Positions 1 to 64,000 of a stretch of 64,000 bases of DNA are shown here, piece by piece; positions within the stretch are counted from its first letter, which is position 1; each line of letters begins with the position of its first letter. Source of the stretch: Aurantibacillus circumpalustris (lineage in GTDB: Bacteria > Bacteroidota > Bacteroidia > B-17B0 > Aurantibacillaceae); contig NZ_CP121197.1 in assembly GCF_029625215.1 (NCBI RefSeq), positions 1,798,001 to 1,862,000 of the forward strand, in the 5' to 3' direction. A program made the position numbers and the translations under genes. The notes beneath the pieces were generated by a model that was given only the letters and a program-made list of their open reading frames with translations, was not told the DNA's origin and made no database searches.

Positions 1-2
1 TT

Positions 3-983
3 TTAAGTTTATTTGCAATTGGAATTATTTTTAGTTCCGCTTATTCTCAAAACAATGTTCTTTTGGAAACTAAGTATTATAGTTTTCAAAGTAACGCGCA
101 ACTCAATGCTCATGCATATTTATACAATAGAGCTATGGGATGCAAGTATAAAAAGGTTTCGGATGATTCACTAGCATATTATTCTTTTAAAGATAAATTG
201 AAATTATTAAAGCCCGAAGATCTGTCTATCCTAAAACCTGTTCTAATGTTTTACAGAGATTCACTTATAAGTAAAGATTTTTTGTTTGATAGTTTGATGC
301 GCGATTTTTCTGATAAGTTAAGTCTGGATATTGAAGCGAAATCGGGTTGGCAAGCCGCAGCAACAGCACGACTAAAAGTCTTCCAACCTTATTTCAATAA
401 ATTGTATTGGAAGGAAATTGAAGCTGATAACAAAGCCTGGATAAACGCGCATAAAAATGAATTAGTTAAGCAAGAACTAACTGTTGTTCCTGAATTAGAA
501 AGAATTTACCAAACACAATTGCCGAGTTCAAAAATTGTTGTGGATCTTACTTGCTACGCAACCTGGGCGGGAGCTTGCAGTTACAAGGATAGTTTTGCGC
601 ATATTATATTCGCAAGCAAACATGGTTCTAATAATGGTGACTTAGCGACAGAAGTTGTGTTTCATGAAACTTCCCATTTTTTAGTAGATGAGGTACAGAT
701 AAAAATAGCTGAGCTTACAAAGGGTAAAGACATAAAAAAAACTGTCAACTTATGGCATACCATAATTTTTTACACAACGGGTTATGTATTCGATAATCAG
801 TTTTCGACCGAAGCTAAAAAAGTTGTGCCTTTTTATGTTCAAATGAAGTTTGAGGACAAGTTTCCAGATTTTAAAGTAAGTGTAGAGGCTTGTAAATCGT
901 ATTGGGATCAATACATAAAGGGTCAAACAACATTTGATGAAGCTATAAAAAGTGTTGCTAATTTTGTGCAGGAAAAGAAGTAG
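3..983 (+). CDS. Secreted putative zinc metallopeptidase (HExxH), 5' end outside window
   Basis: The reading frame is open from base 3, and its first residues (LSLFAIGIIFSSAYSQ) look like the hydrophobic core and end of a signal peptide. The true start therefore lies before the window, and an internal TTG at 63 is unlikely to be the start. About 326 residues are visible. At roughly residue 221 there is an HETSH motif, the HExxH zinc-binding pattern of gluzincin-type peptidases, preceded by a hydrophobic stretch (TEVVF) as is usual for the active-site helix. A possible third ligand lies downstream near LWHTIIFY. I do not recognise the family, so the peptidase call rests on the motif and secretion signal alone. 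It has no obvious operon partner; the next gene starts 67 bp later. Confidence 0.6.
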   Translation, partial: LSLFAIGIIFSSAYSQNNVLLETKYYSFQSNAQLNAHAYLYNRAMGCKYKKVSDDSLAYYSFKDKLKLLKPEDLSILKPVLMFYRDSLISKDFLFDSLMRDFSDKLSLDIEAKSGWQAAATARLKVFQPYFNKLYWKEIEADNKAWINAHKNELVKQELTVVPELERIYQTQLPSSKIVVDLTCYATWAGACSYKDSFAHIIFASKHGSNNGDLATEVVFHETSHFLVDEVQIKIAELTKGKDIKKTVNLWHTIIFYTTGYVFDNQFSTEAKKVVPFYVQMKFEDKFPDFKVSVEACKSYWDQYIKGQTTFDEAIKSVANFVQEKK

Positions 984-1050
984 TATAAGTAAAATATTTA
1001 ATATTGCCTCTGTTTGATATGTGGCTTTCTAAAGTTGATAATTGTGTAGA

Positions 1051-3060
1051 ATGAAATTTAAAATTGTTCCAGTTTTGGTGTTGTGTTGTTGGTTTTCTGG
1101 ATACTCACAAAATGTAGATTCGCTTAAAAAAATTCTAAATCAGTTTTCACAGGCAAATGCGCTGGATTCGTCCCGGTGCAGTGTTCTTCTAATTTTGACA
1201 GAATATGCTCCTGAGGGTGAGTGGGAAGGATATAATGCCGAACTTAAAAAAATTAGTGAAGCCAATCTTAAATCCAAAACTCTTGATAGAAGTAAAATCA
1301 GATTTTTTAAATCATGTTTGGCGGACGCCTTTAATGGAGAAGGTTTCATATGTCAGACAAGCAAGTCCAATAGTTTCAAAGCACTCGAAAACTACCGTAA
1401 AAGCCTAACATTGAGGGAGGAAATTGGCGACACGTTGGGAATAGCAGAATCCTATAATAATATTGGGGGAGTATATGAAAATCAGGGAAACATTACGAAG
1501 AGTATTGAATATTATCATAAAAGCCTGAGACTAAATAATCTTCTTAAAAACAATTATGGTATTGCTATAACACTTAGTAATGTTGGACGAATATACTCCC
1601 AACAAAAAAATGAAGATAAGGCTCTTGAATATTTTCAATCTAGTCTCGTAAAACATAGGGAATCAAAAAATGAGGAAGGGGAGGCAATAACATATAATAA
1701 TATTGCGGTTGTGTATTATAAAATGGGCGACACACTCAAGGCTTTATATTCTTATGAGAAAAGTTTAGTGTTACAAGATAGACTTGGCAATAAGCCTAGT
1801 AAAGCCCTTTTACTCAATAACATTGGACTTATTTTTCTAAACAAGGGCAATTTCGAAAAGGCAATTTTTAACTTTAATGAAGGATTGGAAATATCGGAAC
1901 AATCGGCCTACGTGAAGGGAATCATATTTTCACTGTTTAATATAGGTCGATTTTACACGGATAAAAAAAATTATTCATTAGCAATTTTTTATACAAAGAA
2001 GTCATTAAAATTGGCAGCTGAATCTGGATCTTCTGAAGACATACTTCATTCTTCAAGGGCGCTAAAAAAATTGTATCAAACAGTAAACAATTATCTGGCA
2101 GCCTATGAAATGTCTGAGTTAAGTTCAAAAATGCATGATAGCATACAAAACGAGTACGCAAAGAAGGAAAATATAAGACGACAATTTCAATATGAGTTTG
2201 ACGAAAAGGAGAGAATTCTGGGACAGGAACAGGAGGCGGAAAAAGAAATACAAAAAGCTTTATTTATTCAAAAACAACAATACACCGTCATTGTTTTTGT
2301 CTTAATCGTTTTTGTTTTATTCACGACTTTTAGTGCAATTTATTTCCGTACTGTTATAGTAAAAAGGAAAAGGGAACTGGCTTATAAGTTGCTGGTGAAG
2401 GATTCTGAAATAAAAGCCTTGCAGGCTCAAATGAATCCACACTTTATTTTTAACTCATTAAACTCTGGGTTAGAATTGGTTAGAACGTCTCAAAAGGAGA
2501 AAGCGCTTTCATATCTCACTAAGTTTTCAAAACTTATACGAATGATCTTAGAATCCTCAAACAAGAAAATGATTTCTTTAACTGAAGAAATCCAGATTCT
2601 TGAATTGTATATAGAACTTGAGAATATGCGTTTTGGAGATTGTTTTAGTTATTCCTTAAAAGTTCACAAAGATCTTGATGCAGATAATATTGAAATTCCG
2701 GCTCTTATTACACAACCCTTTATCGAAAATGCAATTTTGCATGGATTACAAAATAAAAGGTCGACTTGTAGTGAAGAAGGAAAATCTTATAAACCCCAGC
2801 TTGATATAACTTTAAAAAGGATGGATTCTTATCTAAAATGTGTTATTGAAGATAATGGAATTGGTAGGAAAAAAGCAAATGAGATAAAAAGTAAGAAGTT
2901 ATTTCATCATCAATCACTAGGAATGGAAGTTACAAAAAGTCGTTTAAATTTAGTTGACGAGAATAAATCCAGTGTTAATTTTTTTGACCTTGTTGATTCG
3001 AATGAAGAATCTGCTGGAACACGCGTGGAATTGAATATACCAATAAATGAAATGTTTTGA
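1051..3060 (+). CDS. TPR-containing LytS/YehU-type sensor histidine kinase
   Basis: This 669-residue membrane kinase probably autophosphorylates and passes phosphate to the LytTR regulator encoded directly downstream. It has a signal-peptide-like N-terminus, five or six TPR repeats (about residues 110-340), a coiled-coil stretch, one membrane segment (about 411-433), and a His_kinase domain (PF06580 type). The phosphoacceptor is His464 in the motif QMNPHFIFNSLNS. The ATP-binding lid follows, with an N-box-like segment QPFIENAILHGL and a DNGIGRK glycine box. TPRs next to the membrane are common in Bacteroidota kinases of this class and should lie in the periplasm. ATG at 1051 was chosen over an upstream TTG at 1042. 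The stop is one base before the ATG of the regulator, so the two are probably cotranscribed. Confidence 0.9.
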   Translation: MKFKIVPVLVLCCWFSGYSQNVDSLKKILNQFSQANALDSSRCSVLLILTEYAPEGEWEGYNAELKKISEANLKSKTLDRSKIRFFKSCLADAFNGEGFICQTSKSNSFKALENYRKSLTLREEIGDTLGIAESYNNIGGVYENQGNITKSIEYYHKSLRLNNLLKNNYGIAITLSNVGRIYSQQKNEDKALEYFQSSLVKHRESKNEEGEAITYNNIAVVYYKMGDTLKALYSYEKSLVLQDRLGNKPSKALLLNNIGLIFLNKGNFEKAIFNFNEGLEISEQSAYVKGIIFSLFNIGRFYTDKKNYSLAIFYTKKSLKLAAESGSSEDILHSSRALKKLYQTVNNYLAAYEMSELSSKMHDSIQNEYAKKENIRRQFQYEFDEKERILGQEQEAEKEIQKALFIQKQQYTVIVFVLIVFVLFTTFSAIYFRTVIVKRKRELAYKLLVKDSEIKALQAQMNPHFIFNSLNSGLELVRTSQKEKALSYLTKFSKLIRMILESSNKKMISLTEEIQILELYIELENMRFGDCFSYSLKVHKDLDADNIEIPALITQPFIENAILHGLQNKRSTCSEEGKSYKPQLDITLKRMDSYLKCVIEDNGIGRKKANEIKSKKLFHHQSLGMEVTKSRLNLVDENKSSVNFFDLVDSNEESAGTRVELNIPINEMF

Positions 3061-3061
3061 A

Positions 3062-3823
3062 ATGATAACAGCTGTAATAATAGAAGATGAAATAAACAAT
3101 GCAAATTATTTAAAAGGATTAATACAAGAACACACTCCTGAAATAAAGCTTTTGGGAATTGCTATGAGTTTGTCAGAAGGCATTTCTCTTGTGCGTAAAA
3201 CAAATCCTTCACTTATTTTTTTGGATGTGGAGTTGCAAAACGAAAATGGTTTTGATCTTCTCAATCAGATACAACGGAAAGACATTTCTGTAGTATTTAC
3301 AACAGCTCACGAACGCTATGCGCTAAGAGCCATCAAATTAGCTGCTTTGGACTATTTATTAAAACCTATAGACCCAGTTGATTTAATTGCTGCAATCAAA
3401 AAAGTGAACAACAATTTGAATAGAAGTTCTCCAGAAAACGGGTTAAATCTTTTTTTGGAGAATTTAAGAACAATGAGTACTCAAAAAAAGATTGCTATTG
3501 CAGCAGCGACGTCAACAGTTGTCGTTGAAATAAGAAATATCATATATATGAAAGCAGAAGGTCCATATACTCATATATTCATGCGTAACGGTGACAGGAT
3601 TATGAGTTCCAGGCATCTTAAAGAATACGAGGAATTTCTTACGGATTTTAATTTTTTTAGAATTCACAGGTCTTTTTTTGTCAACCTTTCTGAAATTGCT
3701 CAATATGCTAAAACTGATGGCGGATATGTTATAATGAGCACAGGAGACCGTGTTGATGTTTCAGATAAAAAAAGGGCTGAACTATTGAATGAACTGTCTA
3801 CAGAGATAATCTTTCTAAAGTAG
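3062..3823 (+). CDS. LytTR-family response regulator
   Basis: This is a two-domain cytoplasmic transcription regulator of 253 residues. The N-terminal receiver has the acidic pair in VIIEDE, the phosphoacceptor Asp55 in LIFLDVEL and the conserved Lys in LLKPID. The C-terminal LytTR DNA-binding domain covers about residues 140-250, with the typical segments IIYMKAEGPYTHIF and FFRIHRSFFVNL. The ATG at 3062 gives the normal regulator N-terminus MITAVIIEDE; an ATG at 3047 would overlap the kinase by 14 bp. It is the evident partner of the upstream LytS-type kinase. Its targets are not shown by the sequence. Confidence 0.9.
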   Translation: MITAVIIEDEINNANYLKGLIQEHTPEIKLLGIAMSLSEGISLVRKTNPSLIFLDVELQNENGFDLLNQIQRKDISVVFTTAHERYALRAIKLAALDYLLKPIDPVDLIAAIKKVNNNLNRSSPENGLNLFLENLRTMSTQKKIAIAAATSTVVVEIRNIIYMKAEGPYTHIFMRNGDRIMSSRHLKEYEEFLTDFNFFRIHRSFFVNLSEIAQYAKTDGGYVIMSTGDRVDVSDKKRAELLNELSTEIIFLK

Positions 3824-4126
3824 CGTATGAAATAAGCATTACGATATTTTTCTTTATTTGTTGCCAAGGCCTTTTCGTTAACTTAAAACCACCTTCTGTT
3901 AAATCAACTTTTTCTTTTAAAGCATCGATCTAATTTTACGCCCGTATCTTTAAGATGGTGTTATTGTGTTGAGAGAATTTAGAGTTCCAATTTCTTTGAG
4001 GGCTCACTCCAAATTGAATTCAATTTATTATTACTGTCCGAAGAGATATCTGAAATTTCAGAATGTTAGATACGCATTTTGGGTTTATAGTTTACAGTAA
4101 TAATCGAAGTGATAGAAATAAGTAGA

Positions 4127-5494
4127 ATGAGTATAAGGATAAGTTGGAAAGAGATTACAAAATTAGTCGCCCTTAAATTTGAAAAGTTAGTTTTAATTGG
4201 AAGTTCAGGTGAAAGTCTGTCTGAAAAGGAAAGAGAGTATATCATTTATACTAATAGAATAATGTATAGTCTGATAGTTTTTCAATATCTGTTAATTGTA
4301 ATAACCCTGCCTTTTTCACGGGATATTGGGTTAATACTAGTTGAATTATTATTACCCTTGGCTACTGCTATTGGGCAAATCTTTAAATGGCTAAAGAAAT
4401 TTTATTTGTCTTCTAGTTTTTTAATAATTATTTCTGTTATAGTAATAGTTTCACTCGATAAAATATATTATCGGTCGCAAGGGGAGGAAGGCGGATTTTT
4501 TCTGTACGTTTTTCTGATTCTGTTTATTTTTAATAAGACACTTCGCTACAGTACTTATTCTTCGTTGAAGAAGGCTATACTTTATTTGTATCCTATTTGC
4601 GGTATACTTTTCTGGTTTTTGAACTTCATACTATCAAAAAATATGAATGCTATGCACCAGATAAGCATTAATAGTATGTTTTTTATCAATGTTATTTTCG
4701 TTTTCGCAATCATGATGTTTCTTTTAATGTTACAGATTTCATTAAATAATAAGCTCGCTAAAAAAGTTCAAAATAAGCAACGGAAGATTGTAAAAATTAT
4801 AGAAAAAAATAATTTCTATGCCATTAATGCAGGAATTGTTGCTGAAGAAAAAGAAAAGAAACGATTTTCTGAGGAGTTGCATGATAGCGTTGGTCAGTTA
4901 TTGGCCACTACGATTTCAAATATGGATTTATTAACTATCGAAGAAACCTCTGATAAACTAACCCAGGAGACGGTTTCAAGCTGTATGGCATTGCTTCGTA
5001 TGGCGATGAGTGAGGTTAGAAGCATTTCTCATAATTTAATGCCTGCAGTTCTAATTGATTTTGGGCTTTGTGAAGCAATAAACGGAGTATGCACTAATGC
5101 GCGATTAAAAAATGGATTAAAAATTGTGTTTTATAGCGAGCGCGATATAAAAAATGAGTTCAGGCCAGGTAACGAAATTTCTCTTCATCTGTATCGAATT
5201 GTACAAGAGTCGGTAGGCAACATACTCAAACACTCAGGTGCAACCAATGCAAGCATTACATTAATTAGCAACAGAGATCATTATGTGTTGAGTGTTATCG
5301 ATGACGGAAAAGGTTTCTCAAATAACGCAAAACGTGGAAATGGGCTTTCTAACATTAAAAAACGTGCCTATGCAATTGGTGCCGAATTAATAATTGAAAG
5401 TGAACTGAGTATTGGTACCACCGTAACTGTAAATATTAAAAAAGACAAAAAAAATAATTTACATGAATGCAAACATGAGCTTGCCGAAAATTAG
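4127..5494 (+). CDS. NarL-type (HisKA_3) membrane sensor histidine kinase
   Basis: This kinase has an N-terminal membrane domain of about six hydrophobic helices (roughly residues 40-215), followed by a short coiled coil and a HisKA_3 dimerisation domain. The phosphoacceptor His lies in EELHDSVGQLLA (residue 252 from this start). The HATPase domain has SVGNILKHSG as N-box and DDGKGF as a G-box. It carries no recognisable extracellular sensor domain, so the signal is probably sensed in or at the membrane. GTG at 4109 is an alternative start that adds six residues. The end overlaps the following response regulator by 32 bp, so the two genes form one transcription unit. Its partner has a replaced phosphoacceptor, so phosphotransfer to it is uncertain. 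Confidence 0.85.
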   Translation: MSIRISWKEITKLVALKFEKLVLIGSSGESLSEKEREYIIYTNRIMYSLIVFQYLLIVITLPFSRDIGLILVELLLPLATAIGQIFKWLKKFYLSSSFLIIISVIVIVSLDKIYYRSQGEEGGFFLYVFLILFIFNKTLRYSTYSSLKKAILYLYPICGILFWFLNFILSKNMNAMHQISINSMFFINVIFVFAIMMFLLMLQISLNNKLAKKVQNKQRKIVKIIEKNNFYAINAGIVAEEKEKKRFSEELHDSVGQLLATTISNMDLLTIEETSDKLTQETVSSCMALLRMAMSEVRSISHNLMPAVLIDFGLCEAINGVCTNARLKNGLKIVFYSERDIKNEFRPGNEISLHLYRIVQESVGNILKHSGATNASITLISNRDHYVLSVIDDGKGFSNNAKRGNGLSNIKKRAYAIGAELIIESELSIGTTVTVNIKKDKKNNLHECKHELAEN

Positions 5495-6131
5495 AATAGT
5501 AATAGCAGATGATTATTTGCTTTTAAGAACGGCCTGGAAACTTTTGCTGCAATCAAATACTGCGTTTGAAGTAGTTGGATTATGTGGTGATGGAGCCTCA
5601 ACTGTTGAGTTTATTAAGAATAATAAAGTTGATATCGTATTAATGGAAATTAATATGCCGGGTTTAAGCTGTATTGAAGTAACACAAATGATAGGAAATA
5701 TAGCACCGTGGATTAAAATTATTGGCCTATCCCTGTATAATGAATTTCATTATATCAATAAGTTAATAAAAGCCGGGGCAAAAGGATTTGTTACAAAGTC
5801 GGCAGGAAAGGAGGAACTTTTTAAAGCAATTGAAGATGTTTATAACAACATTCCGTTTGTGAGCCCTTCTATTTCGCACTTGTTGATTAAGAATTATTCT
5901 GCTATTGGTACTTCCATTGAAACGGGTGAATTGACAATGAGAGAGCTTGATGTAATAAAAAATATTATTTCTGGAAGAACTTCAAAAGAAATTGGAGAAC
6001 TCATGTGTATAAGTACCAAAACAGTTGAATCTCACAAGTATAATATTTTCAAAAAATTAAACGTAAATAATAGTGTCTCGCTAACTAAAATGGTAATCGA
6101 ACAAGGTATAATTGTGAGCGAGCAAAAGTAA
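5463..6131 (+). CDS. LuxR/NarL-family response regulator with Glu at the phosphoacceptor site
   Basis: This 222-residue regulator has a receiver domain followed by a LuxR-type helix-turn-helix (about 155-215, segment ELDVIKNIISGRTSKEIGEL, then TKTVESHKYNIFKKL). The receiver keeps the acidic pair (IADDY), the Ser switch residue (IGLSLY) and the conserved Lys (FVTKSAG). The expected phosphorylated Asp in the pattern DIVLMDINMPG is Glu62 here (codon GAA at 5646-5648). It overlaps the kinase gene upstream, so it should be its partner. In other receivers Asp-to-Glu changes can mimic the phosphorylated state, so this one may act without phosphorylation; that is inference. ATG at 5475 (MSLPKIR) is an alternative start. 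Confidence 0.87.
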   Translation: MNANMSLPKIRIVIADDYLLLRTAWKLLLQSNTAFEVVGLCGDGASTVEFIKNNKVDIVLMEINMPGLSCIEVTQMIGNIAPWIKIIGLSLYNEFHYINKLIKAGAKGFVTKSAGKEELFKAIEDVYNNIPFVSPSISHLLIKNYSAIGTSIETGELTMRELDVIKNIISGRTSKEIGELMCISTKTVESHKYNIFKKLNVNNSVSLTKMVIEQGIIVSEQK

Positions 6132-6248
6132 GCACAGATCCTTAAAAACTTCTAAGTACAACTCCTTATTTTTCTTTTTTTTCTTCCATTTTAAGGTGCA
6201 ATATCATATCAATGATATAACATTGCGACAAAACGAATCAAAAATTAA

Positions 6249-8702
6249 ATGAAAAATCTAAGTCTTTTTTTTCTATGCCTAACTTGCTTTACTATTAAGT
6301 GTGTAAACTATACATGGAATGGTAGCACGGATAATATGTGGACTAATTCTGCAAATTGGACGCCAAATGGAGTGCCTGGATCGGCCGATAATGTTACAAT
6401 TGCTGGATCGACTGCCAATTATCCTTCACTAAGTTCGAGTTTAAGTGTAAATAATTTCATAATGAATTCGAACTCTACTTTTGACATTTCAACCTATTTA
6501 TTTATCCCTACAGGAACATCAATCCTCACAGGAGCTTTAATCACTGGTACTTCCGGTTATCTTAAACTAAACGGAGGATCGTCTACAATAATCAGCAGTA
6601 CTTTGCAAAGTCGGACCCGTATTAGTTGCAGTACTTACACTCTAACTAATTCGGTGTTTGATAGGTATTTGTTACTTCAAAAGGCCGGAGTGGGTATTAG
6701 TAATTCCACAGGTAATGTTTTTAATGATACTCTTTGGGTCGAGAGCAATGGAACAGGAGCATTGCGATTTGGTGTAGGAACACATGATACGTATAATGCA
6801 ATTGTAATTCTTAAAAATTATTCAACAGGAGATGTCAGCATGGGGTATAATTCCTCAGGAAATGTTTTTAATGGTTCTATTGAAGTGAACTCATCAACTG
6901 GAGGAAACATTAATTTTGGAATTGGCGGTGGTACATCTCAATTATATCCGGGTTTTAAGATTTACGAAGGTGCTGAAGGTTTTGTGAGAGGTTGGCTTGA
7001 AATTAGAAATTTTACGCAGTTTGGTTCAACTTTACAAACACTTAATCTGTTATGGACTGGGGCATCATCAGGTTCCATACTTGGTCTTAGAATAGGTCCT
7101 GGGGCTACATTCAATGGAAGTGTAGTTTTTTCCGCCTCTAATATTTTTTTAAACGGAGCAACGTATAATGGTGTGAGTAGCACTTTTCAAAAGGTATCTG
7201 GTGGTGGTTCTAATTTGAGTACAGGGGGTAATGTGTTTAATAGCGCTATAACAAATATTGAAAACACAACTTCATCACTATTACGCATGGCGAATGTAAA
7301 TGCAGACACGTACAACACAACAATTCATTTTTACAGGGGAATAAGCACTACTCAATTGGAAGTAGCATACAATGGGTTAAATTCATTTACCGGAGACATC
7401 TATATTGATTGTGGAACAGCAACATCTACAAACGTAATTTCTTTCGGAAGTGGTTCGGGGACAGTTATGATTAATGGAACAGCACCACAGAACATATACA
7501 GACTTTCTCCGACAAAAATTCCTGCACCGGTTATTAAATATCTTTGTATAAATAAAATTTCAGGAAATTTCATTCTAAATACTGCAGTTGATATAGTGTT
7601 AAACTTGATGTTGATGAATGGTGTTATTAGTGCAAGCAGCACAAATAGTTTGTTAATTGATGTCGGAGGGACATGCAATTTAGGAAATAATTTGAGTTAC
7701 GTAGATGGACCAATAAGCCTTAGAATAAGTAGTACTGGCCCGACAGCAATGAATTTCCCTCTTGGAAAAAATGGGGCGTATAGACCAGCAATATTAAATG
7801 TTACGCATAATGATGTGGCACCAGTAATTTACGATGGAGAACTAATTGGAACATCAGCCAATTCTCTGGGTTATTCGCTCCCCCCTACATTGAATTTAGT
7901 TTCTTTAATGCGATATTGGCAGATTAGCAGAGAGGCGATACCTAATTTATCAGCCGCAGTGGTTACACTTTTTTATGACTCCGACGATGGTGTGCCAGAT
8001 CCCTCTTTTCTGTCTGTTGCAAAAACAAATGGCGCAGGAAATAGTTGGACTGATATTGGTGGCACGGGTTCAGCGGCTGTATCAGGAAGTATAACGTCGG
8101 GCAGTTTTATCACTTTCAGTAAATTCGCGCTTGGAAATAAAATAGGCGGCTTAAATCCACTTCCTATAGAACTTGCTGAGTTTAGTGCTAAACCGCTTGG
8201 AGATCAAGTAGAAGTAAACTGGATAACAGCTTCAGAAAAAAACAATTGTTATTTTACTATCGAAAAAACAAGCGATGGACATTTTTTTGAGGAGGTAGCC
8301 ACCATTAAAACAAACGGAAATAGTTTCACAAATAAAAATTATTCTGCAATAGATGCGCATCCTTTTGAAGGCATTTCATATTACCGTTTAAAACAAACGG
8401 ATGTTGATGGGACTACAAAAGCTTATAAATTTGTCTCGGTGGATATGCCAAAGAAAACTTCATTAAAAATTTTCCCAAATCCTTCTGATGGCAATTTCGA
8501 GATTCAATTTGATAATTATTCGTTTGAAAAAATTGAAATACTCGACGAGTTAGGCAAAAAAATTTATCAATCAGAATCTTATGGTACAGCAAATAGAAAT
8601 TGTATAAAAATAAAAATTGCCGATCAAGCCAAGCCGGGTATCTATACTGTTTTACTAAAGGATAGAGAGAAGACAATTGCTCGTAAAATCAACATTCTTT
8701 GA
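6249..8702 (+). CDS. T9SS-secreted beta-rich surface protein, 817 aa
   Basis: A signal peptide (MKNLSLFFLCLTCFTIKC) is followed by a long, low-charge, Ser/Thr/Gly/Asn-rich body with many short beta-strand-like repeats, such as the unit NVFNxxIxVxN recurring between residues 150 and 400. Near residue 640 a module of the type ELAEFSAKPLGDQVEVNWIT appears, which commonly precedes the sorting domain in this phylum. The last 80 residues form a type A T9SS sorting domain (IFPNPSDGNFEIQF at its start, GIYTVLLKD near its end). Its role is unknown; surface display or release is expected. The opening (YTWNGSTDNMWTNSANW) is of a kind often seen in bacterial surface proteins with parallel beta repeats. 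Confidence 0.85.
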   Translation: MKNLSLFFLCLTCFTIKCVNYTWNGSTDNMWTNSANWTPNGVPGSADNVTIAGSTANYPSLSSSLSVNNFIMNSNSTFDISTYLFIPTGTSILTGALITGTSGYLKLNGGSSTIISSTLQSRTRISCSTYTLTNSVFDRYLLLQKAGVGISNSTGNVFNDTLWVESNGTGALRFGVGTHDTYNAIVILKNYSTGDVSMGYNSSGNVFNGSIEVNSSTGGNINFGIGGGTSQLYPGFKIYEGAEGFVRGWLEIRNFTQFGSTLQTLNLLWTGASSGSILGLRIGPGATFNGSVVFSASNIFLNGATYNGVSSTFQKVSGGGSNLSTGGNVFNSAITNIENTTSSLLRMANVNADTYNTTIHFYRGISTTQLEVAYNGLNSFTGDIYIDCGTATSTNVISFGSGSGTVMINGTAPQNIYRLSPTKIPAPVIKYLCINKISGNFILNTAVDIVLNLMLMNGVISASSTNSLLIDVGGTCNLGNNLSYVDGPISLRISSTGPTAMNFPLGKNGAYRPAILNVTHNDVAPVIYDGELIGTSANSLGYSLPPTLNLVSLMRYWQISREAIPNLSAAVVTLFYDSDDGVPDPSFLSVAKTNGAGNSWTDIGGTGSAAVSGSITSGSFITFSKFALGNKIGGLNPLPIELAEFSAKPLGDQVEVNWITASEKNNCYFTIEKTSDGHFFEEVATIKTNGNSFTNKNYSAIDAHPFEGISYYRLKQTDVDGTTKAYKFVSVDMPKKTSLKIFPNPSDGNFEIQFDNYSFEKIEILDELGKKIYQSESYGTANRNCIKIKIADQAKPGIYTVLLKDREKTIARKINIL

Positions 8703-8707
8703 AGAGA

Positions 8708-8736
8708 AATAACTAACTAGTCTATAGTTATTCTTT
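8708..8736 (+). terminator. Weak AT-rich hairpin between convergent genes
   Basis: Arms AATAACTA (8708-8715) and TAGTTATT (8725-8732) can form an 8-bp stem followed by CTTTTATT, just after the stop at 8700-8702. It also overlaps the stop codon of the gene on the other strand. The stem has few GC pairs, so its activity is doubtful. Confidence 0.35.
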
Positions 8737-11700
8737 TATTAGTCTAAGTATCTGAACATTTCTGTTATTATTGATTTTTAAGATATAAATGCCTACTGAG
8801 TAACCATTGAGATCGATATTCGCAACAGTTGAATCATGTTCTTCTAATAGAAGGATTAATTGCCCAAGGGCATTAAAGATGCTAATTTCTCCTGTAAATG
8901 ATTCGCTAAATTCTAATTTTACATTTCGATTCGCTGGATTAGGATAAATTTTTATTTTATTGTTTTTAGTGAGTGAACCTAAGCCTTCACAAATTGAAAC
9001 TGATACAGATATAGTAGCAGAATTCTCACATCCATTTGTGTTACCATTTATCGTATAAGTTGTACTAACATTCGGCACAAATGAACTTGGATTGGACGTG
9101 CTATTTCCTGGTAAATAAGTGTAGGTGCTTGCGCCATCCGCAGTGAGGGTGAACTCATCACCTAAACACAAAAGTGTGTTTGATGCAGATACAGTTATGT
9201 TTGGAAGCGGATTTACATTAATAGTGATGAGAGTAGAGGTGCTGCTACAAGTGCCATTGTTGCCACTCAGCGTATAACTCGTTGTAGTTGTTGGACTAAT
9301 ACTAATACTTGTGGTAGTTATATTTCCTGGATTCCATGTATAATTACTTGCGCCGCTAGCAATTAATGTTGCGGTCATGCCAGAACATAATAGCGATGGC
9401 GATGAGGTAACCAACAGGCTTGGTGTCGGTACTACGTTAACCGTCAGTGTAGCAGTGTTGCTACAGCCATTTTGAGCAATGCCGGTAGCACTATAATTGG
9501 TAGTTGAATTTGGGTTAACTACGTGGGTTGGTCCGGATAGATTTCCTGGCATCCAGTTATAACTAATTGCACCATTCGCATTTAGCGTATAGGAGTCCCC
9601 ACTACAAATGGTTGTGCCTGGCTGACCACTAACAGTTACAGTTGGCGAAGGACTAACTAAAATAACTGCGGCGGTTGTGGCAGAGCAATTGCTATTAAAA
9701 GCAGTAACTAAATAAAGTGTTGAAGTATTTGGAGAAACAATTACGCTAGTACCTGTACTTGATGCTGGAGGTGACCATGAATAAGTGTCCGCTCCTGAAA
9801 CACTTAGAGTAACAGAAGTTCCAGAGCAGATGGTTGAAGAACTAGCAACGACTACCGGGGCTGGTATTGGATTAACAGAAACATTTACAACTCCAGTTGC
9901 ATTACAACCAAAGGAAGAATAGCCTGTTACCGAGTAAGTTGTATTAGAGGTTGGACTGACGCTTACAGGATTTCCGGAAATATTACCAGGGTTCCAACTA
10001 TATGTTGATGCACCTGTTGCGATAAGCGAAGTTGAACCTCCGCTACAAATTGTGGAAGGTTGCGCTGTAGCGGATATGGTGGGATTTGGGTTTACAATAA
10101 CAACTATATTGGAACTCGATGTACAGGGTCCAGTTGTTCCGATCACTTGGTATAATGTTGGAGTGGTCGGACTGAAGACTGCAATAGAGCCAGTGACAGA
10201 TCCAGGTGTCCAAATATATGAATTTGCTCCTGTTGCTGTAAGTGAGGTGGAAGCGCCGGTGCAAATTACACTGGAACTGGCGTTCGCGACAATAGTGGGC
10301 GTTGGAGCTACAGATACAATTGCCGAAGCAGAGGCTGTGCAACCATTTACGCTGCTTACAGTCACGTTATAAGGGCTCGTAAGTAATGGCGAAATGGCAT
10401 TTGTACTACCAGTGCTGCTGGCGGGCGCCCATGTATAAGACACCCCACCCGATGCTACAAGTGTTGCACTAGTTCCACTACAAATAGATGAAGTGGGAAC
10501 TCCTGATAGGCTGGCGATAGGACTGGAAAAAGTTGTTACGGTTGTTGCAAGAGTTACGTTGCAACTACCGGTATGCGCTGTTAAAAAGTAAATAGTTGTT
10601 ACTGTTGGTGTTACAGCCAAGGTTGGTGTTCCGGGTAATGTGAAATTCCAAGTGTAGCTGGTTGCACTCACGGTTGAGCTAAGTGTAAGAGATTGACCTG
10701 GACACACACTACTGGAAGATACATTCATAGTGGCACTTGGTGAGGGAGATACGAATACGGTTAGATTCGCACTAGAATTACATCCAAGAGCGTTAGTACC
10801 GGTTACAGTATAAACAGTTGTTGCAAGAGGCGTAAGAGTAACATTTTGTGTTGCATAATTTCCTGGATTCCATGTATAAGTTAGCGCTCCGTAAGCACTT
10901 GTATTTAGGAATGATCCTAAGCAAATAGCAACGTTATTTGTAACAGTTAGAGTGGGAGCTACATTTAATGCTACAGAAACTGTATTTGTACCAGTACAAA
11001 AACCGTTAGAACCAATTACTGTGTAAACACTGTTTGCAGTTGGCGACACTGATATAGAAGGAGCAACCAAGCCCGGAGGATTCCAGCTATAACTTACAGC
11101 TCCGCTTGCAGTTAACATGGCAATAGTACCCGGACAGATAATTGTTGGCGTTGAAATGGCTGAAACTGTAGGATTAGGATGAACTGTAAGTGTAGTGTTT
11201 ACGTTTGCGCTACAGCCAGTACTGGTGTGTGTTCCCGAAATAGAGTAAATTGTTGTGGAGAGTGGATTTAATGTTTTTGTTGCTCCAGCACCGCCTGGGC
11301 TCCATATATAAGAATCGGCGCCACTTGCTGTTAAGATGGTTGATGAACCAGAACAAATTGAAGGACTGGCGACAACACTAATTGTTGGATTTTGATTAAC
11401 GAGTAGAAACACCGTAGTCGTATTTACACATGTGCCGTCTGAAGCAGCAGCAGTATATAGAGTACTCACCGACGGGCTAACAGAAGGAGCAGCTCCTGTA
11501 ATACTAAAACTGTTTATATTATTCGTCCATGTATAAGTCATTGCACCGCCTGCTGCAAGGGTTGCAGTTATTCCGCTACAAACTACAGTAGGACTCACAA
11601 TAGCAAACACGGTCGGCAAACTGAATACTGTAACTGTTACTGTTCTGCTATGTGCGCAATTACCGTTATTTCCAGTAACAGTATAAATGGTTGTAGAACT

Positions 11701-14700
11701 TGGACTAAAATTTTGAGAGGCTCCTGTTAACGCCCCAGGATTCCAGGTATAAGAGCTAGCACCACTTGCGTTTAGTAAAATGGAATTTCCTAAACAAATA
11801 CTTCCGCCCGAAGCACTAACAGTTGGCGTTGTGGTTACACTCACAGAAACTACAGCGCTGCTTGAGCAAGATCCAATAGATCCGTTAACAGTATAAACTG
11901 TTGTGGATGCAGGATTTAAACTTTGAGAAGTGCCGTTTAAATTTCCAGGAATCCATGTGTAATTGGTAGCTCCGCTGGCAGTTACCAATGTTGCATTACC
12001 CGAACAAATTGCGGCGTTGGGAACAGCAACGGTTGGAGTTGTATTCACAGTGATAGTTGAATTAGCACTCGATGTGCAAGTACCAATAGTACCAACTACT
12101 GTGTATACAGTTGTACCAGATGGATTTAAACTTTGAGCCGCTCCGCTTAAAGCGCCCGGATTCCATACATAAGAACCTGCGCCACTTACTGTTAAAAGAG
12201 TTGATGTGCTAGAGCAAATTGTTGCATCAGAAACACTAACGGTTGGCGTTGTGGTTACACTGAGTGTTGTTGTTGAGCTCGCTGTGCAGCTCCCAATAGT
12301 ACCAGTAACTGTATAAACTGTTGTGGAAGCTGGATTTAAACTCTGCGAAGCTCCAGTGAGATTCCCAGGATTCCAAGTATAAGAAGAAGCGCTACTTGCG
12401 GTTAATAAAGTAGAACTGCCCGAACAAATTCCACCATTTGGAACACTTACGGTTGGCGTGGTGTTAACGGTAATACTCATTGATAAAGAGTTTGTACATG
12501 CGCCAGTAGTTCCAGTAACTGTATAAATTGTTGTGGAGGCAGGATTTAAATTTTGAGAAGCTCCAGTTAAACCTCCAGGATTCCAAACATAAGAACTTGC
12601 ACCGCTTGCTGTAATAAACGTTGATGTTCCAGAACAAATAGTGGCATTAGGCACCGATACAGTTGGTGTGGTATTTACGGTAATTGTAAAAATAAGCGGA
12701 CTAGCGGCACACGAATTACTGCTACCTGTTACTGTATAAGCGGTCGTTGCTGTTGGACTAAGGTTTTGCGAGAGACCAGTTAATCCTCCGGGATTCCAAG
12801 TGTAAGAACTGGCGCCACTTGCGGTTATTAAAGTGGAAGTGCTTGAACAAATGGTTGCGTTTGGTGCTGATAATGTTGGAGTAGTATTCACGCTGATAGT
12901 AAAAGTTGTGTTGCTGGAACATGTCCCGTTACTGCCGTTTATGGTATATATTTGTGTGGAAGCAGGATTTAAATTTTGTGAAGCACCTGATAAATTACCC
13001 GGATTCCACGTATAACCACTGGCGCCAATTACATTCATTAAGGTAGAAGAGCTCGAACAAATAGTTGCCGAAGGAACACTCAGTGTTGGTTGACCTACAA
13101 TATTAATTGTTTTTGTAAGTGTTGCGGATGATCCAAAACCGTTAGTAGCTATTAATGAAATTGAAAATACACCAGCTGCTGCAAATGTTGTAGATGTGTT
13201 TTGAAGGGTAGAAGAGGAAGGACTTCCGCCTAACATTGTCCAACTCCAACTAGCAGGACTATCAGTTGATAGATCCGTTAAAGTAAGCGTTTCTCCAACA
13301 CAGGCTGTTGTTGGAATAGTAAAGGAGGCAGTTGGTGCTGTTACTAAACAAATACTGGCGGTTAATGCACTCATGGCGCTTTTACCACATACACCCGGTG
13401 AGGTGTTACGACTCATAACATCATTCCCACCATTAATATTATTAGTAATTAAACTACGTTTATTTTGCGAATTGCTTAATGCATAATGCATCACATCGGA
13501 AGAGTTAATGACATGAGAAAGCTGATGTCCGTGACCTAATTCATGAAGTGAAACGGATTCAAAATCATACTGAAGACCAGTGGCCAAAGTTGGTCCAAAC
13601 TGCCAGGCTATCGAAGTGGTTGTTCCATCGTCAAAACAAATATCCAATTCACTTACATACCAGTTCACCACTGTACCTGTGATGCAACCACTGAAATAAC
13701 TGCTGCAACGGCCTAAAACGCCAACAGGTAATTCTGCTCCTATATCAAAACGAATAATATTTATTCCATCTGAAGCAATCACATTTGTTGTAGTAGGCGC
13801 ACCTAATACCCAGTTAATATAGGTGTTGCAGCGCCAAGTCTGAAATGATCTTAAAAAGGAAGCTTTCGCACTTGCGCTGGCATCAAAACCAGTATACATT
13901 TGCCAGGTTATTCCTGAACTTCCATTTAAGTCAACATGCCGTGTGTTATAAACTGTTGTGGTTGGACCATAATATACATTAAGCTCACCATAGTTAACCG
14001 TTAGTGTTTGAGCACTCAAAGTGGGACTTCCTGCAACCGTTACGCGCACAGGTCCTGTTCCAGCAGTTCCTGAAACAGTCCCAGCTCTGGTTGGAACCAT
14101 TACTTGTATTTGTGTGTTACTCCAAGATACATAGTGTGTTATATCGGGTTTAATAAAAGTAGAACCGCCATCGTCAGCATTATAAAACTCAACAAAAGAA
14201 GTACTTTGTGTGGAACCAAACCCTGTTCCAGTTATCGTAATAATACTGGATGTTCCCGCTGTTATTGTGAGAGGCGAGATTCCAGTTACTGAGTTTATTG
14301 TATTCTGGCTGTACCCTTTACCGTTTGAAGAGCTTGTATAGTTTGGTAAATCTACTCCCAGTACTTTTTCGAGTTCTGGATATAAATCTTTATTAATTGA
14401 AGTATATTTATGAAAAGGTTCATAGGCAGCGTCGTCAAAAGAATCATACTTTATAAATCCCTGAACATCTGCATAGGCTTGAAATACTTCTTCACCAAAT
14501 TGCGCTGGAACTTGTTCAAATGTATTTAGAATAAAAACACCTTCGTCGTACGGTTTTAATTGAAGAGAAGGCTCTACCGTTTGTTTTTTTAAACCAATTT
14601 CTCCACCTTCTGTAATAATTTCAATACGTTCTTTAGATAACGTTCCTTTAAATACTTTGTCAACCAAAATTAAGTTAGAAGTGTAGATGTAGTTCTTCGA

Positions 14701-14862
14701 GGAGTTCCAAAAAGACTGTTGGGCAATAACCTTTCCCTCAATAACTAAGGAGCTATTACTTATTTTATTTGAAAGTGTAACAGGATAAAGAGAACACTGT
14801 GCATAGAGTCCATTTACAAGGATTAGAAATGCAACTACAAACGTGAAGTAAAATTTTTTCAT
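8728..14862 (-). CDS. Giant T9SS-secreted metzincin-like protein with 19 tandem Ig-like repeats
   Basis: This 2044-residue protein starts at the ATG giving MKKFYFTFVVAFLILVNG, a clear signal peptide; an upstream in-frame extension is unlikely. Domains in order are: an N-terminal region (30-175); an IPT/TIG-type domain (about 185-285); a metalloprotease-like domain with the zinc motif HELGHGHQLSH near residue 440 and a possible Met-turn (DVMHYA); one PKD domain (about 510-590); 19 Ig-like repeats of 70-75 residues, each with a central Cys (ICSGxS), a (Y/S)xWxPG core and YTVTG (about 590-1955); and a type A T9SS sorting domain (IYPNPANRNVKLEF onward). The usual Gly at position 8 of the metzincin motif is Gln. 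The first seven repeats are most alike, suggesting recent duplication. A surface or released protease or adhesin is likely. Confidence 0.9.
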   Translation of the reverse strand: MKKFYFTFVVAFLILVNGLYAQCSLYPVTLSNKISNSSLVIEGKVIAQQSFWNSSKNYIYTSNLILVDKVFKGTLSKERIEIITEGGEIGLKKQTVEPSLQLKPYDEGVFILNTFEQVPAQFGEEVFQAYADVQGFIKYDSFDDAAYEPFHKYTSINKDLYPELEKVLGVDLPNYTSSSNGKGYSQNTINSVTGISPLTITAGTSSIITITGTGFGSTQSTSFVEFYNADDGGSTFIKPDITHYVSWSNTQIQVMVPTRAGTVSGTAGTGPVRVTVAGSPTLSAQTLTVNYGELNVYYGPTTTVYNTRHVDLNGSSGITWQMYTGFDASASAKASFLRSFQTWRCNTYINWVLGAPTTTNVIASDGINIIRFDIGAELPVGVLGRCSSYFSGCITGTVVNWYVSELDICFDDGTTTSIAWQFGPTLATGLQYDFESVSLHELGHGHQLSHVINSSDVMHYALSNSQNKRSLITNNINGGNDVMSRNTSPGVCGKSAMSALTASICLVTAPTASFTIPTTACVGETLTLTDLSTDSPASWSWTMLGGSPSSSTLQNTSTTFAAAGVFSISLIATNGFGSSATLTKTINIVGQPTLSVPSATICSSSSTLMNVIGASGYTWNPGNLSGASQNLNPASTQIYTINGSNGTCSSNTTFTISVNTTPTLSAPNATICSSTSTLITASGASSYTWNPGGLTGLSQNLSPTATTAYTVTGSSNSCAASPLIFTITVNTTPTVSVPNATICSGTSTFITASGASSYVWNPGGLTGASQNLNPASTTIYTVTGTTGACTNSLSMSITVNTTPTVSVPNGGICSGSSTLLTASSASSYTWNPGNLTGASQSLNPASTTVYTVTGTIGSCTASSTTTLSVTTTPTVSVSDATICSSTSTLLTVSGAGSYVWNPGALSGAAQSLNPSGTTVYTVVGTIGTCTSSANSTITVNTTPTVAVPNAAICSGNATLVTASGATNYTWIPGNLNGTSQSLNPASTTVYTVNGSIGSCSSSAVVSVSVTTTPTVSASGGSICLGNSILLNASGASSYTWNPGALTGASQNFSPSSTTIYTVTGNNGNCAHSRTVTVTVFSLPTVFAIVSPTVVCSGITATLAAGGAMTYTWTNNINSFSITGAAPSVSPSVSTLYTAAASDGTCVNTTTVFLLVNQNPTISVVASPSICSGSSTILTASGADSYIWSPGGAGATKTLNPLSTTIYSISGTHTSTGCSANVNTTLTVHPNPTVSAISTPTIICPGTIAMLTASGAVSYSWNPPGLVAPSISVSPTANSVYTVIGSNGFCTGTNTVSVALNVAPTLTVTNNVAICLGSFLNTSAYGALTYTWNPGNYATQNVTLTPLATTVYTVTGTNALGCNSSANLTVFVSPSPSATMNVSSSSVCPGQSLTLSSTVSATSYTWNFTLPGTPTLAVTPTVTTIYFLTAHTGSCNVTLATTVTTFSSPIASLSGVPTSSICSGTSATLVASGGVSYTWAPASSTGSTNAISPLLTSPYNVTVSSVNGCTASASAIVSVAPTPTIVANASSSVICTGASTSLTATGANSYIWTPGSVTGSIAVFSPTTPTLYQVIGTTGPCTSSSNIVVIVNPNPTISATAQPSTICSGGSTSLIATGASTYSWNPGNISGNPVSVSPTSNTTYSVTGYSSFGCNATGVVNVSVNPIPAPVVVASSSTICSGTSVTLSVSGADTYSWSPPASSTGTSVIVSPNTSTLYLVTAFNSNCSATTAAVILVSPSPTVTVSGQPGTTICSGDSYTLNANGAISYNWMPGNLSGPTHVVNPNSTTNYSATGIAQNGCSNTATLTVNVVPTPSLLVTSSPSLLCSGMTATLIASGASNYTWNPGNITTTSISISPTTTTSYTLSGNNGTCSSTSTLITINVNPLPNITVSASNTLLCLGDEFTLTADGASTYTYLPGNSTSNPSSFVPNVSTTYTINGNTNGCENSATISVSVSICEGLGSLTKNNKIKIYPNPANRNVKLEFSESFTGEISIFNALGQLILLLEEHDSTVANIDLNGYSVGIYILKINNNRNVQILRLIKE
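8990..13095 (-). repeat. Array of 19 protein-coding Ig-like repeats (about 210-220 bp each)
   Basis: Within the giant T9SS gene, 19 head-to-tail units encode about 70-75 residues each with the pattern P-T-[IV]-S-V, ICSGxSTxLTASGA, SYxWNPG, SxNPxSTTxYTVTG, C, and VNT. Units 1-7 (high-coordinate end) are nearly uniform and share long DNA identity. Units 8-19 have diverged and carry one to four extra residues. The same unit type recurs seven times in the gene at 20614 and once each in those at 34035 and 48045. Confidence 0.85.
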
Positions 14863-14904
14863 GATAGGGTATTTACAAAGAAGAGCTAAGCTATAAAAAT
14901 TAAT

Positions 14905-14912
14905 CAAAACTA
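14905..14912 (-). promoter_or_regulatory. Bacteroidota -7 box TAGTTTTG
   Basis: The reverse strand reads TAGTTTTG, a full match to the phylum's TAnnTTTG -7 element, about 40 bp before the start codon of the giant T9SS gene. No clear -33 TTG was found at the usual distance. Confidence 0.4.
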
Positions 14913-14962
14913 GCTAGGCATCCCCCTTAAATTAGACGAGTCGTTTTAGAACTCAGAAACAC

Positions 14963-15298
14963 CTATAGGCCTAATTCTTTTGTGGGATCCCAAAATAGTT
15001 TTGTGAAACCCTCAATTTTATCATCCTTTACTTTTATTTTTTCTTTTTCAAGAAGTTCCTGCATTTGAAAAGGGGTGTCAAAATGATGTTTGCCGGTTAA
15101 CAAACCATTACGATTTACAACGCGGTGAGCAGGCACTTTCGGTTTTACGCGGTGCGCACCATTCATAGCGTAACCTACTAATCGGGATGATTTTTTAGCG
15201 CCCAAATAAGCCGCAATTGCTCCATAGCTGGTTACACGGCCTTTTGGGATAAGTCGTACCACCTGATAAACCATTTGAAAAAAATCTTTTTCCGCCAT
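14963..15298 (-). CDS. Alkyltransferase-like (ATL) DNA-binding protein of the MGMT family
   Basis: This 111-residue protein matches the C-terminal DNA-binding domain of O6-alkylguanine-DNA alkyltransferases: FQMVYQVVRLIPKGRVTSYG, then AIAAYLGAKKSSRLVGYAM, then the active-site segment VPAHRVVNRNG. The alkyl-accepting Cys of PCHRV is Ala here, so it cannot perform suicide alkyl transfer. Known ATL proteins lacking this Cys bind O6-alkylguanine and recruit nucleotide excision repair. The domain is complete without the MGMT N-terminal domain, as is normal for ATLs. It is divergent from gltX, with about 43 bp between the start codons. Confidence 0.85.
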   Translation of the reverse strand: MAEKDFFQMVYQVVRLIPKGRVTSYGAIAAYLGAKKSSRLVGYAMNGAHRVKPKVPAHRVVNRNGLLTGKHHFDTPFQMQELLEKEKIKVKDDKIEGFTKLFWDPTKELGL

Positions 15299-15327
15299 AA
15301 ATCTCTACCAAAATAAAACAATTACCG

Positions 15328-15335
15328 TATCTTTG
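15328..15335 (+). promoter_or_regulatory. Bacteroidota -7 box TATCTTTG before gltX
   Basis: TATCTTTG exactly fits TAnnTTTG and lies only 6 bp before the gltX ATG at 15342. If used, transcription would start at or very near the ATG, giving a leaderless or nearly leaderless mRNA. No TTG is visible at the usual -33 distance, so the call rests on one box. Confidence 0.45.
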
Positions 15336-15341
15336 CAAACT

Positions 15342-16856
15342 ATGGAAAAACGTGTCAGAGTTAGATTTGCACCCAGTCCTACTGGTGGATTGCATATGGG
15401 TGGTGTACGCACTGCTTTATTTAATTATTTATTTGCCAAAAGGCATGGCGGAGATTTTATTTTAAGAATTGAAGATACCGATCAAACACGTTTTGTGGAA
15501 GGGGCGGAAGAATATATTGTGAGTGCACTGAAGTGGTGCGGAATCGAACCGAATGAAGGAGTTGGTTTTGGTGATGGACCTCACAAGCCTTACCGTCAGA
15601 GTGAACGCAAGGAATTAGGAATTTATAAAAAGTATGCCGATAAATTAATTGCATCTGGTCATGCTTATTACGCTTTTGATACTTCGGAAGAATTAGATGC
15701 TATGCGTAAACGTCTAGAAGCCGCTAAAATGGTATCACCGCAGTATAATGCAGTTACACGCCAAAACATGCGTAATTCTTTAACATTACCTGAAGACGAA
15801 GTAAAAAAATTATTAGAGAGTGGTGAAAAGTATGTGGTGCGTTTAAAAGTACCACGTAACGAAGAAATTCGTTTTAATGATATAATTCGTGGTTGGGTAA
15901 CTGTTAACTCAGCACAAGTAGACGATAAAGTTTTATTAAAGAGTGATGGAATGCCGACTTACCATTTAGCACATATTGTTGATGATATTGAAATGGAAAT
16001 TTCGCATGCCGTTCGTGGCGAAGAATGGTTGCCAAGTGCACCAGCCCATATTTTAATTTACAAGTATTTAGGATTAGAAAATGAAATGCCAAAGCTCGCG
16101 CATTTACCTTTGATTTTAAATCCAGATGGAAATGGAAAAATTTCAAAACGTGAAGCGCGTTTTCCAGTATTTCCATTAAGTTGGAAAGATCCACGTGAAG
16201 CCACGCCATATATCGGCTACAAAGAAAGCGGTTATTATCCGGAAGCATTTGTAAACGTACTTGCACTCTTAGGGTGGAATCCAGGTAACAACGAAGAACT
16301 TTTTACTGTAGAAGAGCTTAGTAAAATTTTTGAATTTGAACGCGTACACAAAAGTGGTGCGAAATTTGATCCTGAAAAAGCAAAATGGTTTAATCAACAA
16401 TACCTTCGTAAAAAATCAGATGAAGAGCTGTCAGAAGCTTTCAAACCTATTCTAAAAGAAAAAGGTTTTGAACGTGATGCTGCCTTTATGATTGAGTTTT
16501 GTAAACTAGTTAAAGAGAAAGTTCAGTTTGTACATGAGTTTTGGGATCATGGTAAATATATTTTTATCGCGCCAGATGCATACGATGAAAAAGTGATGAC
16601 GAAAAAATGGAATCCTCAAAACAAAGAGTTAGTTACAAAAGCTTTAGATTGTTTTAAAGGTATTACCGATTGGAAAACGCAAGTGATTCACGATACATTT
16701 GAAGCACTGGTTAAAGAAGTTGGAAAAATAGACATGCAGTTGTTACGTGTTTTAATTACTGGTGTTGCTGGTGGCCCACAATTATTCGACATGTTGGCTT
16801 TGATGGGAAAAGACGAAGTAATTAATCGCATGAACACTGCTTTAAGTAAGCTTTAA
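15342..16856 (+). CDS. gltX: Glutamyl-tRNA synthetase
   Basis: This class I aminoacyl-tRNA synthetase charges tRNA-Glu with glutamate in the cytoplasm. It is 504 residues long, normal for the family. The N-terminus RVRFAPSPTGGLHMGGVRTA holds the HIGH-type motif (HMGG, residues 18-21), and GKISKRE near residue 267 is the KMSKS-type motif. Catalytic-core segments such as DTDQTRFVEGAEEYI and AHVVDD-like AHIVDDIEMEISHAVRGEEW are present. The anticodon-binding domain occupies the C-terminal third. ATG at 15342 gives the canonical start; an upstream TTG at 15333 is within the promoter box. A strong hairpin terminator follows. Confidence 0.97.
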   Translation: MEKRVRVRFAPSPTGGLHMGGVRTALFNYLFAKRHGGDFILRIEDTDQTRFVEGAEEYIVSALKWCGIEPNEGVGFGDGPHKPYRQSERKELGIYKKYADKLIASGHAYYAFDTSEELDAMRKRLEAAKMVSPQYNAVTRQNMRNSLTLPEDEVKKLLESGEKYVVRLKVPRNEEIRFNDIIRGWVTVNSAQVDDKVLLKSDGMPTYHLAHIVDDIEMEISHAVRGEEWLPSAPAHILIYKYLGLENEMPKLAHLPLILNPDGNGKISKREARFPVFPLSWKDPREATPYIGYKESGYYPEAFVNVLALLGWNPGNNEELFTVEELSKIFEFERVHKSGAKFDPEKAKWFNQQYLRKKSDEELSEAFKPILKEKGFERDAAFMIEFCKLVKEKVQFVHEFWDHGKYIFIAPDAYDEKVMTKKWNPQNKELVTKALDCFKGITDWKTQVIHDTFEALVKEVGKIDMQLLRVLITGVAGGPQLFDMLALMGKDEVINRMNTALSKL

Positions 16857-16871
16857 GGTGTTAACAATATT

Positions 16872-16909
16872 AAAAAGCGTCCTTTGAGATTTTCAAGGAC
16901 GCTTTTTTT
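16872..16909 (+). terminator. Intrinsic terminator between gltX and the convergent T9SS gene
   Basis: AAAAAGCGTCCTT (16872-16884) pairs with AAGGACGCTTTTT (16895-16907) around a 10-base loop, with a T run extending to 16909. The A run on the other side makes it likely to work in both directions, ending gltX and the minus-strand gene at 16916. Confidence 0.85.
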
Positions 16910-16915
16910 ATACCA

Positions 16916-18646
16916 TTAATTTTTTATAATTTTCACAGTGTGTTTTTTATTACCACTGGTAATTTCAACAAAATAGATCCCTTTTTCTACGTTAGATACA
17001 TCGAGTTTAAATTGAGAATTGTTTTCAATCAGTGATTCTGATAACGTTCTACCTGAAATGTCTATTAAACGTATTTGAGCTAATTGTAAAGTTTCATTTA
17101 AAAGGATATTTAAAAAACCGTTTGTTGGGTTAGGATAAATAACAGCTTTCATTTTTTGTGATTTTTGTTCGGCTATGCCAGTGGCGCCTGCTGCAGTGGT
17201 TGTCGGCGCACATTGCACACCTTGGTGAATTGCATCGTAATATTTTACATTTCTCACATCTCTCTGTACACGTTGATTGAATTCAGTAATTGTATTTACT
17301 GCGTTTGCTGTGTCTTGGCTAAAAACAATGGCAAAACCCCACTCAATTTTACTTCTCGCAGGAAATGCGAACGGACCACTGCTTAATAAAATCCTTCTGT
17401 CGCCCGGAGTATTACCCACTGCGGTTTCTGTCCAGCCTGAATTGAGCTGAGGATCTCCGGGATACATAATTTTGGTTGCAGCAGAACCACTATAACCGTT
17501 TCCACCAAAGGTGAATGGTGTATTGTCTTTCCATCGGCCTGACATATAATTATAATAATGTGTTGCTATGGATGGATTGGTGGTTTGAGGAGGAAAAGCA
17601 CCGACGTTATTGTTGTAATAAGTGACTAGATCCATGTCAAATTGCTCTCCAGACTCGTCTATTTGTCCATTATGATTATTATCAATTCCATCCTGAGTAC
17701 AATTGGTTGGAAGTAAAACAAGACTTGATACAGGTGGTTTATTTCCATATCCCAATGCCCCTGAAATGTTTTCATCTACCGAATCACCATTGTAGCAATA
17801 GGCAAAATTATTAATGGTATCTGATCCAATGTAATCATCGCCATAATTGCCTAAATCAACATCCGACCAGTCTGTCAAGTACACCTGCTGGTATGAAGTG
17901 AGACTTCTATTATATATAGTATAGTGATGAAAGGTTGTGTAATTAATCGCCTGCATACTATCAACAATATTAGGATCTGAATAGGAATAAGATCTTTCGT
18001 GAATTTCAATTCCCATCGGTACACCTTGAGACTCACTATGTATTGTGTGATTATCATTATAGATCGATAGAATTTGCTGATGTCCTTTAATAATAGGATA
18101 ATCCCCGTCGTTAAAAGGATCATAAATACCATTGTTGTTTACATCCACAAATGGCGCCATGTTTCGTTGATAATTGCCTATACCTTTTGCCGGATAGTTC
18201 AGAATATCAGCTGGAATGGTGTAAGTGTTTGCTGTAACAGAGCCATTATTAAAAGCTGTTACAAAGTTGGCAATGTCATTGCAATCAATTTTCCATAGTT
18301 TATTATAAAGCGAAGTACTAGGAGTGCCAATGGTGCTGGCATTGGTGGTATCTAAAGGACCTGGCCAAAAATCCGTTCCGCTTTGTTTGTAAGTGTTGGC
18401 AGCTAAATGTAATTGACCTCCGCCATCTAGTCCACCAATCCAAATACTATTAGCAAACATTGCGTTGCGTCCTTTGCCAGCAGGGACTTCGTAAGACGCT
18501 GCACCATTTCCATTTATGTTCCAAAATTTATCGTTAACGGTGTTAATCCTTGCTTTAACTTTGTTTTTATCAAGGTATTTAACTGTGTTACCAGTCTGTG
18601 CTAGTAAATTCACGCTAATAATTGAGAGAAGGATAATTTTTTTCAT
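16916..18646 (-). CDS. T9SS-secreted protein with Ca-binding-like Asp/Asn motifs, 576 aa
   Basis: The protein starts with a signal peptide (MKKIILLSIISVNLLAQ) and ends with a type A T9SS sorting domain (AVIYPNPTNGFLNILL to GIYFVEITSGNKKHTV). The body is rich in Asp, Asn, Gly and aromatic residues. It contains stretches such as DVNNNGIYDPFNDGDYP and DGIDNNHNGQIDESGEQFD, which resemble dockerin/thrombospondin type 3 calcium-binding loops. The architecture is a known but uncharacterised Bacteroidota secreted family; I know of no enzymatic motif. It is a single-gene unit that converges on gltX. Confidence 0.85.
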   Translation of the reverse strand: MKKIILLSIISVNLLAQTGNTVKYLDKNKVKARINTVNDKFWNINGNGAASYEVPAGKGRNAMFANSIWIGGLDGGGQLHLAANTYKQSGTDFWPGPLDTTNASTIGTPSTSLYNKLWKIDCNDIANFVTAFNNGSVTANTYTIPADILNYPAKGIGNYQRNMAPFVDVNNNGIYDPFNDGDYPIIKGHQQILSIYNDNHTIHSESQGVPMGIEIHERSYSYSDPNIVDSMQAINYTTFHHYTIYNRSLTSYQQVYLTDWSDVDLGNYGDDYIGSDTINNFAYCYNGDSVDENISGALGYGNKPPVSSLVLLPTNCTQDGIDNNHNGQIDESGEQFDMDLVTYYNNNVGAFPPQTTNPSIATHYYNYMSGRWKDNTPFTFGGNGYSGSAATKIMYPGDPQLNSGWTETAVGNTPGDRRILLSSGPFAFPARSKIEWGFAIVFSQDTANAVNTITEFNQRVQRDVRNVKYYDAIHQGVQCAPTTTAAGATGIAEQKSQKMKAVIYPNPTNGFLNILLNETLQLAQIRLIDISGRTLSESLIENNSQFKLDVSNVEKGIYFVEITSGNKKHTVKIIKN

Positions 18647-18844
18647 GGGATATATTTTTGGTTAATCGAAATTACCCTTTATGTATGAAAAGAATTTCGC
18701 TAATGTTTAAATAGGCTTTGCAAATCGATAACTGGCTTTAGTCGGCAAACAAATGGCCGTTATGAATATTTTGTTAATGACCTATAAAACGTTTTAGATA
18801 TTTATGCCGATTTAAAACTTCGCTACGCAACCCTGTTCCATTTC

Positions 18845-18941
18845 AACACGGAGGGTACTGAGTCTCAGAGCTACGGAGAGAGTTGAGCAAATTAGTTTAA
18901 TGAATTTCCACTGTGCCTCAGAGTCTCTGTATCTCAGTGTT
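18845..18941. repeat. Imperfect inverted repeat of the ACACAGAGxxACAGAG type
   Basis: In the 325-bp gap 18647-18971, one arm starts AACACGGAGGGTACTGAGTC (18845 on) and the other is CCACTGTGCCTCAGAGTCTC (18908 to 18941, ending CAGTGTT). The reverse complement of the second matches the first along about 33 bases with one gap and several substitutions. Mutual mismatches sit mainly in the third base of a G-A-G/A-C-A rhythm. The family resembles the dispersed palindromic intergenic repeats seen in several bacterial phyla. No ORF or terminator is evident in the rest of the gap. Confidence 0.55.
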
Positions 18942-18971
18942 AGAAGTACTAAATGTAAGCGAAGTGGTAAA

Positions 18972-19958
18972 TTAAATCAACTGAAACTGTCCCAGAAAAA
19001 CCACCACCACGCAAAAAATTAAAATGGCAAGAATGGTGTTTGTTATTTTAAGTTGTTTCAAATTGAATAAGAAATCACCTATAAAAAATGAAAGTGGTAA
19101 AGAATAAATAAGAATGATGTTTGAACTATTAGCACCTCCAGAGAAAAAGCCGAATGTAGAAAAGAAAATAAACCAAATAAGAATAGATTTGGTTCGTTGT
19201 TTTTTTACGGTATTTCCGAATCCAGTTACCATGCTATAGAGAAAAGAAATAATGAGCAGAAAAACTAAAGAAATGAAAAGTGGCAAATAATATTCGCTAA
19301 ATGAAGGCGATTTCATGAACCTAAAATAGAGTCTTGTTGCATCAAATAGGTACCACTGGTTAAAGTTACTAAGGTAAGCCATGCTTTCGTAAATAAAAAC
19401 AGGAATAATAAAACCAACTAAGGCAATCATCCACTCGCGCCAGTTAAAGGGCCGTAAAATGAGTAGAATCACAAAAAATAAAGGAAAACTAATGATACTG
19501 GATATGGTTATAAAGGCTGAAACACTTAGCCAAAAGGCGGCGTCAAAAATCTGTTTCAGCGGATTGTCAACCCGATAAGTATCTAAAAGCTTATAAATGG
19601 CAAAAAGTACAAATACGTTGGTAAAAATTTGCGAAGTAATTTGTGTAGGGCTCACTCCGGCAATGCAAACGAGCATATATAAAAAGACAGGAAAGTAGTT
19701 TTGTTTATCGACTATTTCTTGATTTACAGAAATAAGGCTTACCAAAAGCACTCCAAAACCAATAAAAATAAAGTTTAAAGCATTAATTGCTAGTTTTGAG
19801 CCAATTTTTTCGGCAAAATAGTTGTAAAAGAGATTGGGGTAATGATCTTCCTCTAAGCCAAGAGGTGAGAGGTAATTTATAACAAACGATACCAAAAATA
19901 CCGTAATTAACAGGACTAAACTCCCTCTAAAACCCTTATTTAAGAGACCTGCAAACAC
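18972..19958 (-). CDS. Polytopic membrane protein, DUF6427-like
   Basis: This 328-residue, very hydrophobic protein has about nine to ten transmembrane helices and a short conserved-looking loop ILRPFNWREWM. Membrane proteins of this length and pattern in Flavobacteriia are placed in DUF6427, often beside a small DUF6341 membrane protein; a matching small gene lies divergently 139 bp away. Function is unknown. The layout (repeated paired helices, few charged loops) is compatible with an O-antigen ligase-like or glycosyltransferase-like membrane fold, but no catalytic residues can be pointed to. Confidence 0.7.
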   Translation of the reverse strand: MFAGLLNKGFRGSLVLLITVFLVSFVINYLSPLGLEEDHYPNLFYNYFAEKIGSKLAINALNFIFIGFGVLLVSLISVNQEIVDKQNYFPVFLYMLVCIAGVSPTQITSQIFTNVFVLFAIYKLLDTYRVDNPLKQIFDAAFWLSVSAFITISSIISFPLFFVILLILRPFNWREWMIALVGFIIPVFIYESMAYLSNFNQWYLFDATRLYFRFMKSPSFSEYYLPLFISLVFLLIISFLYSMVTGFGNTVKKQRTKSILIWFIFFSTFGFFSGGANSSNIILIYSLPLSFFIGDFLFNLKQLKITNTILAILIFCVVVVFLGQFQLI

Positions 19959-19983
19959 GGTTTTTTTGTTTTAAAATAATTTC

Positions 19984-19991
19984 TATTTTTG
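19984..19991 (+). promoter_or_regulatory. Bacteroidota promoter for the small membrane protein gene
   Basis: TATTTTTG (19984-19991) fits TAnnTTTG, with a TTTG element at 19965-19968 upstream. The spacer between TTG and TA is 15 bases, slightly short for the usual 17-23. Transcription would leave a 5' leader of about 100 bases before the ATG at 20098. Confidence 0.4.
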
Positions 19992-20097
19992 TAGGCGTAA
20001 AACACAAATTTAGCAATTACAAGGTGATGGTTTGTGTAAAGCAAAAAACTAATAAACAAAACGCTTCTTAATAAGAGATTTAATAAAATAAAAGAAT

Positions 20098-20298
20098 ATG
20101 AAAAACTTAATGATTACCTGGACAGACATTTTTTATGCAACCGGAGATTTTTTCGAATGGATTTTTAAAGGCATGCGTGTTTTAGGTCACGGACCGAATG
20201 TAATAATTTGGATTCTTATTGCGTTTATTTTAGGATATTGGACTGTGCGTTTAATGAAGTACAAAAAACAAGCTGCACAAAACAATACAGTAGAGTAG
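20098..20298 (+). CDS. Small single-span membrane protein, DUF6341-like
   Basis: This is a 66-residue protein with one strong hydrophobic helix (about 35-53, VIIWILIAFILGYWTVRL) and a preceding amphipathic aromatic segment (DIFYATGDFFEWIFKGMRVL). Size, helix placement and the WIL...YWTVRLMKYKK pattern fit DUF6341 proteins of Flavobacteriia, which occur beside DUF6427 genes, as here. Function is unknown. The C-terminal tail is basic then polar and should be cytoplasmic. It is followed by a long-loop hairpin. Confidence 0.75.
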   Translation: MKNLMITWTDIFYATGDFFEWIFKGMRVLGHGPNVIIWILIAFILGYWTVRLMKYKKQAAQNNTVE

Positions 20299-20319
20299 TT
20301 TTTATTTTTAAGGAAATTT

Positions 20320-20376
20320 AACCACAGGTTATAATTCGGTGCATCAAGCATTGAGTTTTAATCTGTGGTTTTATAT
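20320..20376 (+). terminator. Long-loop hairpin after the small membrane protein gene
   Basis: AACCACAGGTTA (20320-20331) pairs with TAATCTGTGGTT (20359-20370), allowing one G-T pair, around a 27-base loop. TTTTATATTT follows. It is the only structure seen in the gap 20299-20613 and may end the transcript from 20098. The AACCACAG arm also resembles dispersed palindromic repeats. Confidence 0.5.
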
Positions 20377-20613
20377 TTATGATAATTGCATTCGCAAATA
20401 TTTCTACTTTTTTTAAGAGATTTTATTTTTTCGTAAAAAAAATAGTTAGCCATAGTTTCTTTCTAAATAGTTAAAAGTTATTGCTACAATCATGTTGGAC
20501 TTAGAAATTTCTTTTATCTAAATATTTGAAATTTTAAGAAATGTGTAAATGTGTTTTGAAAATTTATATCTTTATGTAAAAGTTAACTGTTTTTTTAATT
20601 TAAACTTAAACCC

Positions 20614-23394
20614 ATGAAAAAAAATTACATCAAACGAGAAAAAAGGATTTACGCATCAATTAATATTGCTGCTATATTCATTCTGCTTATTATTTTCAAC
20701 GTAAGTCAAGTTTTTGCGCAGGTAAGCTATACTTTCACATCTGCGGGTCAGGCTGGACCTGCAGGTCCAAACCAAACTCAAATTAACACTGCGTACTTAT
20801 CAACTAACTTGAATGGATCTGTTACTGTTTCAAGCGGTATCCAATCTTTCACAATACCAGCGACCGGCCCTTACAGAATCAAAGCGATTGGAGCGCAAGG
20901 GGCTTACAATGGTGGTTATGGAGCTTCTATATCAGGAGATTTTACATTAACTGCTGGTACTGTTTTAAAAATTCTTGTTGGTCAAATGGGAACTCAAATG
21001 TCGAATGGAACATACATTGCCGGGGGAGGAGGAGGAGGTTCATTTGTTTCGAGTACAGGTAACGTACCTTATGTTGTTGCCGGTGGTGGCGGTGGAAATG
21101 GAGATGGCTACGGCGGATCACCTCTTCCATGTTGTTTAAGTGGGATGCAGGCTACCACTGTAATCAATGGAAATCCTCGCCCAGGTGGATCGAATGGAGG
21201 TGCTAGCGGAAATGGTGGAACGTGTGGGACTTCAGGTGGGATTGCAGGTTCAGGTGCTGGATTTTACGGAGACGGTTCTTTGTGTCAAGCCCTAGGTATT
21301 GCTTATTCATTTACAAATGGAGGAGCTGGCGGACTTTGTGGTTATCTTGCTAATACCAGTGGCGATGGCGGATTTGGTGGCGGCGGTGGCTGTTACAACT
21401 CTGGCACTGGTCAGCGCGGCGGTGGCGGTGGTGGTTATTCAGGTGGTGGCGGTGGAGATACACCTAATTTTACTGAGTCAAACGCACCAGGCGGTGGTGG
21501 TGGCTCTTACAATGCTGGTGCAAACCAAACGAATGCTATAAATACTTTCACGGGTAGCGGCCGGGTAATTATAGATTTATTATGCGACATACATATAACG
21601 AGTTCTGGTACAAATAGTATTAGTCCTGTTATTTGTGCAGGTCAATCATTAACCTTAACAACAAACGCGGCAAGTAATTATACATGGAGTAACGGCAATT
21701 CAACAAGTACAACTTTAGTCGTTTCTCCAACAAGTAACACAACTTATTCAATAGTTGGAACAAGTTCAACAAGTTGTAACTCTTCTGGTGCCATTACTGT
21801 ATTAGTTAATGGTGGTATACCAACATTGACCATAACAAACGCTCTTAACACGGTTTGTTTTGGACAGTCGGCAACTTTAACCGCTAGCGGTGCAAATACA
21901 TACTCATGGACTGGAGGCGTAATAAATGGACAACCATTTGCGCCAAGTACGACGGGTTCTTACACTGTTACAGGCGTAAATGCGTGTGGTAGTTCAACTG
22001 CAACTACATCAGTATCGGTTTCGCCTCTTGTGGTTACTGCTTCTGCTAATCCTCCAATTGTTTGCATTGGTGTATCTACTACTTTAACGGCGGTTTCTAC
22101 AATAAATAGTTATACCTGGCAACCTACAGGACTTACTGGTTCAATAGCAATAATTAGCCCTTTAGTTCCAACTATTTATACAGTGTCTGCTTCAGATGGT
22201 ACCTGTGCTGGCACGGCGACCGTAAGCGTTGGTACAAAACCAAATCCAACAATTACCGTTGTACCTTCAGCAACGATGGTATGCGAAGGCGCTGCGGTTA
22301 CAATGACTGCCAGTGGTGCCTTGTCGTACACATGGACTACCCCAGCAGCAACAGGTTCAGTAATTACAGTTAACCCTACAATACCATCCGTGTATTATGT
22401 TGTTGGTTCAAATTCACTTAATTGTAATTCAGCTGTTGCAAGCCAATTTGTATTAACAGCGATAACACCTACGCTAGTTGTGACCGCAAGCAAAACTGTA
22501 ACTTGCCCTGGAGGCACTGTTAACCTTTTAGCGAGTGGAGCCACAAGTTATACCTGGACTAATGGACCGAACTCTTCGGGATACACTGTAAACCCTCTGG
22601 TTTCTACTATTTACACGGTTATCGGCATTGCAGGCACAAGTACTTGTGTAGGAACCCGAACGATTGATATTGGCGTATTAAACACAAGCGTGTCGGTTTC
22701 AGCCTCATCTCAAAGTGTCTGCCTTGGAAAGAGTACAACCTTAACTGCAAGTGGTGCAAATAGTTATAATTGGGCAGGTGTGGGTTCAGGTATTTCCGTT
22801 AATGTTACTCCGCTTACCACAACAATATATACGGTAGTTGGTACAACAACCGCTGGCGTTTTAAATTGTCAAAGCTCTAATAGTATAGCAATTGTTGTAT
22901 TTGATACTCCAACATTAACTATTGCTGCAAGTAAAACCGTTATGTGTAAGAATGATCCCGGACCAAAGTTAACTGCAAACGGATCTTTAGTTTCTTATAC
23001 TTGGAGCACAGGTGCAAATACTCAAACTGTGAATACGTCTCCAACAATAACTAGCAATATATTTTCTGTTACAGCAACCGATGCAAATGGATGTGAAGGA
23101 AATACTTCTATCCATATAACTGTTAATCCATGCACTGGGATATCAACTATTGGAGGTTATCAAAATTTAATTTCAGTGTATCCGAATCCAAATAATGGTG
23201 AATTTGTTATTGCTTCGGTTTCAGATATTAAACTAAAGTTGATTAATGAACTTGGTCAAATCGTTGAATTAATAGAATTAACGCAACAAAATGATCATAA
23301 AGTTTCAATTACTAAATTGGCCAATGGAATTTATTTTATGGTGGGACAGAATAATAACGAACAAATCAATCAAAAGATCATTGTCTCGAATTAA
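20614..23394 (+). CDS. T9SS-secreted protein with ALK/LTK-like glycine-rich domain and seven Ig-like repeats
   Basis: This 926-residue protein has a signal peptide (hydrophobic core about 17-30, cleavage near FAQ). Residues 38-322 resemble the glycine-rich extracellular region of animal ALK/LTK receptors (Pfam Gly_rich, PF12810). YTFTSAGQAGPAGPNQTQ is followed by IPATGPYRIKAIGAQGA, KILVGQMG, several poly-Gly blocks (AGGGGGGSFVSS, VVAGGGGGNGDG, RGGGGGGYSGGGGG) and a closing GSGRVIIDL strand. Seven Ig-like repeats of about 72 residues follow (323-840), each with VCxGxSxTLTASGA and YTW cores. A type A T9SS sorting domain (VYPNPNNGEFVI) ends the protein. In ALK the region binds small cytokine-like ligands; what it does here is unknown, but surface binding is plausible. 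Confidence 0.87.
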   Translation: MKKNYIKREKRIYASINIAAIFILLIIFNVSQVFAQVSYTFTSAGQAGPAGPNQTQINTAYLSTNLNGSVTVSSGIQSFTIPATGPYRIKAIGAQGAYNGGYGASISGDFTLTAGTVLKILVGQMGTQMSNGTYIAGGGGGGSFVSSTGNVPYVVAGGGGGNGDGYGGSPLPCCLSGMQATTVINGNPRPGGSNGGASGNGGTCGTSGGIAGSGAGFYGDGSLCQALGIAYSFTNGGAGGLCGYLANTSGDGGFGGGGGCYNSGTGQRGGGGGGYSGGGGGDTPNFTESNAPGGGGGSYNAGANQTNAINTFTGSGRVIIDLLCDIHITSSGTNSISPVICAGQSLTLTTNAASNYTWSNGNSTSTTLVVSPTSNTTYSIVGTSSTSCNSSGAITVLVNGGIPTLTITNALNTVCFGQSATLTASGANTYSWTGGVINGQPFAPSTTGSYTVTGVNACGSSTATTSVSVSPLVVTASANPPIVCIGVSTTLTAVSTINSYTWQPTGLTGSIAIISPLVPTIYTVSASDGTCAGTATVSVGTKPNPTITVVPSATMVCEGAAVTMTASGALSYTWTTPAATGSVITVNPTIPSVYYVVGSNSLNCNSAVASQFVLTAITPTLVVTASKTVTCPGGTVNLLASGATSYTWTNGPNSSGYTVNPLVSTIYTVIGIAGTSTCVGTRTIDIGVLNTSVSVSASSQSVCLGKSTTLTASGANSYNWAGVGSGISVNVTPLTTTIYTVVGTTTAGVLNCQSSNSIAIVVFDTPTLTIAASKTVMCKNDPGPKLTANGSLVSYTWSTGANTQTVNTSPTITSNIFSVTATDANGCEGNTSIHITVNPCTGISTIGGYQNLISVYPNPNNGEFVIASVSDIKLKLINELGQIVELIELTQQNDHKVSITKLANGIYFMVGQNNNEQINQKIIVSN

Positions 23395-23412
23395 TTAATT
23401 TTTTTGTAAACC

Positions 23413-23440
23413 AAAGCCCTCGAATTGTCGAGGGCTTTTT
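23413..23440 (+). terminator. Intrinsic terminator after the ALK-like surface protein gene
   Basis: AAAGCCCTCGA (23413-23423) and TCGAGGGCTTT (23428-23438) form a perfect 11-bp stem with an ATTG loop, followed by more T residues. It lies between convergent genes and can serve both strands. Confidence 0.9.
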
Positions 23441-23472
23441 ATTTGAGTGTGATTGTTAACGGAATAGTGTTT

Positions 23473-24621
23473 TTAGATATTACAAATAATCTCTGCCGCC
23501 TTTTCCAACGTTTCATCTTTTTTTGCGAAACAAAAACGCAATAATTTGTTGTCTGTTTTTTCACTGTAAAAAACGGATAGAGGAATCGTTGCTAGTTTTT
23601 TCTCAACCGTTAAACGAATAGCTAATTCTGTATCGGATTCATCGCTTAAATTTTTATAGGACATGAGTTGAAAGTAAGTACCGCTGGTTTTTAAAGGTAC
23701 AAACCTAGAACTTGCTGTTAGTTTCAGAAACAAATCGCGCTTGGCCTGATAAAATTTTTTAAGCTCTGTGTAATTCGTTTTATCTGCAAGAAAATCAGCG
23801 ATTGCTAATTGTAATGGGTGGTTAACCACAAAAACAAGAAACTGATGAATTTTTCTAAACTCATTCATTATTTCTTTTGGAGCTGCTACATAACCAATTT
23901 TCCACCCTGTTGTGTGTATTGTTTTTCCGAATGATGAAATAAGAATAGACTGCTGTTTTAAAATTTTACTTTTTGCAACACTGTTGTGAGTCTCACCATC
24001 AAACACCATGTGTTCGTATACCTCGTCGCTAATAACAAGTATGTTTGATCCTGAAATTATTTTTTCAAGTTCTAAAATATCTTTTGCAGTAATAGTTGTA
24101 CCACTTGGGTTGTGAGGGGAATTAATTAAAATGGCTTTCGTTTTCTGAGTAATTTTTTTCCGAACATCTTCCCAATTAATTGAAAAATCATTTGCCTTAA
24201 GTTGTGAGTATACTGCTATACCACCGTGCACTTCAATTGCAGGAACATAACAATCATAAGCTGGTTCAAAAACGATTACTTCATCCCCCTTATGAATAAA
24301 TGCTGCAATAGCTGTATAAATTGCTTGTGTAGCACCCGCTGTAATCGTTATTTCAGAGTCAGGATCATAATTCGAACCATAACTTAAGGAAATAATTTCA
24401 GCCACACGTTCTCGCAATTGAATCGTTCCTGCCATTGGAGCATATTGGTTGTAACCAGTGTTTATGTAGTGAGTGGCTGCTTCTTTTAATTTCGGAGAAC
24501 AGTCGTAATCAGGAAATCCCTGCGATAAGTTAATCGCATTGTGTTCACGTGCCAATGCACTCATGGTAGTAAAAATAGTTGTACCTATGTTAGGAAGTTT
24601 ACTTTTTATCTTCATTGGCAT
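23473..24621 (-). CDS. ybdL: PLP-dependent methionine aminotransferase, YbdL type
   Basis: This class I/II fold-type I aminotransferase of 382 residues is very like E. coli YbdL, which prefers methionine and aromatic amino acids. Matching segments include SKLPNIGTTIFTTMSALA, NLSQGFPDYDCSP, GYNQYAPMAGTIQLRE, SEITITAGATQAIYTA, NSPHNPSGTT, ISDEVYEHMVFDG, and the PLP lysine in SSFGKTIHTTGWKIGY. It should act in the cytoplasm on 2-oxo acids in amino acid salvage. The start gives MPMKIKSKLP; the second ATG two codons on is equally possible. It is a single gene with a terminator at its 3' side. Confidence 0.93.
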   Translation of the reverse strand: MPMKIKSKLPNIGTTIFTTMSALAREHNAINLSQGFPDYDCSPKLKEAATHYINTGYNQYAPMAGTIQLRERVAEIISLSYGSNYDPDSEITITAGATQAIYTAIAAFIHKGDEVIVFEPAYDCYVPAIEVHGGIAVYSQLKANDFSINWEDVRKKITQKTKAILINSPHNPSGTTITAKDILELEKIISGSNILVISDEVYEHMVFDGETHNSVAKSKILKQQSILISSFGKTIHTTGWKIGYVAAPKEIMNEFRKIHQFLVFVVNHPLQLAIADFLADKTNYTELKKFYQAKRDLFLKLTASSRFVPLKTSGTYFQLMSYKNLSDESDTELAIRLTVEKKLATIPLSVFYSEKTDNKLLRFCFAKKDETLEKAAEIICNI

Positions 24622-24734
24622 AAATTTGAAAAAGATTAAAATCGTTTAAAGATAAAATTTTAGTGAGAAACATCGCCAAAGAAAGATAAAGATTGAAAAT
24701 GTTTCAATTAGTCAAAAATAATAAAATATAAATT

Positions 24735-26213
24735 TTACTGAATGGTGTCCTTTGAGTTACCATAAATGGTGTAGGTGAATACAGGACCTTGTTCATGTTT
24801 TTCTGTGTACAGATAATTATTTCTGATGTAATTTTTTACATGTTCCTGACAAGCAATTACCATGTCGTTTTTTACTAGACCTGTGTATTCCTTTTCATGA
24901 GTATTTACGCCTTTGTCATTCAAAACCCTTAAATAAAAAGTGTTTTGAGCTTTATATCCGTCATAAGCGAGATGTTTATTTTCAAGATCATATTTGCCCT
25001 TTATGGCATTTTTTAGATAATATCCTATTTCATAAATCTCTGCGTCCCACGGGGCTTCCTCGGGTAAATATGTTTTGGACCAAGCGCGTTCAAATGTGCC
25101 TATAAATAATAAAAACAAAAGGATGTATGGAACGGGATTTCCTTTAAAATTCTGATTTAAGAATGGATTCGTTTTTAAAGCATCAAAAATGTAGTGGATA
25201 AAAAAAGCAATCAAAATTGATAAAAAAGGATAAAGTGGAGCATCATACCATTCTAATTTTGTTTTGCCAATAGAAATAATAATAAAATAAGTGATCACCA
25301 ATAAGGTTAAGAATAATGTAATTTTTTTGATGCGATTATCCTTGCTAAAAAGTCCGATCAACATGCCACAAGGAATCAGGAGATACCTGTCTGGCAATCT
25401 ATACACTCTAAAATTGTTGAAATAAAACCAGAAGTCAAATTTTTGCCCGCCTTGAGATACCAAGTACCTTCCTCCCAGTTCATTTTCCTGAACAATGGAA
25501 ATGTATCCCGGGTTTTGTGTTTCACGAATTAGGTAATAACTAAGAATTAATGTAAGAAAAGAAAAGAAGCCAATATAAAAGTGTTTATTTTTAATAAATA
25601 ACATCAGTTGGTTTTGAATAATAGCATAAATGCCCAGGGCAGGAAAAAAAAGTATTCCTGCTATCCCTTTGGTATAAGAAGCTAATAGAACGGCAGTAAA
25701 AAAAAGATAAAGAAATTTCGTTTGTTTTGTTTCGGTATAAGCGAAAAAAAACAAACAGCTTATAGTTGTAAAACAGGTAAGCATGGCGTCGTAGTCTCCA
25801 GTTCGTGACACGTGTAAGCCAAGATAACCATCGCAAGTTATTAAAGTTAAAATTGCAATAAAAGCCAACCAAAAATTTTTAAGATAACGCTGAGAAAAAA
25901 CAAGAATGGCCATGCAAGTCGCAAAAACAGCTAATGCCGAAGGAAGGCGTATGGCTATTTCGTTTGTGCCGACAATGTGCATAAAAACTACCTGACACCA
26001 TATAAGTAATGGCGGTTTTGTGTTCCACATTTCAGGTGTATGATCAAAATAAGTCACAATAAAATTTCCATTATGAAACATTTCAATGGCATTAATGGCG
26101 ATACGTGCTTCGTCCCAGGTACGAATAGGCATTGTATCAAGAAAACCAAAAATCGGAATGGCAATTATCACGATTAAAATAATGTACTTAATAAAATAGA
26201 GTTTAGGGTACAT
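24735..26213 (-). CDS. GT39/ArnT-type membrane glycosyltransferase
   Basis: This integral membrane protein of 492 residues has about ten to twelve helices. The first periplasmic loop carries the motif TWDEARIAINAIEM and then the segment HTPEMWNTKPPLLIW, typical of GT-C enzymes of the GT39 and ArnT families, where the Asp of the DE pair is catalytic. Such enzymes move a sugar from a polyprenyl-phosphate carrier to a protein or lipid acceptor on the outer face of the inner membrane. The C-terminal soluble part (about 385-492) is short. The acceptor here is unknown. The gene stands alone. Confidence 0.85.
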   Translation of the reverse strand: MYPKLYFIKYIILIVIIAIPIFGFLDTMPIRTWDEARIAINAIEMFHNGNFIVTYFDHTPEMWNTKPPLLIWCQVVFMHIVGTNEIAIRLPSALAVFATCMAILVFSQRYLKNFWLAFIAILTLITCDGYLGLHVSRTGDYDAMLTCFTTISCLFFFAYTETKQTKFLYLFFTAVLLASYTKGIAGILFFPALGIYAIIQNQLMLFIKNKHFYIGFFSFLTLILSYYLIRETQNPGYISIVQENELGGRYLVSQGGQKFDFWFYFNNFRVYRLPDRYLLIPCGMLIGLFSKDNRIKKITLFLTLLVITYFIIISIGKTKLEWYDAPLYPFLSILIAFFIHYIFDALKTNPFLNQNFKGNPVPYILLFLLFIGTFERAWSKTYLPEEAPWDAEIYEIGYYLKNAIKGKYDLENKHLAYDGYKAQNTFYLRVLNDKGVNTHEKEYTGLVKNDMVIACQEHVKNYIRNNYLYTEKHEQGPVFTYTIYGNSKDTIQ

Positions 26214-26473
26214 GCTGTTGGTTTAGACTTTATGAAACTTTTTTTTGATTGAAGGAAATAATTTATCAAATATATAAAAAATTAGTCATTGAAATTGCCG
26301 TACGGCTCAATCAAATGAAATCGATCAAAAGACTTTGGAACACTTTTTCATTTGAAATTTATTTGTAAGATTTGCTCAATAAATCACTTATAACTTCTAA
26401 ATCACTTTTCCGTGCGAAGCGTATCAAAAAAATAAAATGAATTTAAGAATGGCGTATGTTTTTGATTGGGATA

Positions 26474-26518
26474 AAAATTAACTCCCATCGCCAATGTGAT
26501 AGTGACGGAGTTAATTTT
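26474..26518 (-). terminator. Hairpin terminator for the lipoprotein gene at 26550
   Basis: AAAATTAACTCC (26474-26485) pairs perfectly with GGAGTTAATTTT (26507-26518); on the minus strand the hairpin ends in TTTTTATCC. The remainder of the 336-bp gap 26214-26549 shows only AT-rich sequence and no gene I would support. Confidence 0.65.
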
Positions 26519-26549
26519 ATATTTTAAAAAGTGAAGAGAGTTTGCCTTA

Positions 26550-27086
26550 TTATTTCTTTTTTGAATTTCCTTTTGGATACCTTTCAATTAAAAAATTTGT
26601 TTTAATCGAATCCATTTGTTTAAAAAAATCTCGAAAAATATTCTGGTTTAAGTCAAATCTTTTTTCAAAATAGTCATCATTAAAAAAATCGTATTGAAAA
26701 AGTGAATCCTCTAAAAAAACACGATCTTTTTCGCGGTTTAATAAACTTGATGAATTTAATTGAAAAAAGTTTTTGAATTGCGCATAAATGCTGTCGTTAT
26801 CCACCCTCATTCCCTTTGGGCCACTTTTGTAAACATAGCTGTAGGTGGAATCGTACTTGATTATATTTCCGTTTTTGTCGAATTGCTTGTTTACTTTTAC
26901 ATTAATATCGGGGTGATTTAAAGAATCACCAAGTAAGTTAGTTTGTTCTTGCTTTACATTTTCATTGGAATTTGGTTGAGCACTGCATGAGTTTAAATGC
27001 GCGCATATCAACATGATGCTCAAAAATTTGTTAAGCCTATTGTTAGTTATTATATCCGAATAGTTAAACCATTTTAAGAAACACAT
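26550..27086 (-). CDS. Putative lipoprotein of unknown function next to hsp20
   Basis: The chosen ATG at 27086 has a strong Shine-Dalgarno sequence (AGAGGAGGA, 7 bases upstream), which decides this start over a longer reading frame. The 178-residue product has a late hydrophobic segment (KFLSIMLICAHLNSC) ending in a lipobox-like LNSC, then a polar domain rich in Asn, Asp, Lys and Phe (for example DDYFEKRFDLNQNIFRDFF) and a basic tail KKK. I do not recognise the family. It lies 144 bp downstream of hsp20 on the same strand and shares its unusual ribosome binding site, so a stress-related envelope role is possible but inferred only from context. Confidence 0.6.
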   Translation of the reverse strand: MCFLKWFNYSDIITNNRLNKFLSIMLICAHLNSCSAQPNSNENVKQEQTNLLGDSLNHPDINVKVNKQFDKNGNIIKYDSTYSYVYKSGPKGMRVDNDSIYAQFKNFFQLNSSSLLNREKDRVFLEDSLFQYDFFNDDYFEKRFDLNQNIFRDFFKQMDSIKTNFLIERYPKGNSKKK

Positions 27087-27196
27087 TTTTTTCCTCCTCT
27101 CTGTTTTCGTTATATGTAATTCAGTTATTTCATCAAATGTGAGATTATAATCGTATGTTAATCTGACTATATTCAAAACGCTCCTAACAGAAATAG

Positions 27197-27225
27197 AAAA
27201 GGGCAGTAAATATTTCTGCCCTTTT
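27197..27225 (-). terminator. Stem-loop between hsp20 and the lipoprotein gene
   Basis: AAAAGGGCAG (27197-27206) pairs with CTGCCCTTTT (27216-27225) around a 9-base loop, immediately after the hsp20 stop. On the minus strand it ends in TTTTC, so it could end or attenuate hsp20 transcription. On the plus strand it is followed by a longer T run. Confidence 0.7.
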
Positions 27226-27230
27226 TTTTT

Positions 27231-27698
27231 TTACTCCACAGCAATCTCTCTCAAAAGTTTCGGCTTGGAAACCTCTTTCTTTGGCACCACTACGTGAAGT
27301 ATTCCGTCGGTATAATTTGCACTTATGTTATTTTCATTGACGGAATTTTCGGGCAAATGAAACTCCCGTGTAAAGGATTGGTAGCTAAATTCGCGCCTCG
27401 AGTATCTGCCATCTTCACTGTCTTCTTCCTTTTTATTTTCACTTTCTGCAGATATATAAAGTTTGTTGTTTTCTATAGCAATTTTGAAATCTTTTTTATT
27501 TAAACCGGGGATTGCCATTTCCAATTCGAATGCCGAATTTGTTTCTTTAACATTAACAGCAGGTGTTGTCACTGACCTCAATGCTGACAGTGAGGGTAAA
27601 TTGAAAAAATCTTTTGTAATAAAATCATCAAATAATGATGGGAATTCTGGAAATAATCCACTTTTTGCATTACTGTTTAATTTGATTAATGAGTTCAT
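27231..27698 (-). CDS. Small heat shock protein, Hsp20/alpha-crystallin family
   Basis: This is an ATP-independent holdase chaperone of 155 residues. After a variable N-terminus containing FPSLFDDFI, the alpha-crystallin domain covers about residues 45-140. It has VKETNSAFELEMAIPGLNKK at its start, YSRREFSYQSFTREFHLPE in the middle, and the signature NYTDGILHVVVPK at its end. The C-terminal tail has EIAVE, fitting the I-x-I/V motif used for oligomer assembly. An unusually strong ribosome binding site (AAGGAGGA) precedes the ATG, and a candidate sigma-54 promoter lies about 70 bp upstream of the start. Confidence 0.95.
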   Translation of the reverse strand: MNSLIKLNSNAKSGLFPEFPSLFDDFITKDFFNLPSLSALRSVTTPAVNVKETNSAFELEMAIPGLNKKDFKIAIENNKLYISAESENKKEEDSEDGRYSRREFSYQSFTREFHLPENSVNENNISANYTDGILHVVVPKKEVSKPKLLREIAVE

Positions 27699-27765
27699 TT
27701 TTTCCTCCTTTTTTTTATTTAATTAGTTTGTTTTAAAAATTAAATCGCGATCTATCATCTAATAA

Positions 27766-27781
27766 ACAAGCACTGTGCCAG
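27766..27781 (-). promoter_or_regulatory. Candidate sigma-54 promoter for hsp20
   Basis: The minus strand reads CTGGCACAGTGCTTGT. It matches the RpoN -24/-12 pattern TGGCACRNNNNTTGC at all fixed bases except the last (T for C), with exact spacing. It is correctly oriented toward hsp20, giving a leader of about 55-60 bases. A 12-bp palindrome ACTAACGTTAGT lies at 28003-28014, at enhancer distance. No enhancer-binding protein gene lies in the window. Confidence 0.5.
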
Positions 27782-28002
27782 TTATTTGAAACTGAAAAAT
27801 TGACAAAGAAATTGTTAATAGCCGTTAAAAATGACTGAAAAAAATGAAGTTAAAATGACAAATTTTCATTTGGATAATCTCATTTAAAGAGAAGCCACGA
27901 AATGAATTCAAGGCAAATCTTAATAAGTGGATGCAATAAGGCCATAAGGTTAACATGTATTATTGAAAACGCGCAATTATTAAAAAGAAAGCGTCGAAAG
28001 AT

Positions 28003-28014
28003 ACTAACGTTAGT
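28003..28014. promoter_or_regulatory. Perfect 12-bp palindrome ACTAACGTTAGT
   Basis: A perfect dyad sits in the 354-bp gap between hsp20 and the DUF4399 lipoprotein gene. It is about 225 bp upstream of the candidate sigma-54 promoter and 39 bp from the stop of the DUF4399 gene. It could be an activator site, but palindromes of this size also occur by chance. No other structure or ORF was supported in the gap. Confidence 0.3.
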
Positions 28015-28052
28015 TAATTCTAATAAAAAGAAGAAGAAATAAATAGGATGTT

Positions 28053-28514
28053 TTATTCTGTCACTGTAATTGAAATGGTTTTACTCCATTCCTTTCCGTA
28101 CGATTGATGCGCACCATTTGCAAACTGCATCGTAAGCGTATGTAAGCCAGGACTTAATTTAAGAGTATCTGAAGTTTGACCTTTTCCGTAATGAATATGT
28201 GTTTCATCTTTACCTACCATAGTACCGGCTTCTTCAAAAGTTCCATCGATAATAATGTGATGATGCCCTTTTCCTTCATGAATATCTCCGGCCGCCTCAA
28301 CTTCCATACCTTTTACCCCCATTTCAATAAAAAGAGGTGAGGTAACTTTATCACCATCCTTAATATTTACAAAATAAACACCTGACTCTTCGTTTGATTG
28401 AATAACCTCCTCTTGGTTGTTAGCTTCAGAATCAGTGTTAGCTTTGTTATTTGAAGGGTTGCATGCAGTCATACTTAAAATAACCGCAGATGTAATTACT
28501 AATTTAAGTCTCAT
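28053..28514 (-). CDS. DUF4399 lipoprotein
   Basis: This 153-residue lipoprotein has the signal MRLKLVITSAVILSMTAC with Cys at residue 18, followed by an Asn/Glu-rich linker (20-45). Residues 46-153 match DUF4399: VYFVNIKDGDKVTSPLFIEM, GMEVEAAG, a His-rich stretch GKGHHHIIIDG, a second one ETHIHYGKGQT, and LKLSPGLHTLTMQFANGAH. The fold is expected to be Ig-like; the conserved His residues suggest metal binding, but no function is established. It is a single gene. Confidence 0.88.
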   Translation of the reverse strand: MRLKLVITSAVILSMTACNPSNNKANTDSEANNQEEVIQSNEESGVYFVNIKDGDKVTSPLFIEMGVKGMEVEAAGDIHEGKGHHHIIIDGTFEEAGTMVGKDETHIHYGKGQTSDTLKLSPGLHTLTMQFANGAHQSYGKEWSKTISITVTE

Positions 28515-28702
28515 GATTTCCAGTTTTAAATTATTAAGAAGAGCTAAATTAGGTTTTTGTTTTTTGGAATGAAAGGTTTTTGGGATAATATAACGTTACA
28601 AGCGACTATACTGGCCTAAAATAAAGGCCACCTTTGTATCAATATATAAGGACAGTAATTGCACGTAAAAGAGTAGTTTCCGAGCAACGGTGAAAATGAA
28701 TT

Positions 28703-29224
28703 TTATTTACTCGGTTTCTTTTTGAGTAGAGCGTTTGCATCCTTAAGAAACTTCACTTGCTCTTTGCCAACCTCTGAACCTTGAGGGTAACCAAGTGAAC
28801 CAAGACTTTCGAGGGTAAATGGATCTGAATCTTTATTTTTATTCATGAAAAATAACCAAATTGTAGGATACCCCTGCACCTGAAAGGTTTGCTGAAGACT
28901 GTTGTTTTGTTGTGCTAATTCAGGGCTCAAACTTTTGCGTTTCGGAAAATCAAGTTCCAAAAGCACAACGTTTTTTTTCGCCCAATCAATAAATTCTGGT
29001 TTTGAAAATACATCACTTTGTAGTTTCCAACACCACACACACCAATCGCTTCCTGTAAAAAACGCAAAAATCGGCTTTTTTGTTGTTTTAGAAACTTCGT
29101 TTGCTTGCATCAAATCAGTATACCAAACAAGTTCATCCTTTTTTTTTAATGTGTCTTTTTGCGCGTAAAATAAATTTGAAGCGAGGAGTGCAAAAAATAG
29201 AAAAGTGAGTTTTAAATGTTTCAT
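28703..29224 (-). CDS. Secreted thioredoxin-like protein with WCVWC motif
   Basis: The ATG at 29224 gives a signal peptide MKHLKLTFLFFALLASNLFYAQ; the mature part is a thioredoxin fold of about 150 residues. The redox motif is GSDWCVWCWKLQ, as in Bacteroidota thioredoxin-7-like (DUF255-related) proteins with the opening PIFAFFTGSDWC, and the cis-Pro is in GYPTIWLFF. It probably reduces disulfides in the periplasm. Its ATG overlaps the TGA of the upstream SRPBCC gene (ATGA), so translation of the two is likely coupled. Confidence 0.88.
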   Translation of the reverse strand: MKHLKLTFLFFALLASNLFYAQKDTLKKKDELVWYTDLMQANEVSKTTKKPIFAFFTGSDWCVWCWKLQSDVFSKPEFIDWAKKNVVLLELDFPKRKSLSPELAQQNNSLQQTFQVQGYPTIWLFFMNKNKDSDPFTLESLGSLGYPQGSEVGKEQVKFLKDANALLKKKPSK

Positions 29225-29676
29225 ACTATATAATACTGGTAATGATTTTCGATGTGTTTTTTCAGAATGATTAAAGTAGAATTCCAATAAAAGACTACAT
29301 GTTTATAAATAGATTCTGTAGGAAAGTTACGTAAAACCAATGATAAAACGATGTGTTTTTCATGGGGCTCTAAGTTAAATTCAATAATTGTTTGGTTTTC
29401 TGGAGTATCTGGTAATCTCGATAAGGAACTGAGATAATTATAACTAAGAAATTTCATTGGTTCGTATGCCAATACTTTGCCCTTGTTTTCAAAATAGACC
29501 CAATGATTTGTACCCTGAATAATAAAAGTTGATCCAATTTCCCAATTGGTAATGATTTTTAGTTTTTCTTCTAACATCCATTTTTGCATTTGTTCAGTAT
29601 CAGTTAGAGCCTTCCAGATTTCTGAAACAGGAGCAGTAATGTTGATTTTCTTACGGTATGTTTGTTTGAGTAACAA
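29221..29676 (-). CDS. SRPBCC/AHSA1-domain protein
   Basis: This is a START-like fold protein of about 151 residues. The typical beginning is KKINITAPVSEIWKALTDTEQMQKWM, here preceded by LLKQTYR, and WEIGSTFIIQG and KVLAYEPMKFLSYNYLSSL are further AHSA1-type segments. No ATG lies near the domain start; TTG at 29676 fits the family best, and TTG at 29718 would add 14 residues. Members bind hydrophobic ligands or act as Hsp90 co-chaperone-like modules; the ligand is unknown. Its stop codon overlaps the start of the thioredoxin-like gene. Confidence 0.75.
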   Translation of the reverse strand: MLLKQTYRKKINITAPVSEIWKALTDTEQMQKWMLEEKLKIITNWEIGSTFIIQGTNHWVYFENKGKVLAYEPMKFLSYNYLSSLSRLPDTPENQTIIEFNLEPHEKHIVLSLVLRNFPTESIYKHVVFYWNSTLIILKKHIENHYQYYIV

Positions 29677-29758
29677 AGAGTGATAAGTAATTTTAAGGTG
29701 GTAAGATAAAAACTTCAAGTTGAGTTTCTAAGATTAAATTATTCACTAGAAAACACTG

Positions 29759-30304
29759 TTATTTTTTAACTGGAATAGTCAACTCGATCGTAACTTCCTC
29801 TGGAGTGCCCATTCTGGTGATATTAAAATTTTTTGGAGAGATAGTAAATCTGCCGCTAAACGTTTCCTTGTCCACAAAAGGAAATTGAGCTGACATTTTT
29901 TTACTATCAAAAAAAAAGGGAATGATTATTTTTCGTGTCACACCTTTTAATGTTACATTCCCCAGAGCATCATAACCTTTAGTTGTTTTTAAAATGGAGG
30001 TGGATACAAAAGAAATAATCGGAAATTTATTTGTCTCTAAACCTTCTTTGGAGTGTTCTGTACTAAGCGCATCGCCTGTATTTAAACTTGTTGCGTCAAT
30101 AAACGCTGTTATTTTCGATTTCTCAGCATGTTCTTCGTCGAATACAAGTGTAGCTTTCAGTCCTTTAAAATAACCTTGCATACCACCGGCGGTATATTTC
30201 ACTTGATAATTTTCTTTTACTTTCCAATTCACAGACGTTAGTATAGTAAAAGCGGATAAAATAAAAACAATGCAGATACAAATGAATGAAAGAAAATTTT
30301 TCAT
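29759..30304 (-). CDS. YceI family periplasmic protein
   Basis: The ATG at 30304 gives a signal peptide (NFLSFICICIVFILSAFT) and a 181-residue protein. The mature domain fits the YceI lipocalin-like fold that binds polyisoprenoids or related amphiphiles: WKVKENYQVKYTAGGMQGYF, KITAFIDATSLNTGD, FPIISFVSTSI, GNVTLKGVTRKIIIPF and ISPKNFNI. It is the last gene of a run with an Ig-domain lipoprotein (19 bp upstream), a c-type cytochrome and a small lipoprotein, which suggests an envelope redox or lipid-related task. Confidence 0.92.
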   Translation of the reverse strand: MKNFLSFICICIVFILSAFTILTSVNWKVKENYQVKYTAGGMQGYFKGLKATLVFDEEHAEKSKITAFIDATSLNTGDALSTEHSKEGLETNKFPIISFVSTSILKTTKGYDALGNVTLKGVTRKIIIPFFFDSKKMSAQFPFVDKETFSGRFTISPKNFNITRMGTPEEVTIELTIPVKK

Positions 30305-30323
30305 AATTATTATTTTGAGGCAT

Positions 30324-31124
30324 TTAATTTTGTTCCGTTTTAATTTTTGTATAAACATTGTTACATGTATAAGCAAAGCTTCCATCTGAAAAATAATCTT
30401 GTATTTCAACGGAAAATGAGCTTTTGTCTGGTGATAAGGCTGTAGTAGTCACTTTTGAATTGTAATTTCGAGTATAATAAAATACATCAAGTGAATTGCC
30501 AACAAGGGTTATGCTGGGTACGATATATTCGGGTCCTGTTTTTAAAGAAGTCACTTTGAATTGGTTATTAACTTTTGCAGATGTTACCACAGCGGCCGTA
30601 TAGCTGCTTGTTGTAACGGTTGGTGTGTTTGCGTTATTTGTTGTAACTGTGCAATTACAAGTAACAGAATAATCTCCATTTAAAAAGGCAGCGCTATTTT
30701 CTAACACGTGAACCGTTCTGCTAACCGTAGCAGCCTTGTTACCTGCAAGATCTTTTACGTTGTAATATAAAACATAACGTCCCGGAAATTTATTGTTTAC
30801 GACACCTGTAACTTCTAAAGGAAGATCTGTGCACCTCATCTGTCCATTTATTTCATCAAGAACCTGCGCTCCCGGGTCGGGATAGTTTGAAGTGGAGTTC
30901 CCCGGATGCCAGGTGTATCCTGAAGCGCCATTGGTGCTGAGTGTTGTAGAGGAGATTTGCAAATAAGTAGTGTCAATTTCTTTGCCTAAAAGATTGAGAA
31001 CAGGTGCAACTGTATCAACTACTGGATCAGTTAAATGTTGCTTAAATTCAAAATCATTACACGATAAAAATAAAGCCAGTAAGATCATAAACATAAAACC
31101 TGAAATTATTGTTCGTGAATTCAT
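30324..31124 (-). CDS. Lipoprotein with DUF5011-type Ig domain
   Basis: The lipoprotein signal MNSRTIISGFMFMILLALFLSC has Cys at residue 22. Residues 40-145 form a DUF5011-like Ig domain (VAPVLNLLGKEI, YPDPGAQVLDEINGQ, FPGRYVLYYNVKDLAGNKAA, TVSRTVHV). A segment TTLSTNGASGYTWHPGNSTS sits inside it and resembles the core of the Ig-like repeats of the giant T9SS protein, not the DUF5011 pattern. The C-terminal half (150-266) is beta-rich with paired Cys (VTCNCTV and YTCNNV) and of unknown family. The gene sits between the cytochrome and YceI genes in an apparent operon. Confidence 0.8.
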   Translation of the reverse strand: MNSRTIISGFMFMILLALFLSCNDFEFKQHLTDPVVDTVAPVLNLLGKEIDTTYLQISSTTLSTNGASGYTWHPGNSTSNYPDPGAQVLDEINGQMRCTDLPLEVTGVVNNKFPGRYVLYYNVKDLAGNKAATVSRTVHVLENSAAFLNGDYSVTCNCTVTTNNANTPTVTTSSYTAAVVTSAKVNNQFKVTSLKTGPEYIVPSITLVGNSLDVFYYTRNYNSKVTTTALSPDKSSFSVEIQDYFSDGSFAYTCNNVYTKIKTEQN

Positions 31125-31166
31125 ATTTTATTATTTATTTTTCTAGAAATTAATTTAACTCATTTT

Positions 31167-31580
31167 CTATTGTTGTTGCGCCTTTATAGCAAGTACATAT
31201 TTGTAAACGGCGTCTTTTTCTGAAGAACTTATCCTCGCTTTAAGTGCCATATCATCAACAATATCTTTCCACGCTACTTCGGTGTACCTGTATATATTTT
31301 TTGGTTCATGACAATTAATGCAAGCCCCCTTAGTGTATAAAGCATGTCCTTCTTGTAATTGTAATAATGTAACTTCTTTATACCTGGACTGAAGGGCAAC
31401 TAGCTCTTCTTCACCTGGTGGATAAATACCGTCTTGCGATTTAGAAAGCATAATTGGGCCGGCTGAGCCCGCAGGTGTGTTTGAGCCGGAAGCAACCGTC
31501 GGCGCAGTAATGAAACTTTTTTTAGTTGTTTTACAAGCGGTGATGGAGATGATGGAAATGAGGAATAGAATCTTTTTCAT
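31167..31580 (-). CDS. Small lipoprotein cytochrome c
   Basis: The lipoprotein signal MKKILFLISIISITAC ends in Cys16, followed by a low-complexity linker (to about residue 65). A class I-like haem domain follows with one CINCH haem-attachment motif (CxxCH, near residue 95) and a Met in DDMALKARIS as probable axial ligand. The C-terminal helix EKDAVYKYVLAIKAQQ is typical. At 137 residues it is a single-haem electron carrier tethered in the periplasm. Gene order with the lipoprotein at 31620, the Ig lipoprotein and YceI suggests co-expression. Confidence 0.88.
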   Translation of the reverse strand: MKKILFLISIISITACKTTKKSFITAPTVASGSNTPAGSAGPIMLSKSQDGIYPPGEEELVALQSRYKEVTLLQLQEGHALYTKGACINCHEPKNIYRYTEVAWKDIVDDMALKARISSSEKDAVYKYVLAIKAQQQ

Positions 31581-31619
31581 TATTTCGTGTGATTTAAAAC
31601 TGTTTTTTATGGAATAGTT

Positions 31620-31802
31620 TTAACACCCTTCCATTTTTGTTCCCAAATAATTAATAAATGTTTTTCCGTCTTTGAAACCTTCTATTGACGTTACTTTTGT
31701 TTTAGTACCAACAAGGTTTACTTGTTTTTCTGTGATGGAATTTTTTTTGCAGCTCGCAGTTAAAATTATAAGAAATACCAATGTTGTTATTTTTGTTTTC
31801 AT
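31620..31802 (-). CDS. 60-residue lipoprotein
   Basis: The tiny protein has a convincing lipoprotein signal (TTLVFLIILTASCKK, Cys18) and a 42-residue mature part with a C-terminal Cys (GTKMEGC). It is the first gene of the lipoprotein-cytochrome c-Ig lipoprotein-YceI run and shares the upstream region with the divergent kinase gene. The family is not recognised. The lipobox and operon position make it likely to be real despite its size. Confidence 0.65.
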   Translation of the reverse strand: MKTKITTLVFLIILTASCKKNSITEKQVNLVGTKTKVTSIEGFKDGKTFINYLGTKMEGC

Positions 31803-31868
31803 GATAAATAATTTTAGGTTTTACTTTTGGCAACTATACAAATGTACGCGCAGATTCCAATAAATGTT

Positions 31869-31912
31869 GTTACTAAGGAGTTATTGCCTTGTTAACGACC
31901 TGTTAACGCAAA
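31869..31912. promoter_or_regulatory. Four GTTA repeats spaced exactly 11 bp: probable response-regulator site
   Basis: GTTA occurs at 31869, 31880, 31891 and 31902; the last two are GTTAACG. The constant 11-bp step puts all copies on one face of the helix, as in tandem sites of OmpR/PhoB-type regulators. They lie in the 148-bp region between the divergent lipoprotein/YceI operon (start 31802) and the kinase gene (start 31951), whose partner is an OmpR-type regulator. Control of both units by that regulator is inferred. Confidence 0.55.
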
Positions 31913-31950
31913 ATAGATCCCATTTAAAATAAGTAATTTTAGAAAATCAA

Positions 31951-33186
31951 ATGAAAACAAACCGAACTTATTTATTTATTGCCAGTTCATCGATTGCGCT
32001 TTTGGTCGTTCTTATTATTCAAGTGAACTGGATTTTGGAGACTGCAAAAATAAAAGAAGAGTTATTTACTGAAAAGGCAAACATTGTTCTTTCAAGAACC
32101 GCCGAGGCTGTGTCATCTGACTCTACTATGCGAACTAACATTGAAAGCGGCCTTAGTAAAGAAGAAGTTAGCAGGATAGATTCTTTGCTTATGTTTTACA
32201 TGCGCTTTTATAATATTCGTATTGCTTATTATTTTGAAGTAAAGCCAGGTCAATCTTCTCTTAAAAAGGATACTGCCATTGCTCATACGCCCTATACAAA
32301 GTTTGCAGATACTTACACTCAGTGTTTAAAGGAAAATAATGGTAGTAATGCCTTAGAATTAAAACTTGTTTTTCCGGATAAAGAAGAATTTATCATTGAG
32401 GAAATGGGAATTCCATTCATCTCTTCTGTTTTATTGATACTCATTGTGGGCGTTATGTTTTGGCGAACATCCGTCTCCTTGCTTAAAGAAAAACAAATAT
32501 CAGAACACACTACTGATTTTTTAAATAACATGACGCATGAATTTAAAACCCCTTTAACAAACATTGCTTTAGCCGGCAAAATGATGATTAAGGAATCAAA
32601 TAGTAAACAAGAAGAAAAAGTAAAACATTATTGTGGAATCATTCTGGAAGAAAATGAAAAACTCAGTCGACAAGTTGAACAAGTGTTGAGTATGACTGCC
32701 TTAGAAAGAGGCGAAATTCCAATTCAAAAAACAGACTTAGATATTCACCAATTAATAAATGATTCTATAAAATGTATTCACGTACAAATTGAAAACGCAA
32801 ATGGAGGGCTATTATTAAACTTGAATGCGGAAAAATTTGCAATCAAGGGAGATAAAACACATCTTACGAATGCTTTATGTAACTTAATAGATAATGCTAT
32901 TAAATATTCTGAAGAAAAACCTGAAATAAAAATTGAGACAACGAATAACACTCAGAATTTAATCATTCAAATTTCTGATAGTGGCATCGGCATTGATAGC
33001 GAATACCATGAAAAAGTATTCGAAAAGTTTTTTAGAGTACCAACGGGTAATGTGCACGATGTAAAAGGATTTGGTTTGGGTTTGGCCTACATTAAAAAAA
33101 TTATTGAACTACATGGCGGCAAAATTGAATTAGAAAGCGAAAGGGGAGAAGGCACAACGTTTATTATCTCATTACCTTATGTCTGA
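31951..33186 (+). CDS. Sensor histidine kinase, HisKA type
   Basis: This membrane kinase of 411 residues has two membrane helices (about 8-30 and 152-170) enclosing a periplasmic sensor region of about 120 residues without a recognised fold. The HisKA domain has the phosphoacceptor His in NNMTHEFKTPLTNI (about residue 198). The HATPase domain has an N-box (LCNLIDNAIKYS), a G1 box (SDSGIGI), an F box (EKFFRVPTG) and a G2 box (GFGLGLAYI). Its end overlaps the OmpR-type regulator gene by 8 bp. It probably controls the divergent operon through the 11-bp repeats upstream. Confidence 0.93.
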   Translation: MKTNRTYLFIASSSIALLVVLIIQVNWILETAKIKEELFTEKANIVLSRTAEAVSSDSTMRTNIESGLSKEEVSRIDSLLMFYMRFYNIRIAYYFEVKPGQSSLKKDTAIAHTPYTKFADTYTQCLKENNGSNALELKLVFPDKEEFIIEEMGIPFISSVLLILIVGVMFWRTSVSLLKEKQISEHTTDFLNNMTHEFKTPLTNIALAGKMMIKESNSKQEEKVKHYCGIILEENEKLSRQVEQVLSMTALERGEIPIQKTDLDIHQLINDSIKCIHVQIENANGGLLLNLNAEKFAIKGDKTHLTNALCNLIDNAIKYSEEKPEIKIETTNNTQNLIIQISDSGIGIDSEYHEKVFEKFFRVPTGNVHDVKGFGLGLAYIKKIIELHGGKIELESERGEGTTFIISLPYV

Positions 33187-33886
33187 AGAACGTTTAAAAA
33201 TATTACTTGCTGAAGATGATCTCAACTTGGGTGTGCTTTTGGTTGATTACCTGGAGACGGAAGGTTTTGATGTAAAATTATGTAAAGACGGAGATCTGGC
33301 TTTAAAAGCTTTTGGCGATTATTCTTTTGACTTGTGCATATTAGATGTGATGATGCCCAAGCTAGATGGCTTTTCCCTGGCCAAACAAATTAAATTAAAA
33401 AATAAAGTCATCCCCCTAATTTTTATTACCGCAAAATCTTTAAAAGAAGACAAATTAAAAGGCTATGATTTGGGCGCTGATGATTATGTCACGAAACCTT
33501 TTGATGAAGAAGAGTTGCTTTGGAAAATAAAGGCCCTTATTCGTAGAATTCCCGAAAACAAAACTCTGCGCAAGGTCGAAGTCATTTCAATTGGAAAATA
33601 TGTGTTCGATTTTAATAATCAGTCGTTAAGTATTTCAGGAAAAGTGAAACGCATTACCGAAAAGGAAAGTGACATTCTAAACTATTTATGCGATCATAAA
33701 AATAACATCATAAAGCGGGAAGATATGGTAAAAACGCTTTGGGGTGAGAGCGACTATTTTTTTGGAAGAAGCCTGGATGTTTTTATTACAAAAATCAGAA
33801 AGTACTTAAAAGAAGATCCAACCATTACAATTGAAAATGTGTTTGGTGTAGGTTTTATTTTTAATGTGCCAGTGAAGCGGTTTTAA
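33179..33886 (+). CDS. OmpR-family response regulator
   Basis: This 235-residue regulator has a receiver with the acidic residues in LLAEDDLN, the phosphoacceptor Asp in DLCILDVMMPKLDGF, Thr/Ser in FITAKS and Lys in VTKPFDEEELLWKI. The C-terminal winged helix (about 135-230) has ITEKESDILNYLCDHKNNII and GRSLDVFITKIRKYLKEDP, as in PhoB/OmpR proteins. The start overlaps the end of the kinase gene by 8 bp. It is the best candidate to bind the GTTA repeats at 31869-31912. Confidence 0.94.
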   Translation: MSEERLKILLAEDDLNLGVLLVDYLETEGFDVKLCKDGDLALKAFGDYSFDLCILDVMMPKLDGFSLAKQIKLKNKVIPLIFITAKSLKEDKLKGYDLGADDYVTKPFDEEELLWKIKALIRRIPENKTLRKVEVISIGKYVFDFNNQSLSISGKVKRITEKESDILNYLCDHKNNIIKREDMVKTLWGESDYFFGRSLDVFITKIRKYLKEDPTITIENVFGVGFIFNVPVKRF

Positions 33887-34034
33887 AGTCGATTTTGCTT
33901 TGTAACCGATATTGATACACTGCGAGTGAGTAAAAGCGTATTTTCAAAAAAGTATCAATAAACGAATGAGTAGGAGTGTCATCTTAATGAGTGAATGCCT
34001 TGCGATTTTATTTTATCTCAATTAAATTTATTAT

Positions 34035-35909
34035 ATGAGAAAAAACATTACAGCCTTTATTTTTTTAATGTGCAGTACTTTCTTATTTGCGCAAAACCAA
34101 AACAGAAAATGGTATTTCGGCGATCACGCCGGACTTGATTTCAATACAAGCCCACCTACAATTCTTAATAATTCGGCAAGCTACAGCCACTTTGGTTGTT
34201 CAACCGTAGGGGATGCCTCTGGAAATTTGTTGTTTTATACGGATGGAATGACAGTATACGATCAAACCCACAGTATTATGGCCAATGGCACCGGCTTAGG
34301 AACAGTAACCAATACAAATTCTTTGCAGTATCAATATTCACTAATAGTAAAACAACCTGGCAACACAAACATCTATTTTATTTTCTCAAACTGTAATACA
34401 GGAAGTTTAAGCGGCACTTATTATTCGGTTGTGGATATGAGCCTTGCTGCCGGCATTGGTTCGGTAACCATTAAAAATACCTGTGTTTATTTGGGCATTG
34501 TCTCCGGACAAATGACCTCTATAAAACATTGCAACAATTCGGATGTTTGGGTGCTTACACATGAACATGGCACAGCTAATTTTCGCGCCTATCAGGTAAG
34601 TGCTTCAGGTGTTAGTGTAAGTCCAGTAATATCTCCTGTTGGTTTAACTGGTGTTACTTCCAGTTATATTAAAGGGTCTCCTAACGGAAAAAAACTTGTA
34701 TCTGTTTATAACAGTTCTTATTTAACCTTATATGATTTTGACAATGCTACGGGCGTTATTTCCAATACACTTTCTTTAACCAGTAACCCCCAAGCTATTT
34801 TCCAATCCATGGAATTCTCTCCCGACGGAACAAAACTCTATTGTTCGTCTAATCCGCTAGGCTCTCATCATATTTGTCAATGGGATTTGTGCGCGGGTTC
34901 CAACACAGCAATAGTTGCCTCGCAATACACCATCGCGGCCACCAACCTCCAATACGGAATGCAGTTGGCCCCCGATGGTAAAATTTATGTTGCAAGATTA
35001 GCGCAAACATCCCTTGGTGTCATCAATAATCCAAACGCAATAGGTGCTGCCTGTGCTTATTCAAATACCGGTCAATCTATTGCGCCAGGTATTTGCCGGT
35101 ATGGTCTTCCCAGTTTTACGAATCTTCCTCCTGCCTCTCCCCAATTTAGCTATAGTAGTATGTGCCAAACTGTAAATTACACAAATACAGCTGCAACAGC
35201 TACTGCAATAAATAGTTGTGCCATGGCAACTCCTTCCTTAGTTTCCACTTTCTGGAATTTTGGTGATCCGCTTACTACTACAAATAATACAAGCACCGCA
35301 CAAAATCCTTTGCATGTATATAGTTCTACTGGAACTTACACCACTACACTTATATTAAATTACCTGTGTTTTAGTGATACGCTAAAACAAATCATCAACG
35401 TTACGGCAGCCAGTCCAACCTTTGCCGTGTCAGGCCCGACAGCAATCTGCAAAGGAGATTTGGCAATTTATACAATTTCTACTACTAATTCCTATAATTA
35501 TAATTGGAGTAACGGTGCAAATACTTCGAGTATTGCCGTAACACCCACTAATAATGTAAACTATACGGTTACAGCAATTAGTCCTACGACCGAATGTCAA
35601 TATAGCAAAGTAATTTCTCTGATAGTTAATAAATGCACAAGTATTGAAAATGTAGGGCTGGTTTTAGAGAACATTTCCGTGTACCCAAATCCCGCCTCGC
35701 AACTACTAACTATTGAATCTGAAGATTTGTATAAAAGAGATGGTCTTACCGAAATAAATATTTCAAATCAATTGGGACAAATTATTTATACTAAAACACT
35801 CAATTCTACAAAGGAACAAATTGACATAAGCACTTGGCCAAAAGGAGTGTATTTAATGCAGATAAAGAAAGGTGAACAATCTGCAACTAAGAAACTGGTG
35901 TTAGAATAA
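34035..35909 (+). CDS. T9SS-secreted beta-propeller/PKD surface protein
   Basis: A signal peptide (KNITAFIFLMCSTFLFAQ) precedes a long N-terminal region (20-370) that looks like a beta-propeller. It opens RKWYFGDHAGLDFN and has FSPDGTKLYCSSN and LAPDGKIYVARL blades, a pattern common in Bacteroidota proteins carrying PKD domains and sorting signals. A PKD-like domain follows (about 370-460, ending TGTYTTTLIL), then one Ig-like unit related to the repeats of the giant protein (AICKGDLAIYTIST), and a type A T9SS sorting domain (VYPNPASQLLTIES). It is 624 residues long; the ligand or function is unknown. Confidence 0.87.
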   Translation: MRKNITAFIFLMCSTFLFAQNQNRKWYFGDHAGLDFNTSPPTILNNSASYSHFGCSTVGDASGNLLFYTDGMTVYDQTHSIMANGTGLGTVTNTNSLQYQYSLIVKQPGNTNIYFIFSNCNTGSLSGTYYSVVDMSLAAGIGSVTIKNTCVYLGIVSGQMTSIKHCNNSDVWVLTHEHGTANFRAYQVSASGVSVSPVISPVGLTGVTSSYIKGSPNGKKLVSVYNSSYLTLYDFDNATGVISNTLSLTSNPQAIFQSMEFSPDGTKLYCSSNPLGSHHICQWDLCAGSNTAIVASQYTIAATNLQYGMQLAPDGKIYVARLAQTSLGVINNPNAIGAACAYSNTGQSIAPGICRYGLPSFTNLPPASPQFSYSSMCQTVNYTNTAATATAINSCAMATPSLVSTFWNFGDPLTTTNNTSTAQNPLHVYSSTGTYTTTLILNYLCFSDTLKQIINVTAASPTFAVSGPTAICKGDLAIYTISTTNSYNYNWSNGANTSSIAVTPTNNVNYTVTAISPTTECQYSKVISLIVNKCTSIENVGLVLENISVYPNPASQLLTIESEDLYKRDGLTEINISNQLGQIIYTKTLNSTKEQIDISTWPKGVYLMQIKKGEQSATKKLVLE

Positions 35910-35953
35910 TCACTTCTTAAAACCATTAATTCATTGTAAGGGTAATTCTTAAC

Positions 35954-36352
35954 TTATTTCGTGTCGTTATATTCTTTATCGCTCACAGCTTCCAACCAAT
36001 CGGTACTACCATTTTGAGGATTAATGGCAACGTGTGTAAACGAACTTGTATGCGAAGCCCCATGCCAGTGTTTAATGTGCGGAGCAACCGTGAGCACATC
36101 GCCTTTATTTAAAACCTGTATTGTCTTTCCTAATTCTTGATAGTAGCCAACACCATCGGTCACCATTAAAATTTGTCCGCCCGAATGCGTGTGCCAGGTG
36201 GTTCTTGCGCAAGGTTCAAACGTAACATTAGCAACCTGACAATTAAAAGTTGCATCATTTGGAACTAAAACATTCATCCAAGCAGTTCCTGTAAAATAAT
36301 CTGTTGGGGCCTTTTCTCCTTTCGGGAAAACGGAATTTTGAGATGTGTTCAT
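35954..36352 (-). CDS. Small cupin-domain protein
   Basis: This 132-residue single-domain cupin has motif 1 in TTWHTHSGGQILMVTDG (two His plus a later Gln/Glu position) and motif 2 in APHIKHWHGASHTS. The FTGTAWMNVLVPND opening is typical of cupins related to carboxymuconolactone decarboxylase-associated proteins. The conserved His residues should bind a divalent metal. It has no signal peptide, so it is cytoplasmic. The substrate is unknown; members are often oxidoreductive or detoxification accessory proteins. It is a single gene convergent with the T9SS gene at 34035. Confidence 0.88.
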   Translation of the reverse strand: MNTSQNSVFPKGEKAPTDYFTGTAWMNVLVPNDATFNCQVANVTFEPCARTTWHTHSGGQILMVTDGVGYYQELGKTIQVLNKGDVLTVAPHIKHWHGASHTSSFTHVAINPQNGSTDWLEAVSDKEYNDTK

Positions 36353-36426
36353 GCTTACGTGCTTTTTAGAAATACTTTAATTTCAGTATTGCTGTGAAAT
36401 TGAAAAAATAGTTTAAAGAATTAATC

Positions 36427-37200
36427 TTAAAAAAGATATCCAAGCTTAATGAATACATTAAATCTATTCGCTGCCCTCACCCTTGATCTTATTGTTTCAT
36501 TGATATACTCATCCTGCTTAGGATATGCATCGGTAGAGAATGGTAAAAGTGGTTCAACTGCCGAGATAAGAGCAAATAATTGAAAATGGAATCCGTAATC
36601 GAGAACAAGCCTATTAAATAAAACGCGGCTCATTCCTGTGCCAATAAGAAGATCTGCACTGTAATGGCTTTCAAAATCAGAACCAAAATTAGTGATTAGG
36701 GTGTCATGATTATTCACCGTTTGAAGAATGTTCATGTACTCATCATGTTTTGAACTCATTACGCTTATAGAAGGACCAATAATAAAATATCTTCCCCAAG
36801 GAGCAATATATTTACGTGTATACGTTTTTAAATAAGCTGTATACGTATAAGCATTAATTACATAATAGTCGCTAGGTTTATCCGAATTGCTATTAAGAGT
36901 AAGCCTATTATCGTAGCCGGTTCGCAAATATTTTAACGAAACACCCATCAGTATACTTTTTGATAAGGCTCGCTCAAGAAAAAATTCATGCGTTAAATTA
37001 ATTCGGATGTAGCCTGTTTCTGAACTTCCCTTCGCATTACCAAGAAGCGTTTTATTATCAGCAGTTGAACCAAAAGTAACTGGGTTCATGTGAGCACCAT
37101 ATCCAAAAACAGTTTTTTTACCCATATAACCAGGGCCTTGACTCCAAAGTAGAATTGGAAATACTAGAAGTGAGTATAAAAGGCTGTTTTGTGTTTTCAT
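36427..37200 (-). CDS. Probable outer-membrane beta-barrel protein
   Basis: A signal peptide (LLYSLLVFPILLWSQ) and alternating amphipathic strands end in a C-terminal strand FNVFIKLGYLF with a terminal Phe, as in outer-membrane beta-barrels. At 257 residues it fits an 8-12-stranded barrel. The family is not recognised and the neighbours do not suggest a function. No ATG alternative is needed; the start follows an AT-rich upstream region. Confidence 0.7.
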   Translation of the reverse strand: MKTQNSLLYSLLVFPILLWSQGPGYMGKKTVFGYGAHMNPVTFGSTADNKTLLGNAKGSSETGYIRINLTHEFFLERALSKSILMGVSLKYLRTGYDNRLTLNSNSDKPSDYYVINAYTYTAYLKTYTRKYIAPWGRYFIIGPSISVMSSKHDEYMNILQTVNNHDTLITNFGSDFESHYSADLLIGTGMSRVLFNRLVLDYGFHFQLFALISAVEPLLPFSTDAYPKQDEYINETIRSRVRAANRFNVFIKLGYLF

Positions 37201-37420
37201 TTATTAAAACCTTTTGTTTGTTTCATTGAAGATAAAATTTGAAAATTCCATTGTATTATTTTTAGTTTTGAGTTGAATTATATTATTTTGGTGAAAAAAA
37301 TAAAAAAGGGTTTATTCACTGCAACAAATATATATTCTTTGTTATAATGTTAAGCAAAAACCGAAAAGAATTTCAAAAATTATTTATGTATCTAGTTTTT
37401 TCATAAATTCGTGACACAAC

Positions 37421-38389
37421 ATGAAACACAAAATCATCTTTTTTATTTTGGCAATAAGTGTACTTATGTGTTTGCCTTTTTGCAAAAGACCAAGTGAACG
37501 ACTGCCTTTGGTTACAACCTCAGTAGTAAGTCCTGAAATAACAGAGGCCTATTGCAGCGGTGTACTGTATAATGAAGGCGATTCTAAAATAATAGAAAAG
37601 GGTATCTGTTGGGGAACTAAGGGAAATGTTTCTATAACAGATAACAAGGTAATTTCTAATACAGAAGGTAAAACATTTACTGCAAAATTAGAAGGATTAG
37701 AATCAGTTAGTACATATTACGCGCGAGCATATGCTACAAATGCGTTTGGCACCTCCTATGGTAAGGTTGTTTCATTTAATACCTGGGGCGTTACTGCGCC
37801 AAATATTAGTTTGTCGGCAATATCTAACTTTAACTATGTTGATTTAACCTTAACCGTAAATCAAACGCAACCGTCTAGTTATACAACTGGCATTTGCTGG
37901 TCCAAGAGCTCGTTACCGACAGTATCAGATAACACAATAACCGTATCTCAAAGAAAATTCAGCGATCCTTTTCCTTATAACAAGAGTTATACCTTGAGTA
38001 TTCAGGATCTTGACCAAACAACTATTTATAACGCGCGAGCTTATGTTGCAACGAATTTTGGAATCGCATATAGCAATCAATTTTCTTGGGTTACTTCAAA
38101 TCCCGTATCTTTTTCAATACTTTCGTTAGGTAGTGCAAACGCATCGTTTCAGGTTTATGTTTCAGGCAATAATTTGTCGTCAATAAAAACTATGGGTATA
38201 TGTTGGAGTGAAGATCCTACCCCGACTGAAACAGATTATAGAATCGAAAGGGCCTACACGAACACAATTTCGAATAATTTCAGTATTTCACCACTTAAGT
38301 CTAACACAACTTATTTTCTGAGATCCTATGTTAAAACGGATACTAAAACCATTTACGGTGCTGAAGAAAAAATGATTCGAACACTGTAA
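37421..38389 (+). pseudogene. FN3-repeat lipoprotein, broken N-terminal part of an FN3-FISUMP gene
   Basis: The reading frame encodes 322 residues: a lipoprotein-like signal (IIFFILAISVLMCLPFC) and three FN3-like repeats of the Bacteroidota type (EKGICWGTKGNVSI, TTGICWSKSSLPTV and TMGICWSEDPTPTE with YYARAYATNAFGTSYGK-type closures). It stops with TAA at 38387-38389. Immediately in the same frame, 38390-38569 encodes the start of a FISUMP domain (VKDINGNLCNTVKIGG), the normal C-terminal partner of such repeats. The gene therefore looks truncated by the stop. The FN3 part may still be made and anchored as a surface lipoprotein. Confidence 0.7.
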
Positions 38390-38572
38390 AGGGCCGTTAA
38401 AGATATTAATGGGAATTTATGTAACACAGTGAAAATAGGAGGTAACGATTGGTTGGATTCCAATTTTAGAGTGCCTTCCTTTAATAAGGGTTCAGTAATT
38501 CCACTTGCCGCGGCTAATAACTATAACCTAAGTGTAAGTTATGTGAATGCAAAGACACCTGCATATTGTTAG
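38390..38572 (+). pseudogene. FISUMP-domain remnant
   Basis: In frame with the upstream FN3 gene, this stretch translates to RAVKDINGNLCNTVKIGGN, then DWLDSNFRVPSFNKGSVIPL, then AAANNYNLSVSYVNAKTPAYC, and ends at TAG (38570-38572). It matches the opening of FISUMP (Fibrobacter succinogenes major paralogous) domains, which read D-x-D-G-N-x-Y-x-T-V-x-I-G, W-M-x-x-N-L and TPAYCWYN. The final TAG stands where TGG (Trp) is expected. Sequence after it no longer matches. The rest of the gap to 38776 has no supported feature. Confidence 0.7.
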
Positions 38573-38776
38573 TCTTGTAGCAGAAAGAGAAATGAATTTT
38601 CCATCCATGCATTTGCACACTAGACATAACTTATTTTTTAGTTTACATATAACGGAAAACCGTGAATATTAAAATCAGCGAGCAATTTCAAGCAAGGAAT
38701 ATGTTTTTAAAATTATTTATGTTACTTTAGACCGTCCCGAACTAAAGAAAACGTTACCTAACATTTATTAGAATTT

Positions 38777-39670
38777 ATGTTGAACAATTCCTCAAAAAAG
38801 ATCTTTGTGTCTTTATGTGGCGAAAATCAAAATTCGTTACGCGATGAGCTTTCATCCGTTTTAGATAGCGCAGGCATGAATGTATTATCTACGAATGCCT
38901 ATTCTCCTGAAACACTGGTGAAAGTGACAGAAGAAAATATTTTAAAAGCTAATTGCTCCATTCATATTATTTTTCCAGAGTACGCTCCGCTTCTTACAAC
39001 AGATAATACCAATTCTATTTCAAGATTTCAATTTTTTGAAGCCAAAAGAAAACTTGCTTCTGATCCTGATTTCAGAATAATCGTATGGCTACCGCCCTCT
39101 ACTGGTATAACAAATGTTGAAACAAAACAATTAGATTTTATTAATGAAGTGAGAAATAATATCTCAAAAAACATGATTTTTAGTAATGCTGAAACGCCTA
39201 TTCAGCTTACTGATGACATCCGCTCACTGCTTGAATTTAAAGATGATGTTGAATTTGATACCAATCTGACTGATATTTTTTTAATTTCAAATCAATTGGA
39301 TGAAAGTGAAGCGAATGAAATTATGGATATGTTGAGTGATATTGTGCCTGTTGAAAGATTGAGTATTGTGCAAGATAGCGATATGGACTATTCGGAGTAT
39401 TGCACACAACAAATAGGTAAAAGTAAATTGGCCGTAGTATATTTTAAGGAGTCTGGAGAATGGGCGCTCCCTTTTACTCAGCAAGTTTGGAAAAAAATTG
39501 GTGGGGCATCTTCACACACCCCAATACTCTTGATTGGTGATGAAGACCCGGAAAGAAATTTTAATAAAAAATTTAAGGCACCAAAAGTAATGTCATTAAT
39601 CATTGCCGGAGAATTGATTCCACTTGAAATAAAAATGAGTTATGATAAAGTTATGGAAGGTAAAGCTTAA
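38777..39670 (+). CDS. Tandem TIR-like domain protein upstream of a STAND NTPase
   Basis: This 297-residue soluble protein appears to have two TIR-like halves. The first (about 5-135) opens KKIFVSLCGENQNSLRDEL and has ANCSIHIIFPEY, then SRFQFFEAKRKLA with a Glu in the position of the TIR catalytic Glu, then RIIVWLPPS. The second (about 160-290) has TDIFLISNQLDESEANEIM, GKSKLAVVYFKES and TPILLIGDEDP, with no clear catalytic Glu. TIR domains signal by NAD+ hydrolysis or by protein contact; which applies is unknown. The stop is 12 bp before the STAND gene, indicating one operon. Confidence 0.6.
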   Translation: MLNNSSKKIFVSLCGENQNSLRDELSSVLDSAGMNVLSTNAYSPETLVKVTEENILKANCSIHIIFPEYAPLLTTDNTNSISRFQFFEAKRKLASDPDFRIIVWLPPSTGITNVETKQLDFINEVRNNISKNMIFSNAETPIQLTDDIRSLLEFKDDVEFDTNLTDIFLISNQLDESEANEIMDMLSDIVPVERLSIVQDSDMDYSEYCTQQIGKSKLAVVYFKESGEWALPFTQQVWKKIGGASSHTPILLIGDEDPERNFNKKFKAPKVMSLIIAGELIPLEIKMSYDKVMEGKA

Positions 39671-39682
39671 ATCGTTTAATAA

Positions 39683-42600
39683 ATGGTGAACGAAAAAATA
39701 TGTCCATACCCTGGTCTTAGGCCTTTTAGCGAAGACGAGTCTATTTATTTTAAAGGTCGTGAAGATCACATCGATAAGATAATTGCGCGACTTGAAAAAA
39801 ATAAATTCGTTATGCTTACCGGTGCTTCTGGCGACGGAAAATCTTCTATTGTATATGCGGGTGTTATTCCAAATGCACGGGCTGGGTTTTTTAAAGCCAA
39901 GTTTAACAACTGGGTGGTGGCTGATTTCAGGCCCGACCGATCACCTTTAAAAAATCTATCAACAGTAATTTCCGAAAAATTAGAATACAATAATACCGAC
40001 AGTGTTGAAAAAGAACTGGGATACGGTTTTTCTAAATTAATTAGCCTTTACAAAAACTCACCATTTCATCTCGATACTAATAGTGAAGAATGGCGCAATG
40101 CGGACGATAATGAAAGGAAAAAATTAAAAAGAAAAGCGGCTAATCTTTTTATTCTTGTCGATCAATTCGAAGAGTTTTTTACAAATCCTGAAAATTATCA
40201 AAATGGAAAGCCTTCTGCTAATTCCATGACCGTTGTGAACCTTCTTCTTGAAACGGCAAAAATAGCACTCGAACAAGATCTTCCCATCTATATTATTTGC
40301 ACTATGCGTTCTGATTATATTGGACAATGTGCAACGTTTAGAGGCTTACCTGAATACATTGGTTTCAGTCAGTTTTTTGTTCCGCGCTTGAAAAGAAAAG
40401 AAATTCATCAGGTAATTGAAGAGCCTGCCATATTAAGTGGTAATGCAATTTCAAATCGTCTTATTGAAACGCTTATCAATGGAGTAGGGGAGGGCTTTGA
40501 TCAATTGCCGATTTTGCAACATGCATTAAATAGTTTGTGGCATGCGGCGAACAATGGACATGAAGAAATGGATCTGATTCATCTTGCTATGATTGGTGGA
40601 TTGTCGGATACCAATCTTTCCAAGGAAGAAAAAGTAAGATTTGATCACTGGCTTTCAAAACAACCAGAGTTTTATAAAAAGTACTTCGTCAATTTTTCGC
40701 TCGAACAATCTTTGTCTGCGAATACAAATATTCTTTATGAAACGGCTGATACGTATTATAATGCAACGCATGAACAAAAAATTAGTAAGACGGATGCACA
40801 ATTAATCCTTAAAAACACATTTCAATCATTAACAAAAATTGATGACTCGCGCGCGGTACGTAATCGTATAACTTTACAAGAAATAACAGATATTATCAAT
40901 CAACCCAACATTTCAACAGCTGTTGTAGGTGGTGTGATTAATATTTACCGTGAACAGGGTAATTTTGTAAAACCTTTTATTACCAAAGAAACTTCTTCAC
41001 ACCAATTAAAAGATAATGAGGTATTAGATATTACGCACGAAAGTTTAATTCGTAATTGGGATCTTCTCAAACAATGGGTAGATGAAGAAAGTGAAAACAG
41101 AGCGAATTATCTGGATTTTTATAAGCAGATCCAGCGTTGGGTAAATGGTGGAAGAACGCAAGCTTATTTATTGGCAAAAGGACCACTTGCTTTTTTTGAA
41201 AGTTGGTATGTGACTTCACGCATCAATATGTATTGGTTGGTGAAATACGATCAAAGTGAATTATCACAAGATCAGAAAAAGAAAATAGCAGCAGAGCAAA
41301 TAAAAAATGCAGAAGAATTTTTAAAGAAAAGCAATGCTTTACTTAAATTAAGGCGACGTTTAATTCTCTCTTTAGTAAGCGGCGTTGTTGTGTTTGTATT
41401 ACTCGGACTAACCTATGCTTTGTACGGACAAAAAGTTAAAACAAAAAAAATCGAACACCTTAAATTTGGAGAACTTCAAACAAAGGTTATAGCACCATCA
41501 AGTTTTGTTTCTGTTGGAGAAGAATACAAGGCCGATATATTTCTTCTTACACGTAGTTCACAATTTACACCACTTGAACCGAAAATATTTTTAGGAAAAT
41601 TTGATGTGAACGGAAGACTCAATGAAATATATGATACGGTATCAGTTCAAGATGGTATGGGAAGTTTGTCGGTAAAAACATCAGAACCAGGTGAGCACTT
41701 GGTGCAAGGGGAGTACCAAATAAAAAGTCCATCAGGTTTAGTTCTCAGCTATCCATTTGAAGCAAGTTATAAGGTAGCACGATCATCTGTAATGATTTCT
41801 GCAGATCAAATGAATGTGTTTTATGCAGGGATTAAAAATCCTATTAGTATTGGTGTGGCTGGTATAGCTCCAGCTGATCTTGTTATTAAAACAGATCGCA
41901 ACGTATCTATCGAACCTGTTGGCCCAGGGCATTACGATCTATTGTCGCCGATACCTCAAGTTATTAGTATTTCAGTATTAGCAAAAATGAAAGGGCAAGT
42001 GATTCCTATGGGTCCACCCGTAAAATTTCGCGTTAAACCCATGCCTGATCCCACGCCTGTTTTTGGTACCGTAAAAGGTTCGTCTAAAATAAATAAGCAA
42101 TTGCTTTTAAGCACACCTGCACTTAAAGCTGTATTGTTTGGATTTGATTTTAATACCTCGTTCACTATTACATCTTTTGAATTGGTTTTAATTCGTGATA
42201 ATGAAACTTTTAAACTATCCAATTCCTCAAGTGGAGAAATTACCGGTGAAATGAGAAGAGAATTTAAAAAGCTGACAAACGGAAACAGAATTATTTTTAG
42301 TAATATAGAAGCTCTTGGCACCGATGGTTTAAACCGAGAACTGTCGCCTGTGGTACTTGAACTTACAGGCGAATTGCCAAAGGACGACAAAACTGAAACT
42401 GCGGCTAAAGTATTTATTCCGACCACTGCTGAAAAAGCAGAGTTTCCAGGTGGAGCAGCTGCCTTAAAAGAATTTATTCAGGAAAGTATAAAGTACCCTG
42501 CGATGGCTCAAGAAGGAGGAGTGAGCGGGAAGTGCCTAATTAAATTTCTTGTAAACGAAGATGGCAGCATTAGTAATGTTGAAGTTGCCGAAACGGTACC

Positions 42601-42757
42601 AGGTTGCCCAGAGTGCGATGATGAAGCGATACGTGTTATTAAATCAATGCCAAAATGGAATCCTGCAAAAAATGGAGATCGTGTTCAAAAATCAACATAT
42701 TTGTTGCCAGTAAGTTTTCATATTTTGGCAACAGAAGCAACTACACCTAAAAAGTAA
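39683..42757 (+). CDS. STAND NTPase fused to GldM-like periplasmic domains and TonB C-terminal domain
   Basis: This 1024-residue protein begins with the nSTAND1-type signature CPYPGLRPFSEDESIYFKGR. The P-loop is GASGDGKS (47-54), the Walker B-like LFILVDQFEEFF is near 155, and a helical sensor region runs to about 550. One membrane helix (about 557-580) follows. Residues 600-905 resemble domains D2-D4 of the T9SS motor protein GldM: SVGEEYKADIFLLTR, LSYPFEASYKVA, SADQMNVFYAGIKNPISI, KFRVKPMPDPTPVFG and LFGFDFNTSFTITSFEL. A TonB C-terminal domain ends the protein (about 915-1020, EFPGGAAALKEFI, GKCLIKFLVNEDGSI). The likely topology is NTPase in the cytoplasm and GldM/TonB parts in the periplasm. 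It follows the TIR-like gene by 12 bp. Confidence 0.85.
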   Translation: MVNEKICPYPGLRPFSEDESIYFKGREDHIDKIIARLEKNKFVMLTGASGDGKSSIVYAGVIPNARAGFFKAKFNNWVVADFRPDRSPLKNLSTVISEKLEYNNTDSVEKELGYGFSKLISLYKNSPFHLDTNSEEWRNADDNERKKLKRKAANLFILVDQFEEFFTNPENYQNGKPSANSMTVVNLLLETAKIALEQDLPIYIICTMRSDYIGQCATFRGLPEYIGFSQFFVPRLKRKEIHQVIEEPAILSGNAISNRLIETLINGVGEGFDQLPILQHALNSLWHAANNGHEEMDLIHLAMIGGLSDTNLSKEEKVRFDHWLSKQPEFYKKYFVNFSLEQSLSANTNILYETADTYYNATHEQKISKTDAQLILKNTFQSLTKIDDSRAVRNRITLQEITDIINQPNISTAVVGGVINIYREQGNFVKPFITKETSSHQLKDNEVLDITHESLIRNWDLLKQWVDEESENRANYLDFYKQIQRWVNGGRTQAYLLAKGPLAFFESWYVTSRINMYWLVKYDQSELSQDQKKKIAAEQIKNAEEFLKKSNALLKLRRRLILSLVSGVVVFVLLGLTYALYGQKVKTKKIEHLKFGELQTKVIAPSSFVSVGEEYKADIFLLTRSSQFTPLEPKIFLGKFDVNGRLNEIYDTVSVQDGMGSLSVKTSEPGEHLVQGEYQIKSPSGLVLSYPFEASYKVARSSVMISADQMNVFYAGIKNPISIGVAGIAPADLVIKTDRNVSIEPVGPGHYDLLSPIPQVISISVLAKMKGQVIPMGPPVKFRVKPMPDPTPVFGTVKGSSKINKQLLLSTPALKAVLFGFDFNTSFTITSFELVLIRDNETFKLSNSSSGEITGEMRREFKKLTNGNRIIFSNIEALGTDGLNRELSPVVLELTGELPKDDKTETAAKVFIPTTAEKAEFPGGAAALKEFIQESIKYPAMAQEGGVSGKCLIKFLVNEDGSISNVEVAETVPGCPECDDEAIRVIKSMPKWNPAKNGDRVQKSTYLLPVSFHILATEATTPKK

Positions 42758-42901
42758 TTGATTCGATCTGGATCATTTGCATGCGAGAATATACTAAATA
42801 GCACGATTAGCTTGTTTCCACATGAAAATTTGAAGATTTCGTAATTGAGAATTATTCTTTAACATTGTTTACCGAGACTCACAAAAAACTATTAAAACAG
42901 A

Positions 42902-44713
42902 ATGAAAAAGGACTGGCACTTTTCGAACGAGTTTTCAAGGAGTTTTGTTTTCCTACTGATAATATTTCTAGGCACCCAGGTGCATTGCCAACATTTGGAA
43001 TCTTTGTTAAGGGTCGACCAAGATTCCAAAATGAAAGCGGTTTTTATTTACAATTTTACAAAATATTTCGAGTGGTCAAATTTATCTAACAGGAATGATT
43101 TTCGTATTGCATTGGTGGGAGCGGACAGTCTACTTGTAAAAGAATTTAAGAACCTTGCAAGCGAAAAAAAAGTTGGTCAAAAGGAAATTTCAGTATTGAC
43201 GTATGATGGTTATACTCCGATGATGAAAATTGGAGCAGAGGTACTTTATGTGAACATGTCCAAATATCCAAATTATGATTTTAGTCATGATATGAAAAAC
43301 ACACTTGTGGTGTCGGATAACGGTAAGGATCTAGATAACGCCATGATCGCATTTACGTATATTCAAGGAATGCTTAAATTCGCTGTGAATAAAGTTAACA
43401 TTCAAGAAGCCGGTTTCCTAAAAATGCACCCTGACTTCGAAATGCTTGCCTCAGCAGTGATCAGGAATAAAAGTGAGTACAAAAAAAATAGAATTGAACA
43501 CGCAAAGTGGGAAAACGTATTTGAGAAATTGAAATCTTCTGTAACAGGCGATAAAAAAGAAGTTGCATTTACAAAAAAAGAAATAGAAGAAGTCGTTGGT
43601 AAATTTTCAGCGCAAACGAACGAGATAAGCACCCAAAAACAAAAGGCCTTGATTAATGAAATTGAAATTCGCGACCAGAAGCGGTTGCGAAATATTTCGA
43701 TAGGGTTTATTATTTTATTCATGATTTTATCTGGTTTTATCTTCAAGAGCTTACAACAAAACAAAAAGCAAAACAAAATTATTACTGCCCAGAAAGAAGA
43801 GGTTGAAAAGCAAAATCATGTGATCAATAAACAGAAGCAGCTTGTTGAGGAAAAGCATAGGGAAATAACCGATAGCATCAACTATGCAGAAAGGATCCAG
43901 CGTAGTTTTTTAGCAACAAAAGAACTTCTTAATAAAAATTTGAAAGATTACTTTGTGTTTTTTAAACCCAAAGATGTTGTAAGTGGTGACTTCTATTGGG
44001 CGGAAAGGTTTAGTAATGGTAATTTTATTCTTGTAACGGCTGACAGCACAGGCCATGGTGTTCCGGGTGCCATTATGAGTATTCTAAACATTACTAGTCT
44101 CGAAAAAGCAATTGAAAATAATACGCAACCCGCAGATATTTTAAACGCTGCTCGTAAAACAATCATCGAGCGTTTAAAAAAGGATGGGAGTGCAGAAGGT
44201 GGAAAGGACGGTATGGATTGTAGTCTACTTATGTTCGATTCTAAGAATAAAAAATTAATTATCGCTGCAGCCAATAATCCGGTTTGGATTGTATGTAAAG
44301 CCACTCAAACAAACGCTGTCACTTCGAGTAGCGACGGAGGAGGCGTATTGACTAGTGATGTAACTAATTCTCGATCCGAGCAAAGCTCTACCCGGACTGA
44401 CATTGAAGTACTCGAAATAAAACCTAACAAAATGCCGGTAGGCAAACACGATAAACAAGATGTTTCATTTACACAACAAGAAATTAATTTGCAAAGCGGT
44501 GATGTTATCTATTGTTTAACCGATGGTTTTGCTGATCAATTCGGCGGACCAAACGGCAAAAAATTTATGAGTAAAAATCTCAGGGAATTATTATCCACTA
44601 ACTCCCATTTATCCATGCAGGAACAAAAACAATTGTTGGAATCCACCTTCACAAACTGGATCGGAAATATAGAGCAGGTAGACGACATCACTGTCATTGG
44701 AATTCGTGTATAA
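42902..44713 (+). CDS. YfiR-domain/SpoIIE-type PP2C phosphatase membrane protein
   Basis: The 603-residue protein has a signal peptide, a periplasmic YfiR/DUF4154 domain (about 40-190: MKAVFIYNFTKYFEW, FRIALVGAD, LVVSDN), a coiled coil and a membrane helix (about 263-280). A second coiled coil with the signature ITDSINYAERIQRSFL leads into a C-terminal SpoIIE-type PP2C serine phosphatase (about 350-603: FKPKDVVSGDFYWAE, VTADSTGHGVPGAIMS and DDITVIGIRV). It probably turns a periplasmic signal into dephosphorylation of an anti-sigma or anti-anti-sigma partner. The start is 144 bp after the STAND gene, on the same strand, so co-expression is possible. Confidence 0.88.
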   Translation: MKKDWHFSNEFSRSFVFLLIIFLGTQVHCQHLESLLRVDQDSKMKAVFIYNFTKYFEWSNLSNRNDFRIALVGADSLLVKEFKNLASEKKVGQKEISVLTYDGYTPMMKIGAEVLYVNMSKYPNYDFSHDMKNTLVVSDNGKDLDNAMIAFTYIQGMLKFAVNKVNIQEAGFLKMHPDFEMLASAVIRNKSEYKKNRIEHAKWENVFEKLKSSVTGDKKEVAFTKKEIEEVVGKFSAQTNEISTQKQKALINEIEIRDQKRLRNISIGFIILFMILSGFIFKSLQQNKKQNKIITAQKEEVEKQNHVINKQKQLVEEKHREITDSINYAERIQRSFLATKELLNKNLKDYFVFFKPKDVVSGDFYWAERFSNGNFILVTADSTGHGVPGAIMSILNITSLEKAIENNTQPADILNAARKTIIERLKKDGSAEGGKDGMDCSLLMFDSKNKKLIIAAANNPVWIVCKATQTNAVTSSSDGGGVLTSDVTNSRSEQSSTRTDIEVLEIKPNKMPVGKHDKQDVSFTQQEINLQSGDVIYCLTDGFADQFGGPNGKKFMSKNLRELLSTNSHLSMQEQKQLLESTFTNWIGNIEQVDDITVIGIRV

Positions 44714-45118
44714 CAGATCTACTCAAATTCTCTAATTCTTAATTAAAGTGAAACGGAATATCAGGATTAATGGTGTGGTTTTTATTCATTTCAATTTACC
44801 CATCCAACGAAACCCGCTTTGTGATCGACGAACTTCAATTTTAGAACGTTTATTCGCCGTATGCGTACTTAAGCAATCGTTTGCGTCTGGGTATTATGAT
44901 TTGTTTAGAAATAAAATTCGTCTCAAGTCTTGTAATAAGCAGACAAAATTGTATTTTAGAGCTAAGGTTTTTTTGCTAAACTATTGCGTTACACAAATAG
45001 ATCTGATCTTTGAGTAAACAAACCGAAGTAGATGTTTCTGTAAAGGGCGTGTATTTCAATACAACATCTTCTTATAAAAATTAGAGTTCAGAAAATATTA
45101 ACCTCTAAAATATTAACT
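44714..45118. other. 405-bp intergenic region, no gene supported
   Basis: AT-rich with no ORF that looks coding. Just before the DUF3050 start codon the 11-mer AAAATATTAAC occurs twice (45092-45102 and 45107-45117), 15 bp apart, ending next to the ATG at 45119. This could be an operator overlapping the start, or chance in AT-rich DNA. Confidence 0.4.
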
Positions 45119-45901
45119 ATGCAAAACACACGAATAAAAAAACTACAAAATGATATTGAGGTAATTAAAGAAAAATTAGCCAGTCATCCTCTTTATGATC
45201 ATATGAGTTCTTTAGATGATTTAAGAATTTTTATGGCGTATCATGTTTTTGCTGTTTGGGATTTTATGTCGGTACTTAAAGTTCTGCAGCAACAACTCAC
45301 CTACATGCATATTCCCTGGGTGCCTGAAGGTTGCCCGGATACACGCTACCTAATCAATCAAATTGTACTTGAAGAAGAAAGCGACCTTGATAATGAAGGA
45401 AAACGAACCAGTCATTTTGAACTTTATCTAAACGCAATGAAGCAAGCTGGGGCGGACACTTCGGCTATTGATCGGCTCATCACAAATTTAAAGTCAGGAA
45501 ACGGATTTCCGTTGGCACTTGCCGAAAGTAAACTTCCCGATGCGGCAAGAAGTTTTATAAAAAACACTATTGAAACTTCTATTTCTTCTAATAAAATTCA
45601 TGCACAAGCCGCAGTTTTTACTTTTGGAAGAAGAGAATTTTTACCAATAGAACTTAAAAATTTAGTCGTGAAGTTATCACAGGAAGATCCTGAGAGCTTG
45701 AGTATTATGAAATATTATATCGATCTTCACCCAAAGAAAGAAGATCAATTGCAATTAGCTATTCAAATGACAGTTGACTTGTGTGGTGAAGATGATGAAA
45801 AATGGATTGTCGCAACAAATGCAATCACAAGAACTTTAGACGCGCGAATAAAACTTCACGACGCTATATTGGATAAAATTAAGGCGGGAAAATCTAAATA
45901 A
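45119..45901 (+). CDS. DUF3050 haem oxygenase-like protein
   Basis: This 260-residue, all-helical soluble protein matches DUF3050: ASHPLYDHMSSLDDLRIFMA, YHVFAVWDFMSVLKVLQQQL, CPDTRYLINQIVLEEESD and AAVFTFGRREFLP. The conserved His (HPLYDH, YHVFAVWDF), Glu (EEESD) and Arg residues suggest a haem oxygenase-like or di-iron fold. The enzymatic reaction is not known. It has no signal peptide. The gene stands alone, 405 bp after the phosphatase gene. Confidence 0.9.
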   Translation: MQNTRIKKLQNDIEVIKEKLASHPLYDHMSSLDDLRIFMAYHVFAVWDFMSVLKVLQQQLTYMHIPWVPEGCPDTRYLINQIVLEEESDLDNEGKRTSHFELYLNAMKQAGADTSAIDRLITNLKSGNGFPLALAESKLPDAARSFIKNTIETSISSNKIHAQAAVFTFGRREFLPIELKNLVVKLSQEDPESLSIMKYYIDLHPKKEDQLQLAIQMTVDLCGEDDEKWIVATNAITRTLDARIKLHDAILDKIKAGKSK

Positions 45902-46070
45902 GATTTGCACTTTATTTATATCCAGAATATCATTGATGCTATTTGTGAATTGCTGACTAACTGAGTTAACAAGTTACCAGTTCATTATAGATAGTTTTAT
46001 AATATGCGAAGAGGTACGTATAGATGTTTTCATGTGTTTGTTATAAAAGCACACCTGCAGGTAATTTATT

Positions 46071-47285
46071 TCAATGGTTTAAGAACACTGTTTCTTTTGC
46101 TACTTTAATATTCAACTCCTTATCACCACGTTTTACCAATAAAGAAATATCCGTATCTGAATTTTCAAAACGTCTGCCGAACAATAAACAATAGTTATCT
46201 ATACTACAGGTACGAAAATTTTTTCCGTCCATCTCTAGCACCTGGTCGCCAAGTTTCAAACTTTCAAACCCTTCATTCTCTTTATAATGCGTTGAGCCTA
46301 TAAAAACCTGCTGATCTTTTAGAATAAACGAAAAAAGAAATGACTTTTCAGTGGTGTTTTCATATGGCTTTACCGGAATCAAAGTCAGTTCATTCAACGA
46401 CCAATCAAAGATCAGGCGGTAATTTCTAAAAAAATTAGTTCCTACAATTTTTGCAGCCTTTTTTCTAAAAGTTACAACTTGATTGAAGAGTTTAAGACTA
46501 TCCATTTGAATGGTGGAAATAATAGCATGCCAGCTAGTATCTTGTCCGCCCCTTCCGTATAATCCAGAAGAACCAAAACCGTATGTGTAAGAATAATTTA
46601 GAGAATCTTTTTTCTTGAGTGTTTTAAATGTTTCTTCAGAGCAGTTAAAATCACCGTTTGAGCCAAGGTCTATTCCTACACTGCCTTCTATTTGGCCGTT
46701 CAGTTGTAGATCCACGCGCGGTGTTCCTGAAAGCGCCTGCTTAAATTTAATCGTTAAGGCATTGGAAGGAATTATCAAAGAGTGGCGATCGTTGGTAATG
46801 GTAATAATGTTACGCTCGTAATCAAATTGCCACACGGCCTTTCTCATAAGATTAGCACCGATAAATCCGTCAAGATGAAAACACGCAATTTCGGAGGAGT
46901 GTTCCAGATCGGCAATTGCTGCGCCAGTGCTGAGGAATTGTAAGCCGCCAATACCAATGCTGTCTATTGACGTAAAGCCGAGGCTACTTTTGTTTCCTTG
47001 CGAATCACCTGCTTTCCTACTTGTTACGGTTTTAATTCCCAGCTGTTGTGCCAGTTTTTTTGAAATCACATTAGGTGCGCCAGTATCAAGAAGAAAACTA
47101 TACTCCTTACCATGAATAGTAACTTTAAGAACAATGAGCCCGTAACGCATTTCAAATGGGACTTCCGTTTTAAATGTTGTTTCGCGAACGCTACCTGCTT
47201 TCATGAGTTTCGCGGTTTTTAAAATGGCGCAACCAGAAAGAAAAACGAGTAGCGCGCTAAGTATTGTTATGTAAAATCGTTTCAT
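46071..47285 (-). CDS. Retropepsin-like aspartyl protease lipoprotein with PDZ-like C-terminus
   Basis: The ATG at 47285 gives MKRFYITILSALLVFLSGCAI, a lipoprotein signal with Cys19; an earlier frame start adds an unlikely extension. The 404-residue product has two aspartyl protease lobes of the retropepsin/clan AA type: FLLDTGAPNVISK with the catalytic Asp near 75, and the second lobe SVGIDLGSNGDFNC near 210. The tail (about 340-400: EGFESLKLGDQVLEMDG) is PDZ-like. Such pairs are frequent in Bacteroidota and cleave envelope substrates; the target is not known. Confidence 0.85.
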   Translation of the reverse strand: MKRFYITILSALLVFLSGCAILKTAKLMKAGSVRETTFKTEVPFEMRYGLIVLKVTIHGKEYSFLLDTGAPNVISKKLAQQLGIKTVTSRKAGDSQGNKSSLGFTSIDSIGIGGLQFLSTGAAIADLEHSSEIACFHLDGFIGANLMRKAVWQFDYERNIITITNDRHSLIIPSNALTIKFKQALSGTPRVDLQLNGQIEGSVGIDLGSNGDFNCSEETFKTLKKKDSLNYSYTYGFGSSGLYGRGGQDTSWHAIISTIQMDSLKLFNQVVTFRKKAAKIVGTNFFRNYRLIFDWSLNELTLIPVKPYENTTEKSFLFSFILKDQQVFIGSTHYKENEGFESLKLGDQVLEMDGKNFRTCSIDNYCLLFGRRFENSDTDISLLVKRGDKELNIKVAKETVFLNH

Positions 47286-47418
47286 AGATGTAATGGAAGT
47301 ATGGTAAAAGAAAGATACAAATTTTTTAGAATGTATCAGAATAATGTACCTGGCATTACGCAAAGAAGAAAGCTAAAAGTTAATTAGTGACACTTCAGCA
47401 TCTTAAATAAAAAATCAA

Positions 47419-47868
47419 TCACTTTTTCATCACTAGATAAACTCCAACCACAATCAGCGTTACACCTACAAACCGCGTAGTATCAATTAAGCGGGTAGCA
47501 ACATTAAACAAACCAAAGTGATCTATCACTACCGCAAACAAAATTTGTCCGGTTACAATAAAACCAATGGCTGTACCAACGCCAATGCGTGGAACCAAAA
47601 TTGTAATCATCACCACATACGTGGCAACAATTAATCCTCCGAAATAGCCATAAATAGGAGCGTCCACTAATTGCTGCGGACTTGGCATTGCCACTCTGGA
47701 AATGAGCACAAATACTATCATTCCAACCAAACCGACTAAAAAAACCATTAAGCCTGTTATGGATGCATTACCAATACTTTTGCTAAACGCCGCGTTGGTG
47801 GCAGCCTGAATAGGAATGAGCGCGCCGGTAATTAACGCTAAAACGAGGTAGATTAAATTACTTTTCAT
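47419..47868 (-). CDS. DMT-type transporter, DUF606/YdcZ family
   Basis: This 149-residue protein has five hydrophobic helices: LIYLVLALITGALIPIQAA, ASITGLMVFLVGLVGMIVFV, APIYGYFGGLIVATYVVMI, GTAIGFIVTGQILFAVVI and GVTLIVVGVYLVMKK. It matches the half-length DMT superfamily members of DUF606 (PF04657), which probably act as dimers. The AATNAAFSK segment after helix 1 is typical. The substrate is unknown. It is a single gene, divergent from the SBBP/T9SS gene. Confidence 0.88.
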   Translation of the reverse strand: MKSNLIYLVLALITGALIPIQAATNAAFSKSIGNASITGLMVFLVGLVGMIVFVLISRVAMPSPQQLVDAPIYGYFGGLIVATYVVMITILVPRIGVGTAIGFIVTGQILFAVVIDHFGLFNVATRLIDTTRFVGVTLIVVGVYLVMKK

Positions 47869-48044
47869 GGGCTTACAAATTTTAAATCCTTAACAAAAAT
47901 AAGTGATTTTAAAATTTGAAAACGAAATTATGTTTCTGAAGATATTTGCCAATTAACAGAAATTTCCTGCCAATAAACAAAGCACAAGGTGGAAACCTTG
48001 ATTCAGTTTTTTATATTTATACAACTTTAGAACCTCCAATACAC

Positions 48045-50936
48045 ATGAAAAAATTTACAATTTTTTTCTACTTAATGTTTCTGGCCAGCTTCTCAGTGTG
48101 GTCAACTACTACACCAGAAATTAATAATCCTTCAAAGCAATTAAGTTTCCAGGAAAACAAAGGACAGGTGAGTGACCAAAATTCACGACCGCGACCAGAT
48201 ATTTTATTTTCAGGGAGAACCGCCGGAATGAATTTTTATCTGGCAAAAAACGGTATCTCATACCAATTACAACGGGTAGATAGCTGGAAAAAGTGCAAGA
48301 GTCCATTACAGAGATTCAATCCCTCTTCATCTGAATTAAAAGTTCCTGCACAAACAACTGTTTACCGTCTTGATATTGCTTGGGTGAATTGTAGCAATCC
48401 TGTGCAGATTGAAAAAAAAGAGGCCTTAAGTGGTTACAATAATTATTATCTGGCTTCTTGTCCAGATGGTGCACTTAATGTGAAGAGTTATACTAACTTA
48501 CTTTATAAAGAAATTTATCCCGGCATTGATTTAAAATGGTACGAGAATAGCGGAAATTTAAAATATGATTATTACGTTTCGGCAAATAGCAACTATAAAA
48601 ATATTCAACTAGAATATAAAGGAGCTGATAAAATTTATGTGAATGACAAGGGTCAATTAATCGTTGAAACACCTTTGGGGATCATTAAAGAAGAAAAACC
48701 TTTAGTGTTGCAAAACAATAAAAAGTTAAACGCGACCTGGCTTGTAAAAGGTAATACTGTTTCTTTTAATATTAAAAATGTTGACTCTTCTCTTCCCTTA
48801 ATTATTGATCCCATGGTAAGATTATGGGGAACGTATTACGGTGGCACAGGTGACGACCAGACTTTCCATGTAACCAACGATGCTGCTGGAAATGTTTTTA
48901 TGTCTGGCTGGACAACCTCTTCGGGAAATATGGCCACAACGGGTGCGCATCAAAATATATTTAGTGGTGGCAGCAATACTTACGATGCGTTCCTTGTAAA
49001 ATTTAATTCTACCGCGGTGCGTCAATGGGCTACCTATTATGGTGGAACTGGAGTTGACTACGGATACGAGGTTAATTGTGATGCCAGTGGTAACGTATTT
49101 GTGGTTGGTGAAACCACTTCTTCCACTACTGGCGTTATTGCTACCGCAGGAGCGCACCAGGTAGTTTACGGATCTTCTTCTGCACCAGCTAATCAGGGAG
49201 ATGGATTTCTTGTTATGTTTAATTCGTCTGGTATTCGCCAATGGGGCACCTATTATGGAGGTGAAAAACCGGATGCTGTGAATGGATTATCACTAGATAA
49301 TTCCGGGAACATATACATCATTGGCAGTTCGCAATCAACTTTGGGTATAGCTACTCCTGGAAGTCATCAGGCCTTGCTTTCAACGGCGGAGGATGGCTTT
49401 ATTGCGAAATTCAATTCGCAAGGTGTGAGACAATGGGGGACATATTATGCAGGAAATGCAACAGGTAAAGATTGCGCTAATAATGCTTCCGGAGACGTAT
49501 ACGTTTGTGGTGTAACAACGAGTAGCACTGGTATTGCTACAGCGGGATGTCACCAGGCTGTTTTCGGCGGAGGTAGCGATGCCTACTACGCAAAATTTAA
49601 TTCATTAGGAGTTCTTCAATGGGGAACTTATTACGGTGGGTCTGCATTAGATGCCGCCCATACCATTGCAGTGGACGCGTCAGGTAACGTATATAGTGGA
49701 GGTTATTGTGCCTCATCCACTGGGACTGTATTCGCGACAATAGGTAGTCACCAACCAACTTATGGAGGAGGGGCGTACGATGGCTACGTCGTTAAATTTG
49801 ATCAGGCAGGTGTAAGACTTTGGGGGACGTATTATGGAGGTGCGGGATATGAAGGGATTGGGGTTAAACCAGACGCTTCTGGAAATGTATATGTTTATGG
49901 CTCTACGAACACAAGTACTGGAACTGCAGTGGCGACCTCATGTTCTTACCAAGACCAGTATGCAGGAGGAAGCAGTGATTTATTTGTGGTAAAATTTACT
50001 GCTGCTGGTTCCAGAGTATGGGGCACGTATTTTGGCAGTATGTACAGCGACGATGGAGTTGGATTAAGCATAGATGCAAATAACGATATTTATCTTTGTG
50101 GCATAACACTTGCCAATTCGGGAACCGTTATAGCCAGCAATGGTGCTCACCAGGCGATTTATGGTGGAGGAGCGGCAGATGCGGTTCTTATTAAACTCAC
50201 AGATTGCAATCCAGGTCCGCCAATTGACCTTACTCCACCCTCTGGCCACTTGGTATGTGTGGGAGATACAGCAAAATTATCTACCACATGTGGAAACTGG
50301 TATTCTTCTCTCGCAGGAACTACTATTCTGAGCACGGGTAGCAGTTTTACAGTGGGCCCACTTTTTGCCGATACGACCTTATACGTAGAAGATTTTGGGT
50401 GTGGCGTCGTTAGCAGCATTAGAACGGCTATCACTGTCACTGTAGTAACCCCTATCATTACTCTCACGAACAGTAACCCTCAGGCTTGTGTCGGTGAAAA
50501 TATCACCCTTACAGCGTCCGGAGCCAGCACTTATAGTTGGACATCCCCTTTCACTAATTCCGTTTCTACAAGCATACAGGCCTACGTGTTCCTTAACACA
50601 ACCTACACGGTTACGGGGCAAGATGCTAACGGTTGTAGATCGACCGCAACAATTGCAGTAGCCCCGAATCTTTGCGATGGTCTTGGTGAAAATGGTTTTT
50701 ACGATAAGCCAATTGTTATTTATCCCAATCCGAATAACGGTTCTTTCACGCTTCAATCTGCTTCTTCCATAGAGCTTAGTGTTACAAATGAAATGGGTCA
50801 AATCATCCGAACGGTTTCTTTATCTCCTTCAACAAATTTTAGGGGGATAATTGACGAACTTCCAAACGGCGTTTATTTTTTAAGCGGGGATACCGAAAAT
50901 AAAATCGCTACCAAAAAAATTGTTGTAATTCGTTGA
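48045..50936 (+). CDS. T9SS-secreted SBBP beta-propeller protein
   Basis: The ATG at 48045 gives MKKFTIFFYLMFLASFSVWS, a signal peptide; the open frame before it is not needed. Of 963 residues, about 30-265 form the N-terminal domain usual before SBBP repeats (SFQENKGQVSDQNS, DIAWVNCSNP, YYVSANSNYKNIQLEYKGAD). At least eight SBBP-type repeats follow (WGTYYGGTGxD, DASGNVFVxGxTTSS, AFLVKFNSxGxRQWGTYYG). Then come one Ig-like unit (QACVGENITLTASGASTYSW) and a type A T9SS sorting domain (IYPNPNNGSFTLQSA). A surface adhesin or scaffold is likely. Confidence 0.9.
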   Translation: MKKFTIFFYLMFLASFSVWSTTTPEINNPSKQLSFQENKGQVSDQNSRPRPDILFSGRTAGMNFYLAKNGISYQLQRVDSWKKCKSPLQRFNPSSSELKVPAQTTVYRLDIAWVNCSNPVQIEKKEALSGYNNYYLASCPDGALNVKSYTNLLYKEIYPGIDLKWYENSGNLKYDYYVSANSNYKNIQLEYKGADKIYVNDKGQLIVETPLGIIKEEKPLVLQNNKKLNATWLVKGNTVSFNIKNVDSSLPLIIDPMVRLWGTYYGGTGDDQTFHVTNDAAGNVFMSGWTTSSGNMATTGAHQNIFSGGSNTYDAFLVKFNSTAVRQWATYYGGTGVDYGYEVNCDASGNVFVVGETTSSTTGVIATAGAHQVVYGSSSAPANQGDGFLVMFNSSGIRQWGTYYGGEKPDAVNGLSLDNSGNIYIIGSSQSTLGIATPGSHQALLSTAEDGFIAKFNSQGVRQWGTYYAGNATGKDCANNASGDVYVCGVTTSSTGIATAGCHQAVFGGGSDAYYAKFNSLGVLQWGTYYGGSALDAAHTIAVDASGNVYSGGYCASSTGTVFATIGSHQPTYGGGAYDGYVVKFDQAGVRLWGTYYGGAGYEGIGVKPDASGNVYVYGSTNTSTGTAVATSCSYQDQYAGGSSDLFVVKFTAAGSRVWGTYFGSMYSDDGVGLSIDANNDIYLCGITLANSGTVIASNGAHQAIYGGGAADAVLIKLTDCNPGPPIDLTPPSGHLVCVGDTAKLSTTCGNWYSSLAGTTILSTGSSFTVGPLFADTTLYVEDFGCGVVSSIRTAITVTVVTPIITLTNSNPQACVGENITLTASGASTYSWTSPFTNSVSTSIQAYVFLNTTYTVTGQDANGCRSTATIAVAPNLCDGLGENGFYDKPIVIYPNPNNGSFTLQSASSIELSVTNEMGQIIRTVSLSPSTNFRGIIDELPNGVYFLSGDTENKIATKKIVVIR

Positions 50937-51090
50937 TCAGAGAATTCAACTAAATTAGTTTATTGGGAGGTAATTCTTTTAAGTTCTTCTCCAAAAATAA
51001 GGCTTCTACTTGTCAATTTAGACAGCTGCAAAAACTGGTTATAATTTAAAAATTGGTTTATATTTGGGTAGCCGAGAATAAATTCATTTA

Positions 51091-51142
51091 CCCATTTGTA
51101 AATGTTTGGTTTCGCACTAAGGCTTTGGATAGCCTTAGTTGC
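51091..51142 (+). repeat. Direct repeat copy 1 flanking the PaiB-like gene (attC-like?)
   Basis: CCCATTTGTAAATG, then TTTGGTTTCGCACTAAG, a 10-base insert relative to copy 2, and CCTTAGTTGCA. It contains hairpins CATTTAC/GTAAATG (from 51086) and AAGGCT/AGCCTT. It lies 33 bp before the PaiB-like start codon. The minus-strand frame through it (50960-51190) looks partly protein-like but is not supported. Confidence 0.55.
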
Positions 51143-51174
51143 ATTACCACTCACACAACTGAAAACAAATAAAT

Positions 51175-51843
51175 ATGTACAATTTTTCATACTTCAAAGA
51201 AAAGGACAAACAAACAATTTTGGATTTTATAGAAGAGAATCCGTTTGCGTTTATGACAGGAAGCAATTTATCTGGTAAACAAGTTGCAACACAGATTCCA
51301 CTTTTACTCGAAGAAAAAAATGGTGAGTTATTTTTGCAAGGACATTTTATGCGAAATACAGACCATCATAAAGCCTTCATGGAAAACCCAAATGCATTAC
51401 TTGTATTTACCGGGCCAAGTTGTTATGTGAGCGCTTCTTGGTATAGCAATCCACAAATTGGTTCAACTTGGAATTACATGAGTGTTCATATTGGCGGACA
51501 AATAAATTTTATGTCGAATGATGAATTAATAAAGTTTATGCGAAAACTCACACTGAAATTTGAAAAAGGCAATACGCAGTCACTAACTTTTTATGACAAT
51601 CTTCCTGACAAATTTTTAGATAAAATGATGCCAGCGATTGTTGGGTTCGAAATTAGGGCAGAGAAAATTGAGAACGTTTTTAAACTCAGTCAAAACAGAG
51701 ATGAAAAAAGTTATCTCAATATTATTTCAAAACTTGAAGAGCAAGGAGGAAATAGTGCTTCGATTGCTTTAGAAATGCGGAAAAGAAAAACAGAATTATT
51801 CCCCCCAGGCGTTGAATGGGACGGTTCAAAATTTGATTCCTAA
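51175..51843 (+). CDS. PaiB-family FMN-binding protein
   Basis: This 222-residue soluble protein belongs to the FMN_bind_2/PaiB family with a split-barrel flavin fold. Segments FKEKDKQTILDFIEENPFAF, TQIPLLLEEKNGEL, GHFMRNTDHHKAF, VFTGPSCYVSASWYSNP, TWNYMSVHIGGQI and IVGFEIRAEKIENVFKLSQN match PaiB-type proteins, which act as transcription or sporulation regulators or unknown oxidoreductases. Its TAA stop lies inside CCTAACA, and related direct repeats flank the gene, as in integron gene cassettes. It may thus be mobile; see findings. Confidence 0.87.
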   Translation: MYNFSYFKEKDKQTILDFIEENPFAFMTGSNLSGKQVATQIPLLLEEKNGELFLQGHFMRNTDHHKAFMENPNALLVFTGPSCYVSASWYSNPQIGSTWNYMSVHIGGQINFMSNDELIKFMRKLTLKFEKGNTQSLTFYDNLPDKFLDKMMPAIVGFEIRAEKIENVFKLSQNRDEKSYLNIISKLEEQGGNSASIALEMRKRKTELFPPGVEWDGSKFDS

Positions 51844-51948
51844 CACATTAAAACTAAATGTTGTGGGAACCGCCTAGCTGCGGATTTGGAACGGTACAAT
51901 TGTATTATATTAATATTATCTTTGATTATCCGACAACAAATAGCGTTT

Positions 51949-51990
51949 CCCATTTGTAAATGGTTGTTTTCGCACCAAGCCGTTAGTTAT
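51949..51990 (+). repeat. Direct repeat copy 2 flanking the PaiB-like gene (attC-like?)
   Basis: CCCATTTGTAAATG, then GTTGTTTTCGCACCAAG, then CCGTTAGTTATA. It aligns with copy 1 over about 42 bases, identical in the first 14 bases. CCATTT/AAATGG forms a hairpin. It ends in GTTAGTT, close to the integron attC core pattern GTTRRRY (one mismatch). Confidence 0.55.
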
Positions 51991-52109
51991 AGAGGTGAAA
52001 TCCTGGACCAATTCTTCTACGAATTTTGACCAGACAGTATAAATAAATCTACAACTGCTTCAAGGTTTAATTAAATTACCCTTTCAAAAAATTTGTAAGT
52101 TGAATAAGT

Positions 52110-52613
52110 CTATGAAAACCCACAAATAATGCCGCCCATTAAGGCTAAACACACTGTAAAGTAACCACCATTAATAGCAATGTATTTAAACCCGCGACGT
52201 TCAAACATTGCATTGATAGCAATCACTGGTGTTATCAAAAAAATTCCAGTTAAGGTACCGTGAAAAGCACCATGCTTAAAGGTACGGTAACTGTTACCAT
52301 ATAATTCAAGAATGCGTTTCCATATCATGCTCGATTCAGAATTTGGATCGGCATAATCAGGTTGTTGACTTAAAAGTCCGAATGTACCGAACTGATGGAT
52401 CACAATGCTCTGCATCATAAAGGCAATAAAAAATGAGAACAAAGCAGTAAGTCCAAAAATCAGACCCATGTTTGCGCCTTTTGCACTTTCTTCGGTAACA
52501 CCTGTGGCTTTCATCCAGACAGCACCAAAACCAAATTTAGGATTGTACCAAACAAAACCTACAACCAAAGGAACTAAGGTTGCTACGAGTAGAATTAAAA
52601 AATTTATTTCCAT
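52110..52613 (-). CDS. DUF1761 membrane protein
   Basis: This 167-residue membrane protein of about four helices matches DUF1761: NFLILLVATLVPLVVGFVWY, NPKFGFGAVWMKATGVTEE, GLIFGLTALFSFFIAFMM, FKHGAFHGTLTGIFLITPVI and INGGYFTVCLALMGGIIC. The family is widespread and uncharacterised. The gene stands alone, with a hairpin terminator of the next gene upstream. Confidence 0.9.
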   Translation of the reverse strand: MEINFLILLVATLVPLVVGFVWYNPKFGFGAVWMKATGVTEESAKGANMGLIFGLTALFSFFIAFMMQSIVIHQFGTFGLLSQQPDYADPNSESSMIWKRILELYGNSYRTFKHGAFHGTLTGIFLITPVIAINAMFERRGFKYIAINGGYFTVCLALMGGIICGFS

Positions 52614-52769
52614 GATAGTTATATTTTAAATCAAATATAATCTATTGGGTGAAGAATTCAAATTTTTCGGAATCGGCTTGATGACATACTCCGCAGGATT
52701 TATATGCTCCAATACCCTATCAAAATAAAAACACGCTATTCGCGAAGCTAAACGATGTAATGAACAAAA

Positions 52770-52799
52770 AATCCCCGAAACAATTTTGTCCCGAGGATT
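52770..52799 (-). terminator. Intrinsic terminator of the S9 peptidase gene
   Basis: On the minus strand AATCCTCGGGACAA is followed by a reversed arm TTGTTTCGGGGATT (one to three mismatches) and then TTTTTTG. It sits 93 bp downstream of the S9 peptidase stop. Confidence 0.7.
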
Positions 52800-52891
52800 A
52801 AATTTTCAAAAGGTATATTTCAAAAAAGAAATAGTTAAACGTTTACCTAATAGATCTTCCATTTTCCATCTTCCCTTTTACATTTTTGACA

Positions 52892-54832
52892 TTAGTTTGC
52901 CATAGGCTTCGGTCCTTTTAAATGTTTGTCAAAAAACTTCTCCATGGCACCATAAAAATCATAACGATTGTCTTCATTATGAAAACCATGGCCTTCATTG
53001 TCTTTTACCATGTAATCAACAACAACACCTCTTTTATTTAGCGCCTCTACAATCTGATCACTTTCGGCTTTGTTAACTCTTGGATCGTTAGCACCCTGAG
53101 CAATTAATAAAGGCACTTTAATATTATCTGTATGCAAAGCGGGAGAAGCTTCGGCCATAAGTAAACTATCTTTTTTAGGATCACCTACCATTTCATGAAA
53201 CTGATCTAAGTAAGGTTTCCAATATGGAGGGATGGTATTCATAAACGTAAACAAATTACTTACGCCGACATAATCCACTGCACAAGCGTATAAATCGGGT
53301 GTAAAACAAATGCCGGCGAGTGTAGTGTAACCGCCATAACTTCCTCCATAAATAGCAACACGTTTTGGATCTGCAATGCCTTCGCTAATTAACCACTGTA
53401 CACCGTCGGTAACATCATCCTGCATTTTTTTACCCCATTCTTTAAACGAAGCCATCCAGAATTTTTTTCCGTAACCAGTACTCCCTCTAAAGTTCATTTG
53501 CAATACGGCATAACCTCTGTTAGCCAAAAACTGAGCTTCAGAACTGTAACCCCAGCGATCTCTAGCCCAGGGTCCACCATGCGGATTAATAACCACTGGT
53601 AAATTTTTTCCTTCACTTCCTTTTGGAATGGTGAGATAACCATGAATAGTAAGACCATCGCGACTCTTATAAGAAACGGGTTTCATCTCCGCCATGTTTT
53701 CTTCATCTAACCAAGGACATGCATTTGCTACTTCGGTGGTGTTTTTGTTAGCAAAATCATACAAATAATATTTTCCAGGAAGCTTATCATTGCCGGTCCA
53801 AACAATCGCTTTCGTTTTTTGATTATCGTAAGCGCTGACATATACTTGGTACCCCTTAAATTTATTCTCTAAATTTTCCTGAACGCCCTTCCACTCTTTA
53901 TCAAAAAAATGTCTTTCGTCTTTTTCTCCATTCCATTGTACACTCACCAAAACATTTTTCTGTCTGTCATAGTCAATGCCGCTCAAATCGTAATCAGGGT
54001 TGGCGTAAATTTCTTTTATCTCTTTTTTTGCAATTGGATCAAACTCTACAAGTGATACTTTGTCACGGCCAATGTTGCTAAGCACATACATTATTTTATT
54101 AGAGGCATCGAACCCTGCTGGATTAAATGATTCTTTGAATGATACTGTTAACAATTCTTTAAAGGCGTCTTTCTCAGTATCGCGATAATTATAAGTGATG
54201 TTTACGCCATCTGTTTTAGTAGCAAGTCTTATTACGCCATTATTATCTGTGTGCCATGAATCGTAATTTAATTTATTGTCGAATAATAAGGTGAGTGTTC
54301 CTGTTTTAATATTGAGAAGATAAGGATCAAAATATTCTTTGTTGCGCTTGTTAATGGTCACTATTAAATCATCTTCGTGACCTTTTACAAATTTTAGATC
54401 GTCCATAATTTCACTACGGATACCAGGAAAAGGAGTGAGGCCAATCGCGTCGCTTCCATCTGGGTTAACTGAAAATAGTTGAAAATTCTCGTCACCGCCA
54501 ATATCCTGCTGATAAACAATTCTATCTCCCTTCCAAAAATATCTATTAATACTTCTTAATGTGTCGCTTGTAACACGAATAGCTTTTGCTCCAACAACGG
54601 CTTCTTGTACAAAAATATTCATTTTGCCTTTGTAGTCTGCCCGGTAAGAAAAATATTTCCCGTCGCCTGAAACGCGAAAGGTGGCCTTATCGGCATTCTT
54701 AAAAAACAATTTGAAATCAATTTCCTTTGCAGGAGATTCTTTAACGCTTGTTTCTTCTTCAACTTTTTTTGATCCGCAACTTGCTAATAAAAACACAAGT
54801 ACAACTGCAGTAATAAAATGTTTTGTTTTCAT
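52892..54832 (-). CDS. S9 family serine peptidase lipoprotein
   Basis: The lipoprotein signal KHFITAVVLVFLLASC has Cys19. The 646-residue protein has an N-terminal beta-propeller (about 45-370: FRVSGDGKYFSYRA, LFSVNPDGSDAI) and a C-terminal alpha/beta-hydrolase of the prolyl oligopeptidase/acylaminoacyl peptidase type. Catalytic Ser lies in IYGGSYGGYTTL (near 500), Asp in GANDPRVNKAES (near 580) and His in NEGHGFHNEDNR (near 613). PVVINPHGGPWARDRWGYSS is the oxyanion-region motif. It should cleave short peptides in the periplasm or at the outer membrane, and it has its own terminator. Confidence 0.95.
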   Translation of the reverse strand: MKTKHFITAVVLVFLLASCGSKKVEEETSVKESPAKEIDFKLFFKNADKATFRVSGDGKYFSYRADYKGKMNIFVQEAVVGAKAIRVTSDTLRSINRYFWKGDRIVYQQDIGGDENFQLFSVNPDGSDAIGLTPFPGIRSEIMDDLKFVKGHEDDLIVTINKRNKEYFDPYLLNIKTGTLTLLFDNKLNYDSWHTDNNGVIRLATKTDGVNITYNYRDTEKDAFKELLTVSFKESFNPAGFDASNKIMYVLSNIGRDKVSLVEFDPIAKKEIKEIYANPDYDLSGIDYDRQKNVLVSVQWNGEKDERHFFDKEWKGVQENLENKFKGYQVYVSAYDNQKTKAIVWTGNDKLPGKYYLYDFANKNTTEVANACPWLDEENMAEMKPVSYKSRDGLTIHGYLTIPKGSEGKNLPVVINPHGGPWARDRWGYSSEAQFLANRGYAVLQMNFRGSTGYGKKFWMASFKEWGKKMQDDVTDGVQWLISEGIADPKRVAIYGGSYGGYTTLAGICFTPDLYACAVDYVGVSNLFTFMNTIPPYWKPYLDQFHEMVGDPKKDSLLMAEASPALHTDNIKVPLLIAQGANDPRVNKAESDQIVEALNKRGVVVDYMVKDNEGHGFHNEDNRYDFYGAMEKFFDKHLKGPKPMAN

Positions 54833-55545
54833 GTGATTAGGTTTAGAGGACTAAAGGTGCTAAAAATGATTTGGGATTTAGGGATAAATACCTGATTTTA
54901 CATAGGCGGTAAAAATTGGGTTTATTAGGACGCTTTAGTATCAGGTGGTCTTGCCAAAATTATTTTTTCGGTGAAAGAACCCGAGCAACTATTAACAAAG
55001 TTGATTTCGATTGCAAAATTAAATATAAGCTTAAGATTCTGAAATGTTTAAATGGTTCCTGACATAATTTGTACCAGAAGCGGACCACAAAATTTTGGAA
55101 TATGAAAAATAACTAAATTGAATTAACCTTTCAGTTCCTTTAATAAATTCCTAGACAGTTCCGTAGTTTTTTATTTTGAAGGCACTCATGGCGCGAGGCT
55201 TGAGAAAAATTATCTTATCAAAAAGAATTAGCAAATTAGAAAGTAGATGATATAACAATTATTGGCGTGAGGGTATAAAAAAACTTTGTTCAAGTTTCTG
55301 TTCTAATTGTTTCTTGTTTATTTAGTTTTTTTCTACCCGGAGATAAACTTTTCGTATCATCCAGTTTTTCCGTTTGAGTGTTTTGCGAAATCTGCAAAAG
55401 CAGCATCGGTTTTGATACAGTCGCCCTTCCTTTTGCAAAAATCAATAATCCTCAAATATTTACAAGCAATTTACAATTATGAATGCATTTTAGTTTGATA
55501 TAGTTTTGTCTTCGTTAACTATTCACCAATCTAAAACAACTGATC
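54833..55545. other. 713-bp intergenic region with one candidate promoter box
   Basis: No coding ORF is convincing. TAGTTTTG (55502-55509) fits the Bacteroidota -7 element TAnnTTTG and lies 37 bp before the T9SS gene start at 55546; no TTG at the -33 spacing is evident. The 63-codon frame at 55307-55498 is AT-rich noise. The rest may be decayed DNA, as the neighbouring region carries gene relics. Confidence 0.4.
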
Positions 55546-57197
55546 ATGAAAAAATCAATACTAATTTTTAGCACACTACTAGCGGCTTTATTTTCAAAGG
55601 CGCAACTCAATGTTAACATTCTGAATATTACTCAATCTAACAGCATAACCTGTGTGAATGACACGATTAAATTAGTCGTGTGGAGTACTTATTTAAACCC
55701 AGTAACATATAGCTGGACGGGTCCTGCAAACTTTTCTGGCGCTTTAGTGAAAATTACTTTACCAGGGACCTATACGGTAACCGCAACTGCTGATAGCCTG
55801 AGTGTAAGTCAGGTGACAGTGATTGGTAGTAACTTCAATGTACCTACTTCTACAATTAGTCCATTAAGTCAAACTATATCCTGCACGCCTGGTTCAGCTG
55901 CAACTGTATCAGCAAGTGCAAATCCATCACTCAATATTACGCATAGTTTCTTGTCTCCTTTAGGAGGACCGATATTTTATTCAACTGGAAATTACACCCC
56001 CTCAGCTCCTGGCACTTATACGCATTTTGTCACAGATAATTCAAGTGGTTGCAAAACGCATAAAACATTTACTGTTTCGGGTGGTTCTGGAATTCCTACA
56101 GGTAGCTTAGTTGGTAGTAATAATTTTATACTTGGCTGCAATTCAAAATCCTTAACGGTTATTAGTTTAACAAATTTCATAACAAGTCCTGTTTCTGGAG
56201 GGCCTTTATCTTATACAATTCTTGCGCCATTTGGAAGCACCCAAATTCCTACTGGATCTCTCAGTGGTGTTGGCACTTACTCAATTAACTCCCCGGGCTT
56301 CTACATAGTTATTGTTAGAGATAACAACACTTTGTGTGATTTAAGATTACCCTTGTCTATTCTACAAAATATTAATCCACCAGATATCGGGGCACTTGTA
56401 CCACGACAAATATTAGATTGTAAAACGCCGAGTGTTGAGCTTATAGCTTTTTCTTCTACAAGCAACACTGAATTTAAATGGATAGCGATTGGTTCACCCT
56501 TTCCAAATGTAGTGATTGGTAACAGTTTAGCTGCTTCAATTTATACTGCAAATACAACGTACACCTTAATTAATACTTATACACTTACGGTAACAAATAC
56601 AAATAATGTATGTATGAGCAGTAGTATTATACCAATGTATCAAAACACTTATAAGCCAGTAGCAATTATTGGCACAGGTGGTTTAAATCCTTGTGCCAAC
56701 GAAAATGTAGTATTAACTAATTTAAGTACTTCGGGAATTCCACCGAATTCAATTTATCCAACAAACTTGCCGGTAAACGCAACTGCTTGGAGTCGTTATG
56801 GCGTTTTATTACCTCCAACATCAACCTCAGCTTCCACCTATCAAACAAGTCAGCAGGGTGTATATACGATGACGGTTACCGATTTGAACAACGGCTGTAT
56901 GTCAAGCACAAATACAAACGTAAGCTCTTGTGTTGGGTTAGAAGAAAATGTAAATGTTGAAAAAAACATACGCATATATCCGAATCCTGGTAATGGAAAA
57001 TTTTATTTGGAAAATGAAGCAAAGAGCGGGGCTAATATGTTGGAAATTTACAATGCTAGGGGGGATTGGTTCAGAAGAAAAGAATAGAAGAGAATCGAAT
57101 ACATCTCGAACTACAAAACGAAGAGAATGGTCTTTATTTGTTTATAGTAAGGAATAAAAACCAAATAATTTACAGAACAAAAATTATTAAGGAGTGA
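55546..57197 (+). pseudogene. T9SS-secreted protein with a +1/-2 frameshift at a G6 tract
   Basis: A signal peptide (KKSILIFSTLLAALFSKAQ) leads into Ig-like/PKD-like beta domains (SNSITCVNDTIKLVVW, TYTVTATADSLSV) and the start of a T9SS sorting domain (IRIYPNPGNGKFYLE). The frame then reads GDWFRRKE and stops at 57085-57087. The rest of a normal sorting domain (RIHLELQNEENGLYLFIV, RNKNQIIYRTKIIKE) continues in another frame to 57197. One added G in the run of six G at 57059-57064 restores it. It may be a real mutation, a phase-variable tract or a sequence error. Without repair the protein would lack a working secretion signal. Confidence 0.75.
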
Positions 57198-57373
57198 ATT
57201 GGTGAATATGGTGTATTTTATTCAAAAACTTCAATCCTAACTCTCAATTGAAATCAATATCCTATTAGTATATGAAATTCAGAGTCAAAAAATTAAACAC
57301 AGTTGCGTTAGTTTTTCTGAAAAGAAGAGGAATTAAATTTCTATAACACGATCAAGCCATTTGAATTTCAATC

Positions 57374-57610
57374 TTATTGAATTACTATTTTTTTATTCAG
57401 CATATTTTTCTTTTCATTCGTAAGCTGCAAAAATAAATTTCTTCTTTAAGGTTTCCTTTTTCAATAGCTACTTCCTTGAATTGAGTGGTAATGACGGGTT
57501 TTACTTCTTTGCCCAACAGGTCTAAAATTTTAATTGTTGTTTTTGTTTGTTCGATAGAAAAGGAAATAGTTGTTTCGGTAGTGAATGGGAACAATCGTTC
57601 GGTCAGTAGA
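57374..57610 (-). pseudogene. Relic of a T9SS sorting domain
   Basis: In the gap 57198-57753 the minus strand reads FPFTTETTISFSIEQTKTT, then IKILDLLGKEVKP and EKGNLKEEIYF, and after a one-base shift at a T run (57433-57437) QLTNEKKNMLNKKIVIQ with a stop at 57374. This is the terminal beta-sandwich of a type A sorting domain. There is no N-terminal part, only stop-ridden sequence upstream. It is a fragment of a lost gene. Confidence 0.7.
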
Positions 57611-57753
57611 AGGATTTATAATAAAAAGACTTTTGTAGTTTTGAATTAAGCGAATTTGTTAAGTCAAGACCATTAAAAATTTACAAATATAAAGATTATC
57701 TTTATTTCACAATTTCTGAACCCCGCATGAAAATCACTTATAAATTAAATTTT

Positions 57754-58974
57754 ATGAAAAGAATATTTCTCATTTCACTCGTTGTTTTTGCAAGCCAAGC
57801 TTTGGACGCACAAGTTATTTTTAACCCATCAAACACTGGCGTGCAAGGTAGTTTCATTGCTCAGTCGATATGCAGTGTAACTTCTACCGATGTTTATGCG
57901 GTGGGGGGATTATATACGTCGAGCTGGACGCCACAAGCCTATAAGTCTATCAACAAAGGTGTCAGCTGGAGCAGTGTAGCCTTTACCGGCATTAATCCCG
58001 CACATATTCTTTACAACGAAATTTGCTCTACAGGAACCTCTATGATCCTTACTGCTCAGAACAGCTCCGGGAGTAGCACCGGCATTTATTCTTCTACAGA
58101 TGGCATCACATGGACCCCTTCGGGTTCAGGCATTCTAAGTAATTTTTCTGGTTTCGATCTGCTTTCTGTTTCTCCATCAGAATTGTACGCGGTCGGAACG
58201 CTATATCTGCCTTATTTGCCCAAAATATATAAATCAACCGACGATGGTGCAACCTGGGTTAGTTTGCCAATTACCGGGGTACCACCTAGCTCGCAGAATT
58301 TTTTAAATGCGTTCTGCAAAATTGGGGGAACTTTTTTGCTCGCTACCTCGAATAGTGCAGGGAACGTTGGCAGCATGTTTTCATCCCTTGATGCTATTAA
58401 CTGGACGTATTCCGCGAATGGAATTCCGAATGATGTTCAAATCTATGACCTGTTAACGACATCTACCAATGAAGTTCTTGCCGTGGGTAGTGTATATGAT
58501 CCCAGCGTTTTGGGTTTTATAACTCAAATATACAGGTCTACTGATGCTGGTGCGAACTGGAGCAGTTTGAACTACGCTGGCCTAGATCCCTATATGACAG
58601 ATTTCAAATCAATTTGTCAGTCTGGCAATAAAATTTTAGTGGGGGCCCAGATAAAATATATGGCAGGTTCTAATAGTATTTACTCGACTAATGTAAGTTT
58701 GTTAACGACTGGTGTGGGCGCTTATGACACTGATCTTTTTTCTTGTTTTCCGAATCCTACCAATGGTGTGGTAACACTAAACTCTGGGGTAGAATTAAGC
58801 CAAATCACTGTATCAGATATCTCTGGAAGAACGGTCTTAAAGAAGAACATAGAACCAACATCCTTTAGCAATAATAGCATCGTCATTGATCTGAGCCCAT
58901 ATGGCAAAGGATTGTATTTTTTATCGTTGCAAGAAAACGGTAGTTCAAAGACTATTAAAATAATTGTGGAGTAA
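57754..58974 (+). CDS. T9SS-secreted Ycf48/BNR-like beta-propeller protein
   Basis: The ATG at 57754 gives MKRIFLISLVVFASQALDAQ, a signal peptide; ATG 57727 would add a poor extension. The 406-residue protein has repeated BNR/photosystem-assembly-factor-like blades: DVYAVGGLYTSSWTPQAYKS, GVSWSSVAFTG, STDGITWTPSG, KSTDDGATWVSLPITG and RSTDAGANWSSLN. It ends in a type A T9SS sorting domain (CFPNPTNGVVTLNSG to GLYFLSLQENGSSKTI). Function is unknown, possibly glycan or surface binding. Confidence 0.87.
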   Translation: MKRIFLISLVVFASQALDAQVIFNPSNTGVQGSFIAQSICSVTSTDVYAVGGLYTSSWTPQAYKSINKGVSWSSVAFTGINPAHILYNEICSTGTSMILTAQNSSGSSTGIYSSTDGITWTPSGSGILSNFSGFDLLSVSPSELYAVGTLYLPYLPKIYKSTDDGATWVSLPITGVPPSSQNFLNAFCKIGGTFLLATSNSAGNVGSMFSSLDAINWTYSANGIPNDVQIYDLLTTSTNEVLAVGSVYDPSVLGFITQIYRSTDAGANWSSLNYAGLDPYMTDFKSICQSGNKILVGAQIKYMAGSNSIYSTNVSLLTTGVGAYDTDLFSCFPNPTNGVVTLNSGVELSQITVSDISGRTVLKKNIEPTSFSNNSIVIDLSPYGKGLYFLSLQENGSSKTIKIIVE

Positions 58975-59210
58975 TAGTTGTTATTTAAGCATTCAAGGAT
59001 ATTCAGCGCTGCCGAATAAATAAATGAGAACACCGAAGGGCAAAATGAAGAATAGAACAGTTCATTTATTTGTGATCTAAAACCGACACAACTTCGGCCA
59101 GGTTTTGATTGAGTAGCACACACGAAAATAAAACCCGCGCTATTAGGGGTAGGGGGTCGGTTTTTAAAAGCGGTACTGACCGGAAATGAACATTAGATTA
59201 ATAACGTGAT

Positions 59211-59303
59211 TTTTTTGAATTTAACGACCTGAAACCCGGAGTTTATTTTGCATTAAACAAACATGGTTCGGGTGCCGCGGTAAAAAAAATTGTGGTGAAT
59301 TAA
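59211..59303 (+). pseudogene. Second relic of a T9SS sorting domain
   Basis: The plus strand encodes FEFNDLKPGVYFALNKHGSG, then AAVKKIVVN and a TAA at 59301-59303, the last strands of a T9SS type A sorting domain. No open frame precedes it. It lies in the gap 58975-59759 and may be the tail of a deleted tandem copy, as the neighbouring intact genes encode similar ends. Confidence 0.65.
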
Positions 59304-59325
59304 TCAATTCCGTTGCGATAAAAGT

Positions 59326-59352
59326 AAAGGCCCCAATATATTTTGGGTCTTT
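59326..59352 (+). terminator. Hairpin after the sorting-domain relic
   Basis: AAAGGCCCCAA (59326-59336) pairs with TTGGGTCTTT (59343-59352) with one bulge, followed by GTTATTTTAT. It may be the terminator of the lost gene whose tail is at 59211-59303. Confidence 0.55.
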
Positions 59353-59711
59353 GTTATTTTATGAAAATACCGCAATCCAAGCGAAAAGCTTATGTTTTTT
59401 TATTTTTTACTTCATTACCATTTAAGCAAGGCCCGATTCCTGTTCGTAAAAAAAACCACCCTTAGGGGCGGCTTTTCCTCTTTTATCGAGGTCCCGGACA
59501 TACTGATTTCGAACGAATTGTTAGAAGACATGCGGAAACTTGCTGATTTATATGATTATTTTAAATTGACGGGTGCGTGACAAACATCAAGTCGAAATTA
59601 GTCTTGTTTTTCCAGTACTTCCAGAATGAGTTGTATAATTCACGCTAATTATTTGTATTTTGGTTAAAGCCAAAAAAATGTGAATTAATACTTAAAGCGT
59701 TTAAAACATAC

Positions 59712-59743
59712 AAAAGAGTCTTGAATAATTCAAGACTCTTTTT
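59712..59743. terminator. Perfect 14-bp bidirectional terminator
   Basis: AAAAGAGTCTTGAA (59712-59725), loop TAA, TTCAAGACTCTTTT (59729-59742), followed by TT. It should end the minus-strand transcript from 59760 and anything coming from the left. Confidence 0.85.
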
Positions 59744-59759
59744 TGTTACAGAAAACAAT

Positions 59760-60053
59760 TTAAGCTACTGAATAAATCCTCATTTCAGGGTCGCTTTTCA
59801 ATAAAGGAGATAAGTCTTTAACTATATCAGCAGAAAAAAGCTCGCTCTTCAAATAGTCAGATGCATTTTGCTCGGTATCAAAACCGTGCAAAACCTGCAC
59901 GTCCTGATCTCTAATTAATAACTCTTTTGATAAAGCTCCTTTTGCTTTATCCAGGAATGGCTGCTTGTATTTGGTATACACCAATCCCGCTGAACTTCTG
60001 TTTTCTGCAGCCACATTTAATGTGATCTCCAGGTATGCTTTCGATTTTGTCAT
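59760..60053 (-). CDS. Antibiotic-biosynthesis-monooxygenase-like small protein
   Basis: This 97-residue protein has features of the dimeric alpha-beta barrel (ABM-like) fold: a beta strand KAYLEITLNV, then VYTKYKQPFLDKAKGALSKE, a repeated strand DVQVLHGFDTEQNASDYL and a closing EMRIYSV. Homologous small proteins occur in Bacteroidota next to oxidoreductases; no catalytic residue is known. It is the last gene of a run with a methyltransferase (53 bp upstream), two YeeE/YedE proteins and an AraC regulator, followed by a perfect terminator. Confidence 0.75.
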   Translation of the reverse strand: MTKSKAYLEITLNVAAENRSSAGLVYTKYKQPFLDKAKGALSKELLIRDQDVQVLHGFDTEQNASDYLKSELFSADIVKDLSPLLKSDPEMRIYSVA

Positions 60054-60106
60054 GTTGTTGTTTTTTTGTTTATTTAAGTAATTACTGTAATGTTCCTGAG
60101 TTAAAA

Positions 60107-60952
60107 TTATTTTTCGCCGTAAATTAGCAAAGCGCTGGAATCCATCAGGATATTTCCCTGCGGATATTTTTGATTCACGACCTGGAAAACTTCCGTTTTT
60201 ATTTTCTCTGCCATCCAGGTATCAGCTTTGCCGAGCCCCTCGACAACGGGAGCTGCCACTTCGGTCATGATGTTCCAGTACACATCGGTAGTTTTGCAAT
60301 CGAGTTGTTGTTCAATTTCTTTCAGAGTTATATTTTTAAATCCAGCCTGGATAAAGAGATCCTCCATTAAACCTTCCTTAGAGCATCTGAATATTCCGGG
60401 AGCACCTTCTGGTGCTGGCGGTAAATTTAGGTACTTACTAATGGGACCCATCATAGCGGTAATCCAGAAATTCTTCGCAGGAATATTCCATACAGATGCT
60501 GAGATTCGCCCCCCAGGTTTAAGAACACGCAGCATTTCTTTAGCCGCCAGTATCATGTCAGGGAAAAACATAAATCCAAGGCGGCAGCTGATCGCGTCAA
60601 AGGAGTTATCGGCGAAGGGCAATTTTGAAACATCGCACGCATAGGTCTTGATGTTTATTATCCCTCTTCTTTTTGCATTTCTTATGGCAATCTCAAGCAT
60701 GTTCTCGGATAGGTCCGTAATGATCACGCTTCCATTACTCAATTTTTGAGCAATGCTTAGGCCCGGCTCCCCTGTTCCTGCCGCGATATCCAATACCACG
60801 TCATGTTCTTTGAGTTGGAGTTGGCCAATCATTTCATTCCCCATTGGTTTTAAAAATGACATAAACAGTTCATCCCACTTTTCCCATCCGGGGGAAAATT
60901 TATTCCAGGATTCTTTCTGTTGTTCGCTGATTTTTTTCAGTTGTTTTTCCAT
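60107..60952 (-). CDS. Class I SAM-dependent methyltransferase
   Basis: This 281-residue protein has the UbiE/Methyltransf_11-type SAM fold: DVVLDIAAGTGEPGLSIA (motif I), ITDLSENMLEIA (motif II), CDVSKLPFADNSFDAISCRL (acidic and post-I motifs) and EMLRVLKPGGRISASVWN (motif III). The helical N-terminus (KISEQQKESWNKFSPGWEKW) is typical of ubiquinone/arsenite-type methyltransferases, but lacks the Cys triad of ArsM. The acceptor is unknown. It lies between the YeeE/YedE pair and the monooxygenase-like gene. Confidence 0.88.
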   Translation of the reverse strand: MEKQLKKISEQQKESWNKFSPGWEKWDELFMSFLKPMGNEMIGQLQLKEHDVVLDIAAGTGEPGLSIAQKLSNGSVIITDLSENMLEIAIRNAKRRGIINIKTYACDVSKLPFADNSFDAISCRLGFMFFPDMILAAKEMLRVLKPGGRISASVWNIPAKNFWITAMMGPISKYLNLPPAPEGAPGIFRCSKEGLMEDLFIQAGFKNITLKEIEQQLDCKTTDVYWNIMTEVAAPVVEGLGKADTWMAEKIKTEVFQVVNQKYPQGNILMDSSALLIYGEK

Positions 60953-61042
60953 GTAATAAAATTATTTTCTTGCGTCAGTAAAATAAAACCTCAGGATAAT
61001 TGCTTTACGAATTAACTTGAATATCCGATTCATGTTACTTTT

Positions 61043-61453
61043 TTAGTGGGGCAATTTTTCTTTGAAACGGCCATACACCCAGGTGCCTGCCAGAGCGCTT
61101 AAGAACGTGAGAGTAATTGCCAGAAAACCACTTCCGATTTGAACAAATAACGACGTAGGGCAAGAGCCGGTAATAGCCCAGCCGATTCCGAAAACGAGTC
61201 CACCGTAAATCTGGCCTTTACTAAATTTTTTATTTTCAAAAGTAATTGGCTCACCATTAATTGTTTTTAGTTTAAAACGTTTAATAAGCCAAACAGAGAG
61301 TATTCCCACGCTCACTGCGGTTGTCATTGCCCCGTACATAAAAAAAGACTGCATTTGGAACATTTCTTGGATACGGAACCAACTGAGAATTTCGGCTTTC
61401 ACAAATACGGTTCCAAAAACAACCCCAACGATTAGATACTTGATGTTTTGCAT
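61043..61453 (-). CDS. YeeE/YedE-family half transporter (DUF6691-like)
   Basis: This 136-residue, four-helix membrane protein has a conserved segment FGIGWAITGSCPTSLFVQIGSG with Cys, the signature of the C-terminal half of YeeE/YedE (thiosulfate or sulfur-species) transporters. N-terminal helix KYLIVGVVFGTVFVKAE precedes it. Such halves pair with a larger partner, here the gene 3 bp upstream. Import of a reduced sulfur compound is expected from family knowledge; the sequence itself shows only the Cys motifs. Confidence 0.87.
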   Translation of the reverse strand: MQNIKYLIVGVVFGTVFVKAEILSWFRIQEMFQMQSFFMYGAMTTAVSVGILSVWLIKRFKLKTINGEPITFENKKFSKGQIYGGLVFGIGWAITGSCPTSLFVQIGSGFLAITLTFLSALAGTWVYGRFKEKLPH

Positions 61454-61456
61454 AGT

Positions 61457-62023
61457 TTATAAAAATTTAAAAATAAGGGGCAATAAAACATTTGCTGAAA
61501 AAACTCCTCCAATCATGAAAAAGCATGTTGCAATAAGAGACGGTATTTGCAGGTTCGATAAGCCCATAATAATATGCCCGCTAGTGCAACCACCTGCGTA
61601 CCTGGTTCCAAAGCCAACCAAAAATCCCCCTAATATGAAAAAGATAAAACCTTTGAACGTGAATAAATTTTCGAATCCAAATAGTTGTGATGGCATCATT
61701 TGACTGAAATCATCTATCCCGTAAGTGGATAATAAAGTCCTTGTGTCTTCAGCTACTTCAATATTATGAGGATAAGATAAAAATTGTGTGGCAAGAAAAC
61801 CTCCAAGCAAAAGTCCCATGGCAAAAAACATATTCCAGATTCCTTTTTTCCAATCGTAATTAAAGAAAGGAACATCTGACGGAACGCACATTGCGCAAAC
61901 GTCACGGAACGTGGATGATACGCCAAGTTTTTTATTGCCTAGCAAAAGCAATGCCGGAACAATCAAACCGCTTAAAATCCCTGCTACGGCCCAATTCCAT
62001 GGTTGTTTTATTATTTCTATCAT
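61457..62023 (-). CDS. YeeE/YedE-family half transporter
   Basis: This 188-residue membrane protein has about five helices and the motif GFGTRYAGGCTSGHIIMGLS with the conserved Cys of the N-terminal YeeE/YedE repeat. A second Cys-rich loop (FRDVCAMCVPSDVPFF) contains CAMC, likely to hold sulfur or a metal. Its stop is 3 bp before the next half-transporter, so the two are cotranscribed and probably assemble into one unit (PmpA/PmpB-like). The upstream AraC gene is 133 bp away and may regulate the pair. Confidence 0.9.
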   Translation of the reverse strand: MIEIIKQPWNWAVAGILSGLIVPALLLLGNKKLGVSSTFRDVCAMCVPSDVPFFNYDWKKGIWNMFFAMGLLLGGFLATQFLSYPHNIEVAEDTRTLLSTYGIDDFSQMMPSQLFGFENLFTFKGFIFFILGGFLVGFGTRYAGGCTSGHIIMGLSNLQIPSLIATCFFMIGGVFSANVLLPLIFKFL

Positions 62024-62156
62024 TTAATAATTAATTAGCGTGCTTAAATTTTCACGGGACAAAGTTCCGCTTTTAAAAGCACTACTAATTTGCTCTGAGG
62101 TTCAAAAATTTGATTCCTGAGTTCAAAAAATAGAATAAGTAAGGAGAAATCGCTCT

Positions 62157-63026
62157 TTAGGGGCTTTGCCTGTATTTTAAAGGCGCTATTTTAAAACGTA
62201 TTTTAAAGCTCCGGCTGAAATGTGACAGGTCTTCAAAGCCGCTTTCAAAGGCTACCTGAGTTATACTTAAATCTGAGTGAGTTAATAATGAAGCCGCTCT
62301 TTGCAGCCTTGATTCCAACAACCATTTTCCTGGCGTGGTTCCAAACATCTTTTCAAAAGTGCGTTTAAAGGAAGACAAGCTCTTAGAACACAGGTTTGCA
62401 TAATCCTCAAGGCCCAGATTATACATATAGTTGGACGTCATTATTTCCCGGAATTTTAATTCGTCGTTTCCTCCTTCTGAAATAAGATGTCTGAGAATGG
62501 CATGGTTATCTTTGTTCTGAGCCAATACATGCATAAATTCACGAAACTTAATTTCGAGCAAGGAAGAGGACGGAGACATATCTGCTAAAAAATAACTTAG
62601 TATGGATTGAAAATAGTTCTTTATCCAGGGGTCATCTTTAATTTCATACAAAATAACAGGCTTGTTTTCCTTTTCTAAGCTCGGGCTTAGCTTGGAGTAA
62701 TCCATTTGTAATAAATTTTTAAACTCATCTTTAACAAAGAAAAGAAGAAGGCAGAATTTCTCTTTGTAGTATTGATGTATTATGTGGGCTCCTTTTTTAA
62801 TATAGAATGTCTGTCCCGCACTAGCTATTGTTGTTCCATGTTCTGTCTGCCATTTTTTTTCCCCGCTGATGACGTGTACGATATAATCATGCTGCGTCCA
62901 CACAGGTAAAACGTCAATGTTAATAGGACAGTCGTACTGAACAAACTCCAGATTGTTTAATAATAACTTCTTAAAAGAAGAATTACTGATTATGAAATCG
63001 TGAAAATTAATCATCTGTATGAACAT
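62157..63026 (-). CDS. AraC-family transcriptional regulator
   Basis: This 289-residue protein has an N-terminal cupin-like sensor domain (about 35-150) and a C-terminal AraC DNA-binding domain (about 190-289). The two helix-turn-helix parts are LEDYANLCSKSLSSFKRTFE, then KMFGTTPGKWLLESRLQRAA, and LSITQVAFESGFEDLSHFSR, then SFKIRFKIAPLKYR. ATG at 63014 (MINFHDFI) is an alternative start. The gene is the first of a minus-strand run with the YeeE/YedE pair and methyltransferase, so it may respond to a sulfur or related metabolite; that is inference. Confidence 0.88.
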   Translation of the reverse strand: MFIQMINFHDFIISNSSFKKLLLNNLEFVQYDCPINIDVLPVWTQHDYIVHVISGEKKWQTEHGTTIASAGQTFYIKKGAHIIHQYYKEKFCLLLFFVKDEFKNLLQMDYSKLSPSLEKENKPVILYEIKDDPWIKNYFQSILSYFLADMSPSSSLLEIKFREFMHVLAQNKDNHAILRHLISEGGNDELKFREIMTSNYMYNLGLEDYANLCSKSLSSFKRTFEKMFGTTPGKWLLESRLQRAASLLTHSDLSITQVAFESGFEDLSHFSRSFKIRFKIAPLKYRQSP

Positions 63027-63132
63027 CAATATTAATAAATTCCTGCGCCCAACTCTCAGCTGCTTTTCCCATAATATGAAAAATTAACTTTCGTATTTGT
63101 CATCAAATCGATAAAGCCTATTCAAGTTGTAT

Positions 63133-63140
63133 TATATTTG
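63133..63140 (+). promoter_or_regulatory. Bacteroidota -7 box TATATTTG before the final gene
   Basis: TATATTTG (63133-63140) fits TAnnTTTG, 43 bp before the GTG at 63184. No TTG is seen at the usual -33 spacing. The intergenic region 63027-63183 holds no other feature. Confidence 0.4.
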
Positions 63141-63183
63141 CGCCCCTTTTAGAATAACAGGAATATTAAAAATACCAAAAAAC

Positions 63184-64000
63184 GTGGAAAACATACAAAC
63201 TCTGGGAAGTCAAAATTCTGCCGGTATAAGTAAAATAACCTCAGCAGTCAAAAATATCATTGGTGAGTTTCATCACTCAGACGATTCGGAGGATGCGAAA
63301 CTTAAAAAGTCGACACTTCTTTTCATGTCATTCCTGTTTGCTATTACGGGAATGATATGGGGCGTGGTCTATTTTTTTAATGGAATTTATGGCCCGGCAA
63401 CGATACCTTTTTTTTATGGAATCCTATCACTGGCGAGTGCGTATGTTTTTATTATGACCAAGCGTTATAATTTTTTTCGTTTCAGTCAGATCTTCCTAAT
63501 TCTTATTCTCCCACTGTGCTTACAAATTACTCTTGGGGGCTTCGTTGCATCTGGTTCGGTGATTCTTTGGGCAATTCTCTCGCCCATCGGAGCTCTGGTA
63601 TTTTATGAGGTAAAGCATTCGTTGATTTGGTTTGTAGTCTATTTGACAATCGTAATCTTTGCTTTTGAAATAAACAGCGTCGCCGAAAAAACATTCGAAG
63701 CTAATATTTCAGAAAGCTTTACCGACGTTTTTATTTTCCAGAACATTATCGGAATCTCTGTATTGATCTATGTTCTGCTTTATTATTTTGTGAGTAAACA
63801 AGCTGAGCTGAAGAAAGTTATTTCGACAAGGAATTTAGAAATTACGCAATCTATAGCCTACGCCAGGCGAATTCAGGAAGCCAAGCTGCCTAAGAAAGAA
63901 GAAATTTATCGTTCTTTACCCAATTGTTTTGTTCTTTACAAACCTAAAGCCGTTGTAAGTGGTGATTTTTATTTCTTTCACAAAACGGAACACTCCGTTT
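63184..64000 (+). CDS. SpoIIE/PP2C-type phosphatase with membrane sensor domain, 3' end outside window
   Basis: From GTG at 63184 the frame is open to the window end (about 272 residues). The N-terminus is polar (VENIQTLGSQNSAG), followed by about six membrane helices (about 40-215: STLLFMSFLFAITGMIWGVV, IPFFYGILSLASAYVFIM, FRFSQIFLILILPLCLQI). Then come the signature EITQSIAYARRIQEAKLP and the beginning of the phosphatase domain, VLYKPKAVVSGDFYFF. It parallels the YfiR/phosphatase at 42902 but has a membrane sensor in place of YfiR. The real gene continues past the window end. The GTG start is the best in-frame candidate seen, with no ATG near it. Confidence 0.82.
   Translation, partial: MENIQTLGSQNSAGISKITSAVKNIIGEFHHSDDSEDAKLKKSTLLFMSFLFAITGMIWGVVYFFNGIYGPATIPFFYGILSLASAYVFIMTKRYNFFRFSQIFLILILPLCLQITLGGFVASGSVILWAILSPIGALVFYEVKHSLIWFVVYLTIVIFAFEINSVAEKTFEANISESFTDVFIFQNIIGISVLIYVLLYYFVSKQAELKKVISTRNLEITQSIAYARRIQEAKLPKKEEIYRSLPNCFVLYKPKAVVSGDFYFFHKTEHSV

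What the first reader, a model, noticed from the sequence alone, without database searches (positions are those of the whole stretch)
38777..44713. TIR-like, STAND-GldM-TonB and YfiR-phosphatase gene set
Three consecutive genes combine parts not usually seen together: a tandem TIR-like protein, a STAND NTPase that crosses the membrane and carries GldM-type and TonB C-terminal domains, and a YfiR/SpoIIE phosphatase. The 12-bp gap between the first two argues for one transcript; the third is 144 bp further on. The set could be an immune-like or envelope-stress switch: TIR and STAND as cytoplasmic signal modules, GldM/TonB parts coupling to the envelope, and the phosphatase as output. I know of no described system with this arrangement, though I could not search.
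Basis: partly seen in the sequence, partly recalled or inferred. Interest (0 to 1): 0.9.

Follow-up and report, generated by a model that had tools for sequence, protein, structure and literature searches.

The report
Membrane STAND switch with GldM-TonB sensor
An uncultured Bacteroidota bacterium carries a membrane-crossing, NLR-like switch protein whose outer half is built from parts of a secretion motor (GldM) and of the nutrient-uptake coupler (TonB); with its TIR-like partner it belongs to a widespread family with interchangeable periplasmic ends.

Summary
The three ORFs and nearly all domain calls hold. The conserved unit is the first two genes. P1 is a DUF4062 (TIR-like) domain plus a Rossmann-like domain; P2 is an nSTAND1 NTPase, one membrane helix and a variable, probably periplasmic end. 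Of 46 related P1 places examined, nSTAND1 is fused in 10 and follows within 1 kb in 26. The two co-evolve (r 0.88, 35 pairs), and a helix follows nSTAND1 in 42 of 43 copies. The end is WD40-like, long and helical, or, only here and in one relative, GldM D2-D4; the TonB domain was seen only here. SpoIIE phosphatases recur downstream (14 of 25 places; about 0.7 expected), but the window's YfiR-SpoIIE gene is no orthologue of the ones found there, so the third gene is the weakest member. Some relatives carry GldL- or GldM-like genes beside the STAND, and in two genomes the set sits between gldN and a phosphatase. Best reading: an NLR-like transmembrane receptor that reports the state of the envelope or secretion machine inwards, probably through PP2C signalling. 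An immune role is possible but untested. New variant of a known kind.

The parts
38777..39670 (+). P1, 297 aa: DUF4062/TIR-like domain plus Rossmann-like domain; partner of the STAND
   Evidence: family alignment A2; model pLDDT 83.5; neighbourhoods
38789..39241 (+). P1 domain 1 (residues 5-155), DUF4062/TIR-like; E88 (39038-39040) is the candidate catalytic Glu, assigned by motif spacing and helix only
   Evidence: (DUF4062 in relatives); E88 is E in 22 of 46 distinct family sequences
39266..39667 (+). P1 domain 2 (residues 164-297), Rossmann-like, the best conserved part of P1
   Evidence: W229, W238, G243 in 44 of the 44 sequences that have the region, D175 in 46 of 46; fold hits PurE, Rab, CoA mutase
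39683..42757 (+). P2, 1024 aa: nSTAND1 - TM - GldM D2-D4 - TonB C-terminal domain
39704..41161 (+). nSTAND1 NTPase (residues 8-493), Walker A and B intact, cytoplasmic by the positive-inside rule
41360..41416 (+). transmembrane helix (residues 560-578)
41456..42364 (+). GldM_2nd, _3rd, _4th (residues 592-894); lacks the GldM transmembrane helix and D1
   Evidence: (TIGR03517 positions 218-517 of 524, 109.8 bits, cut-off 180)
42488..42724 (+). TonB C-terminal domain (residues 936-1014), 57% identical over 110 residues to the genome's TonB-type protein at 4316-5107 of L114
42902..44713 (+). P3, 603 aa: signal peptide (by eye) - YfiR (43-178) - TM (265-283) - coiled coil (by eye) - SpoIIE/PP2C (339-603)
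   Evidence: probable but weakest member of the set

Best explanation
P1 and P2 form an NLR-like transmembrane receptor. P2's nSTAND1 NTPase sits in the cytoplasm, its helix crosses the inner membrane, and its periplasmic end (GldM D2-D4 followed by a TonB C-terminal domain) reaches towards the outer membrane, where GldM D4 would touch the GldK/GldN ring of the type IX secretion system or a mimic of that contact, and the TonB domain a TonB-dependent transporter. A change in those partners (loss, jamming, attack, altered load) would alter the STAND's nucleotide state and assembly and so its cytoplasmic partner P1. Output is most likely signalling rather than killing, since P1's candidate catalytic glutamate is lost in half of the family and PP2C phosphatases recur beside these receptors; in this genome P3, which has its own periplasmic YfiR sensor, would be that phosphatase, acting on SiaC-type proteins held elsewhere in the genome. 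Shown: the domains, intact ATPase and phosphatase motifs, the membrane helix, conservation and co-evolution of P1 with nSTAND1, recurrence of SpoIIE and Gld-type neighbours. Inferred: topology, what is sensed, P1's action, phosphatase coupling and its target.
For: P1 fused to nSTAND1 in 10 and within 1 kb upstream of it in 26 of 46 places; Mantel r 0.884 for 35 pairs and 0.812 for the 25 unfused, 0 of 2000 permutations each. A LysM-like end in fused relatives (LysM-protein hits for L071; by eye in L072, L082) fits a periplasmic end. GldM part: PorM as best solved structure by sequence and top 7 Foldseek hits PorM/GldM. Gld link in relatives: P1-STAND-membrane protein-SpoIIE lie directly after gldK-L-M-N in L017 and L018 (names by NCBIfam equivalogs in L018); a GldL_N-like membrane protein beside the STAND (Pfam over cut-off in L059; 23.9 against 24.0 in L019); two GldM-like lipoproteins after the STAND in L056. 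In the window's genome gldKLMN is followed by a SpoIIE phosphatase 70.6-75.3% identical in that domain to those of four P1 loci. SpoIIE within 8 kb downstream in 14 of 25 places against about 0.66 expected from 345 matches in 14 genomes of about 52.6 Mb. SiaC beside P1 sets in L056, L062, L107; four SiaC in the own genome.
Against: The GldM end is rare (window and L016) and the TonB end unique in what was searched (lists capped), so these contacts rest on homology alone. P3 is not an orthologue of the other loci's phosphatases examined; the genome has 31 SpoIIE matches, so its place could be incidental (about 1% by density). 11 of 25 testable places have no SpoIIE downstream. No siaB, siaC or siaD gene is next to the window set. 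P1 domain 1 is only weakly DUF4062 by its own score. P1 relatives are in 6 of 87 genomes of the order and 38 of 395 of the class, a patchy spread as expected of immunity too. The P2-end model was built from an alignment with GldM proteins, so its fold match is partly circular; pLDDT 70.9.
Confidence: 0.55

Rival explanations
1. Abortive-infection immunity: P2 detects phage or bacteriocin attack at the outer membrane or T9SS, assembles, and activates P1's DUF4062 domain to destroy NAD+.
For: DUF4062 proteins are TIR-like NADases and an antiphage system (PMC13174449; abstract, first part of Results and passages seen); E88 is kept in the window's P1; fused relatives have the order DUF4062 - STAND - WD40 (L071), which that preprint describes for NWD1, NWD2 and TEP1; distribution patchy; one relative pair on a Hymenobacter plasmid.
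Against: E88 is not Glu in 24 of 46 family sequences; no PADLOC hit for P1 or P3 and only E 0.033 for P2; the PADLOC hits in two relatives lie in the WD40-like part; the ten neighbours scanned in the window are not defence genes; no P1 relative in 50,697 phage records.
Confidence: 0.22
2. Accessory regulator or part of the T9SS/gliding machine itself: P2 inserts GldM-type arms into GldK/GldN rings in place of GldM and gates secretion with ATP instead of proton flow.
For: GldM D2-D4 kept with D4, the domain that contacts PorN-PorK in PorM (PMC5790014 Discussion); sets beside gldKLMN (L017, L018); GldL-like proteins beside STANDs.
Against: P2 lacks the GldM helix and D1; in the four GldL-like proteins with the H-[WY]-P motif the residue at the place of the proton-carrying GldL E49 is N, T, L or F (by-eye alignment; role of E49 from passages of PMC8986121), so they are not motors; most family members have WD40-like or helical ends instead.
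Confidence: 0.13
3. P1 and P2 are a unit, but P3 is an unrelated neighbour from the expanded SpoIIE family.
For: 144-bp gap; P3's phosphatase domain is 72.2% identical to a paralogue elsewhere in the genome (L137) against 52-54% to the phosphatases of L017-L020; 31 SpoIIE matches in the genome.
Against: SpoIIE genes from more than one SpoIIE group lie downstream of P1 in 14 of 25 places, which suggests repeated recruitment; no terminator-like site on + in the gap.
Confidence: 0.35

Closest known systems
DUF4062 NADases: Swarozyc (bacteria) and TEP1/NWD1/NWD2/NPHP3 (eukaryotes), PMC13174449
   Same: DUF4062-type domain beside a P-loop NTPase; fused relatives have the order DUF4062 - STAND - WD40 (L071)
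   Different: Here the NTPase is nSTAND1 with a membrane helix; P1 is a separate protein with a second conserved domain; the candidate catalytic Glu is lost in half of the family; the sensor end lies outside the cytoplasm; Swarozyc has a DUF4062 domain with an auxiliary portal-binding domain
nSTAND1 conflict systems (PMC8195603, PMC10907252; passages seen)
   Same: nSTAND1 NTPase with interchangeable N- and C-terminal parts
   Different: Partner is the P1 family; the periplasmic GldM/TonB end is not mentioned in the passages found
GldM/PorM of the type IX secretion system
   Same: Periplasmic domains D2, D3, D4
   Different: No GldM transmembrane helix or D1; scores 109.8 against the equivalog cut-off of 180; joined to a STAND
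TonB
   Same: C-terminal domain, 57% identical to that of the genome's own TonB-type protein
   Different: The TonB N-terminal part is absent; carried by a STAND
SiaA of the SiaABCD pathway (PMC7647112, abstract seen)
   Same: Membrane-bound PP2C phosphatase; SiaA model matches at 1.3e-44
   Different: 152.8 bits against a cut-off of 700; YfiR input domain; no sia genes adjacent

Membership tests
STAND NTPase, nSTAND1 | nSTAND1 profile match over the cut-off | tested here: met
   231.3 bits against 27.1, residues 8-493
STAND NTPase, nSTAND1 | Walker A and Walker B motifs | tested here: met
   GASGDGKS at 47, LFILVDQFE at 155
STAND NTPase, nSTAND1 | Ligand-induced oligomerisation | not testable with these tools
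   needs protein
DUF4062 TIR-like NADase (Swarozyc, TEP1) | DUF4062 profile over the cut-off in P1 | tested here: not met
   13.2 bits against 24.7; relatives L021 and L066 are over it, so a diverged relative rather than a filed member
DUF4062 TIR-like NADase (Swarozyc, TEP1) | Catalytic Glu | tested here: inconclusive
   E88 fits by motif spacing and predicted helix, not by superposition on a solved DUF4062; E in 22 of 46
DUF4062 TIR-like NADase (Swarozyc, TEP1) | NAD+ hydrolysis, phage defence | not testable with these tools
   needs assay
GldM/PorM (T9SS motor) | Domains D2-D4 | tested here: met
GldM/PorM (T9SS motor) | Equivalog score, with GldM transmembrane helix and D1 | tested here: not met
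   109.8 against 180; match starts at model position 218
TonB | C-terminal domain | tested here: met
   51.0 bits against 24.6
TonB | TonB N-terminal part and exbB/exbD beside the gene | tested here: not met
   the only helix of P2 follows nSTAND1; the ORFs beside P2 are P1 and P3
SiaA phosphatase | PP2C acidic motifs | tested here: met
SiaA phosphatase | Equivalog score and adjacent siaB/siaC/siaD | tested here: not met
   152.8 against 700; Pfam finds DUF3050 in the next long ORF downstream; SiaC copies lie elsewhere
Known anti-phage systems of PADLOC-DB 2.0.0 | Significant profile match of P1-P3 | tested here: not met
   none for P1 and P3, mads_8 at E 0.033 for P2; Swarozyc is not expected in a 2023 library

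The most novel reading that the evidence does not exclude
P2 is a bacterial 'integrated-decoy' receptor: a membrane-spanning NLR analogue whose periplasmic end carries copies of two host machines, the T9SS arm (GldM D2-D4) and the TonB coupling domain (57% identical to the cell's own), as bait. Phages, bacteriocins or toxins that seize TonB-dependent transporters or the T9SS ring would be caught on the decoys, and the STAND would trigger the TIR-like partner or the phosphatase. The swapping of WD40-like, LysM-like, helical and GldM ends across the family would be the bacterial parallel of integrated domains in plant NLRs.
Probability: 0.13. Interest if true: 0.92.

Novelty: new variant of a known kind. 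Interest (0 to 1): 0.62.

Why it matters
STAND receptors characterised in bacteria are, to my recollection, mostly cytoplasmic sensors of phage proteins. A family that puts the sensing end across the inner membrane, next to the secretion and uptake machines, would be a bacterial counterpart of receptors that watch the cell surface, and would tie NLR-type switches to type IX secretion and to PP2C phosphatase signalling. The GldM and TonB ends give concrete, testable ligands, which few STANDs of unknown trigger offer. The family is also a new setting for DUF4062, recently reported as an NADase domain, in which half of the members seem to have lost the catalytic residue.

Tried and rejected
Rejected: a strictly conserved three-gene system (P3 is not orthologous); a recent duplicate of the genome's own GldM (36% identity; the GldM part groups with that of L016, support 0.992, apart from own GldM); recent foreign DNA (GC 0.340, 0.366, 0.365 for P1-P3 against 0.363 for the window); P1 on phages (no match).

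Led nowhere: promoter-like and terminator-like sites are no more frequent than in shuffles (23 against 23.7; 4 against 4.3); Bacteroidota-type promoter motif (recalled) found no exact -7 hit in the stretches scanned, only one-mismatch hits inside coding sequence. Foldseek with the P1 model gave low-TM hits first. Domain 2 of P1 has no specific fold relative (its absence there proves nothing). Literature searches listed no paper on an nSTAND-GldM protein, the P1 family or a YfiR-SpoIIE protein; the library holds open-licence papers only.

Rows dropped: three loci (L091, L096, L105) on the same contigs as L057, L056, L084, and L021 (P1 match under 80 bits). Of one search's 20 loci, L090, L094, L098-L101, L103, L104 and L106 repeat contigs already held (L016, L055, L059, L017, L018, L019, L059, L058, L020) and were not counted again. 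Of the places listed, eleven weaker ones (G516, G762, G672, G649, G692, G711, G728, G601, G576, G731, G789) were not fetched. The phosphatase tree holds 14 of the own genome's 31 SpoIIE matches. The 46 places include near-identical pairs (L017/L018) and are not independent. A first run of the phosphatase tree dropped the window's own P3 as a duplicate and stopped with an error; one search replaces it.
Full report
Observation. Pfam gives nSTAND1, GldM_2nd, GldM_3rd, GldM_4th and TonB_C for P2, YfiR (DUF4154) and SpoIIE for P3, and only a weak DUF4062 (E 0.11) for P1. ATPase and phosphatase motifs are intact; P2 and P3 each have one predicted internal helix, and P3 a signal-peptide-like start by eye. 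PorM is the best solved relative of the P2 end, E 1.8e-21, then TonB. A model of the P2 end (pLDDT 70.9) has PorM/GldM as its seven best Foldseek matches, partly circular because GldM proteins were in its alignment.

What P1 is. A family alignment gave a model with two alpha/beta domains (pLDDT 83.5, pTM 0.53). Domain 1 aligns to DNPH1 (Z 13.7) and TIR domains (RPV1 12.9, RPS4 12.6, RUN1 12.6); domain 2 to generic Rossmann folds. 300 chains reach Z 8, so the fold class alone says little. A profile search of solved structures put four TIR chains first, but at E 0.12-0.24. Longer relatives carry TIR_2 and DUF4062 ahead of domain 2: L066 (29.0 and 27.1 bits, both over the cut-offs) and L021 (38.6 and 29.8) are over; L067, L081, L084 and L142 are under in one or both. 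The candidate catalytic Glu, E88, is Glu in 22 of 46 distinct sequences, whereas W229, W238 and G243 of domain 2 are kept in 44 of 44. So domain 2 is the constant part, and NADase action cannot be what defines the family.

Distribution. P1 relatives were found in 6 of 87 genomes of the order, 38 of 395 of the class and 7 of 395 of the phylum. The 20 named records are all uncultured Bacteroidota; one more is on a plasmid of Hymenobacter tibetensis, annotated 'hypothetical protein', followed by an nSTAND1 protein. No phage record matched.

Neighbourhood. In 46 places, P1 is fused to nSTAND1 in 10 and followed by it within 1 kb in 26; the other 10 include contig ends and places where P1 stands beside a phosphatase with the STAND some kilobases away or not held. 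Distances in the P1 and nSTAND1 trees correlate (r 0.884, 35 pairs; 0.812 for 25 unfused; 0 of 2000 permutations each). 42 of 43 nSTAND1 proteins have a helix just after the NTPase. The part beyond varies: WD40 (Pfam-tested in L071, by eye elsewhere), with a LysM-like tail in some, long helical (by eye), or GldM. STAND joined to GldM appears only in the window and G027 (L016) among the listed rows for 87 genomes, and only in the window among those for 395 genomes; both lists are capped. L016 ends at GldM D4; the TonB domain is seen only in the window and is 57% identical to that of the genome's own TonB-type protein. The two fused GldM parts group together (0.992) apart from the genome's own GldM.

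Type IX link. In L017 and L018 the set P1 - STAND - GldL-like membrane protein - SpoIIE follows gldK, gldL, gldM, gldN directly (all four are NCBIfam equivalogs over cut-off in L018). In the window's own genome gldKLMN is followed by a SpoIIE phosphatase 70.6-75.3% identical in that domain to those of L017-L020, with no P1 or STAND between. L056 has P1 - STAND - GldL-like - two GldM-like lipoproteins - two SpoIIE genes. My GldL-like profile, made from L017 and L019, finds eight loci, two of them the makers and L066 weakly; Pfam GldL_N is over cut-off only in L059, just under it in L019, and absent in L017 and L056. Where the H-[WY]-P motif exists (L017, L019, L056, L059) the place of the proton-carrying Glu is N, T, L or F, by eye.

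Phosphatase link. SpoIIE lies within 8 kb downstream on the same strand in 14 of 25 places with enough sequence; 11 have none, many from lineages with tandem STANDs. From 345 matches in 14 genomes (about 52.6 Mb) I expect about 0.66, though the places are not independent. These phosphatases belong to several SpoIIE groups, which suggests repeated recruitment. The window's P3 belongs to yet another group and is closest to a paralogue elsewhere in its genome (72.2%); in the capped list no match covers its YfiR part together with the phosphatase. SiaC genes are near three P1 sets (L056, L062, L107) and the own genome has a DUF6272-DUF6272-SiaC-SiaC-ABC-SpoIIE cluster (L111; that DUF6272 is the SiaB family is recalled). 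SiaC was seen by eye in those loci and then tested; it was not counted across all loci.

Mechanism. I read P1-P2 as a transmembrane STAND receptor with a periplasmic end made of machine parts. GldM D4 contacts the PorN-PorK ring in PorM (PMC5790014, abstract and Discussion), and GldL drives conformational change in the GldM periplasmic domain (PMC8986121, abstract and passages), so an arm of this kind is suited to report on that ring. In Pseudomonas, SiaA and SiaB set the phosphorylation of SiaC by partner switching (PMC7647112, abstract); a similar output here is inference. DUF4062 as NADase and antiphage domain comes from PMC13174449 (abstract, first part of Results, passages), a preprint, which also compares the DUF4062-NACHT-WD40 order of TEP1 and NWD1 with APAF-1.

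Verdict. Real, mostly as described, with the system redrawn: two conserved genes, an exchangeable periplasmic end, a probable but non-orthologous phosphatase. New variant of a known kind; interest 0.62.

Noticed in passing
L071, L072, L082 (fused forms): Bacteroidota proteins with the order DUF4062-type P1 - nSTAND1 - helix - WD40-like - LysM-like tail, the domain order of animal TEP1/NWD1 plus a cell-wall-binding end (P1 and nSTAND1 by HMM; WD40 tested in L071).
   Followed up: partly
L110 4006-10628 (G000:C1:4383000-4397000): The genome's gldKLMN operon is followed by a SpoIIE phosphatase gene; in L017 and L018 P1-STAND-GldL-like genes lie between gldN and its orthologue.
   Followed up: yes
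L056 1923-14958: P1-STAND-GldL-like-two GldM-like lipoproteins-two SpoIIE, with an ABC/lipoprotein/SiaC group upstream like that in the window's genome at L111.
   Followed up: partly
L017, L019, L056, L059, L066, L076, L077: A membrane protein family (about 260-326 aa) beside the STANDs, some with the H-[WY]-P motif of GldL but without its proton-carrying Glu.
   Followed up: partly
window 63127-64000: Start of another SpoIIE ORF that runs past the window end (L131 628-2091); the genome has 31 SpoIIE matches.
   Followed up: no
window 20614-23394 and 57727-58974: Two proteins with type IX secretion sorting tails (Por_Secre_tail), so the host uses the T9SS.
   Followed up: no
window 31951-33886: Overlapping histidine kinase and response regulator genes.
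   Followed up: no
L091, L092, L093, L097: Between the WD40-like STAND and the SpoIIE gene lie a secreted protein of about 356-395 aa and, where held, one or more PKD-like lipoproteins (by eye), perhaps further periplasmic sensor parts; L093 ends before any SpoIIE.
   Followed up: no
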